From Xanthomonas cannabis pv. cannabis (GTDB lineage Bacteria > Pseudomonadota > Gammaproteobacteria > Xanthomonadales > Xanthomonadaceae): 38,306 nt of DNA. Position 1 is the stretch's first letter. Every line of letters starts with the position of its first letter. The DNA is taken from NCBI RefSeq assembly GCF_000802365.1, contig NZ_JSZE01000011.1:1-38306 (forward strand), written 5' to 3'. The position numbers were made by a program, and so were the translations under genes. Under the pieces are notes generated by a model that was given only the letters and a program-made list of their open reading frames with translations, ran no database searches and was not told where the DNA came from. Below are positions 1 through 38,306 of the stretch, one piece after another.

Positions 1-1
1 G

Positions 2-2260
2 TCGTATTCCGATGCCACGCTGGAGAACAAGCACCCCAGCGTGTATTCCAACGGCGCGCAGAAGTCCACCGAGCAGAACGTGGGCTTCGACTTCAATGGC
101 GATGGCCGCATCGGCAGCAATACCGATCCGTCCAACCTGCCGCGCGATTACTTCTACAACTGGGTGGCGACGGAACTGGACAACCGCAGCACCGATCGCC
201 AGCGTACCGGCGTCAACGGCTCGTTCCAGTTCAACATCAACGACTCGTGGACGGTGCTGGCCGATGCGGCCTACACCAAGCTCGAAGACCAGGACACCTC
301 GGTGGCCGCGCAGCTGCACACCGGCTGGGCGACCAACCAGTTGCAACCGGGGTCGGTGGTCGATTCCAACGGTGTGCTCGAATACGGCCAGTTCCGCTAC
401 AACCGGTTCCAGGCGCACTCGATGGCCGGCGTTGCCGATTCGGATTCGCTCAATACCAACCTGGAACTGCGTTTCGATGATGGCGGCCCGTTCCGTGCAT
501 CGTTCCGCTGGGTGCACGGCGATGCGCAGCGCACCTACGACGAAGCGCGTGCCGATGCGGTGGTGACGCGCGGCGACCAGATCACGCGTGCCGGTGGTGT
601 CACCCAATGGGCCAATGCCAATGGCCTGCCCACGGTGGATGCGTCGGTGGATTTCCGTGGCACCTACCCGGCGGTCAACCTCGGCACCGACGTGTCCAAC
701 CCGGACAACTGGCAGCTGATGTCCACCTGGGCGCAGGGCAACAAGATCGAAGCGACGATGGACGCCTTCCGCGCCGACGGCACCTTCGAGTTCGATGAAG
801 GCGTGGTGCGCGGCTTCCAGTTCGGCATTCGCTATGGCGAGCGCGAGGTCAAGCTGGACACCTATCGGTACCTGTCGCCGGTGTCCACCAGCTGCGCCGA
901 TCCCAATCGTTCGCTGTATTACTTCAAGGACCCGCTGATCGTGGACACCTGCAGCGGTGTCTCGGAAGCGCGCCTGCTGCCGTTCAATTCGATTCCCGGC
1001 TACTGGGCATACTTCAACGACTTCGATCCGCTCAAGGTCACCGGCCTGGGCAGCCAGGGCTTGCCGGCAATCAACCCGCAGGTCATGAAGGACCCGGTGG
1101 GCTATCTCAATAGCCTGTACCCCGGCAATGTGGCGTACCAGCAGGCCGCCGACTCGTACAAGGTCACCGAAAAGAGCACTGCGGCGTATTTTCTGGCCAA
1201 CCTGGAGGGTGGAACCGGCAGTGCAGTGCCGTGGACGGCCAACATCGGCGCACGCATCGTGCAGACCAAGCTGGCGATCGATCAGTACCTGAGCAGCGGC
1301 AATGTGTTTATCGGCAACGTGGAATGGAATGGCGTCAGCCCGGCGATCGGGACCAATCGCTTGAACCGTCAGTACACCGACGTGCTGCCCACCGCCAACC
1401 TGTCGCTGGACATCACCGACGCGCAGAAGCTGCGCTTTGCCTACAACAAGGCTGTCGCGCGTCAGGACCTGCCCGATCTGGGGCGCGGCCTGGTCAGCTT
1501 CTATGCCGTCAACGGCACGCCGCCGCGCAACCCGGCGCTGCCCTCCGATGCGGTGCTGTTCCTCAACGGACGCTCGGGTAACCCGGATCTGGATCCGTAC
1601 CGCGCCACCAACTACAACGCCTCGTGGGAATGGTATTTCTCCGACGCGTCGTTGATCAGCGTGGGTGCCTTCCTGATCGATGTGAAGTCGTTCCCGACCA
1701 CGGTGACCAACATCGAGCCCCAGCCCGACGCCGATGGCGTGGTGCGGCTGGGCGGCCCGGTGGAGCGCATCGTCAACGGCGGTGGCGGCAAGATCAAGGG
1801 TTTCGAAATCGGCTACCAACAGGCGTTCGACTTCCTGCCGGGCTGGTTGAGCGGGTTCGGCACCAACATCAACTACACCTTCTCCGACGCCGACACCGAC
1901 AACACCGATATCGAAGGCAATACGTTGCCCATCGGCGACAACTCCAAGCATCAGGCCAACGCGGTGTTGTGGTACCAGAAGGACAAGTTGCAGGCGCGTG
2001 TGGCCTATAACTGGCGCAGCAAGCGCTTCAGTCAGGTCAACAGCGGTGCGTGGGGCGATGAGCTGGCCATCTGGAACGACGACGTCGGCTACCTGGACGC
2101 CTCCTTCAGTTACGACGTCAACGATCACCTGACGCTCTACGCGCAAGCCACAAATCTCACTGGCGAAAGTGAGCGGCGTTACGCGCAGTGGACCAACCAC
2201 TATTACGACCAGAACATCTTCGAGCGTCGTTACTACGCCGGCCTGCGTCTGCGCTTCTGA
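2..2260 (+). CDS. TonB-dependent receptor, C-terminal part (5' end outside window)
   Basis: This is the C-terminal ~750 residues of an outer-membrane, TonB-gated transporter. The reading frame is open from the first bases of the window, so the signal peptide, TonB box and plug lie upstream. The visible part alternates short polar and aromatic strands as in a 22-strand beta-barrel. It contains a typical late-barrel segment (residues like NPDLDPYRATNYNASWEWYF) and ends in ...YAGLRLRF, the terminal Phe being the outer-membrane assembly signal. Its size fits the large receptors that Xanthomonas uses for plant-derived carbohydrates. The nearby GH6 enzyme and LacI regulator suggest a plant-polymer uptake context, but the substrate cannot be read from this fragment. 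Two hairpins follow the stop codon. Confidence 0.93.
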   Translation, partial: SYSDATLENKHPSVYSNGAQKSTEQNVGFDFNGDGRIGSNTDPSNLPRDYFYNWVATELDNRSTDRQRTGVNGSFQFNINDSWTVLADAAYTKLEDQDTSVAAQLHTGWATNQLQPGSVVDSNGVLEYGQFRYNRFQAHSMAGVADSDSLNTNLELRFDDGGPFRASFRWVHGDAQRTYDEARADAVVTRGDQITRAGGVTQWANANGLPTVDASVDFRGTYPAVNLGTDVSNPDNWQLMSTWAQGNKIEATMDAFRADGTFEFDEGVVRGFQFGIRYGEREVKLDTYRYLSPVSTSCADPNRSLYYFKDPLIVDTCSGVSEARLLPFNSIPGYWAYFNDFDPLKVTGLGSQGLPAINPQVMKDPVGYLNSLYPGNVAYQQAADSYKVTEKSTAAYFLANLEGGTGSAVPWTANIGARIVQTKLAIDQYLSSGNVFIGNVEWNGVSPAIGTNRLNRQYTDVLPTANLSLDITDAQKLRFAYNKAVARQDLPDLGRGLVSFYAVNGTPPRNPALPSDAVLFLNGRSGNPDLDPYRATNYNASWEWYFSDASLISVGAFLIDVKSFPTTVTNIEPQPDADGVVRLGGPVERIVNGGGGKIKGFEIGYQQAFDFLPGWLSGFGTNINYTFSDADTDNTDIEGNTLPIGDNSKHQANAVLWYQKDKLQARVAYNWRSKRFSQVNSGAWGDELAIWNDDVGYLDASFSYDVNDHLTLYAQATNLTGESERRYAQWTNHYYDQNIFERRYYAGLRLRF

Positions 2261-2285
2261 TGTGACGGTTTGATGCGATGTACCA

Positions 2286-2323
2286 ATGTGCGACACGGCG
2301 CACCCCTGCGCCGTGTCGCACAT
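2286..2323 (+). terminator. Perfect 16-bp hairpin after the TonB receptor
   Basis: Arms at 2286-2301 and 2308-2323 are perfect inverted repeats with a 6-nt loop, starting 25 bp after the receptor stop. The following sequence is T-rich but interrupted (ggttttctgtttctc). It probably acts as the transcription terminator or 3'-end stabiliser of the receptor mRNA. Confidence 0.75.
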
Positions 2324-2427
2324 GGTTTTCTGTTTCTCCCTCTCCAAGCGGTCATTGCGCTTTCTTCCCGTCACCGGTTTACCGGTGTTGCAGTACGCCC
2401 GACGGCGACGTTGGGTACCCTCCCATT

Positions 2428-2464
2428 CGGCCGCATCGTCGGGAAGCGATGTGGCCGTTTTTTT
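2428..2464 (+). terminator. Second intrinsic terminator
   Basis: An 11-bp stem (2428-2438 with 2447-2457, one G-T pair, 8-nt loop) is followed directly by seven T residues. This is a textbook rho-independent terminator. It lies about 100 bp beyond the first hairpin, so the receptor transcript has tandem stops, or a short transcript ends here. Confidence 0.8.
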
Positions 2465-2479
2465 GTGCGTAATGGCACA
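2464..2479. promoter_or_regulatory. Candidate CRP/Clp binding site
   Basis: The 16-mer TGTGC-N6-GCACA is perfectly palindromic in its arms and matches 8 of the 10 arm positions of the CRP consensus TGTGA-N6-TCACA. In Xanthomonas the CRP homologue Clp activates extracellular cellulase genes. The site is ~480 bp upstream of the GH6 start, farther than usual, and it overlaps the T-run of the preceding terminator. Confidence 0.4.
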
Positions 2480-2962
2480 TCCATTTGTGTAGTACTGCCT
2501 GCTGTTGAAACTCGGTCCCGGGCAGTGGCTGGATCTGTGTGCAACCGCAATGTTTGACGATTGCTTATGCTTGTTATGCAGCGTAGTTTCCGCATGGCGA
2601 ACCCGACCCCCCGGTTCGCAGGCACAGCGTCCCATGCTGATCGCTCATTCGCTCCCTGGAGATACTCCGCACATCACGGTGGCAGCATCGCAAGGATGAT
2701 CGCGTTGCGAGCGCGCTAGCCGCCAAATCCGAGGTCTTGGGTGCTGTCCTCAGAGACAAACAGGCCATTGGCCTGCGTTTCTGCCTGGGCATCATCAACG
2801 TAATGCCATGCAAATGCTCTTCGGCGGGACGCCGACGGAGCGTGTTTGAGTGGCTCCAGCTATCTCCGATGGGTGCCCCGACAAAGGAAGAACGCAAGCC
2901 AAAGACAGGCAGTGCTGCAGTGAATCGGCATAAACACCATCCAATAAAACTAGGTGAATATC
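2480..2962 (+). other. Long upstream region of the cellobiohydrolase gene
   Basis: About 480 bp without a convincing gene. Open frames here are short and lack ribosome-binding sites. The last bases carry a Shine-Dalgarno-like AGGTG (2952-2956) placed 6 nt before the ATG at 2963. The length suggests a long 5' UTR or a distal regulatory region; no clear sigma-70 promoter was recognised. Confidence 0.5.
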
Positions 2963-4648
2963 ATGAATTCCAGCAAGGGCATCCATCGTCACGTCAAGCG
3001 CGCCATGGCGTTATCGCTGTTGGCATTGAACCCGATGGTCGTGGCGACGGTCTGCGCGCAGGCCCACGTCGATAATCCATTCGTTGGTGCCACCGGTTAT
3101 GTCAATCCGGATTACGCCAAGAAAGTCGATGCATCGATCGCGAAGATAAAGGGCGTTCCGTTGAAGGCCAAGATGGGCGTGGTCAAAACCCTGCCGACCG
3201 CAGTGTGGCTCGATCGTATCGCGGCAATCGCCGGTGGTTCGCAAAATGCCGGGCGACTCGGTCTGAGGGGGCATCTGGATGCTGCGCTGGCGCAGAAAAA
3301 GGCCAATACGCCGATCACTGCCAGCTTCGTCATTTACGATCTACCCGGACGCGATTGCCATGCACTGGCGTCCAATGGTGAATTGCCGCTCACGCCCGCC
3401 GCGCTGGAGCGTTACAAGAAAGAATATATCGATGTGATCGCGGCCATCTTCGCCGATCCCAAATACAAAGATATTCGTATCGTCAATGTCATCGAGCCCG
3501 ACAGCCTGCCCAATCTGGTCACCAATTTGAATGACATGCGCTGCGCGCTTGCCAATTCGACCGGGATCTACGAAGAAGGCATCAAGTATGCGCTCAATAA
3601 ACTGCACGCGATACCCAATACCTACAATTATCTGGATATCGGCCACTCCGGCTGGCTGGGCTGGGACAGCAACCGCGGTCCGTCCATCTCGCTGTATACC
3701 CGGGTGGTGCAGGGGACGAGTGCGGGTCTGGCAAGCGTGGATGGGTTTGTCACCAATACCGCCAACACCACGCCGCTGAATGAGCCGAATCTGCCCAATC
3801 CCGAGTTGAGCGTGAATGGTCAGCCGATCAAGTCGGCGAAATTCTACGAATGGAATCCGTATTTCGACGAGACCGATTTCACCCAGGCCCTGTACAACGG
3901 ATTTGTCAGCGCGGGTTGGCCCAGCACGATCGGCTTCATCATCGATACCGGCCGTAACGGCTGGGGTGGTCCGAATCGCCCGACCAGCGCCTTCGGTAGC
4001 GACATCAATTCGTACGTCAATACCGGCCGCATCGATCGCCGCCTGCATCGCGGCAACTGGTGCAATCAAAGTGGCGCAGGCATCGGCGCGCTTCCGGCCG
4101 CCGCGCCGGGCCCGCATCTGGACGCGTATGTCTGGGTCAAGCCGCCGGGCGAGTCCGATGGGTCCAGCACCCTGATTCCGAACAACGAGGGCAAGGGCTT
4201 CGATCGCATGTGCGACCCCACATACACCACGGCCGATGGCGTGTTGACCGGCGCGCTCGCCGGTGCGCCGATCTCCGGTGCGTGGTTCCATAACCAGTTC
4301 ATCGAACTGGTGAACAACGCGTACCCGGTCATCGCAACTGCCAGCACCGCGGTGGCCACCGCGGCACCGGTCGCCGCGCCGAGCGCAACGCGCGGCCTCA
4401 CCGCCGCCGTCGGCGACAGCCGGGTCAGGCTGAGCTGGTCGCCAGTGGCCGGCGCGACCAGCTACACGGTGCAGCGGCGTGCCGGTGGAGCCGGTGCATT
4501 CACCACGGTGGGGGCCAATGTCGCGGCGGCATCGTATGTCGATCAATCGGTCAGCAATGGCGCCGACTACGACTATGTGGTGACCGCAAACAGTGCGGCA
4601 GGAGCGAGCGCCCCGTCAGCCGTGGTGCGTGCCAAGCCGAACAGGTGA
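2963..4648 (+). CDS. cbsA: Secreted GH6 cellobiohydrolase with C-terminal FN3 domain (CbsA/CbhA type)
   Basis: An exoglucanase releasing cellobiose from cellulose chain ends, exported (probably through the type II route) to attack plant cell walls. Of the 561 residues, 1-34 form a signal peptide (basic start, hydrophobic core, cleavage after VCAQA). The GH6 domain shows both active-site signatures. YDLPGRDCHALASNGE holds Asp131, aligned with Trichoderma Cel6A Asp175. NVIEPDSLPNLVTN holds the general acid Asp180, aligned with Asp221. Residues ~475-561 are a fibronectin type III domain (WSPVAGATSYTVQRR), joined by an Ala/Thr/Pro-rich linker. The ATG at 2963 is preferred over GTG 2954 because that GTG sits inside the ribosome-binding site. 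Published comparative work links intact cbsA to vascular Xanthomonas lifestyles. The frame is intact here. Confidence 0.93.
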   Translation: MNSSKGIHRHVKRAMALSLLALNPMVVATVCAQAHVDNPFVGATGYVNPDYAKKVDASIAKIKGVPLKAKMGVVKTLPTAVWLDRIAAIAGGSQNAGRLGLRGHLDAALAQKKANTPITASFVIYDLPGRDCHALASNGELPLTPAALERYKKEYIDVIAAIFADPKYKDIRIVNVIEPDSLPNLVTNLNDMRCALANSTGIYEEGIKYALNKLHAIPNTYNYLDIGHSGWLGWDSNRGPSISLYTRVVQGTSAGLASVDGFVTNTANTTPLNEPNLPNPELSVNGQPIKSAKFYEWNPYFDETDFTQALYNGFVSAGWPSTIGFIIDTGRNGWGGPNRPTSAFGSDINSYVNTGRIDRRLHRGNWCNQSGAGIGALPAAAPGPHLDAYVWVKPPGESDGSSTLIPNNEGKGFDRMCDPTYTTADGVLTGALAGAPISGAWFHNQFIELVNNAYPVIATASTAVATAAPVAAPSATRGLTAAVGDSRVRLSWSPVAGATSYTVQRRAGGAGAFTTVGANVAAASYVDQSVSNGADYDYVVTANSAAGASAPSAVVRAKPNR

Positions 4649-5029
4649 TGCGGCCGGCGCACGCAGCGTGCCCGCATCGCCGATCGTGAGGTCTGCGCTG
4701 GCGTCCTCCGCAAGTGTGCTGCCGCTGTGTCGCTGATGTAGTGTGAATGTCCCCGGCAGCCACTGGGCTGCCGGGGATACCGCAGGTGTGGTTGGCCCAT
4801 TGCTTCGGTCGATCGGTGGTCTGTCTGCGCACAGACCAAGCAAGAGGCGACACGGATCCAGCACCGTACCGATTCTGTCTCTCTGAAATCACCCGTCCCG
4901 CACCAATGACGTCTTGCCCGCAAGTTCATTTGCATGTGTCGCCACGAAGGCCAGTGCGATGATTCCGGGCGGCAATGTCTTCTTCGATGACATTGCGTCG
5001 CTGCAGCGCGCGCACTGCCAGTGCAGTGG
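4649..5029. other. Convergent intergenic region with a 10-bp hairpin
   Basis: About 380 bp between the converging cellobiohydrolase and LacI-regulator genes. It holds one perfect 10-bp inverted repeat (4751-4760 with 4767-4776, 6-nt loop) without a T-run on either side. This could terminate both genes by a stem-only mechanism. No convincing gene is seen; short open frames lack ribosome-binding sites. Confidence 0.6.
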
Positions 5030-6082
5030 CTATCCGTTTGGCGGGGGAGCCGTCGAACCGCGTTTGACCAGGGTGTATTTCATCACCTGATGCACCCCAT
5101 GGGCGGCATCGCCCTTGCGCCGTTGCCGAATGGCGTCGGCAAGCAACGACACCGCCGCACGGCCCATCGCGGTAACCGGTTGATGCACGGTGGTGAGTTC
5201 CGGCCAGATGGTGGTGGCGACCGGTGTGTCGTCGAAGCCGGCCACCGACACGTCTTCGGGCACGCGCAGGCCCAGACCATGCGCCACCGCCACCGCTGCG
5301 GCAGCCATGTCGTCGTTGCTGCAAAAGATCGCAGTGGGTGGGTGCGGCTGCGCCAGCAGGCTACGCGCTGCGAGCAGACCGGAGTGGTAGGTAAACAGCC
5401 CGTCGGCGATCAACGCGTCGGTGATCGGCAGGCCGGCGGCCTGCAGGCTGTCCAGGTATCCGTTGGCGCGCAGCGCGCTTGGGGTGTGTTTCGGGTCGCC
5501 CTTGATCAGCGCGATGCGGCGGTGACCGAGCTCGATCAGGTGCGCGACGATGGCGCGTGCGGCCTGATAGTCGTCGATGCGCACCGAGCTGATTTGCGCC
5601 ATCGGTGCGCCGCTGGCCACGGCCACCACTGGGATGCCGCGCGCATCCAGTTCGGCAATGGTCTGCCGCGAATCGCACAGTGGCGGCGGCAGGATCACCC
5701 CGTCCACGCCGGCGGCGAGCAGGCGTTCGGTCGCTGCGCGCTGGCTGCGGATGGCGCCGCATTTTTCCACCAGCACCTGGCTGCCGTTGAGGCTGCTCTG
5801 CTCCAGCAGCCCGAGCATGAATTGATTGAGGTAGGCCGCACTGGGATTGCTGTACAGCACGCCGATGCGCAACAGGCCGCTGGTACGCAGCGAGCGGCCT
5901 GCAAGATTGGGGCGGTAGCCCAGCGCCTGCACCGACGCTTCCACGCGCGTGCGCATGTCCTGGCCGACATGCGGATGCCGGTTGATCACGCGCGATGCGG
6001 TCATCGGCGACACGCCTGCATGTTTGGCGACGTCCAGCAACGTCGCCGCATTGTTTGCACTGCGTTGCCGCTTGGCCACCAT
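5030..6082 (-). CDS. LacI/GalR-family transcriptional regulator
   Basis: A sugar-responsive repressor of 350 residues, the normal family length. The N-terminal helix-turn-helix reads ATLLDVAKHAGVSPMTASRV, followed by the hinge helix around GYRPNLAGRSLR. The rest is the periplasmic-binding-protein-like effector domain (IGVLYSNPSAAYLNQF..., ending with the family's ...SVAGFDDTPVATTIWPELTT). The start at 6082 has an AGGA-type ribosome-binding site, and the frame is open far upstream only by chance overlap with the peptidase gene. The effector is not identifiable. GntR/IdnR-like gluconate regulators are an alternative to a plant-oligosaccharide regulator. Its stop faces the cellobiohydrolase gene. 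Confidence 0.92.
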   Translation of the reverse strand: MVAKRQRSANNAATLLDVAKHAGVSPMTASRVINRHPHVGQDMRTRVEASVQALGYRPNLAGRSLRTSGLLRIGVLYSNPSAAYLNQFMLGLLEQSSLNGSQVLVEKCGAIRSQRAATERLLAAGVDGVILPPPLCDSRQTIAELDARGIPVVAVASGAPMAQISSVRIDDYQAARAIVAHLIELGHRRIALIKGDPKHTPSALRANGYLDSLQAAGLPITDALIADGLFTYHSGLLAARSLLAQPHPPTAIFCSNDDMAAAAVAVAHGLGLRVPEDVSVAGFDDTPVATTIWPELTTVHQPVTAMGRAAVSLLADAIRQRRKGDAAHGVHQVMKYTLVKRGSTAPPPNG

Positions 6083-6134
6083 CGTGTGTGCTCGTCCTGG
6101 AGTAGAAACGCCAACGCCGTGCTGCGTTCCCAGA

Positions 6135-7553
6135 TTACTCGTTCGGCGGTTGCACAGACTTTGCGCGGCTGCCGAAATCGCCATCTGCCTCGGCTGCCAG
6201 ATAGGCGAACACGGTGTAGGCGGCCACGTTCTGCGCGAGCGCCTTCGGGTCGATCTTGTCCAGCGTGTCGTCGGCGGTGTGGTGCAGGTCGAAGTAATCG
6301 GTGCCGTCCTGCGCCAGCCACGCCCAAGCGCCGCCCTTGGCGGAAATCGGCCCCACATCCGGACCGGGGCCGCCCTTGTCCGGCGCATACGCGATGCCCA
6401 GCGGTGCCAGCACCTCGGCAATCTGCTTGGTCGCGGCACGCGAGTCGTCCGGGGCGGCTGAGCCGGTGTTGAACGCATAGATGCGCCCGGCGCCGAAGTC
6501 GCTCTCTGCGCCAATCTGATGCAGCGCCAGGTCCTTGGCATTCCTGCCGTGCGCGGCGGCATACGCCTTGCCGCCGTACAGGCCTTGCTCCTCGTTGGCA
6601 AAGGCCACGACACGAATCGTGCGCTTGGGTGCCTGCTTGAGCTGGCCGATCAGGTGGCCGGCAGCCATGGTGATCGCCACGCCGGCACCGTCGTCGATCG
6701 CACCGGTGCCGAGATCCCACGAATCCAGATGCCCGCCGATCACCACCACTTCCTTGGGCTTGCTGCGCCCGGTGATCTCGCCGATGACGTTGTACGAGGT
6801 GGCCGTGCCGTCCCAGCCGCAGTCCAGCGCCAGCCGCAGGCGCGTCGTGCCCAGCGCAGCGAGGCGAGCCAGTTGGTTGGCATCGGGTACCGACAGCGCC
6901 GCGGCCGGCACCGGCGTCAGGCCGTCATCGAAACGGGTGATGCCGGTATGCGGCACCCGGTGCGAGTCGGTGCCGGCCGAGCGCATCACAAATCCAATTG
7001 CGCCCTTGCGAATCGCTTCCGACGGCCCTTTGCTGCGCACGGCACCGCCATTGCCGTAATCCTTGCCGTCGCGCGCCTTGACCATCTGGTAATCGACGAA
7101 TGCGATCTTGCCGGCCAGCGATCCGGCCGGCGCGGCCTGCAGTGCGGCCAGGTTTTCAAACCGCACCACCTCGCCTTCGATCGTGCCGCCGGGGCTGCCG
7201 CCCAGCGCGGTGACGGTCAGTGGCTGCGCGTGCGCGCCGACGACCGCCGCATGTTCGCTGCGGCGTTCCCACTTGGGAAAGCTCACCGGCTCGGTCCACA
7301 CCTTGTCGAAGCCCAGCGACTGGAACTTGGCCTTGGCCCAGGCCACCGCACGCGGATCTGCTTCGCCACCGGCAATGCGCGGGCCCACTTCGGTGGTGAG
7401 CGATTGCACCACCGCAAAGCCGGTGTCATCGGCCAGGGCCTGCTCGCGCAACTGCGCCGCGGTGCGCAATGCGCTGTCGGGAATGTTGGTCTGTGCGGCA
7501 AGCGCGCAGGAGCAGGCGAGTAGGGCAGAGATGGCAACAGCGAGGCGACGCAT
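6135..7553 (-). CDS. Exported M28-family zinc metallopeptidase
   Basis: A secreted or periplasmic aminopeptidase/carboxypeptidase-like enzyme of 472 residues. A signal peptide is visible (MRRLAVAISALLACSCALAA). The protease-associated (PA) insertion lies before the catalytic domain. The M28 metal ligands and catalytic residues are all present: His and Asp in VIGGHLDSWDLG, Asp in GAIDDGAG, Glu pair in FANEEQGL, Glu/Asp in GAESD, and the last His in DLHHTADD. The gene precedes the LacI gene on the same strand with a ~50-bp gap, so co-transcription is possible. Substrate specificity cannot be inferred. Confidence 0.93.
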   Translation of the reverse strand: MRRLAVAISALLACSCALAAQTNIPDSALRTAAQLREQALADDTGFAVVQSLTTEVGPRIAGGEADPRAVAWAKAKFQSLGFDKVWTEPVSFPKWERRSEHAAVVGAHAQPLTVTALGGSPGGTIEGEVVRFENLAALQAAPAGSLAGKIAFVDYQMVKARDGKDYGNGGAVRSKGPSEAIRKGAIGFVMRSAGTDSHRVPHTGITRFDDGLTPVPAAALSVPDANQLARLAALGTTRLRLALDCGWDGTATSYNVIGEITGRSKPKEVVVIGGHLDSWDLGTGAIDDGAGVAITMAAGHLIGQLKQAPKRTIRVVAFANEEQGLYGGKAYAAAHGRNAKDLALHQIGAESDFGAGRIYAFNTGSAAPDDSRAATKQIAEVLAPLGIAYAPDKGGPGPDVGPISAKGGAWAWLAQDGTDYFDLHHTADDTLDKIDPKALAQNVAAYTVFAYLAAEADGDFGSRAKSVQPPNE

Positions 7554-7660
7554 GCAGGACGCTCCAACGACGAGGGGACCCTGAGCTTATCAGCGCAAGG
7601 TCCCCGGTCGGCGTGCGAAAAGTCATCCCTGCGCGCGAAGCGCGCGTTGGTTGCGTCCGC

Positions 7661-8092
7661 TTACAGCGCGCCCGGCGTCTTGAGCGTGTCGGTCTTGAGC
7701 GAGTCGCGAATCTCGCGCAGCAGCAGCACTTCTTCGCTCGGGCCCTTGGGTGCGTCGGGCTTGCGATGGCTCAGGCGGTTGATCAGCTTGACCACCAGGA
7801 AGATCGCAAACGCGATGATCACGAACTGCACTACGGTGTTGATGAAATCACCATAGCCGACCACCACGGCCGGAATCTCCTTGCCGGTGGCATCCACTTC
7901 CGCAGGCTTGAGCACCCACGCCAGGCGCGAGAAATCCACATTGCCGATGGCCCAACCGATTGGCGGCATGATGATCTTTTCCACCAGCGCGGTGACGATC
8001 TTGCCGAACGCCGCACCGATGACCACACCGACAGCCAGGTCGATGACATTGCCGCGCATCGCGAATTGCTTGAATTCGCTGACCATTCCCAT
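7661..8092 (-). CDS. mscL: Large-conductance mechanosensitive channel MscL
   Basis: An inner-membrane pentameric channel that opens under membrane tension and protects cells against hypo-osmotic shock. Its 143 residues match the family length. The N-terminal amphipathic helix and pore-lining TM1 ([37 protein letters not shown]) are canonical. They are followed by a periplasmic loop, TM2 ([20 protein letters not shown]) and the cytoplasmic helix bundle ([11 protein letters not shown]). It is a stand-alone housekeeping gene. Confidence 0.98.
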
Positions 8093-8152
8093 ATCGCACT
8101 CCTGATGCGGTCGCGGACCAACTGCCGCGGCCCGATCGTAGCCCGGCCGATG

Positions 8153-8866
8153 TCAGCCCGCGATGATGCCGTGGCGTTCGGCGACGTTTTCCAGGCGAGC
8201 ACTGAATTGGTCGCCCGGCAGCAGCGGGCCGACGCCGGCCGGCGTGCCCATGAAGATCAGATCGCCCGCGCGCAGTGCATACAGCTTGGACAGCTCGTGC
8301 AAAATCTCCGGCACGTTCCAGATCATCTGGTCCAGCAACGATTGCTGGCGCACCTGTCCGTTGACCTCCAGCGACAGATTCAGCGCCTCCAGGGCGCCGA
8401 CTTCGCCGGCATGCACCAACTCGCTGACCGGTGCGGAATGGTCGAAGCCTTTCGCGATATCCCACGGCAGGCCCTTGGCCTTGGCAGCGGCCTGCAGATC
8501 GCGGCGGGTCAGATCCAGGCCCACGCCATAACCGTAGATCAGGCGCTCGGCCTGCCCCACCGGCAATTCGCCCTCAGGTGCATCGCTGCCGAGTGCCACC
8601 ACCAGCTCCACCTCGTGATGCAGCTCCCTGGTGCCGGGCGGGTAGGGGATCTGGTCGCCGTGACCGACCACGATGGCATCGGCAGGCTTCATGAAAAAGG
8701 TTGGCTGACCGCGTTCGGCCTTGGACGCCGGCGCACTGGCGCCCATCTCGCGCGCGTGGTCGGCGAAGTTACGCCCCACGCAATAGATGCGGTGCACCGG
8801 AAAACTGCCGCCACCCACCACCGGAATGCGCGGAACATCGGCGGCGGGAATCACATCGTGGGTCAT
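8153..8866 (-). CDS. Fumarylacetoacetate hydrolase family protein
   Basis: An enzyme of the FAH superfamily (237 residues), whose members cleave or decarboxylate acyl-pyruvates and oxaloacetate-like compounds using a divalent metal. It shows the family signature CVGRNFADHAREMGA, the metal-binding ELHHEVELVVALG, GYGVGLDLTRRDLQ, and the C-terminal DLIFMGTPAGVGPL. The start at 8866 has an adjacent GAGGA ribosome-binding site; upstream in-frame codons to 9016 are not family-like. YcgM/FAHD1-type acylpyruvase is the nearest functional guess. Confidence 0.92.
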   Translation of the reverse strand: MTHDVIPAADVPRIPVVGGGSFPVHRIYCVGRNFADHAREMGASAPASKAERGQPTFFMKPADAIVVGHGDQIPYPPGTRELHHEVELVVALGSDAPEGELPVGQAERLIYGYGVGLDLTRRDLQAAAKAKGLPWDIAKGFDHSAPVSELVHAGEVGALEALNLSLEVNGQVRQQSLLDQMIWNVPEILHELSKLYALRAGDLIFMGTPAGVGPLLPGDQFSARLENVAERHGIIAG

Positions 8867-9088
8867 GCGCGCATCCTCGAACGGGGGACGCGTGAGTCTA
8901 GCCGCTTGGCTGTGTACGACGGAACCTTCACTGCTGAAACGCGCGTGGACGACCGCCGGCACGGCGAGGACCAACATGTTCAGGCCCGCAATGCAGATCG
9001 GCATGTGCGAGCACATGCCGATGCAGGTAGCGGGGTTTCATTCCCGCGGCGAGACGCTGCGGGATGTACAACGCAAGCGTCTGGACGC

Positions 9089-9364
9089 TCAGTGCGACAT
9101 CGGCAACGCGGGCTTGCGTACCACGCGGTACTCGGCGTCGACCACGCGCGCCTGCTGCGGGGGGCTACGGTGCGACTTGCTCAGGACCTTCCAGGCAATA
9201 CCGCCCAGTATCATGGCCGCGCCGACAAACACGCTGAAGAAGATCAGCACCGCAAGAATCGCCAGGCCTGCCAGGCCGGCAGCAAGGCGCACCAATGGGT
9301 GACGCGGCTTGCGGGGCGCAAACAGGGAATGGAGGTTGCCGTATTGGAACAAGCGTGCAGGCAT
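9089..9364 (-). CDS. Small membrane protein of unknown function
   Basis: A 91-residue protein from ATG 9364 (TTG at 9391 is an alternative). It has one long hydrophobic region, LVRLAAGLAGLAILAVLIFF continuing into SVFVGAAMILGG, probably two closely spaced membrane passes. The C-terminal tail (KSHRSPPQQARVVDAEYRVV) is basic then acidic. No family recognised. High G+C third positions and its place among core genes suggest a real gene. Confidence 0.65.
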   Translation of the reverse strand: MPARLFQYGNLHSLFAPRKPRHPLVRLAAGLAGLAILAVLIFFSVFVGAAMILGGIAWKVLSKSHRSPPQQARVVDAEYRVVRKPALPMSH

Positions 9365-9616
9365 GGCGGTGGGCTGCCGGGCAGGAAACAAGCGCGAAGT
9401 ATCGTTGCGGTTTCATGTCATTGAGTGAAAACTTCGTTAATCCAACGCCAGTTTTGTTAAACACATCACATGCGACGCGCTGACCGAGGTCTGCCGTAGC
9501 CAAGGTGTACGGGTGACCGCCCGGTCCTGCGGTTACTCACGCCCGGCACGCAGCGCGCCGACGCGCGCGCAGTCGCATGCCACAATCGGCGGCCACTCTT
9601 CCCTCTTTCAAGGTCT

Positions 9617-9958
9617 ATGTCCTCGTTTTCCTCGACCACACGCATCGCGTTGACGCAGATTCCCGATGCCGGAGTGCTGGAAGTCGAAGCAGCGTTGGGC
9701 GAGGGCACCGAGTCGCTGGTGGTGTATCGCCAGGGCCTGCAGGTGCGCGCGTGGTTGAACATCTGCCCGCACGCCGGCCGCCGGCTGGACTGGGCGCCGG
9801 GGCAGTTCCTCACGACCAAGGATGGCCACCTGGTCTGCGCAGCCCATGGCGCGGCGTTCGAGCTTGATGCCGGCGAATGCATCAGCGGGCCCTGTCGCGG
9901 GCAGTCGCTGGTAGCGGTGCCGGTGCGCGTCGAGGGCGAGCAGGTGGTACTGGGGTAG
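9617..9958 (+). CDS. Rieske [2Fe-2S] domain protein
   Basis: A 113-residue soluble protein that is almost entirely one Rieske domain. The two cluster-binding motifs are clear: C-x-H in NICPHAGRRLDW and C-x2-H in VCAAHGAAFE, giving 2 Cys and 2 His ligands. It resembles NirD/ferredoxin-like stand-alone Rieske proteins that donate electrons to oxygenases or reductases. No partner enzyme is adjacent, so the electron acceptor is unknown. Confidence 0.9.
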   Translation: MSSFSSTTRIALTQIPDAGVLEVEAALGEGTESLVVYRQGLQVRAWLNICPHAGRRLDWAPGQFLTTKDGHLVCAAHGAAFELDAGECISGPCRGQSLVAVPVRVEGEQVVLG

Positions 9959-10105
9959 CGCTGCACCAGGTGCGTGAGCGCCGGCCACTGGCGCACGCGG
10001 CGATGTGCGCTGCATTGCAATGCTGTTCGACGCTACTGCGGGCTTGCCTGCGATACGCTCGGCGCGATCGAAGCCGAGCGCCAGACATGGCCCTGGGCCC
10101 CGGCT

Positions 10106-11968
10106 CTAACGCGCCGCCCACCAGAACATCAGGTTGATCATCGACACCATCACCACGATGTAGATCAGCGACAACGGCGCGCCCACGCGCCACAGCTCGC
10201 GCGGTTGATAGTTGGCCGGGCCGGCCACCATCGAGATCACCGGGTTGGAGGCGGTCATCAGATTGTTGGATGCCGACAACGCCACGATCAGCGCAAACGC
10301 CGTCGGGTTGCCATTGGCGGCCAGCGCCAGATTCACCGCAATCGGCACCATCACGATGGTCGCACCCACATGGCTGATCACCAGCGAGAACGCGGTGGTG
10401 AGCAAGGCCAGGCTGATTTCCAGCGCCCACACCGGAATGCCTTCGGGCAGCCGGTCGATGGTGTGGCCGGCCACCCAGGCTGCAGTGCCGCTGCTGTCCA
10501 TCGCCCAGCCGAGCGGGATCAGCCCGGCCATCATGAAGATGGTCTTCCAGTTGATCGAGGCGTAGGCCTCGTCCATGCGCAGCACGCCGCTGACCAGCAT
10601 GCAGGCCACGCCGGTCATCAGCGTCAGCGCCACCGGCAGGCGCGAAGTCAGTGCGATCAAGATGGTGAAGGCAAAGATCGCCATCGCGATCTTGAACTTG
10701 TGCGGGCGCTGCTCGCCTTTCGGGAAGTCGGTGACCGGCACGAAATCGCGGCTTTCCGCCGCCTGCGCCAGGTCCTGCCAGATGCTGTGGAACACCAGCA
10801 TGTCGCCGGCGCGCAGCGGCACGTTGCGTACGTCCTCGCGGATGACCTGCTTGTCGCGGTTGATCGCCAGCAGGCTGATGCCGGCCTGCTTGCGCAGCCG
10901 CAGCTCGCCGGCACTCTTGCCGATCAACCGCGAGTTGGGCGGGATCAGCGCCTCGGAAATGCCTGCAAGACTGGGGTTGAACAGGTCGCCCAGGTTGCGC
11001 AGCCGCGAGGACATGCGCAGGAAGTGGTTCTGCGCAAAATCGTTCACCTCCTGGCGCGGCCCCATGGCGCCGAGCACGCTGCCCACCCAGATGCGCATGT
11101 CCGCCGGTGGGGCCAGGCGGGTGTCGTTGCCGGTCTTCAGGGCCAGCAGCAACGGCGCGTCATGGATGGCCTCGGCCTCGCCAAGGGTCATGCCGACCAA
11201 GGGGCTTTCGGCGGTCACGGTCAGTTCGAACACGTCGCCATCGATGCCGTAGGTCTTGGCGAAATAGCTTTCGGTGCGCGAGGGCGTGACGCCTTCGTTG
11301 ATCAGGCGTTCTTCTTCGATCAGCTTGCGGTCGCCGTAGAAGCGGAAGTACAGCAATGCGGCGATCAGCAGCGCCACACCGATCGGCAATGGCGCAAACA
11401 TGGTCAACGGTTCGATGCTCGCCATGCCCGAGGGCAGGTTGTTGTTGGCCGAGACCAGCAGGTCGTTGAGCAGGATCAGCGGCGAATTACCCACCATGGT
11501 GAGCGCGCCGCCCATCACGATCGCCGCGGCGATCGGCAACAACATGCGCTGCAAGGTGAGCCCGGTGCGCGCGGCCAGCCGCGAGGCGACCGGCAGATAC
11601 AGGGCCATCACCGACGGGTTCTGCATGAACGACGAATTCAAGCCGGAGATGGCCAGCGTCATCATCATCAGGCGCTGCTCGCTGCCGTGCGAACGCCGCA
11701 ACAGCCAGCTGGCCAGCCGGTTCAATGCACCGGTGCGCTCCAGCCCCGCGCCAAGGATGGTGGTGGCGATGATGCTCATCACCGCATTACCGGAAAAACC
11801 ACCGAACAGTTCTTCCGGCGCCACCAACCCGGTGACGCCGAGCACCACCAGCACGATCAAGGCCACCACGTCGGCGCGGATGCGCTCGAACAGAAACATC
11901 GCCATCGTGAAACCGACCAGCCCGAGGACGAGCTTCATATCGTTGGTCAGCGTCAGCGCGGTGTCCAT
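10106..11968 (-). CDS. SLC13-family anion permease with two TrkA-C (RCK_C) domains
   Basis: A 620-residue inner-membrane transporter for divalent anions (sulfate, or di/tricarboxylate in relatives). N-terminal TM helices (KLVLGLVGFTMAMFLFERIR, VVALIVLVVLGVTGLV) and the helical hairpin around MQNPSVMALYLPVASRLAAR are typical of the divalent-anion:Na+ symporter fold. Two central soluble TrkA-C domains follow (around VFELTVTAESPLVGMTLGEA and IPPNSRLIGKSAGELRLRKQ), with further TM helices to the end (VVMVSMINLMFWWAAR). This architecture is common in proteobacterial SLC13 permeases. The substrate is not determinable here. It lies 77 bp downstream of trmB, separated by an inverted repeat. Confidence 0.92.
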   Translation of the reverse strand: MDTALTLTNDMKLVLGLVGFTMAMFLFERIRADVVALIVLVVLGVTGLVAPEELFGGFSGNAVMSIIATTILGAGLERTGALNRLASWLLRRSHGSEQRLMMMTLAISGLNSSFMQNPSVMALYLPVASRLAARTGLTLQRMLLPIAAAIVMGGALTMVGNSPLILLNDLLVSANNNLPSGMASIEPLTMFAPLPIGVALLIAALLYFRFYGDRKLIEEERLINEGVTPSRTESYFAKTYGIDGDVFELTVTAESPLVGMTLGEAEAIHDAPLLLALKTGNDTRLAPPADMRIWVGSVLGAMGPRQEVNDFAQNHFLRMSSRLRNLGDLFNPSLAGISEALIPPNSRLIGKSAGELRLRKQAGISLLAINRDKQVIREDVRNVPLRAGDMLVFHSIWQDLAQAAESRDFVPVTDFPKGEQRPHKFKIAMAIFAFTILIALTSRLPVALTLMTGVACMLVSGVLRMDEAYASINWKTIFMMAGLIPLGWAMDSSGTAAWVAGHTIDRLPEGIPVWALEISLALLTTAFSLVISHVGATIVMVPIAVNLALAANGNPTAFALIVALSASNNLMTASNPVISMVAGPANYQPRELWRVGAPLSLIYIVVMVSMINLMFWWAAR

Positions 11969-11976
11969 TGGGGGCC

Positions 11977-12077
11977 GGGATTCGTGATTCGGGAGTGGGG
12001 ATTGGTTAGAAGCGCTGAAGCGTCTGGCTGCCGGGATAGCTGCTGTTACGAATCCCCAATCCCGATTCCCGAATCCC
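11977..12077. repeat. Xanthomonas-type GGGATTCG inverted repeat
   Basis: Copies of a GATTCGGGA/GGGGATTCG motif run one way at 11977-12004 and in the inverse orientation at 12049-12077, giving a long imperfect hairpin. Short dispersed repeats of this kind are frequent between Xanthomonas genes. The right arm overlaps the last ten codons of trmB. Confidence 0.7.
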
Positions 12078-12804
12078 GGTCATAAACCAGATCCCACACG
12101 CCGTGCCCAAGCTTCTGGCCGCGGGTTTCGAAGTGGGTCTGCGGGCGCCAGGCGGGGCGTTCGACGTGGCCGCGCGGGCCGGCGCGGTTGACCAGGCCCG
12201 GTGTGGCGTCGAGCACGTCCCACATCTGCTCGGCGTAGTCGGCCCAGTCGGTGGCCGCGTGCAGGCGGCCACCCTCGCGCAGCTTGCGCACCACCAGCTG
12301 CACGAACGCCGGCTGGATCAGGCGACGCTTGTTGTGGCGCTTCTTGTGCCACGGGTCGGGGAAATAGATGCGCACCTCGTCCAGTGCGCCATCAGCGATC
12401 TCGTGTTCCAGCACTTCCACCGCATCGTGGTGATACAGGCGCACATGCGTGCTGCCGTCCTCGTCCAGCGCGTTGAGCAGACGGCCCACACCCGGCGCGT
12501 GCACTTCGATGCCGATGTAATCGCGGCTGGGGTCCTGCTGCGCGGCGAAGCGCAACGCCGCACCATTGCCGAAGCCGATTTCCAGCACCTTGGGCGCGTC
12601 GCGTCCGAACGTGGCAGCCAGATCGCGCGGGGCGCCGGTGTAGTCCAGCCCGAAACGCGGCCATAACTCGTCAAACGCACGCTGCTGCGCCGGCGTGAAG
12701 CGGCCCTGGCGCAGCACGAAGCTGCGCACTTGCCGGCGGCCTTCTTCGATGGTGAAAGGTTTGGGCGGCATCTTCGCGCCGTCGCTGGTGAAAGGGTCAG
12801 TCAT
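12046..12804 (-). CDS. trmB: tRNA (guanine-N7)-methyltransferase TrmB
   Basis: Methylates N7 of G46 in the variable loop of tRNAs, using S-adenosylmethionine. The 252 residues include the SAM-binding motif ([16 protein letters not shown]), the acidic ribose-binding site ([15 protein letters not shown]), the catalytic-site signature ([17 protein letters not shown]) and the TrmB C-terminal core ([17 protein letters not shown]). The last ten residues ([10 protein letters not shown]) are encoded by the adjacent repeat element and look like an added tail. The start at 12804 gives the normal N-terminal length; Met12 is an alternative. Confidence 0.96.
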
Positions 12805-12828
12805 GAATTAAGTCATCGGCGGAACGAA

Positions 12829-12935
12829 CGCCCCTCTCCCACCGGGGCAAGGAGGCACAGTTTGCGCGCCATGGGCGCGCGTGCCTGGGAGCGCTCGCGA
12901 CGCAGGCGCGGAGCGGGGGTTGGGGTGAGGGTACG
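12829..12935. repeat. Intergenic imperfect inverted repeat (CCCCTCTCCC / GGGGTGAGGG type)
   Basis: Between thiG and trmB, cgcccctctcccaccg (12829 onward) is roughly inverted by gggggttggggtgaggg (~12914-12930), with a further GC-rich palindrome inside (gcgcgccatgggcgcgc). This looks like a short dispersed intergenic repeat of Xanthomonas. It could fold in RNA between the two genes. Confidence 0.5.
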
Positions 12936-13043
12936 GCGTGAGGGGGACGCCCGCAGCAACGCGCGATCTGGCAGCGGTCATATCCGGCACGCCGGACTGC
13001 CGATCATTGCGCCTCGGCCGCAATGTCAACGCAGACCACCGAC

Positions 13044-13838
13044 TCATCCAATCACACCGTCCACCGGGCTCGATGCCGATGCATAGCGCTTGCGCGGAAT
13101 CCGCCCGGCCAGAAACGCTTCGCGCCCGGCCTCGATCGCCTTGCGCATCGCGCTGGCCATCAGGATCGGGTCGCGCGCGCCGGCAATGGCGGTGTTCATC
13201 AACACGCCGTCGCAGCCCAGCTCCATCGCGATTGCCGCGTCCGAGGCGGTGCCTACGCCGGCGTCGACAATGATCGGCACCTTGGCGTTCTCGATGATTT
13301 CCAGCAGGTTGTACTTGTTCTGGATACCCAGGCCGGAGCCGATCGGCGCGGCCAGCGGCATCACCGCCACGCAGCCGATCTCTTCCAAGCGCTTGGCCAG
13401 GATCGGATCGTCGGAGGTATAGACCATCACCTCGAAGCCATCGGCCACCAGTTGCTCGGCGGCCTTGAGCGTCTGCACCACATCTGGATACAGCGTGCGC
13501 TCGTCGCCCAGCACTTCCAGCTTGGTGAGGCTGTGGCCGTCCAGCAGCTCGCGTGCCAGCCGGCAGGTGCGCACCGCGTCGTCGGCGGTGTAGCAGCCGG
13601 CAGTGTTGGGCAGCAGCGTGTAGCGCTCCGGCGGCAGCACGTCGAGCAGGCTAGGCGCGTTGGGGTCCTGGCCGATGTTCACCCGGCGGATGGCCACCGT
13701 CACGATCTCGGCCGCGGCGGCCTCGGTGGCCAGGCGGGTCTCGTCCAGATCCTTGAACTTGCCGGTGCCGGTCAGCAGGCGCGAGCCATAGCGTTTGCCG
13801 GCGATGACCAGCGCATCAGAGGGGGCGGGATTCGTCAT
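13044..13838 (-). CDS. thiG: Thiazole synthase ThiG
   Basis: Forms the thiazole phosphate ring of thiamine from deoxyxylulose phosphate, dehydroglycine/iminoglycine and ThiS thiocarboxylate. The 264-residue TIM barrel begins with [20 protein letters not shown]. It contains the lysine-bearing [20 protein letters not shown] and the phosphate-binding region [20 protein letters not shown], then [16 protein letters not shown]. It follows thiS by 48 bp on the same strand, forming a thiSG operon. Confidence 0.98.
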
Positions 13839-13886
13839 GCGGCAATTATCACCGATCGGGCGCGGATGCGCCGGCCGCGCGGGGCA

Positions 13887-14087
13887 TCAACCGCCGCCCA
13901 AGGCGTGCACGATCTCCACCACATCGCCCTCGCGCAACACATGCTCGGCGTGCCGCCCGCGCGACACGATTTCGCCATTGACCTCCACTGCCACGCGTCG
14001 CTGGGTCAGGCCTTCCTGTTCCAGCAGGGCGGCCAGCGGCAGGTGGTCGGGGAGCGTGCGCGGGGCGCCGTTGAGTTGAATGTTCAT
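13887..14087 (-). CDS. thiS: Sulfur carrier protein ThiS
   Basis: A 66-residue ubiquitin-fold protein that carries sulfur as a C-terminal thiocarboxylate for thiazole synthesis. It starts MNIQLNG, contains VAVEVNGEIVSR, and ends in the required Gly-Gly (VEIVHALGGG; one extra glycine). It is first in the thiSG operon. No THI-box riboswitch was recognised in the ~150 bp upstream, which carry a GC-rich hairpin instead. Confidence 0.96.
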   Translation of the reverse strand: MNIQLNGAPRTLPDHLPLAALLEQEGLTQRRVAVEVNGEIVSRGRHAEHVLREGDVVEIVHALGGG

Positions 14088-14103
14088 GTCATCATTGTTG
14101 CAT

Positions 14104-14129
14104 CGCGCGCCGTCGGGGCGCGCGTTTTT
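14104..14129 (+). terminator. Intrinsic terminator on the plus strand, upstream of thiS
   Basis: An 8-bp all-GC stem (14104-14111 with 14117-14124, 5-nt loop) is followed by TTTTT. As oriented it stops plus-strand transcription, although the gene before it (thiS) runs the other way. It may end antisense transcripts across thiSG or insulate the esterase gene. Confidence 0.6.
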
Positions 14130-14242
14130 GCGTTATGCGGCGATGCAGCGTGAGCGCGGGCGGCGAGGGTGAAACCATTGCCATTCGCCGGCGTACGTAT
14201 GCAGGCCGGTCCGGTCCCATCCACTTTCAAGCAGGCACTCCC

Positions 14243-16060
14243 ATGGCTTCAACACTTCGCCCGATCCGCTCCCTGATGGCGGTCGCCATCGCTATCGCGG
14301 CCACCCCGGCCATGGCCGAGCAGGCCTTCGACCAGACCGTGTTCTTCGGTGACAGCCTCACCGACAGCGGCTACTACACCCCGTTGCTGCCGGCTGCTTC
14401 GCGCCCGGTCACCGGCAAGTTCACCACCAACCCGGGCTGGGTGTGGGCCGAATATGTCGGCGACCACTTCGGCACCAACGCAGCGCCCAACGGCAATGGC
14501 CAGACCGGCGACAACTACGCTGCCGGCGGCGCGCGCATCCAGGCCAGCTCGGTCAGCGCACTCGGCGCCGCGCCGTCGGTGACCAGCCAGATCAACACCT
14601 ATCTCACCGCCAATGGCGGCCGCGCCAACCCGAACGCGCTGTACAGCGTGTGGGGCGGCGCCAACGACCTGTTGGCCGCGGCCACCGTGCCGGCGCAGGC
14701 ACAGGCCATCATTGGCAGCGCGGTCACCGCCCAGGTGGGCGCCGTGGCCACGCTGCAGACTGCCGGCGCGCGCTACGTGATGGTGCCGACCATTCCCGAT
14801 ATCGGCATCACCCCGCGCTTCCGCGCCGGCGGCGCAGCCGCCATGGCCCAGGGCACCGCAGCGGCCGCCACCTACAACACCGCGCTGTTCAACGGGCTGC
14901 AATCGGCCGGCCTGCGCGTGATCCCGCTCGACACCTTCCACATGCTGCAGGAAATCGTCGCCGCGCCGGGCACCTTCGGCTTCACCAACATCACCAACAC
15001 CGCCTGCAACCCGGCACTGCCACTGCCGGCCTGCAACCCGACCAGCCTGGTCGCCGCCAACGCACCGACCACCTACGTCTTCGCCGACGGCATCCATCCG
15101 ACCACGGCGGTGCACCAGATCCTGGGCGAGTACGCGATTTCGCTGCTGGAAGCGCCGCGCCTGCAGCAGGTGCTGACGCACTCGGCGCAGGCCGGTGGTC
15201 GCGCCCGTGCCGATCAGGTGGCCTGGCATCTGGACGGCAAGCCGGACGCCGACGGGCTGCGCTGGTGGGGCAGCGTGCGCGGCGACATGCAGCGCTACGA
15301 CCACGCCGACCTGTACGACGGCATGGCCCCGGCCGGCCTGTTCGGCGTGGATTGGACGGCCGGCGACCTGGTGTTCGGCGGCTTTGCCGGCTTCGGCCGC
15401 ATGGACGCGGACTTCGGCAACCGCAACGGCAGCTTCAAGCAGGACGACACCACCCTGGGCGGCTTCTTCGGCTGGTACACCGGCCCGGTGTGGGTCAACG
15501 CCCAGGTCAGCTACAGCTGGCTGAGCTACGACGTGGACCGTGAAGTGCAGCTGGGGCCAGCGACCCGCGTGCACAGCGGCTCGCCGGACGGCAGCAATCT
15601 CACCGCCGCGCTCAACGCCGGCTATTCGCTGGGCGAAGGCAACGTCAAGTACGGCCCGGTGGCCGGCCTGACCTGGCAGAAGATCAAGCTCGACGGCTAC
15701 ACCGAAAGCGACGCCAGTGCCACCGCGCTGGGCTATGCCGACCAGGATATCGACTCGCTGGTCGGCCGCGTCGGCTTCCAGGTGCGCCTGGACGGCGCCG
15801 CGATCAAGCCGTACCTGCAGGCGACCTACGACCACGAGTTCAAGGACGGTGGCGAAGCCAGCGCCTGGCTGCAGTCGATGCCGGAAGTGGGCATGTACAC
15901 CGTCCCGGGCCAGAACTTCGACCGCAACTACGCCACCGTGGTGCTGGGCGCCCGCACCGGCCTGTGGGGCCTGCAGAGCAACGTCGGCCTGAGCACCACC
16001 ACCGCCCAGCGCAGTGCCCGCGATGCAACGCTGTTCGTGAACTTCAGCGGCAATTTCTGA
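14243..16060 (+). CDS. GDSL-type autotransporter esterase/lipase
   Basis: A type Va secreted esterase anchored in the outer membrane, related to EstA-like enzymes. The 605 residues begin with a signal peptide (LMAVAIAIAATPAMA). The SGNH/GDSL passenger has block I FFGDSLTDSGYY, a block II/III region with YAAGGAR and VWGGANDL, and the catalytic Asp-His pair in FADGIHPTTAVHQ. From about residue 340 an autotransporter beta-barrel follows, ending LFVNFSGNF with a terminal Phe. ATG 14243 gives a proper signal peptide; earlier in-frame codons do not. A strong hairpin (16098-16123) closes the unit. Confidence 0.95.
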   Translation: MASTLRPIRSLMAVAIAIAATPAMAEQAFDQTVFFGDSLTDSGYYTPLLPAASRPVTGKFTTNPGWVWAEYVGDHFGTNAAPNGNGQTGDNYAAGGARIQASSVSALGAAPSVTSQINTYLTANGGRANPNALYSVWGGANDLLAAATVPAQAQAIIGSAVTAQVGAVATLQTAGARYVMVPTIPDIGITPRFRAGGAAAMAQGTAAAATYNTALFNGLQSAGLRVIPLDTFHMLQEIVAAPGTFGFTNITNTACNPALPLPACNPTSLVAANAPTTYVFADGIHPTTAVHQILGEYAISLLEAPRLQQVLTHSAQAGGRARADQVAWHLDGKPDADGLRWWGSVRGDMQRYDHADLYDGMAPAGLFGVDWTAGDLVFGGFAGFGRMDADFGNRNGSFKQDDTTLGGFFGWYTGPVWVNAQVSYSWLSYDVDREVQLGPATRVHSGSPDGSNLTAALNAGYSLGEGNVKYGPVAGLTWQKIKLDGYTESDASATALGYADQDIDSLVGRVGFQVRLDGAAIKPYLQATYDHEFKDGGEASAWLQSMPEVGMYTVPGQNFDRNYATVVLGARTGLWGLQSNVGLSTTTAQRSARDATLFVNFSGNF

Positions 16061-16097
16061 GCCACGCCGAACCGCTGCAGGTAGCACCTTGCAAGAC

Positions 16098-16123
16098 ACG
16101 AGGGCCGGGCAACCGGCCCTCGT
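16098..16123. terminator. Hairpin after the esterase gene
   Basis: A perfect 11-bp stem (16098-16108 with 16113-16123) with a 4-nt loop lies 38 bp after the stop codon. No T-run follows, so it is a stem-only or 3'-stabilising terminator. Confidence 0.65.
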
Positions 16124-16178
16124 CACGTCTGCGCATTGCGTCCGATGCCTACACCCGCCTAAACTCTCCCAACGCCGT

Positions 16179-16252
16179 GCGGGCGTAGCTCAATGGTAGA
16201 GCTGTAGCTTCCCAAGCTACTGACGTGGGTTCGATTCCCATCGCCCGCTCCA
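16179..16252 (+). tRNA. tRNA-Gly (anticodon CCC)
   Basis: The full cloverleaf can be drawn. Acceptor stem 16179-16185 pairs with 16242-16248. The D arm has GCTC/GAGC, and the 5-bp anticodon stem (16204-16208 with 16216-16220) carries loop TTCCCAA, anticodon CCC at 16211-16213. The T arm has TTCGATT in its loop. CCA is encoded at 16250-16252. It reads GGG codons. An integrase gene begins 67 bp downstream, so its 3' half is the likely integration target of the island. Confidence 0.97.
16216..16252 (+). other. Probable attachment site (island left end) at the tRNA-Gly 3' end
   Basis: Tyrosine integrases encoded next to a tRNA gene usually recombine within the tRNA 3' half (anticodon or T arm to CCA). 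The tRNA remains complete here, so the element restored it on insertion. No second copy of this segment was seen in the window, so the right end should lie beyond 38,306. The exact core is not determinable. Confidence 0.5.
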
Positions 16253-16319
16253 GAGCTTCCGCCAAGTCTCTAAGTGTCTGACTTGGCTGGATATTCCGGC
16301 CGATTGATGATTCCGAGCG

Positions 16320-17873
16320 ATGCCCCTTGAGGTATCAATCGAGGTATCAATCTTGCCCAAGCCTCTGATGATTTCGCGCTCGGCTGGCCTGTATGCGCGC
16401 TTCTTTGTTCCCACTGATCTTCGGGCCTCCATTGGCTCGCGTTACCTTGTGCGCTCGTTGGGAAACCGTCGTGGTGACCACGCCAGGCTGGCGGCGGCTA
16501 CGATGGGAATGGCACTATCGATTGCATTCGATGCCATGCGGAAAGGGATTGCCGTGGACGTGGACGAGCTGCTGAAGAAGATTCGGGATGGAGAGATATA
16601 CGAGTTGACTCTGCACGATGTGAAGCTGCCCAACGGCACTCGCATCGCCCAAGCCCAGCTGGACACGCCCACGGATGCGGCGTTGTTTGGCGACCTGATG
16701 GCCAGAGCTGGAGCAGACGGATCCTCGAACATCGTCACCCCAAAGATGCCCAAACGTCCGAAGATTAACTGGGACGCGGATGAGCACAGCACAGGCAAGT
16801 CTGCAGGCGGGTTGATGCTGTCGAAGGCGATGGTCGATCATTTGAGGGACTTGGCCGGGGCTCGTCTGCATCAGAAGACCGTGTTGGAAAGCCGCCACAC
16901 GCTGCGCCTGTTTGCCGGGATCATCGGCAAAGACGTTCCCGTGGCCTCGCTGAGCCAAGACCACGTCCGGGCTTTCTTCGAGGGCGTGCGCTACTGGCCG
17001 TCGAATGCGACTAAGCGGCCGGCCTACCGAGACCTGTCGGTGCCCGAGGTCATCAAGCTGGCGAAGAAGAACGAGGAACCAGAGCCGGCGGCGTGGACCA
17101 TGGCCAAGCACCGGCAGCGGCTGAGCGTCTTCCTGGTGTCGCTGGTCGAGGGCAAGCATCTGGCGGTGAACCCGCTGGCGGGCATCCGGGCGATCGCCAC
17201 GCCGGACTCGGAAGACACGGGTTCGCCTTTCACGGACGCCGAGTTGAAGGCGATCTTTGACCCGGTGGAGTTCCCAAAGTGGGCGTCGAAATACCCGCAT
17301 CGGTGGTTCGGACCGATCTTGGGACTTTACTCGGGAGCTCGCGTCAACGAGATCGCGCAGCTCCGGCTGGAGGACATCGACGCCATCGACGGCGTGCCCG
17401 GCTTCTTTGTCCGCAAGATCGGGAAGAAGCAGAGCATCAAGAACAAGCACAGCCGGCGGTTCATCCCGCTGGCTCAGCCGGTCATTGAGGCCGGGTTCCT
17501 CACCTACGTGGAAGAGGCGAGGCAAGCTGGGGTCGAGCGGTTGTTCCCGGACCTGCCCAACTCGACAGGGCTGGGCTACGGGCGGCAGCTGAGTCGCCAG
17601 TTCTCGGTCTACATCAAGCGACAAGGGGTGGCGGAGAAGGGGCAGGGCTTCCACGGGTTCCGCCATACCATTGCTTCAAAGCTCGACGAGGCGGGGGTCT
17701 CGGCTTCAGCGATTGGAGCGCTCACTGGCCACGGGACTGGGCAGACCGTGTTGGAGAAGTTCTACATCGATCGACGTAGCCTGCCGGACCGGGTGGCAAC
17801 GCTTGCTAGGTTCAGTCCGCTACTGTCCCTTCCTATTTACAGTTCTGGAAAGTTTGCGGAAAACTTGAAATAG
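16320..17873 (+). CDS. Tyrosine-type site-specific integrase of the island
   Basis: Catalyses integration and excision of the element. The 517 residues comprise an N-terminal arm-binding/DUF6538-like start (SAGLYARFFVPTDLRASIGS), a SAM-like core-binding domain around residues 175-270, and a C-terminal catalytic domain. All catalytic residues are present: Arg341 (SGARVNEIAQL), a Lys near KNKHSRRFIPL, His445 and Arg448 (HGFRHT), His471 (LTGHG) and the nucleophile Tyr482 (KFYIDRR). The first codons are a perfect 12-bp tandem repeat (16329-16352), and no good ribosome-binding site precedes ATG 16320, so the true start might be ATG 16368. It sits directly after tRNA-Gly. Confidence 0.95.
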   Translation: MPLEVSIEVSILPKPLMISRSAGLYARFFVPTDLRASIGSRYLVRSLGNRRGDHARLAAATMGMALSIAFDAMRKGIAVDVDELLKKIRDGEIYELTLHDVKLPNGTRIAQAQLDTPTDAALFGDLMARAGADGSSNIVTPKMPKRPKINWDADEHSTGKSAGGLMLSKAMVDHLRDLAGARLHQKTVLESRHTLRLFAGIIGKDVPVASLSQDHVRAFFEGVRYWPSNATKRPAYRDLSVPEVIKLAKKNEEPEPAAWTMAKHRQRLSVFLVSLVEGKHLAVNPLAGIRAIATPDSEDTGSPFTDAELKAIFDPVEFPKWASKYPHRWFGPILGLYSGARVNEIAQLRLEDIDAIDGVPGFFVRKIGKKQSIKNKHSRRFIPLAQPVIEAGFLTYVEEARQAGVERLFPDLPNSTGLGYGRQLSRQFSVYIKRQGVAEKGQGFHGFRHTIASKLDEAGVSASAIGALTGHGTGQTVLEKFYIDRRSLPDRVATLARFSPLLSLPIYSSGKFAENLK

Positions 17874-18205
17874 TTAGTTATGGAGTCTAGCCAGCAGCCG
17901 TTTAGCTAGTCGCGTATGAACTTTACCTGACAACGTTATGACTAGAGTGGGAGCGAAGCCAATTTAGCTAGCCCATAGCTGGCGAGGCGTGGCCGATGCT
18001 CGGGAGACACGCTGCGAGTTCATTCATTGGCGACGAAGTTGGATACCCTCGGCGAGGCAGCGGGCACATCGCCTGGGGAATAATGCGGCACGTTATGCAG
18101 CATTGTCCAGTTTGTCGAAGCCTATACCGACTGCGGATTGCACGGAGTTCTTTTCTAATAATTTTCTTAAACGGTTGTGGTGAATTATTCAGCGCTTGAC
18201 GGGGC
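17874..18205. other. Gene-poor stretch after the integrase
   Basis: About 330 bp with no convincing gene. The imperfect repeated word TTAGCTAG occurs twice (around 17900 and 17965). The composition shifts from G+C-rich to A/T-rich near 18150, marking the junction with the following cassette. It could hold sites for excision factors, but nothing specific is visible. Confidence 0.4.
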
Positions 18206-19051
18206 TTAGAGTTTTAATGTCCTGTGGTAAATCACCTCTTTGTTTCGCTCATCTCGGTGAATTCCAATATAGAAAACTGCGGCATGAAAACTGTTTTCAA
18301 TTCTAAACGCTTGAAAGTAATACCGAGTTGCCGCAGCGGGGGTGGTAGCATCACCTTCTTTGAGATGATCCTCTTTTTCGTCCTGGTGAATTTTCTTATC
18401 CTCATTGAGGACGGTCAGGTTATACTTAATTCCGCCGCCGGTTGCTGCATATTTAACTCCTCGGCTTTTAAAGTAGTTGGCAAGTGTCCCTTCTGATTTG
18501 TTATGTCTAACAAGATCTCTTAAGGCAAATGTCGCCTTTATGGCAAAGTCAAAGCGATGTTTTGGTATTTCGTCGCAAGTTTCAAACGCATTATCGAAGA
18601 GCTTCAGGTTTTTTGCTGAGCGAGCTATGGCTTTTATTTTTTCAGATAAAAGTGATTCTTGTGGAAAAAAAAGTTCGCATAGTTTTTGATATAAAGCATC
18701 TAAGAAATCCCCATGTTCAGCGAAGGCTGTATATTTTGGCCAGCTTACTTCATCCATGCCGTCACTTTTTTGCCCTTGGATGTCCTTGATTTCAATCAGT
18801 TCCTTTCGGAGCTCAAAAGGAAGTGGGGCATAGGGGAGGGCAAAAATCCTTACTTGGCTATAGTCGTCGTGTGAGTTCTGATAAGCATGGACCGCAGCAG
18901 CAGCATGGCTTGGATCAGGAACTATAATATATTCTCCACTCTTGGTTCTCTCGGCTATAACCAATGTTGCATCTAGGTCATAAAGGCCGGCTTGTGTGAT
19001 GAAGCGTGTTCTCAGCTCTCGAGGAAGTCCAATTATGCATGCAGTGCTCAT
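18206..19051 (-). CDS. Second gene of the A/T-rich cassette, unknown function
   Basis: A 281-residue cytosolic protein with no signal peptide or membrane helix. No family recognised. The N-terminal third (CIIGLPRELRTRF, DATLVIAERTKSGEYIIVPD) looks like an alpha/beta domain. The middle is helical and charged (LSEKIKAIARSAKNLKLFD). The C-terminal third has a probable basic nucleic-acid-binding region (RHNKSEGTLANYFKSRGV, then ATGGGIKYNL). It starts 10 bp after the preceding gene with a strong AAGGAG ribosome-binding site, so the two are co-translated. Base composition is much richer in A/T than the core genes, implying transfer. It may be the effector or the partner of the OST-HTH-like protein; this is inference. 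Confidence 0.85.
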   Translation of the reverse strand: MSTACIIGLPRELRTRFITQAGLYDLDATLVIAERTKSGEYIIVPDPSHAAAAVHAYQNSHDDYSQVRIFALPYAPLPFELRKELIEIKDIQGQKSDGMDEVSWPKYTAFAEHGDFLDALYQKLCELFFPQESLLSEKIKAIARSAKNLKLFDNAFETCDEIPKHRFDFAIKATFALRDLVRHNKSEGTLANYFKSRGVKYAATGGGIKYNLTVLNEDKKIHQDEKEDHLKEGDATTPAAATRYYFQAFRIENSFHAAVFYIGIHRDERNKEVIYHRTLKL

Positions 19052-19061
19052 TTTGCGCTCC

Positions 19062-19907
19062 TTAAGTGCGAGTGCGGATGAGGCTCGTTGCTACCAATAT
19101 GGGAAGAACTATTTTCTCGAGATCTGCGTCGGAAGTTATCTCTAAGAGCTTGAATATGTGCTCTCGAACGTGTGAAATTTTTTCCGCTTGAGAATCAGTA
19201 GTCCATTGCTTTTGTTGGACCAAAAGATGTGCTGCATCAATTCCGTTAGCAGCCGACCATTGCGATATCTCCCGATAAACCCTTTCTATTCTGAAAGACT
19301 TCCATTGAGGAGCATTTTCTCCTAACGCTTGTGTAAAAGTTAGATTCAATGCGCTGGAGTATTCGGCGTTGTTTAGCATTTCATCAAGAATTAATCGATG
19401 ATCTTCAGCGATTCTTGTGTCTCGCAAGAATTCGAGCATCCATTTTTTCAAAATGTCTTTGCTTAACGGAAGTATTTCGAGAAATTTTGAGGGGTCAGGT
19501 GCTAAAAAATTTTCTCCATCAGTTTTGAAGTGCACAACATCAAACGAATCTTTGTTGAGAAATCTTTTTCTGGAGGCATCCTGATTTAAGAAGGCCTGCC
19601 AAACATCGCTTCTAATAACAACTGATTTTCTTTGCTGAATCGGTGTTGAGGGTTCAACTACAGCTTTTGGATTAAGGCTGACGATTATATCGCCCCCTTC
19701 CGCAGTTGAAATTGAAGCCAACCCTCCCTGTGAGCGCTCTAGGAAATCTTTAAACTTTTTGTATCCCATCGCCTTTTCGTCAAAGCGTCCAAGGCCCGCC
19801 AGAGCATATTCCGCTATCAGACGTTGTTTCAGTCTTGCAGCTTTTTCTGGCCCTGATTGGAGCAGCCGCCTCAGGATCTTGCCCGCTTGGATTTCTGTAG
19901 TATTCAT
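19062..19907 (-). CDS. OST-HTH/LOTUS-like domain protein, first gene of the A/T-rich cassette
   Basis: A 281-residue protein. Residues ~8-75 (LRRLLQSGPEKAARLKQRL... GRFDEKAMGYKKFKDFLERS ... GGDIIVSL) resemble an OST-HTH/LOTUS winged-helix domain: the pattern phe-x-K-x-x-GYKKFxDFL followed by a short beta wing. OST-HTH domains bind RNA (G-quadruplex or structured RNA) in characterised proteins. Residues ~95-180 (VVIRSDVWQAFLNQDASRKR, FLAPDPSKFLEILPLS) form a second compact domain, and the rest is helical. The start at 19907 has AAGGA 8 nt upstream. A consensus promoter, a foldable leader and an intrinsic terminator precede it, so expression probably depends on terminator read-through. Assignment of the domain is by eye. 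Confidence 0.8.
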   Translation of the reverse strand: MNTTEIQAGKILRRLLQSGPEKAARLKQRLIAEYALAGLGRFDEKAMGYKKFKDFLERSQGGLASISTAEGGDIIVSLNPKAVVEPSTPIQQRKSVVIRSDVWQAFLNQDASRKRFLNKDSFDVVHFKTDGENFLAPDPSKFLEILPLSKDILKKWMLEFLRDTRIAEDHRLILDEMLNNAEYSSALNLTFTQALGENAPQWKSFRIERVYREISQWSAANGIDAAHLLVQQKQWTTDSQAEKISHVREHIFKLLEITSDADLEKIVLPILVATSLIRTRT

Positions 19908-19933
19908 TTGGCTATTCCTTTATACCCGCCCAT

Positions 19934-20122
19934 ACTAAAAAACCACTACGCAGGGTAGTGGTTTTTAGTTTTAAATGGTACTTTTTTGAGATTCCCTAAC
20001 TTGCGGACGTCGTATGAAAAAGAGAACCTCAACCTTTTCCATCACTTTGGCCCCCGGCAAGCGTCCTAGAAGTAGTCAGATTCATTGATCTGCTGATTCT
20101 TTGGACTAATTTCCATTTAGCC
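19934..20122 (-). ncRNA. Candidate structured leader RNA upstream of the OST-HTH cassette
   Basis: Transcription from the promoter at 20127-20155 should start near 20121 and stop at the terminator 19938-19966, giving an RNA of ~190 nt. The 5' end (plus-strand 20113-20119) can pair over 7 bp with 19972-19978, just before the terminator, closing the whole molecule. Inside are a hairpin (CAGAU/AUCUG) and two crossing 5-bp helices (20062-20066 with 20005-20009, and 20057-20061 with 20000-20004), a possible pseudoknot. No coding frame is evident. Structure is by eye only. Confidence 0.55.
19938..19966 (-). terminator. Intrinsic terminator 31 bp before the cassette start codon
   Basis: A perfect 12-bp inverted repeat (19938-19949 with 19955-19966, 5-nt loop) with a T-run on the minus-strand side; it reads as a terminator in both directions. 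It lies inside the only visible leader of the cassette, so it should attenuate the two genes and define the 3' end of a short RNA. Confidence 0.8.
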
Positions 20123-20126
20123 GAAA

Positions 20127-20155
20127 ATTGTAGCTGGTCTGAATGAGTCTGTCAA
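20127..20155 (-). promoter_or_regulatory. Consensus sigma-70 promoter of the cassette
   Basis: On the minus strand a perfect -35 box TTGACA (20150-20155) is separated by exactly 17 bp from TACAAT (20127-20132), five of six matches to the -10 consensus. The expected start is near 20121, which is 214 bp upstream of the first coding ATG. Confidence 0.75.
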
Positions 20156-20487
20156 CCCATCATCTTCATCATCTACGTTCCTGTTGACGCTCATGGTTAC
20201 GGTAGATGGCACGCCTTGTCAACTAGTATGTGAATGTGTCATCTGCTGCTCGTCAAGTATAGCTTGACTTGACGCCTTGACCTTTCCCCGGTCTTTTCGC
20301 TACGTGCCTGGAACGTGCCATGCCGCCTTTCCTGGAGCCTCAACTCGTTTCCGCTACAGGAGTGGCTGGCGCATAGGGACTAGCCAGATATTTCCCTCTG
20401 AGATGCACAGTATGTGTCTAACACCCACAGAATTCGACGCGCCTTGTCGACCACCGTGCGTTTTAGGTGCTTTGGCGCGAGTGATCT
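20156..20487. other. Gene-poor junction between two island segments
   Basis: No convincing gene. GTCAAC/GTTGAC words alternate in direct and inverse orientation around 20151-20225, and CTTGAC repeats near 20260-20285. The A/T-rich cassette ends here and the G+C-rich conjugation-like block begins, so this may be a recombination joint. Confidence 0.4.
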
Positions 20488-20868
20488 TCAGCTGGTCAGC
20501 TGCAACCACAACACCAATAGCACCATTGGTAGTCCGCTGAGCACTGACACGACCCAGAAAGCTCCCATCACGGCCAGCGGCGTCATGACCCACCACTGGG
20601 CAGCCGTAAATCCCTGGTCGCGCCGCCGAGCTGCGCCGGCCTCCTGCGGATACAGCCGCTCCGCTTTCCGCAGGCCCCGGCGAGCCATCAGCGGCCCGAC
20701 GATGAAGCCGAACGGGCCCAGGAAGAGCAGGCTCAGCGAGAACCACCAGAAGAACCGGTTGTGCGGGGTGGTCACCTTTTTAGGGGCAGCGCGCCTTGCG
20801 CCATCCCTATAGAGGCCAATCAGGGTGCCAGCGGAAGTCCCAACCATCGGATTCGATTCGGTCTTCAT
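20488..20868 (-). CDS. Integral membrane protein of an ICE-like operon
   Basis: A 126-residue protein with two clear hydrophobic regions (WWFSLSLLFLGPFGFIVGPL and WWVMTPLAVMGAFWVVSVLS, continuing into LPMVLLVLWLQL). A basic loop lies between them (RRGLRKAERLYPQEAGAARR). No family recognised. Its ATG overlaps the stop of the upstream lipoprotein gene by 4 bp (20865-20868), so the two are translationally coupled. The context suggests a part of a mating-pair or element-maintenance operon. Confidence 0.8.
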   Translation of the reverse strand: MKTESNPMVGTSAGTLIGLYRDGARRAAPKKVTTPHNRFFWWFSLSLLFLGPFGFIVGPLMARRGLRKAERLYPQEAGAARRRDQGFTAAQWWVMTPLAVMGAFWVVSVLSGLPMVLLVLWLQLTS

Positions 20869-21179
20869 TTGGCGTAGGCCCTCCAGATGCCATCGCTCTT
20901 GGCATAGCGCAAGTTCTTGTTCACGGGGATCGGCACCTGCCGGCCCTCAATGCTCAGCACTGCCTGGCCGCGTGTGTCGCAGCGGTAGCCATCGGCGCCT
21001 TCCGCTTCCGCGCAGGCGGTCAGTTCGAAGTTTTGGACGTCGGTCACCTGGCCGGCGCCGCTGTCTTTCAGCAGTCGGATAAAAGCTTCCTTGGCATTGT
21101 CAGATGAGGGCTTGCCGCCGCAGGCGGTCAGGCCCAAGGCCATGGTCAACGCGACCAGGCCAATCCATGCGTTTTTCAT
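20865..21179 (-). CDS. Small lipoprotein
   Basis: A 104-residue lipoprotein with signal peptide and lipobox (LVALTMALGLTACGGKPSSD; Cys is the lipidated residue). The mature part is small and has two more Cys (ELTACAEAEGADGYRCDTRG) that may form a disulfide. It sits between an exported protein gene and a membrane protein gene on the same strand, forming a three-gene operon. Function unknown; such small lipoproteins are frequent on integrative conjugative elements. Confidence 0.85.
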   Translation of the reverse strand: MKNAWIGLVALTMALGLTACGGKPSSDNAKEAFIRLLKDSGAGQVTDVQNFELTACAEAEGADGYRCDTRGQAVLSIEGRQVPIPVNKNLRYAKSDGIWRAYAK

Positions 21180-21233
21180 GTCGTTCCTTTTTTGAGGGAT
21201 GGTGACGGGGAAGGCGGGCCAAGCCGGGACCTA

Positions 21234-21986
21234 CTACTTGTCGCGGTTCCCGTCGGGCCTGAAGGCAGCAATCCAGAGCCTGGTGTCTTTGAAGGGCGTC
21301 AGCATCCCCGACGGTCCGGGATGCAGATCTGCGGTCTGGATGAATCCCGAGACCCACGCCACGCGCAGGGCGACATCGACGGCGCGGTCAGCCACGCCGG
21401 GCCGGCTCACATTGACGACAAACGGCTGGGCCGGAGGGTTGGGGCCGTTGGAGCGCTGGGCGCCCGTGTTGGGCTTGCTGGGCAGCACACGGATGCCGCT
21501 GAGCGAGTCCCGGCCTTTCCACAGGGCAGCGCTGTTGAGCTCCGCTGTATCGCCCAGGTCGTCAGTTTCAGTCACCGCGGCATCGAAGCAGGTGCGGAAG
21601 GTCTCGACGCTCGATGCCGTCGGGCTGGTCCAGATGCGGGCCTCTGCGGTCCAGCAGGGCAAGGAAGCGCCCCACTCGGTGAAGGTCAATGCAACTCGGG
21701 GCCAGTCCAACTTCCCGAGCTGGGCCTGCTGATGGTTGTCGCCCCTGAAGAGCCCGGGCAGCTTTCCGGCGCCGCTGAGGGGCTCATAGATCGAGCCCGT
21801 CCCCTGGCTGCCGGCCTTGGTGTCGCCGTTCGGCTGGATGCCGACCATCTGCTTGCCCGAGTCAGCCAAGTTCTTTCCGAGCTGGCGGAAGAAGCCCGGC
21901 TTCTGTTCTTGTGCGCCCTGGGCCTGGGCGACGCCGGCCACGGTCAATGCGAGCAGGGCAGCGCCTGCAATCCTTGCGGTCTTCAT
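21234..21986 (-). CDS. Exported protein of unknown function, first gene of operon
   Basis: A 250-residue protein with a clear signal peptide (ARIAGAALLALTVAGVAQAQ, cleavage after AQA). The mature part has a Gly/Lys-rich start (FFRQLGKNLADSGKQMVGIQ), two Cys residues (SLPCWTAEARIW, FRTCFDAAVTETDD) that could pair, and a beta-rich core (PFVVNVSRPGVADRAVDVAL). No family recognised. It is divergently transcribed from the XRE regulator gene with ~50 bp between them; the shared region carries two TTCATGAA palindromes, so the regulator may control it. Confidence 0.85.
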   Translation of the reverse strand: MKTARIAGAALLALTVAGVAQAQGAQEQKPGFFRQLGKNLADSGKQMVGIQPNGDTKAGSQGTGSIYEPLSGAGKLPGLFRGDNHQQAQLGKLDWPRVALTFTEWGASLPCWTAEARIWTSPTASSVETFRTCFDAAVTETDDLGDTAELNSAALWKGRDSLSGIRVLPSKPNTGAQRSNGPNPPAQPFVVNVSRPGVADRAVDVALRVAWVSGFIQTADLHPGPSGMLTPFKDTRLWIAAFRPDGNRDK

Positions 21987-22027
21987 GAAATCCCCGTGTG
22001 TTGGTGGAGGGTGCTACATTTCATGAA
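21982..22027. promoter_or_regulatory. Two TTCATGAA palindromes in the divergent control region
   Basis: The perfect 8-bp palindrome TTCATGAA occurs at 21982-21989 (over the start codon of the minus-strand operon) and again at 22020-22027 (just before the XRE gene). The 38-bp spacing is compatible with a repressor binding both sites. It is a candidate operator for the adjacent regulator. Confidence 0.4.
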
Positions 22028-22036
22028 GAGTCTGCC

Positions 22037-22420
22037 ATGCAGTGGAGGAGCAAGTCATGCTGTCCGGCCAACTTTTCAACATTCGTTCACGTGCCGAAGG
22101 CTTCCCCCCGAGCTCTCTTTGCTGCCCGCCTGAAACAGGCTCGGGAACTGCAAGGCATCCCAAGCCAGCGGGCTTTGGGGGTGCTGATGGGACTCGATAA
22201 GAAGTTGGCCAGTAGCCGGGTCAATCGCTACGAGAACGAGACCAGTGGCATTGACTTGGATGGGCTGGGGAAGCTGGCCGACACGTTGGGGGTGCCGATG
22301 GCCTACTTGGTCGCCGAGGACGACGACATCGCAAGGGTAATCTTAGCTCTCTCGCAGATGGCTCCTGAAGAGCGATCTCGCGCTATCGGTGCCTTGATGC
22401 GAGCAGCCCAACCGCTCTGA
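22037..22420 (+). CDS. XRE-family helix-turn-helix regulator
   Basis: A Cro/CI-like DNA-binding protein. The HTH is in LFAARLKQARELQGIPSQRA / LGVLMGLDKKLASSRVNRYE, followed by GLGKLADTLGVPMAYLVAED. The C-terminal tail is short and helical (ILALSQMAPEERSRAIGALM), so it lacks a separate effector domain. The start is uncertain: ATG 22037 (weak GAAGAG upstream) gives 127 residues and GTG 22091 gives 109. Divergent from the exported-protein operon; likely a local repressor. Confidence 0.85.
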   Translation: MQWRSKSCCPANFSTFVHVPKASPRALFAARLKQARELQGIPSQRALGVLMGLDKKLASSRVNRYENETSGIDLDGLGKLADTLGVPMAYLVAEDDDIARVILALSQMAPEERSRAIGALMRAAQPL

Positions 22421-22525
22421 TTGACCTGTCGCTCAGGGGGCATCAGCGGTGACTACTGAATAGATGTTCCAGATGCTTCTCACACGGCAACATGGTTCAC
22501 CAGGACGACATAGACGGAGCCTGCC

Positions 22526-22606
22526 ATGAACCATCTTTTAGAGCGAACGAATTGGTTTTATCTCAATAAAATCATGGAGTTGCTGGCGGTTCCGAGCTAT
22601 CTTTGA
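22526..22606 (+). CDS. Possible 26-residue small protein
   Basis: A short frame beginning ATG 22526, with GGAG 8 nt upstream (gacggagcctgccATG). It encodes MNHLLERTNWFYLNK followed by a short hydrophobic end. It sits alone between the XRE gene and the small membrane protein gene. Only the ribosome-binding site and position support it. Confidence 0.25.
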   Translation: MNHLLERTNWFYLNKIMELLAVPSYL

Positions 22607-22677
22607 CTGTAGCTCTATCTAGATACTGGTGATACAGAAGAGAAAACTTGCAGCATCGGTCCTTTGAGCGGCAAGTT

Positions 22678-22836
22678 ATGGCACTTCTCCAGTCCATCTT
22701 CGACTTCTTTGAACGCGTGGCGTCGCAAACGGACCCTGTCTTTGCAGCGGCATTTCTACTCTCTGTGATGGCCCTAAGCTTGGTCGGGATGTCGCTATAC
22801 GTGGTGCTTGCTGCTATCAGGGGGCGAAAGGAATGA
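22678..22836 (+). CDS. Small single-pass membrane protein
   Basis: A 52-residue protein from ATG 22678 (TTG 22648 would add 10 residues). An amphipathic N-terminus (LLQSIFDFFERVA) precedes one membrane helix (AAFLLSVMALSLVGMSLYVV) and a basic end (AIRGRKE). Its stop overlaps the start of the next gene (ATGA at 22833-22836), so the two are translationally coupled. Function unknown. Confidence 0.65.
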   Translation: MALLQSIFDFFERVASQTDPVFAAAFLLSVMALSLVGMSLYVVLAAIRGRKE

Positions 22837-23489
22837 GCGCAACTTGGGGAAGCTTCCCAATGGCGGCCGTGCAGTCGGCTCAGCTTGCTTCCCTCACTGG
22901 GGCTGGCGGAGAAATAGGCACCCACATTGCTGCCCATAAGGTCTACTTTGCGTTGGCGCTCGAAGTGAACTTTGCTACCCGACAAGTCGAAATGGGGATG
23001 TCATTCCTTCAAGATCAGACAGCCCTTTCTAGGCCCATGCTGGGGCGCGCGCTGGGTGCTCTGGAGGCAGCTGGAGTGCTGCAAGTGGATCGCGATGGGT
23101 ATCGGAATCGATACACGCAGCTACTTCATGCGCCGAACGCTTTTCGAAAAGTCCCACATCAAGCAACTCGTCAAGCGCTCCAGCTGAAGTTCAACCGGGG
23201 AGTGTCTGTTTTGGCAGCGTGGAAGTTGCTGCCGGTGCTGCTCTACTTACGCGACGGCAAAACAAGTGAAGCATTGGCAAGGCATGAAACATTGCAGCGC
23301 TACTCGCGAGTGCGGCCGGAACACATCAGTGCCGGCATTTCCCAACTGATCGAATGGAGTCTAGTTAGGCACCGACCGACGGAGAGCAATCGTAACGGGC
23401 ATCCCAGCTTCGTATATCGGCTGTTGGGGGATTTCGGTGGCTCAATGCCTGAGAGCGCTGATGCGACGACCTCGATGCAAAAGCCATAA
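22833..23489 (+). CDS. Winged-helix-like DNA-binding protein of a mobile element
   Basis: A 218-residue soluble protein with two regions like winged helices: LQDQTALSRPMLGRALGALE/AAGVLQVDRDGYRNRYTQL, and near the C-terminus YSRVRPEHISAGISQLIEW/SLVRHRPTESNRNG. This double winged-helix layout recalls plasmid replication initiators and element regulators, but no initiator signature is certain. It is coupled to the small membrane protein by an ATGA overlap. No ORC or iteron-like repeats are seen next to it, so a regulatory role is equally possible. Confidence 0.75.
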   Translation: MSATWGSFPMAAVQSAQLASLTGAGGEIGTHIAAHKVYFALALEVNFATRQVEMGMSFLQDQTALSRPMLGRALGALEAAGVLQVDRDGYRNRYTQLLHAPNAFRKVPHQATRQALQLKFNRGVSVLAAWKLLPVLLYLRDGKTSEALARHETLQRYSRVRPEHISAGISQLIEWSLVRHRPTESNRNGHPSFVYRLLGDFGGSMPESADATTSMQKP

Positions 23490-23538
23490 AGGCGTCACTC
23501 AAACAATGCCCTAGGTAATTGGAAGCCTGTGACTTAAG

Positions 23539-24021
23539 CTAACTGGCGGTCTGGAAGAGGCGTGCATAACGAAGTGCGGGCTCACCAGAGTGGTCGTCGT
23601 TAAAGGCCTCTGGTCTTCCGCCTAAGACTGCCTCGGCTACCTTCAATGATGCCGAGTTACTCCCACTCACCACAGCCTCCACGTAGAAAGGGGGATGCCC
23701 TCTGAAGCCGTTTTGAAGTTCGGCAATGCCGGCTCTAAAGATGGACTTCGCGCGTCCTTGATTGCGGTAAGCTTCCGGAATGGCATAGCCTGCTGCAAAA
23801 TTTGGGCGGTCATTGAAGTAGCCGTTTTGAACGAAAGTTGCAAAAGCTACGACTGTCTGGCTGTCGAGTTGGACATAGGTAAAGCGACCTTTGCCCGCGG
23901 CTTGGTCCATGTGGAAGTGAACTGAAGGAGTGACGCGGCCTTTTTCCAGGCGCAGGCCACCAGCCAATAAGGCCTTTTGGAAAGAGAGCATCGCAGTGCT
24001 GGGGTCAGTCATGCTCGGCAT
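23539..24021 (-). CDS. GNAT-like N-acetyltransferase
   Basis: A 160-residue protein with the GNAT core: a beta strand (TVVAFATFVQNGYFNDRPNF) followed by the acetyl-CoA-binding motif A (YAIPEAYRNQGRAKSIFRAG; R/Q-x-x-G-x-A pattern). A later segment, ASLKVAEAVLGG, matches the motif B region. A strong AGGAGG lies 8 nt before ATG 24021. Substrate unknown. Close to the TcmP/DUF5131 cluster but with its own gap of 78 bp, so co-function is uncertain. Confidence 0.7.
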   Translation of the reverse strand: MPSMTDPSTAMLSFQKALLAGGLRLEKGRVTPSVHFHMDQAAGKGRFTYVQLDSQTVVAFATFVQNGYFNDRPNFAAGYAIPEAYRNQGRAKSIFRAGIAELQNGFRGHPPFYVEAVVSGSNSASLKVAEAVLGGRPEAFNDDHSGEPALRYARLFQTAS

Positions 24022-24099
24022 GTGGTTAACCTCCTAGTTGGAAGACGAGGAAATCCGTCAACATCGTCGATATCTCGACACTCAAGCCGCATGCCGTGG

Positions 24100-25368
24100 T
24101 CAAAACGAAAAAACGCTCTGGTTAGATACTTTAAGAAGGTCGCTGCCAGTGATGGTTGTTGCACGCAACCTGCGTGCACCGTCCTTCGAGATCGCAGTCA
24201 CTTCTTTGTAATCGATGAGTTTTTCGAGTGCAAGGCGATACTTTTGAGCGTCTGCTGGTGAACTGTTGCAGTGCGTAGCAAAGAGTTCGCCGAACGTGAT
24301 TCCCTCAGGCTGAGCGTGGATTAGAGGCGAGAGCTGATTTACCAGAGCGTCGACGCTGGCGTTGCTAGCATTCTCATCAAAGCAAAAGCCAAGCTCGTTC
24401 TGTCCCGTAAAGTGCGAGTCAGCGCTGGCCCTATACCCAAGGGTGTGGAACATGTCCAAGCCAGCATCCCCATAGTGGATGAAGTGGTTATTCTTGCTCC
24501 AATGGACTGTCGTCATGACATCTCGCGCTTTAGGGTGCTGCGAGAGGTGAACTAGCCAATAGTCACCATGGCCGGTAGTCCTGATGAAGAAGACGGTGAA
24601 GAACTTGGCGCCGCACTGCTCCACTAGCTCCTTGTAAAAGCAGCTCTGGATATACAGCCGGAAGTCTTTCTCAACGCGCTTGATGTCTTCTAGTGTTCGC
24701 CCCTTCAGCACGTCTGGGAGGTCGATGCGCTCCAGGATGCGCCGTGTGGCTTCAGTGTCTGACGCGAAGTTGATAAAAGCATCGACAGCAAAAGTTAGGA
24801 TAACTTCCGCAGTTGGGAGGGTGTGAAATATGCCTCTGATTTGAGAGGCAGGAACATGGGAGTAGCCATACTGGTCAAGGAGAAAGATCGAACGTCCCTT
24901 GATCGGGCTTTTTTGCTTGACGAACTGAATTAGGTTGCTGGCATGTTTGTTGAAAGAATCATTGATGAGGTGAATGTCTTTGTCGATCCTGGACCCGTAG
25001 CCGCGCTCCTCAAGCGCGTATTTCAAATGCCTATGCGCTTTCTTGTTCTTCTCGACAAAGAAGTAGTCCAAGTTCCATCGCAAAGGTTTTTGTCGGCCAA
25101 TAGCAATTAATGCCTCTGCCTCCTTTGCGGCTTCTAGAAAAATGAACGGAGACCCTAAAACAATTTCTTTTGTGTCTTGGTGCTGGTAGACGCCTCCCCC
25201 AGCAAAGCCGTCAATTAAGGTGACGCTGAGTGCGTCTTGGGCAGGTCTAGTTACCAGAGTCTGTAGATAGGCGACCAGATACTCTCGCAGCACTTCATGC
25301 TTGGCGATGCTGTGCTGCTGGATCGTTGCCGGAACTCCATCATCCCAAGTGTAAGGAGCAAGCGTCAT
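24100..25368 (-). CDS. tcmP: Three-Cys-motif partner protein TcmP (long form)
   Basis: A 422-residue member of the TcmP family, encoded as usual beside a three-Cys-motif (DUF5131) protein. The N-terminal Rossmann-like core has VTLIDGFAGGGVYQH (motif I position of class I methyltransferases), FFVEKNKKAHRHLKYAL and FLLDQYGYSHVPASQI (motif IV position). The C-terminal ~120 residues form an extra helical or winged domain (FGELFATHCNSSPADAQKYR). The biochemical activity of the family is not established; it is thought to act on or with its Cys-rich partner. It starts 13 bp after the DUF5131 stop, forming an operon. Confidence 0.85.
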   Translation of the reverse strand: MTLAPYTWDDGVPATIQQHSIAKHEVLREYLVAYLQTLVTRPAQDALSVTLIDGFAGGGVYQHQDTKEIVLGSPFIFLEAAKEAEALIAIGRQKPLRWNLDYFFVEKNKKAHRHLKYALEERGYGSRIDKDIHLINDSFNKHASNLIQFVKQKSPIKGRSIFLLDQYGYSHVPASQIRGIFHTLPTAEVILTFAVDAFINFASDTEATRRILERIDLPDVLKGRTLEDIKRVEKDFRLYIQSCFYKELVEQCGAKFFTVFFIRTTGHGDYWLVHLSQHPKARDVMTTVHWSKNNHFIHYGDAGLDMFHTLGYRASADSHFTGQNELGFCFDENASNASVDALVNQLSPLIHAQPEGITFGELFATHCNSSPADAQKYRLALEKLIDYKEVTAISKDGARRLRATTITGSDLLKVSNQSVFSF

Positions 25369-25381
25369 CTGTGCGGTCTTC

Positions 25382-26125
25382 CTACATCATTGCGTGCATG
25401 GGCATTTCGTCCCATGTGCGTCCATTCAAAAGCCGTCCATTTTTAGCCTTAGCACGTCGCTTTCCATCTGCGCCCCAGCCACCCCATTGCTTGAAGAAGA
25501 AAGCCACGTCCTGCTCTGCGCACTGGATACGGACTGCGTCTGCCCACTCTGGCTTCATCGGCCGTGCCTTGGCGCCGGATTCGCCCCCCACAATGACCCA
25601 GTGGATGTTCGACAGATCCAGCTCACCAACATCCTCCAGGAGCGGCTCGACGGACAGGAAGCGAATTTTGGCATCTACCTTACGGAGGTAGTCAATGCGC
25701 GGCACACCGTGACGCCGGTTTTCAACTGATACACCAAGCCAGGCGTTACTGGGAACAGCGCGACTCTTGAAGTAGCGCGCCATCCGCGCGGCTCGCTTGG
25801 TCAGAATTTGGTAGCTGTGCTGCGGAGTCTGAGAAATCACGTCCATCACCCGATCAATGTATTCGGACGGCACTTTCTCGTGGAACAGATCGGACATGGA
25901 GTTCACGAAGTAGATCGTGGCTTTTTTGCGCTTCATGGGGTCGCTCAGGCGCTCTTCGATCAAGCGCAAGGCAAACCCGTTTTCGTAACCAGGCGTTCCC
26001 ATGGCCTGAAGCCGCCGTGCCATGACTTCGGCATAGCAATGCTTGCAGCCAGCAGAAATCTTCGTGCACCCGACTATTGGGTTCCACGTCTGCTCGGTCC
26101 ACTCAATTCGGGAAGACGTCGTCAT
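25382..26125 (-). CDS. DUF5131 (phage Gp37/Gp68) three-Cys-motif protein
   Basis: A 247-residue radical-SAM-like protein found in phages and mobile islands. The N-terminus carries the three cysteines with spacing C-x6-C-x2-C (NPIVGCTKISAGCKHCYAEV). It is followed by conserved family segments YFVNSMSDLFHEKVP, YQILTKRAARMARYF, NAWLGVSVENRRHGVPRIDY, FLSVEPLLEDVG and HWVIVGGESGAKARPM. Three Cys suggest a [4Fe-4S] cluster, although the spacing differs from canonical radical SAM Cx3Cx2C. It forms an operon with tcmP. Substrate unknown. Confidence 0.9.
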   Translation of the reverse strand: MTTSSRIEWTEQTWNPIVGCTKISAGCKHCYAEVMARRLQAMGTPGYENGFALRLIEERLSDPMKRKKATIYFVNSMSDLFHEKVPSEYIDRVMDVISQTPQHSYQILTKRAARMARYFKSRAVPSNAWLGVSVENRRHGVPRIDYLRKVDAKIRFLSVEPLLEDVGELDLSNIHWVIVGGESGAKARPMKPEWADAVRIQCAEQDVAFFFKQWGGWGADGKRRAKAKNGRLLNGRTWDEMPMHAMM

Positions 26126-26402
26126 AGCAGTGCTCTCAGGACTTCAGGTGATGCGGGCGGCCCAATTGGAATCGCCTTTTCGCTGAGAAGTGTAGCCGGC
26201 TTACCTGTAGGCTAAAAGATACAAGCACAGGTTCGCGTCCACCCAGCCTGTGGACGAAAGTGCAGCGACGACTGGCCAGCCCTGCCAAACACAGCGCCCG
26301 GACGCTAAGCAGAGCGGCAGCTGCCCACACGGGTGTCCGTTCCCTGCCACCTGTTTGCCGAGCTCTTGCGGGTAGCCGCTGCATGCGTCCCCGTGGGGCG
26401 TG

Positions 26403-27233
26403 TTAGAAGGGCAGGCGATGCTGTGGTGTCACATTGCTCACCTCGCCCCAGAACCGACGACCCAGCTCGTTCTTTGAGGCCAAGACTAGCCAATACAGTG
26501 GCTGGTTCTTTTTGCCCGATACGAGTTCCAGCCGGTCGCTTACATCCTCGTAGCCGAGTTGACGAATCAGGTTGCACCAATGGCGAACCACGGCCCGCAC
26601 TACCAAGTCGTTTCTCTCTGCGGGGTCGACGTGTTCGCGCCATCCAGGTGCGAACAGTTCAAGGGCACCGCTAGACATCAACTGCTTTACATTTCTAGTG
26701 AGATCCATGGCACTCAGATGGATCAGTAAATCCATTCGGTTCATCTGAGCCAGAGTTTTTAGAACTTCGAAGGGAAGTGATTGCACGTTGTAAGGGTCGA
26801 GAAACGCGAAGTGCAACCCTGTGCGTGAGAGCTTGGGCACGACAGATTTCGCAGTGTCTTCCGCTCGCCCGATTAGGTGATTCACTGGGCCGAATCCACT
26901 GACTCCCATACGATGCCTGCATGCTTGGACATTGGCCTCGTCAAGGTCGGCGATATGGATGGATCCAAAGGGCACGCTGCGTGCTGCGTCAACGGCAGCC
27001 AGCGCCCCGCCAGGAATAAATATTGTTGTATCCTTGATCTTCGCGCGACCAGGCCCGCAATACAAATCAATGTAAGTGGAATTCTTGTCAAATTTTCTAC
27101 GTGCGGCGCGACTGATGTCGACGTAGTGACGCAAGCGCGCATGCTTTTCTTGTGCCCAGGCTCCAACAACTTCAGCCTTTAACCCGTCGTGCGGATCAAT
27201 TTCGTAACGCTCTTCCGTGCGCTTTGTCGGCAT
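26403..27233 (-). CDS. tcmP: Second TcmP-like protein (short form)
   Basis: A 276-residue TcmP relative. It shows the family features: EVVGAWAQEKHARLRHYVDI near the start, the SAM-binding-like motif YIDLYCGPGRAKI, the acidic strand end SIHIADLDEANVQAC, and the motif-IV-like FAFLDPYNVQSLPFEVLKTL. The C-terminus ends in a short wing (LYWLVLASKNELGRRFW). It is more divergent from, and shorter than, the neighbouring long form. It lies 277 bp upstream of the DUF5131 gene on the same strand, so one DUF5131 protein may serve two partners, or this one may be independent. Confidence 0.8.
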   Translation of the reverse strand: MPTKRTEERYEIDPHDGLKAEVVGAWAQEKHARLRHYVDISRAARRKFDKNSTYIDLYCGPGRAKIKDTTIFIPGGALAAVDAARSVPFGSIHIADLDEANVQACRHRMGVSGFGPVNHLIGRAEDTAKSVVPKLSRTGLHFAFLDPYNVQSLPFEVLKTLAQMNRMDLLIHLSAMDLTRNVKQLMSSGALELFAPGWREHVDPAERNDLVVRAVVRHWCNLIRQLGYEDVSDRLELVSGKKNQPLYWLVLASKNELGRRFWGEVSNVTPQHRLPF

Positions 27234-27342
27234 TTTTCCCCCTTTTGACCATGAGCATGAAGCTTGGCTTGGAAATCCTAACGCTACTGCTCATCGAGCG
27301 CTACAAGCCTTTTTTGCAGACCAGGCTTGGTCAAGACAGAAT

Positions 27343-27966
27343 TCAAGCAGCCTCAACTTCTGCGGCGCTGAGCGAATAGCCTGTCCACATCGAGCCAGTC
27401 ACGATCAGCGTGCCGCCTTCCAGGACTTCGGTCTCGGTCAAGCTCAGTTCTTCCTGCACCAGGCGCTGCCCCTTGTAGGTGAACTGGGAGATGACGGCTA
27501 CATACATGTTGGTGCGGAGGTCTTCCAAGAACAGGCCGCCAGGCCAGATCACCTGCGCTTCATAGATCGCATCGCCACCACGGTAGATCGCGGTTTCAGC
27601 GCCGATGCTGTAGTTGTTGACGACACAAACTTTATCGGGGAATAGATGAGTGAAGGTCTGGTTGATCACCGCGCCGTTTGCGCGACCGTCCTGCAACACA
27701 AAGTGGTCGATCGAGAACGCAGCGGTGGTTTCCGAAAAGCTCACCGGCCTAGTCGACGTATCCAGATTGCTCGGGTTGGTCGGATCGTTGGAGTAGCGCG
27801 CCTGCACACTGAAGTCAGACGGGATGTCTACCGTTGAGCTGCCGCCTGGCGGCGGTGCAACGACTTGCCAAGCAATGGTTGCGAGTGTGGGATTCATGAC
27901 CGGCTTCTGAAACAGCGCAGGGCGAACGGTCTCGTTGGTCTGGTTGATCAAAGTGATTTTCGACAT
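27343..27966 (-). CDS. Conserved-looking beta-rich protein of unknown function
   Basis: A 207-residue protein, well started (AAGGAG 11 nt before ATG 27966), with no signal peptide or membrane helix. The sequence is dominated by beta-strand patterns (SKITLINQTNETVRPALFQK, IAWQVVAPPPGGSSTVDIP, MYVAVISQFTYKGQRLVQEE) and is poor in Lys and Arg. It reads like a secreted or inclusion-forming beta-sandwich, but no family was recognised. It ends 109 bp upstream of the short tcmP on the same strand. Confidence 0.75.
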   Translation of the reverse strand: MSKITLINQTNETVRPALFQKPVMNPTLATIAWQVVAPPPGGSSTVDIPSDFSVQARYSNDPTNPSNLDTSTRPVSFSETTAAFSIDHFVLQDGRANGAVINQTFTHLFPDKVCVVNNYSIGAETAIYRGGDAIYEAQVIWPGGLFLEDLRTNMYVAVISQFTYKGQRLVQEELSLTETEVLEGGTLIVTGSMWTGYSLSAAEVEAA

Positions 27967-28093
27967 GCATCAAACTCCTTTTGGTCGCAGGGAGAAATCT
28001 TATGTTCGCCATTAGTGCAAAACGAATTGGGTAGCACAAGCGGGGATTCCGTTCTTCTGCGACCTACTTCGCTTTTCTGAGAGGCTGGAAGAG

Positions 28094-28933
28094 TCACCTG
28101 TAACGGGCAGCCCCATGCGTGCGCACAAGCACCTGGTCGCCCATAAAGCGTGGCAAGGTCAGACCATCACAGGAGATCTTATTCAGCGATTTTTTCAGGC
28201 TCTTCATCCGACAACTTGGGTAAAAGAACCACGTAAAAGCCGGGAAGTGGCGCTCTGACGCTCGGGCCAACTCCCTTTTATCAGCCCAGCTGATGTCAGC
28301 ATCCATCAAGCGCTCTCCGAAGGTCTGGCGTAGCGCTGAGAATCCGCTTTTTTTGATGCCATGAGAGCGCAAGTATCGAGCGAAATTGCTCCTAAGCCAT
28401 GCGGCTGTGTCGGCTGTTCGCTCCCTCTGGCTGGTGGGAAAGAGTTCCCGCCTGTCCTTGCTTTTGATGGCTGCGACGTAGTCCGGGAACCCGGCATCAA
28501 GCAACACTTTCGGCACCGGAATTGACCCTGTGCTATGCCTCTGTCGAGTTCGGTATTTGGAGGCAGTGGCGCTTTCCGATTCCGGCGCAGCCCGATTCTT
28601 GAGCACGATGCACATCAGCCCGGCGGGTTCGATGATGTCGTCGATAGACAGCGCAGCCGCCTCCGATGCCCGGACACCCATGTAGAGTCCGAGCAAGGGG
28701 GGCCAAAAAAGCAGCGGTTCGTTGGCTGCCCATTGATCGTAGGCCGGAGATGCGAAGATCGTCGCTAGGTCGCTCTCAGCAAGACGCTGCGGGCGTTGGC
28801 GGTGAGATTCGGCATTCATAACAAATGCTGTGCTTGCGGTGCTGCGAGGTGTTCGAAAGGTTACTTTGCCAGGTAGGCGTTGATTGAGGAGAGAGGACAG
28901 CTGTTCGGCAGTAGGTGTGCTGGTGATGCTCAT
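28094..28933 (-). CDS. Degenerate tyrosine recombinase (catalytic-domain remnant)
   Basis: A 279-residue protein corresponding to only the C-terminal part of a tyrosine recombinase. The first catalytic Arg region is present (LLGLYMGVRASEAAALSIDD). The HxxR box reads GFSALRQTF: both histidines are replaced (Ser and Gln), and the final His/Tyr region (RHFPAFTWFFYPSCRMK) is atypical. The N-terminal SAM-like DNA-binding domain is missing. It is probably inactive, or a non-catalytic accessory recombinase. It lies 180 bp downstream of the complete second integrase on the same strand. Confidence 0.8.
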   Translation of the reverse strand: MSITSTPTAEQLSSLLNQRLPGKVTFRTPRSTASTAFVMNAESHRQRPQRLAESDLATIFASPAYDQWAANEPLLFWPPLLGLYMGVRASEAAALSIDDIIEPAGLMCIVLKNRAAPESESATASKYRTRQRHSTGSIPVPKVLLDAGFPDYVAAIKSKDRRELFPTSQRERTADTAAWLRSNFARYLRSHGIKKSGFSALRQTFGERLMDADISWADKRELARASERHFPAFTWFFYPSCRMKSLKKSLNKISCDGLTLPRFMGDQVLVRTHGAARYR

Positions 28934-29113
28934 GATTGAATTCCGAAAGGGTGGAGAAGGAAGGGTGGAGAAGGGCGTTGAGGTTTGAGCCCGCTACTTG
29001 GTCGCTGGCATCCGTTTTCAGTTGCTTAGCAACGGATGGTCGAAACAAGTGACCTTGCTGCGGCGATGACGCGGCAGCAAGATCGCAAGTCGCGATATCA
29101 AAGCAAGGTGCGG

Positions 29114-30505
29114 TCAGGGGTAGAACTTGCGGGGATCCGACAACTGTTCGGCGAACTGTCCTCGGCGATACTTGGGCAGCTCAACCGGCGGCTTGTATTT
29201 CCCCAGAATTCTGATCTGCGTGGCCCGAGCAAGCTTGGGCTTCTTGTGGAAATACGCGTCATGCAAGACGGGCACGTTCTTCCGCAGCGAATGGCCGGTA
29301 ATGAGGGCGATGTCTTGGTCGGACACGTTCTTGTGGTGAAGCTCGGTGGCAAGCGTGTGGCGGAAGGTGTGAGCGCCGATCCCCTTTCCGAAGCCCAAGG
29401 TCTTCATGTAGCTGCTGAACTGGTTCACCGCGCCTTGGCTGTAGCGCGCATTGGTCTCACCCGTTTCCCGGTTCACGCCCGCAGACAGATGCGGAAAGAG
29501 TCTGGGATGGCCAGTAGCCTTGATGTCCTCAATGAAATCCAGGAAACCAGCATCCAGCAATGGTTTCGGGATGGGCAGGGTGCGAACTGCTGCTTTGCCT
29601 TTTAGGCTTTGACGGCTCCTGTCTCGATCCTTATGCCTGAGATCGGCGTCGACCGTTTTTTGGATGCGGATACACCAGACCTTGGCCTCCTCAACGATGT
29701 CCGCGACCTTCAATTGAGCGAGCTCGTTGATGCGTGCGCCCGTGTAGAGCGAGATCATGGGCAGCCACCACCGATGCGGATACTTCTTGGCCCAGGCCGG
29801 GAACGTCTTGGGTGAAAAGATGCGCTGAAGCTCTTCCTCGTCGAACAAGCGCTCGGGCTTGTTCGTGTCCACGACCAGGTCTTTCTTGATTTTCGGGAAC
29901 GCATCCATCGGCGATATGGGAATCGCCTTGGCTTTTACCAGCTTGCTGAAGAAGGTCACCAGGAACCGCCGGTGCTTCTCCAGCGTGGCGGGAGCGGGCG
30001 GCGTCACGCCAAGTTCTTTGCCAAGGGCAACCGCCTGCTCGAACGTGTAGTCCCGATACTTGAAGTCGGACAGCAGAAGCGGTGGTGCCCAACGCATCAG
30101 GTCCCAAAGCTTGTAGATGTGAGCGTGGTCGATGCGCGAGACAGGAACGTCACCACAGGCAATCCGTAGGAGCTTCAGCGTGCGAGCCGTGTCGTCGACG
30201 GTTTCCTTTGCCAGGCAGCACCGCTCGCGATGGCCGAGGTAGTCCGAGATCTCGACCGACAGCAGTCGAGCAGGAGAGCAGAGGGGTAGGGGCTCGGGGT
30301 AGAGCGTCCGATTCTTACTGAGGCGCACTCTACGGGAGCGCTCATCCGCGCGGTCAAAGAGCTCCAGGGCGTGGATGGCGGCTTCGCGACCCGTAATGTT
30401 GATTTCGGAGGCCCGGACGTTGCCGACATGGACATCCTTGATTTGTAGGAGCCCAAACGGGGAGGTGATGTAATCGCGGAGCTGTTGCTGGACGATAGAG
30501 GACAT
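29114..30505 (-). CDS. Second complete tyrosine recombinase/integrase
   Basis: A 463-residue recombinase from ATG 30505 (upstream in-frame extension to 30562 lacks a ribosome-binding site; GGAAG precedes 30505). A SAM-like core-binding domain (residues ~160-230) precedes the catalytic domain. All key residues are visible: Arg in SLYTGARINELAQL, basic Lys strand LKGKAAVRTLPIPK, HTFRHTLATEL, ALITGHSLRKN and Tyr in LHDAYFHKKP. It shares the PHRWW...LYTGAR style with the tRNA-adjacent integrase, so both belong to one family. It faces inward on the minus strand, suggesting a second, nested element. Confidence 0.92.
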   Translation of the reverse strand: MSSIVQQQLRDYITSPFGLLQIKDVHVGNVRASEINITGREAAIHALELFDRADERSRRVRLSKNRTLYPEPLPLCSPARLLSVEISDYLGHRERCCLAKETVDDTARTLKLLRIACGDVPVSRIDHAHIYKLWDLMRWAPPLLLSDFKYRDYTFEQAVALGKELGVTPPAPATLEKHRRFLVTFFSKLVKAKAIPISPMDAFPKIKKDLVVDTNKPERLFDEEELQRIFSPKTFPAWAKKYPHRWWLPMISLYTGARINELAQLKVADIVEEAKVWCIRIQKTVDADLRHKDRDRSRQSLKGKAAVRTLPIPKPLLDAGFLDFIEDIKATGHPRLFPHLSAGVNRETGETNARYSQGAVNQFSSYMKTLGFGKGIGAHTFRHTLATELHHKNVSDQDIALITGHSLRKNVPVLHDAYFHKKPKLARATQIRILGKYKPPVELPKYRRGQFAEQLSDPRKFYP

Positions 30506-31018
30506 TGCTTGCTTCCATTGTTTCAATGGAAGTAGTGATAAAACAGCCCGGAGATTCGTCAATCAAAACGGGCAATTTTTTTCTTTTCCTGAAGCAAACT
30601 CTACCGCAACGGTGCCACATGGACTTGCGCCAAAATTATTATGTCCGGTTCCAACCCGGCAGATCCATGTAATTCAATGATTTAGATCTGGTTGGCGAAA
30701 TATTTTTGAGTGATTTGACCTGGCATTATTGTACTGTTTGCAGTAAATAAGCTAACTAAATGAGCTCGTCGCTCGATTTTTAGAATGAATTTAAGTTAAA
30801 TGTTAGATTATTATTGTTAGTCTGAATTTATATTCAAAGCAGCGATATGCCTGGATCGGAACTTTCTGATCCGATAGGGCGCGACACCGATGGTGCGACG
30901 AATGCCAGGAGTGCAGTCTGAGCTTGCCGGACGTGGGACCCAATGGTCGCTCACCCCGCGGGGCGCTTGAGCAGCGCCATCTCGGCACCTGAAGATGGCT
31001 AGCTGTGTGGCGTTGGCG
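30506..31018. other. A/T-rich gap upstream of the second integrase and the Abi cassette
   Basis: About 500 bp without a convincing gene. The 30580-30850 part is very A/T-rich; the rest is G+C-rich and has an imperfect hairpin at ~30858-30880 (gatcggaactttctgatccgat). It may contain the outer end and attachment site of the second integrase's element, but no tRNA-like sequence is seen. Confidence 0.45.
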
Positions 31019-31164
31019 GCGTCTCAAGCGGTGCGACCGCACTGCCGATACCCAGGCCCATGGACAGAGCCGAGCTTCGCCGTCACCTCGAACGCCTGGA
31101 TGCTGCTGTGCCCGCTCTGGGGGCCTCTAGCATGATCGCCAGCATTTCTAGCAAGCCTTTGCCA
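31019..31164 (+). repeat. Direct repeat, left copy (decayed start of a small gene)
   Basis: 146 bp that repeat at 32391-32537, with about six mismatches in the first 110 bp and more divergence after. It holds the first ~25 codons of the small gene found intact at 32432 (ATG at 31060 here), then loses the frame by a 1-bp deletion. Together the copies bracket the Abi gene and its leader RNA. Confidence 0.85.
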
Positions 31165-31192
31165 GTCTCCTTACCCCTAGAGATCCAGTTGC

Positions 31193-31220
31193 TTGACAAG
31201 CGCTTAGCGCTGAGTAAAAC
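31193..31220 (+). promoter_or_regulatory. Sigma-70 promoter with internal palindrome before the Abi gene
   Basis: A perfect -35 TTGACA (31193-31198), 16-bp spacer and -10 TAAAAC (31215-31220). The spacer contains the palindrome AGCGC-TTA-GCGCT (31199-31211), which could be an operator. The expected start is at about 31224-31227. Confidence 0.65.
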
Positions 31221-31223
31221 TGT

Positions 31224-31283
31224 GCCCAACACGACCCACCCCTCTTGGCAGACCACCGCCTACGGGTGGGTTTTCTGTTGGGC
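31224..31283 (+). ncRNA. Candidate abiF-like small structured RNA
   Basis: A ~60-nt RNA expected from the promoter just upstream. An outer 8-bp helix (31224-31231 with 31276-31283) encloses a second 8-bp helix (31234-31241 with 31264-31271). The inner helix followed by TTTTCTGTT resembles an intrinsic terminator. The Abi ribosome-binding site begins immediately after. Published RNA surveys describe an abiF RNA motif beside Abi_2-type genes; a match to that motif is not verified here. Confidence 0.55.
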
Positions 31284-31299
31284 GAAGGAGGGCTCGGAA

Positions 31300-32271
31300 G
31301 TGTCTACTTATACGCGTCCACATCTGACCTACGAGAGGCAGTTGGAGAGCCTCAAAGCTCGCGGCCTGGAAGTCACGGATGATGATGCCGCCCTATCCTA
31401 TTTGCGCAGACTCGGATACTACCGGCTAAGTGCCTACTGGTATCCGTTCCGAAAGTCCACAATCGTGACGGTGGATGGAAAATTTTCGAGGAAGGTTGAA
31501 GACGATTTCCATGAAGGGGCCTCCTTTCAGAGCGCTGTAGAACTCTACGTATTCGATAAGCGATTAAGAATGCTCGCTCTCGATGCCATTGAGAGGATTG
31601 AGGTCGCGCTAAGAGTCGATATCGCCTATGGATTAGGGAAGCGAAACACATTTGCTCACTGTGATCCGAACGAACTCCATGGTCACTTTTCCAAGAAAAG
31701 AAGGGGGCCTCAAGGTAGAACTGATCATGAGGTCTGGCTGGAGAAATTGGGTGAAACGACGGCGCGATCCAAAGAAGACTTTGTAAAGCATTATAAAGAT
31801 ACATACGGGCTTCCGTTGCCGATATGGGTGGCTATAGAAATATGGGATTTTGGCCTGCTCTCCCGATTCTATGGTGGGATGAGGCCTCAGGATAGATCGG
31901 ATCTTTCTGAGAGATTTGGCGTAAAGGATTCATCGATTATGGAGACATGGTTGCGCGCCGTGAACTACATTAGGAATATTGCCGCACACCATGGCAGGCT
32001 CTTCAACAGGAATATGATTGATTATCCGGAGTTTCCATTAAAAGGGGAAATCCAGATTTTTGATTCAGTTCTTCATAATATAAATAAGTATCGGCCATAT
32101 GCAACTTTTTGCGTCATATCCTATCTGATGCAAGCCATATGTCCATCTACCTCTTGGTCCCGCCGGTTCCGAGATCATTTAGCTAGCTTTCCGAAAATTG
32201 CGGTGCCTGGTTGCGACATCAAGTCTTTGGGTTGTCACGATGAGTGGATGTTAGAGCCTTTCTGGCAGTAG
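31300..32271 (+). CDS. Abi_2 family (AbiD/AbiF-like) abortive infection protein with HEPN motif
   Basis: A 323-residue phage-defence protein. The N-terminus shows the family hallmark ALSYLRRLGYYRLSAYWYPF. The helical core (ELYVFDKRLRMLALDAIERI) and C-terminal RNIAAHHGRLFNR give the HEPN R-x4-H RNase motif (Arg225, His230). HEPN proteins generally cut RNA to halt growth of infected cells. The start is GTG 31300, preceded by AAGGAGG; the upstream in-frame stretch from 31060 belongs to a decayed repeat. Its leader RNA and terminator suggest control by an ncRNA. A/T-rich codon use contrasts with the flanking genes, and a direct repeat brackets it. Confidence 0.92.
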   Translation: MSTYTRPHLTYERQLESLKARGLEVTDDDAALSYLRRLGYYRLSAYWYPFRKSTIVTVDGKFSRKVEDDFHEGASFQSAVELYVFDKRLRMLALDAIERIEVALRVDIAYGLGKRNTFAHCDPNELHGHFSKKRRGPQGRTDHEVWLEKLGETTARSKEDFVKHYKDTYGLPLPIWVAIEIWDFGLLSRFYGGMRPQDRSDLSERFGVKDSSIMETWLRAVNYIRNIAAHHGRLFNRNMIDYPEFPLKGEIQIFDSVLHNINKYRPYATFCVISYLMQAICPSTSWSRRFRDHLASFPKIAVPGCDIKSLGCHDEWMLEPFWQ

Positions 32272-32283
32272 AAGCAGTTATGC

Positions 32284-32373
32284 ATGGCCTATAATGAGAA
32301 GTCTTGCGGAAAGAAGGCAAAGGAAATGGCCGAGAAGATTCACAGCAGCCTTCGAGCGGCGGCGGGATGCTGA
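32284..32373 (+). CDS. Possible 29-residue small protein after the Abi gene
   Basis: A short frame from ATG 32284 (MAYNEKSCGKKAKEMAEK..., ending AAAGC), 12 bp after the Abi stop. It is lysine-rich and helical. The ribosome-binding site is weak. It may be a real small protein of the host island cut by the Abi insertion, or chance. Confidence 0.25.
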   Translation: MAYNEKSCGKKAKEMAEKIHSSLRAAAGC

Positions 32374-32390
32374 TCGGTGCTGGCTGCGGT

Positions 32391-32537
32391 GCGTCTCAAG
32401 CGGTGAGACCGCACTGCCGATACTCAGGCCCATGGACAGAGCCGAGCTTCGCCGTCACCTCGAACGCCTGGATGCTGCGGTGCCCGCCCTGCGGGCCTCA
32501 AGTCCTGACCGCCGTCATTTTTGGCAAGCCTTTGCCA
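32391..32537 (+). repeat. Direct repeat, right copy (with intact small gene start)
   Basis: Partner of 31019-31164. This copy retains the open frame of the 74-residue protein starting at 32432, so it is the parental copy and the left one a partial duplicate. Confidence 0.85.
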
Positions 32538-32656
32538 ACATGGCTGCTGCCATCGAGAGCAAGGCGAGGACGAGCGAGGACGCGCAGTTCGTCGGCCGTC
32601 GGGCCGAGGAAATCTTGTCTTGGCATGGGCTTGAAAATTTGGGCGATCACGTCTGA
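32432..32656 (+). CDS. Small helical protein of unknown function
   Basis: A 74-residue charged, helical protein: MDRAELRRHLERLDAAVPAL, then FWQAFANMAAAIESKARTSE and DAQFVGRRAEEILSWHG. No family recognised. Its 5' part is duplicated upstream of the Abi gene. The next recognisable gene is radC on the same strand, 400 bp on. The existence of a conserved frame in one copy and a frameshifted one in the other supports it being a real gene. Confidence 0.65.
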   Translation: MDRAELRRHLERLDAAVPALRASSPDRRHFWQAFANMAAAIESKARTSEDAQFVGRRAEEILSWHGLENLGDHV

Positions 32657-33060
32657 GTCCTCGGTTCGGTTCGGACCGACCCATCCCCATGCCTGCGTGC
32701 TTCTTCATGCGCAGCGATGTAGCGCAGGGCAAGCACGCATAGGTCCGCAGTAGCCCATGACTGGCTGCACAGCCCAGTCATCGCTTGCTGACATCGGTCA
32801 CCCCGTCCATCCGAACGCCGCTTGGCCCGCAAGCTTGGGATGCATGCATGATGCTGTCTCCACCAACGCTGGGCCTCTTAACGGGAATCCTGGCTCAGCT
32901 GTCCCGACCGCAAGGGCGAGCCTCCTTCTCGACGCTGACGCTCTGTTGCGGCCCTTCGCTGCGCGCCGCTTGCGCGGTGCTCACTCCCGGGTGCGGTCGG
33001 GCCGGACGCTTCGCCTGTCGGTTCCCACGAGGCGCATAACGCGCTGGTGGAGAAGAACCG
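32657..33060. other. G+C-rich leader region before radC
   Basis: About 400 bp without a convincing gene. Several short palindromes occur, such as gactggctgcacagcccagtc (32760-32780) and GC-rich stems around 32950-33000. Long GC-rich leaders before radC-like genes occur on mobile elements. No promoter was recognised. Confidence 0.45.
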
Positions 33061-33540
33061 ATGAAGCGCACCCAAGACCTGAAGGCCCAATACCAACTCC
33101 AGATGGACGAGGAAGGCATCTTGCTCGCTGCCGCGACCATCCTGGAGCAACGCCTTCAACGCCAAGGCCGCATCCACAGCCCCGAGCAGGCCGGCAGCTA
33201 CCTGGTCGCCCGCTGCGCCCACCTGCCGCACGAAGTCTTCGGCGTCGTTTTCCTCGACACCAAGCACCACATCCTGGCCACCGAGCACCTCTTCACCGGC
33301 ACGACCGATGCCTGCGAGGTCCACAACCGAGTCGTCGTCAAGCGTGCCCTGGAGCTCAACGCCGTCGCCGTCATCCTCTTCCACAACCACCCTTCGGGCA
33401 ATCCGGAGCCCAGCGAAGCAGACCGCAAGGTCACCGAACGCCTGAAGCAGGCGCTGAACCTTCTGGACATCCGAGTGCTGGACCACTTGGTTATCGGCGG
33501 CCAGAAGAGCGTCAGCCTGGCGGCAAGGGGGTGGGCATAG
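33061..33540 (+). CDS. radC: RadC-like JAB-domain protein
   Basis: A 159-residue member of the RadC/DUF2466 family, typical of integrative elements and plasmids. The JAB metal-binding signature is complete: a Glu strand (HEVFGVVFLDTKHHILATEH) and H-x-H-x7-S-x2-D in FHNHPSGNPEPSEADRKVT, followed by the Leu-rich LLDIRVLDHLVIGG. It lacks the N-terminal HhH region of chromosomal RadC, as is usual for mobile-element copies. The family's role in DNA metabolism is unsettled. A GGAG precedes ATG 33061. The toxin/immunity pair begins 64 bp later. Confidence 0.92.
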   Translation: MKRTQDLKAQYQLQMDEEGILLAAATILEQRLQRQGRIHSPEQAGSYLVARCAHLPHEVFGVVFLDTKHHILATEHLFTGTTDACEVHNRVVVKRALELNAVAVILFHNHPSGNPEPSEADRKVTERLKQALNLLDIRVLDHLVIGGQKSVSLAARGWA

Positions 33541-33604
33541 CCCCCCTTCACCTGTGCGGTCTGCCGAAGCTAGACTGCCAAGGCAGATGTCCCCAAGGAG
33601 CGGA

Positions 33605-34444
33605 ATGAAAACGTTTCACGTGCGAGGGATTGTCTGGAAGACCGATGGCAAGCGTCCCGCGTTGCCGATGGAAGCCACGGTCGAGTGCGAGAGCGAAGAC
33701 GGTATCGCCGACGCCCTTAGTGACGCCTTTGGCTGGCTTGTGGGCGACTTTGCTGTTGTAGAAGAACTTGAAGAATTAGAGCCTATGGACTGGACGCAAC
33801 GCATGAATACCGCAATGATCAATGAGCCCAAGAAAGGGGAGTTCTTCCACCTGCAGCCAGACGTTCGACGCGGGGGGAAAGGTCATGGGGTTGTCTTTGA
33901 GAACCGAAAGGCGCTCCTCACTCCGCCTAGGCTGATTCTGAGGCCAAAGGATGGCGGGTTTCCTGCTTTGCGCGAGGTTCCACGCTTGGTCTACCACCCC
34001 AGTGAAGGCGTGCCTCCCCAAGACCTGGAAGGGGGATTCAGTGGCTACTGGCTGGTGTCAGAGCGCCTACGTCGAGTGATGGAGATGGTAGATCCTGCGG
34101 CGTTCGAGTTTGCCGAGACCGACTATCGCTTGGCCGATGGCTCGAAGGGGCCAAACGTCTACCTGTGCGATGTGGTCCGCACGGTAGACGCACTCGATGA
34201 AGATGCTTCTTACCTCGACATCAAAGTCAGTGACGAATACGAAGCTGGTAAACATTACAGCCTGGCGGGGGGCTCGCGGCTGGCCTTCAAAAGCGATGTG
34301 CTCGGGGCAGCACACGTCTTCAGACTGCCATTTCACGGTGGCGTCTTTTGTGATCGAGTGTTCAAGGATGCTGTGACTGCAGCCGGTATCGGCACCGATG
34401 GACAGTCGGACGGCCTCTGGTTCTACGACGTGGTGAACCGCTAG
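33605..34444 (+). CDS. Imm11/DUF1629-family immunity protein
   Basis: A 279-residue cytosolic protein without a signal peptide. The second half shows the Imm11 family pattern: GYWLVSERLRRVMEMVDPAA/FEFAET, then VYLCDVVRTVDALDEDASYL, and AAHVFRLPFHGGVFCDRVFK with a final AGIGTDGQSDGLWFYD. Imm11 proteins are predicted antidotes of polymorphic toxins, often AHH nucleases. Here a long protein with an N-terminal AHH-like domain starts 32 bp downstream, which fits a cognate pair in one operon. A strong AAGGAG stands 4 nt before ATG 33605. Confidence 0.85.
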   Translation: MKTFHVRGIVWKTDGKRPALPMEATVECESEDGIADALSDAFGWLVGDFAVVEELEELEPMDWTQRMNTAMINEPKKGEFFHLQPDVRRGGKGHGVVFENRKALLTPPRLILRPKDGGFPALREVPRLVYHPSEGVPPQDLEGGFSGYWLVSERLRRVMEMVDPAAFEFAETDYRLADGSKGPNVYLCDVVRTVDALDEDASYLDIKVSDEYEAGKHYSLAGGSRLAFKSDVLGAAHVFRLPFHGGVFCDRVFKDAVTAAGIGTDGQSDGLWFYDVVNR

Positions 34445-34476
34445 GCCGAGCCGCAAGGCGACAAGGAGCCTGATCC

Positions 34477-37400
34477 GTGCCGAATTACCGAACACTTTTC
34501 CAGGATCACCACAACATCGAACAGCAAACGCTGAAGAACAGCGAGTTGCTTGATGAGTTGCAACGGGCAGGGAAGTTTGACATCCACGCACAGGAAAACC
34601 GACTGTTTCTGCCGGCCAACCCCACGTTCGCTCAAACGATGGGAATCACGCCACATAGCGGCGGCCCTCTTGGCGCTTACCAGTATGGGCTACTTGATCA
34701 CCTTGAAGATATTTACGCGTCCCGAGATGGGCAAGCCATGTTGGAGGGTGACCCAGCCGCGATGGATCGTGTTGTCCAGCGTGTCGAGCGCTTACGCGAT
34801 ACCGTCAAAGTAGGACTAATCAATGGTGATCTGAACACCAATACGCCCGTTGGTTTAACCCCTGCACAGACCAATCAAAAGGTTCAAGACTTTTTCCGCG
34901 ATATCCCGACCTACCAGAAAACCCATGCCCAGCAAATCGAGGCCCTGAAGGGCTTCACGGGGGTGGACCACGGCTGGGGAGCTGTTGCGCATTCCGAGTC
35001 GCGCATCGTCACCGCGCTAAACCAGATCCATGTCAGCAAAACCGCCATCGTGCGAGGCGGGGACATCCAGCTCCAGCGCAGCGGCTTGTCGCTCGCCATC
35101 GCCAATGCCCATCACGATGGGCGCGTGGTCTTGTCCGAGCAGGGCATCCTTAAGGTTGAGCAGACCCTGGGTGAGGAGGCCGCAGACAATCTGCGCGTCC
35201 CACGAGGCCAGCGCGGTTCGGCGTCCCTGGAAGTGCTGCTGGGCGAGGCATCGGCCAGGAGCCTGGCGCGTTCGGGCGGTTTGTTGGCGACGGGGGCAGA
35301 CGCAGTGTTGACCTCCCGCCGTTCCGCCGAGTTGCTGGAACAGGGCAATGCCACGGCCGCGCAGTCCGAGGTCACCCATGCATTGGCCCGTAACGTCGGC
35401 GGCTGGGCTGGAGGTGCATCCACGGCAGCAGCGCTGGGCGGAAGCGGCTTCGTGCCCGCGGCGTTGGTAGTCGGTGACGCGCTGCTGATGAGCAAAGCGT
35501 TCGACAAAGGCGCCGATTTGCTGGACAACCGCGCCATCTACCACCAGACCGACAAAGCGGGCGTGGAGTGGCAGTTCAACGGTCGCAATTGGCAGCGCGA
35601 AGCTGCCATCGACCTCGCTCCGGATGGCCGGCGCACGAGCGGCGAGCAGCCCGTGGTGGCCAGCTACGAGAAATCGCAGGAACTGGGCGCGCTTGCCAAC
35701 GCCAAGGCAGTGGAGTTGGCGCTGGGCAAAGCCCCGCCGCCCCAGGACCCGTTTAACCTCCCTGCACGGGCCAGCGACCAAGTCGGGTTGGACAACCAGA
35801 ACTGGCACCGCAATCCCGAGAGCCAGGCATGGGAGCGCCAAGTCAAAACCGCTGTGTCCGGTGCCAACGATCGGGGCAGCTACGAGCACCAGACCGCCTC
35901 CCCGGAGCGCGCGCAGCAGCTCAACCAGGAAGCTTTGGCGCGCATCGAAAGCAGCATTGCCACCGGGCGCGAAGCCATCGCGGCCGCCTACTTGGAAAAC
36001 CATGCCGCGCAACGGGCCCAGGCCTATGGAGTGGAAGTGCCGGCAGCCGTGGAACGCGCCCTCGCCAAGCAAGGTCTCGTGCTGGGACACGACGGGCAGG
36101 TCTACCAGCGGAGCGAGGCTGGGCAGTGGGCCGGCAGGGACGGGGTTGCTACTGGCAACCTGGCGGCGGAGCTGGAGCTTACCAACCAGATGCGCCAGGC
36201 CTCGCTGGAGCGCGCCCAGGAGACCCTGGCAGCGATTCAGGCGCTTCCGGCTCCCACGGCGGCGCAGATGGAGCACAACGAGCTGCTGCACCGTTACCGG
36301 GCCGCAGGTGTCGATTTGAACGTCAACCCGCAGACCCAGCAGGCAGTGGCGCTGGCCGCGCAACGGACCATGGAAGCCAACGGCATCACCGGGCCGACCA
36401 TGCAGCAGCTACAACGCAACGAGTCCGGTCAATACGGCTATGACAGCCCCATCGCGCACCTTCAGCGCGGTAGCGATGGGGTGATCCGCGTGGTGGCCGT
36501 GACCAGCAGCGAAGACATCCGGCAGGCGTTGAGTGAGGCGCAAGGCAGCCGGCGAGAGCCGCCAACCCTTGCGCGGGCGCCCGAAGCGAAAGGGGAAACA
36601 GACAGCTCTACGTCTGACTCTTCCAATTCGCAGCAGGTGCTGGATATCCAGGCGCGCATGCAAGCTTCTGTCGCGGCGCAGGCGCGGCAAGAACGCGAAC
36701 AGCAAGATCGTCTTGCGCAAGAGCAACACGCCGCGCAGGTGCGCGAACACCTCCAGCAGGCACATCCGGATCACGAGGATCGGGCGCAGAGCGAACAGGC
36801 GGTCCAGGCGCATGCGGTGCTGGAAGGTCAGCGCCAAGCCGAGCAGCATCGGGAGTCAGAAGAGCGGCAAGTGCAGGAGCGGCAAGCACAGACCAGCCAG
36901 CAACGCGAGCTGCAGGAGCGTGAGGAAAGGGATGTCCAGGAACGTCAGGCGCAGGAGCGCCAAGCCCAGGACAACCAGCAGCGGGAGCAGCAGCAAGAGC
37001 GCCAGGCTCAAGAAGCCACGCGGGTTGAGGTCCAGGAACATCAGGTTCAGCAAGCGCAGCAACAAGAGCAACGACAAGAAGCCTCGCAGCAACCGGACGC
37101 TCAGCTGCACGCTCCAGATGCGGCGCTGGATCAACAAATGCCGCAGCCCGAGTTGCAGCAGGCATATGCCCACCAGCAGCTAGATGCGCATAACCAACAG
37201 GCAGGCGAACGCGCGGCTGACACTACGCCCGACCCACGGACGCAGCCGCATCAAGCAAGAGAAGCGGGACGCGCGCTGGAAATGCAGGCAGTGGAAAGCC
37301 GCGATGCCTCGCGCCTGCCGATTCCTGCACCCGAGGGCCAGAAATCCGGCAACCAACCTTTGCAAAGCGCGGAGGCCGATGCGGTGTCCCTGGCGCTGTA

Positions 37401-38306
37401 TCGCCAGGTGCAACCGCAGCAGGCCGAGATGGAGCAAGCGTCGGCCCGTCAGCAAGACGTGGCGCGTGAGCAGGAGGCAACACCGGTTCGGGCCATGGCC
37501 CCAACAGCAGAGCCGTTGACGGCATCACTTTCCAGAGCGTCTACTACGCCTGAGCGAGAAGCCGAGGCTGAACAGCCCCGTCCTTCAAAGGCTTTGCTCG
37601 CTGATCATGGTGCACCGGTGTTGCCCGCAGAACACTTCGCGCAAGCGCGTGAGGAGTCATTGGCAAGCAGTGCAGCCACTCGCGTGTCCGTCGGGTCTGC
37701 TGACGCAGAAAACCAACAAACGCAATCAACCCCAGCGCAGGATCACAGCGCCGCAGACCCGGGTGGCGCCCTGTTCCTGGAAGAGACCATGCGCTCGCTG
37801 CGCCAGCTGCAACAGGAAATTGAGGCGGCGGATCGGGAAGACGAACGCTTCCACCAGGAATGGAAGGAGTATCGCGAGCGCGGAGAACCTTATCCCTTCG
37901 CTCAAAAGAGGGCGCTAGACCAAGAGGGTGGCAGCATGGATGCATTCAGCGCGCACCAACCAAGTCGCGGCTCGCCCAGTGAAGCGGCTGAGCAAGCCGA
38001 TGCCTTCCAATCTCCAGTTCAGCGCTTTGCCGGTCCAGGGGAAGGGAATGCGCCAAATGACTCGTCGAAAGCTGAGCGCAAATCGATCACGGGCGACCCG
38101 GATGTGGACGAAGTGCTCTACGCGCTCGACAGCAAGAACGAGTTGGCGATCGAGCAAGCGCTGAACCGAGTCGCCAACAGCGCAGCGACGCAGGCGCTCA
38201 TCAAAAGAGGCAACGAGTTCCTGGAGGCGCAAGCCCAGCAGGAGGCCCAGGAGCTCGCCGCCACACGTCAGGCGCTGGGGATGGATGTCTCAGCGGAGAT
38301 CAACAC
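34477..38306 (+). CDS. AHH-nuclease polymorphic toxin/secreted effector (3' end outside window)
   Basis: An uninterrupted frame of at least 1,276 codons from GTG 34477, with AAGGAG 8 nt upstream; no stop before the window end. Residues ~1-80 fit an AHH (HNH-fold) nuclease: DHH at 10-12, NRLFLP at 41-46, and TPHSGGPLGAYQYGLLDHL with His60. Residues ~300-350 are Gly/Ala-rich (GGWAGGASTAAALGG). Trp-bearing modules repeat (VEWQFNGRNWQRE; NQNWHRNPESQAWERQ). Residues ~715-910 are an extreme Gln/Glu/Arg coiled-coil stretch (QERQAQERQAQ units). This layout, with upstream immunity gene, recalls effectors of the Xanthomonas antibacterial type IV secretion system, which carry a C-terminal XVIPCD. That domain, if present, lies beyond the window. 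Confidence 0.85.
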   Translation, partial: MPNYRTLFQDHHNIEQQTLKNSELLDELQRAGKFDIHAQENRLFLPANPTFAQTMGITPHSGGPLGAYQYGLLDHLEDIYASRDGQAMLEGDPAAMDRVVQRVERLRDTVKVGLINGDLNTNTPVGLTPAQTNQKVQDFFRDIPTYQKTHAQQIEALKGFTGVDHGWGAVAHSESRIVTALNQIHVSKTAIVRGGDIQLQRSGLSLAIANAHHDGRVVLSEQGILKVEQTLGEEAADNLRVPRGQRGSASLEVLLGEASARSLARSGGLLATGADAVLTSRRSAELLEQGNATAAQSEVTHALARNVGGWAGGASTAAALGGSGFVPAALVVGDALLMSKAFDKGADLLDNRAIYHQTDKAGVEWQFNGRNWQREAAIDLAPDGRRTSGEQPVVASYEKSQELGALANAKAVELALGKAPPPQDPFNLPARASDQVGLDNQNWHRNPESQAWERQVKTAVSGANDRGSYEHQTASPERAQQLNQEALARIESSIATGREAIAAAYLENHAAQRAQAYGVEVPAAVERALAKQGLVLGHDGQVYQRSEAGQWAGRDGVATGNLAAELELTNQMRQASLERAQETLAAIQALPAPTAAQMEHNELLHRYRAAGVDLNVNPQTQQAVALAAQRTMEANGITGPTMQQLQRNESGQYGYDSPIAHLQRGSDGVIRVVAVTSSEDIRQALSEAQGSRREPPTLARAPEAKGETDSSTSDSSNSQQVLDIQARMQASVAAQARQEREQQDRLAQEQHAAQVREHLQQAHPDHEDRAQSEQAVQAHAVLEGQRQAEQHRESEERQVQERQAQTSQQRELQEREERDVQERQAQERQAQDNQQREQQQERQAQEATRVEVQEHQVQQAQQQEQRQEASQQPDAQLHAPDAALDQQMPQPELQQAYAHQQLDAHNQQAGERAADTTPDPRTQPHQAREAGRALEMQAVESRDASRLPIPAPEGQKSGNQPLQSAEADAVSLALYRQVQPQQAEMEQASARQQDVAREQEATPVRAMAPTAEPLTASLSRASTTPEREAEAEQPRPSKALLADHGAPVLPAEHFAQAREESLASSAATRVSVGSADAENQQTQSTPAQDHSAADPGGALFLEETMRSLRQLQQEIEAADREDERFHQEWKEYRERGEPYPFAQKRALDQEGGSMDAFSAHQPSRGSPSEAAEQADAFQSPVQRFAGPGEGNAPNDSSKAERKSITGDPDVDEVLYALDSKNELAIEQALNRVANSAATQALIKRGNEFLEAQAQQEAQELAATRQALGMDVSAEIN

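What the first reader, a model, noticed from the sequence alone, without database searches (positions are those of the whole stretch)
18206..20155. RNA-plus-two-protein cassette: structured leader RNA, OST-HTH-like protein and unknown partner
Seen: a consensus promoter (TTGACA-N17-TACAAT), ~190 nt of non-coding leader with a 7-bp helix joining its two ends and a possible pseudoknot, an intrinsic terminator 31 bp before the start codon, then two tightly linked 281-residue genes, all A/T-rich and next to an integrase. Known: ncRNA-terminator-protein order is used by type III toxin-antitoxins, Abi/abiF modules and retrons; OST-HTH/LOTUS domains bind RNA. Inference: the RNA is a ligand, guide or antitoxin for the first protein, making an RNA-controlled defence module not matching any family I recognise.
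Basis: partly seen in the sequence, partly recalled or inferred. Interest (0 to 1): 0.85.

Follow-up and report, generated by a model that had tools for sequence, protein, structure and literature searches.

The report
Pseudoknot RNA with two unknown proteins
A rare bacterial gene cassette pairs a small, knotted, probably non-coding RNA with an RNA-binding-like protein and a partner protein that differs between relatives, and distant relatives keep the same layout, so it may be an undescribed RNA-controlled defence or toxin module.

Summary
On the minus strand are a near-consensus promoter, a ~190-nt leader, a terminator-like hairpin and two 281-codon genes 10 bp apart, in an A/T-rich stretch beside a tyrosine integrase at tRNA-Gly. 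Homologues of the first protein (P1) were found in 10 genomes (8 lineages, 18-31% identical to the window's P1). In 7 of 8 lineages a hairpin with a T-run lies just before P1; among 94 other ORFs tested, 2 had one. The leader is a folded RNA: in four relatives' leaders 13 of 38 pairs change on both sides (0 of 500 shuffles reach that), and in the window's own type a helix plus a loop-tail pseudoknot covary (4 of 15 pairs; 8 of 500 shuffles). The two RNA types do not find each other. P1 is weakly OST-HTH-like, with a UPF0158-like part. The partner (P2) belongs to at least two types with no detectable homology beyond a short start. No Pfam, NCBIfam, PADLOC or Rfam family was found for the proteins or RNA tested. 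Best reading: RNA and P1 form a complex that controls an exchangeable effector; function is inferred. Main rival: a purely cis-acting attenuator.

The parts
20127..20155 (-). sigma-70-type promoter TTGACA-N17-TACAAT
   Evidence: X. codiaei has TTGACA and TATAAT at the same place
19937..20126 (-). leader / candidate ncRNA, from the -10 box to the end of the T-run (transcription start and end inferred)
   Evidence: 3 of 126 interior sites differ from X. codiaei, against 20 of 221 fourfold sites in the two genes
20062..20066 (-). domain-2 closing helix, 5' strand GGACG
   Evidence: pairs with 20005-20009; one double change, in G245
20005..20009 (-). domain-2 closing helix, 3' strand CGTCC
20022..20031 (-). 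pseudoknot helix, 5' strand TGAGGTTCTC
   Evidence: pairs with 19987-19996; three double changes
19987..19996 (-). pseudoknot helix, 3' strand GGGAATCTCA in the 3' tail
19938..19966 (-). intrinsic-terminator-like hairpin between leader and P1 (symmetric)
19062..19907 (-). P1, 281 aa
19668..19907 (-). P1 residues 1-80, OST-HTH/LOTUS-like
   Evidence: homologue in L007 matches PF12872 at E 0.0036, below gathering; low-confidence model has helix-helix-helix-strand-strand order
19236..19616 (-). P1 residues about 98-224, UPF0158-like
   Evidence: P1 profile finds UPF0158 proteins; hhalign probability 95.3
18206..19051 (-). P2, 281 aa, type A partner
16320..17873 (+). tyrosine integrase next to tRNA-Gly, possible mover of the stretch (inferred)

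Best explanation
The cassette is a three-part RNA-protein module. Its own promoter makes a ~190-nt pseudoknotted ncRNA that mostly stops at the hairpin; read-through makes the two-gene message. P1, through its OST-HTH-like and perhaps its UPF0158-like part, binds the folded RNA. The RNA-P1 complex holds P2, an effector that is exchanged between lineages, inactive until an invader such as a phage disturbs the RNA, P1 or transcription. Shown: layout, RNA fold within two types, conservation, P1 followed by a partner ORF, different partner types. Inferred: a separate short transcript, RNA binding by P1, P2 as effector, inhibition by the RNA, and a defence or toxin-antitoxin role.
For: Hairpin with T-run before P1 in 7 of 8 lineages (8 of 9 leaders tested), against 2 of 94 non-P1 ORFs (binomial about 1e-11 with 2/95; lineages and loci are not fully independent). 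RNA: 13 of 38 pairs with double changes in four leaders, 0 of 500 shuffles; window type 4 of 15 pairs, 8 of 500 shuffles. A model from three leaders ranked the G013 leader first among non-training places in 210 kb, E 0.037, and gave it 17.2 bits against 6.3 for the next place in a full scan of 6 loci. Leader interior 3/126 changed against 20/221 fourfold sites, p 0.023. A partner ORF follows P1 directly in 9 of 10 genomes: type A in 4, type B in 4, a third kind in G803; G013 has an 18-codon start near the contig end. Rare: 4 of 35, 3 of 297, 5 of 398 and 4 of 398 genomes, own genome included each time. Integrase and low GC. Precedent: the ncRNA of an AbiF system (PMC12373285, abstract).
Against: No activity was tested. 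OST-HTH is below the cut-off and 7 of 8 P1 proteins do not match at all. The two RNA types do not find each other. G803 lacks the T-run. Partner types A and B show no homology beyond 17 N-terminal residues (hhalign probability 0.5%, E 0.12), so a shared P2 is not shown. Genome-wide, R1 does not list the G013 leader and gives unrelated places up to 21.1 bits. The hairpin is symmetric. No hit in viral contigs, phages or plasmids for the queries tried, apart from one partial type-B hit on a plasmid without an annotated P1. PADLOC gave only two weak matches among 10 relatives' proteins.
Confidence: 0.45

Rival explanations
1. Cis-acting autoregulation: P1 binds its own leader and changes read-through of the hairpin, as ribosomal-protein leaders do; the RNA has no role in trans.
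For: The hairpin lies directly before P1 (7 of 8 lineages); the pseudoknot tail lies next to it; an RNA-binding domain is suspected in P1.
Against: The conserved fold is long (about 150 nt) for simple attenuation; no competing anti-terminator fold was noticed, but none was searched for systematically.
Confidence: 0.32
2. Classic type III toxin-antitoxin: P1 itself is a toxin bound by the RNA, and P2 is accessory.
For: RNA-terminator-protein order and a pseudoknotted RNA, as in ToxIN (PMC5772629, seen in search listings with the start of the abstract).
Against: No direct repeat of 18 nt or more in the leader; no ToxN-type family match; P1 resembles OST-HTH plus UPF0158 instead.
Confidence: 0.08
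3. The RNA is a guide that directs the complex to nucleic acid targets.
For: A structured RNA next to a putative RNA-binding protein and a candidate effector.
Against: The leader interior hardly varies between the window and X. codiaei (3 of 126), so no variable guide segment is visible there; no known nuclease domain was found.
Confidence: 0.05
4. Leader-peptide attenuation or an ordinary 5' UTR without a functional RNA.
For: Four reading frames of 16-29 codons lie in the leader.
Against: Compensatory changes and layout conservation. Conservation of the short frames in relatives was not tested.
Confidence: 0.1

Closest known systems
AbiF / Abi_2 with its ncRNA (RCd22-AbiFCd of C. difficile)
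   Same: An ncRNA associated with the protein gene; the RNA neutralises the protein by direct binding (abstract of PMC12373285)
   Different: No Abi_2 match in the window proteins; two proteins instead of one; no abiF RNA among the Rfam matches
Type III toxin-antitoxin (ToxIN, CptIN)
   Same: RNA, terminator, protein order (recalled); pseudoknotted RNA (listing)
   Different: No direct repeat of 18 nt or more in the leader; no ToxN-type match; an extra partner gene
UPF0158 (PF03682) proteins
   Same: P1 residues about 98-224 align with them
   Different: The two such ORFs examined lack the P1-like N-terminal part; their surroundings were not searched for an RNA
OST-HTH/LOTUS proteins
   Same: N-terminal similarity; OST-HTH occurs in effector modules of bacterial TERNS3 systems (PMC8195603, two passages)
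   Different: There it is fused to S1 domains; here the match is below the cut-off

Membership tests
Type III toxin-antitoxin | Tandem-repeat antitoxin RNA (recalled) | tested here: not met
   No direct-repeat family of 18 nt or more has a copy in 19937-20126; shorter repeats not tested
Type III toxin-antitoxin | Toxin of the ToxN/CptN/TenpN kind (recalled) | tested here: not met
   No Pfam, NCBIfam or PADLOC match of the window's P1 or P2 beyond one chance-level cIII hit
Type III toxin-antitoxin | Terminator between RNA and protein gene | tested here: met
   the hairpin is symmetric
Type III toxin-antitoxin | RNA neutralises the toxin | not testable with these tools
   needs expression tests
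AbiF/Abi_2 | Abi_2 domain protein | tested here: not met
AbiF/Abi_2 | abiF RNA motif | tested here: not met
   Only a tRNA reached gathering in the window; the matches up to E 5 in 19900-20260 were to three other families
OST-HTH/LOTUS | PF12872 match at gathering score | tested here: not met
   1 of 8 P1 proteins, 17.6 bits against 23.8
OST-HTH/LOTUS | Winged-helix fold | tested here: inconclusive
   Order of helices and strands fits, but mean pLDDT is 42.3
UPF0158 | PF03682 similarity | tested here: inconclusive
   No match in a direct Pfam scan of 8 P1 proteins; profile searches link them

The most novel reading that the evidence does not exclude
A new class of three-part bacterial immune or toxin-antitoxin system, in which a pseudoknotted ncRNA and an OST-HTH/UPF0158 adaptor together hold an exchangeable effector, with a LOTUS-like protein as the RNA-reading part.
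Probability: 0.37. Interest if true: 0.88.

Novelty: new variant of a known kind. Interest (0 to 1): 0.7.

Why it matters
If true, it adds an RNA-controlled module built from protein families with little or no known bacterial function (UPF0158; LOTUS-like), gives such a protein a candidate RNA ligand that can be tested directly, and shows different effectors behind one RNA-protein core. It would also give a simple bacterial setting in which to ask what LOTUS-like domains bind.

Tried and rejected
Searches for relatives found none in viral contigs, phages or plasmids; one partial type-B partner hit on a Cupriavidus plasmid lies in a region without an annotated P1, which I did not search for one. 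PDB sequence searches gave only weak matches, which I judged chance: best E 0.11, 0.21, 0.096 and 0.014. Rfam matches of the leader below threshold (RNAI, snosnR71, psRNA14) were judged chance. The 7-bp end helix was rejected as conserved. A home-made structure-weighted alignment of leaders gave no convincing common fold; adding G303 to the MAFFT alignment weakened the consensus. Model R1 did not find the window, X. codiaei or G245 leaders, and G303 scored 3.9 bits at the right place, below chance places; R2 did not find the other RNA type. For the loop-tail helix, dinucleotide shuffles gave 0.10-0.59 for five leaders and 0.003-0.02 for the window type, mononucleotide shuffles 0.03-0.15 and 0.0015-0.0035; loops and tails were chosen by eye first, so the combined p values (8e-4, 3e-6) are optimistic. 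In one search this helix has one double-change pair of six and 83% of cells paired. X. codiaei loses the two outermost of 12 pairs of the window's helix. The AlphaFold model of P1 (mean pLDDT 42.3, 143) was too poor for a fold search; P2 was never accepted. A search for 18-nt or longer direct repeats showed no attachment-site pair that I recognised. Weak class-level matches: L036 looks like a lone UPF0158-type protein by eye; L035 was not examined. Paper PMC3710099 was opened for OST-HTH and had no occurrence in its main text.

Full report
What is there. On the minus strand of the window a near-consensus promoter (20155-20127) is followed by a 190-nt leader, a terminator-like hairpin (19938-19966) and two ORFs of 281 codons, P1 (19062-19907) and P2 (18206-19051), 10 bp apart. 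The four 500-bp bins from 18000 to 19999 have 42-46% GC, the next bin 50%, the other nine bins from 15500 to 22499 58-68%. A tyrosine integrase (16320-17873, +) and tRNA-Gly(CCC) (16179-16252) adjoin.

Homologues. P1 was found in 4 of 35 genomes of the genus, 3 of 297 of the family (14), 5 of 398 of the order and 4 of 398 of the phylum; these sets overlap and each count includes the window's own genome. Together there are 10 genomes, counted as 8 lineages by taking the three near-identical Xanthomonas copies as one. G1111 and G1060 are 70% identical in P1; all other pairs of lineages are 15-35%. Further matches (G1024, G1088) cover only part of P1, and their ORFs are UPF0158 proteins; of the two extra matches, L036 looks like one by eye and L035 was not examined. 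The window-type P2 was found in 3 of 35 genus genomes; a profile of it found only the window's genome among 369 of the class (30). G245 has the same pair, P1 30% (24) and P2 26% identical.

The leader. A hairpin with a T-run lies in the 80 nt before P1 in 8 of 9 leaders tested, 7 of 8 lineages (6 of 7 if G1111 and G1060 are merged); G803 has a hairpin without T-run. Of 101 background ORFs 8 were positive; 6 of these are P1 copies. One further P1 copy among the 101 was called from an upstream start and was negative. Of the other 94, 2 were positive, one of them the G303 partner gene itself. The background loci partly repeat the same genomic region. Promoter-like boxes in relatives were seen by eye. 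Between the window and X. codiaei the leader interior differs at 3 of 126 sites, fourfold sites of P1 and P2 at 20 of 221 (p 0.023) and the 200 nt upstream of the promoter at 61 of 195.

RNA structure. The leaders of G1009, G1111 and G1060 (48-74% identical) align by sequence and gave model R1 (100). Over 18 partly overlapping loci (210 kb) its best place outside the training copies is the G013 leader, E 0.037 (101); with filters off on 6 loci it scores 17.2 bits, the next place 6.3 (103). A scan of 10 whole genomes did not list the G013 leader and gave unrelated places up to 21.1 bits, so this match rests on position as well as score. On the four-leader alignment 94.5% of cells pair and 13 of 38 pairs have double changes; no shuffle of 500 reaches this (the alignment is fitted to the model). 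A loop-tail pseudoknot added to it keeps 83% of its cells paired, with one double-change pair of six. For the window type (window, X. codiaei, G245, aligned by sequence alone) the domain-2 helix and the loop-tail pseudoknot keep 43 of 44 cells paired, with double changes in 4 of 15 pairs; 8 of 500 shuffles reach that, and slid controls have 32-47% paired. The two RNA types look alike in layout (5' hairpin, longer hairpin, loop-tail pseudoknot, terminator-like hairpin; by eye), but neither model finds the other, so common descent of the RNAs is not shown.

The proteins. P1 residues 1-80 resemble OST-HTH: one of eight P1 proteins matches PF12872 with 17.6 bits, below the 23.8 cut-off; the low-confidence model has the helix and strand order of a winged helix. 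Residues about 98-224 align with UPF0158 (hhalign probability 95.3), although no P1 protein matches PF03682 directly. The ORF after P1 is of type A in the Xanthomonas copies and G245, of type B in G303, G1009, G1111 and G1060, and of a third, unrelated-looking kind in G803. Types A and B share a short start (I.AGLPRSL-like), but a profile comparison finds no homology beyond 17 residues (probability 0.5%, E 0.12). So the whole partner seems to be exchanged; a swapped C-terminal domain on a common base is not supported. Pfam, NCBIfam and PADLOC scans of the window's two proteins gave nothing beyond one chance-level Pfam hit; scans of relatives gave only weak or sub-threshold matches (NCBIfam was not run on relatives).

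Interpretation. Shown: a conserved, structured, hairpin-ended leader tied to P1; a partner ORF behind P1 in 9 of 10 genomes; different partner types; rarity; an integrase next door in the window. Inferred: P1 binds the RNA, the complex restrains the partner, and the module acts in defence or as a toxin-antitoxin system. The main rival is cis-acting autoregulation. The nearest design precedent is AbiF with its ncRNA (PMC12373285: abstract and section list); ToxIN was seen only in search listings (PMC5772629). OST-HTH in a bacterial conflict system is mentioned in PMC8195603 (two passages). Library searches for UPF0158 (one paper), OST-HTH with toxin-antitoxin (three), OST-HTH with LOTUS domain and bacterial (ten) and OST-HTH with prokaryotic and noncoding RNA (none) showed no description of this cassette in their listings; the library holds open PMC papers only.

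Noticed in passing
L032 1300-1719 (+), L033 1489-2109 (-), L036 1420-2097 (-): UPF0158 or UPF0158-like proteins (L036 by eye only) brought in by the P1 profile. They may resemble the source of P1's C-terminal half.
   Followed up: partly
L011 about 86-144 (-): In G013 the gene after P1 starts (MPVALIAGLPQS...) and meets a stop after 18 codons, close to the contig end.
   Followed up: no
L029 5986-6627: A Cupriavidus plasmid gene annotated as hypothetical protein matches the type B partner (30.5% identity over 62%) with no annotated P1 beside it.
   Followed up: no
L007 2-400 and 2793-3821: In G245 a transposase-like fragment and an AAA-type ATPase-like ORF (both by eye) flank the cassette.
   Followed up: no
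L016 about 500-900: About three near-copies of a ~130-bp intergenic repeat (by eye) lie upstream of the G303 cassette.
   Followed up: no
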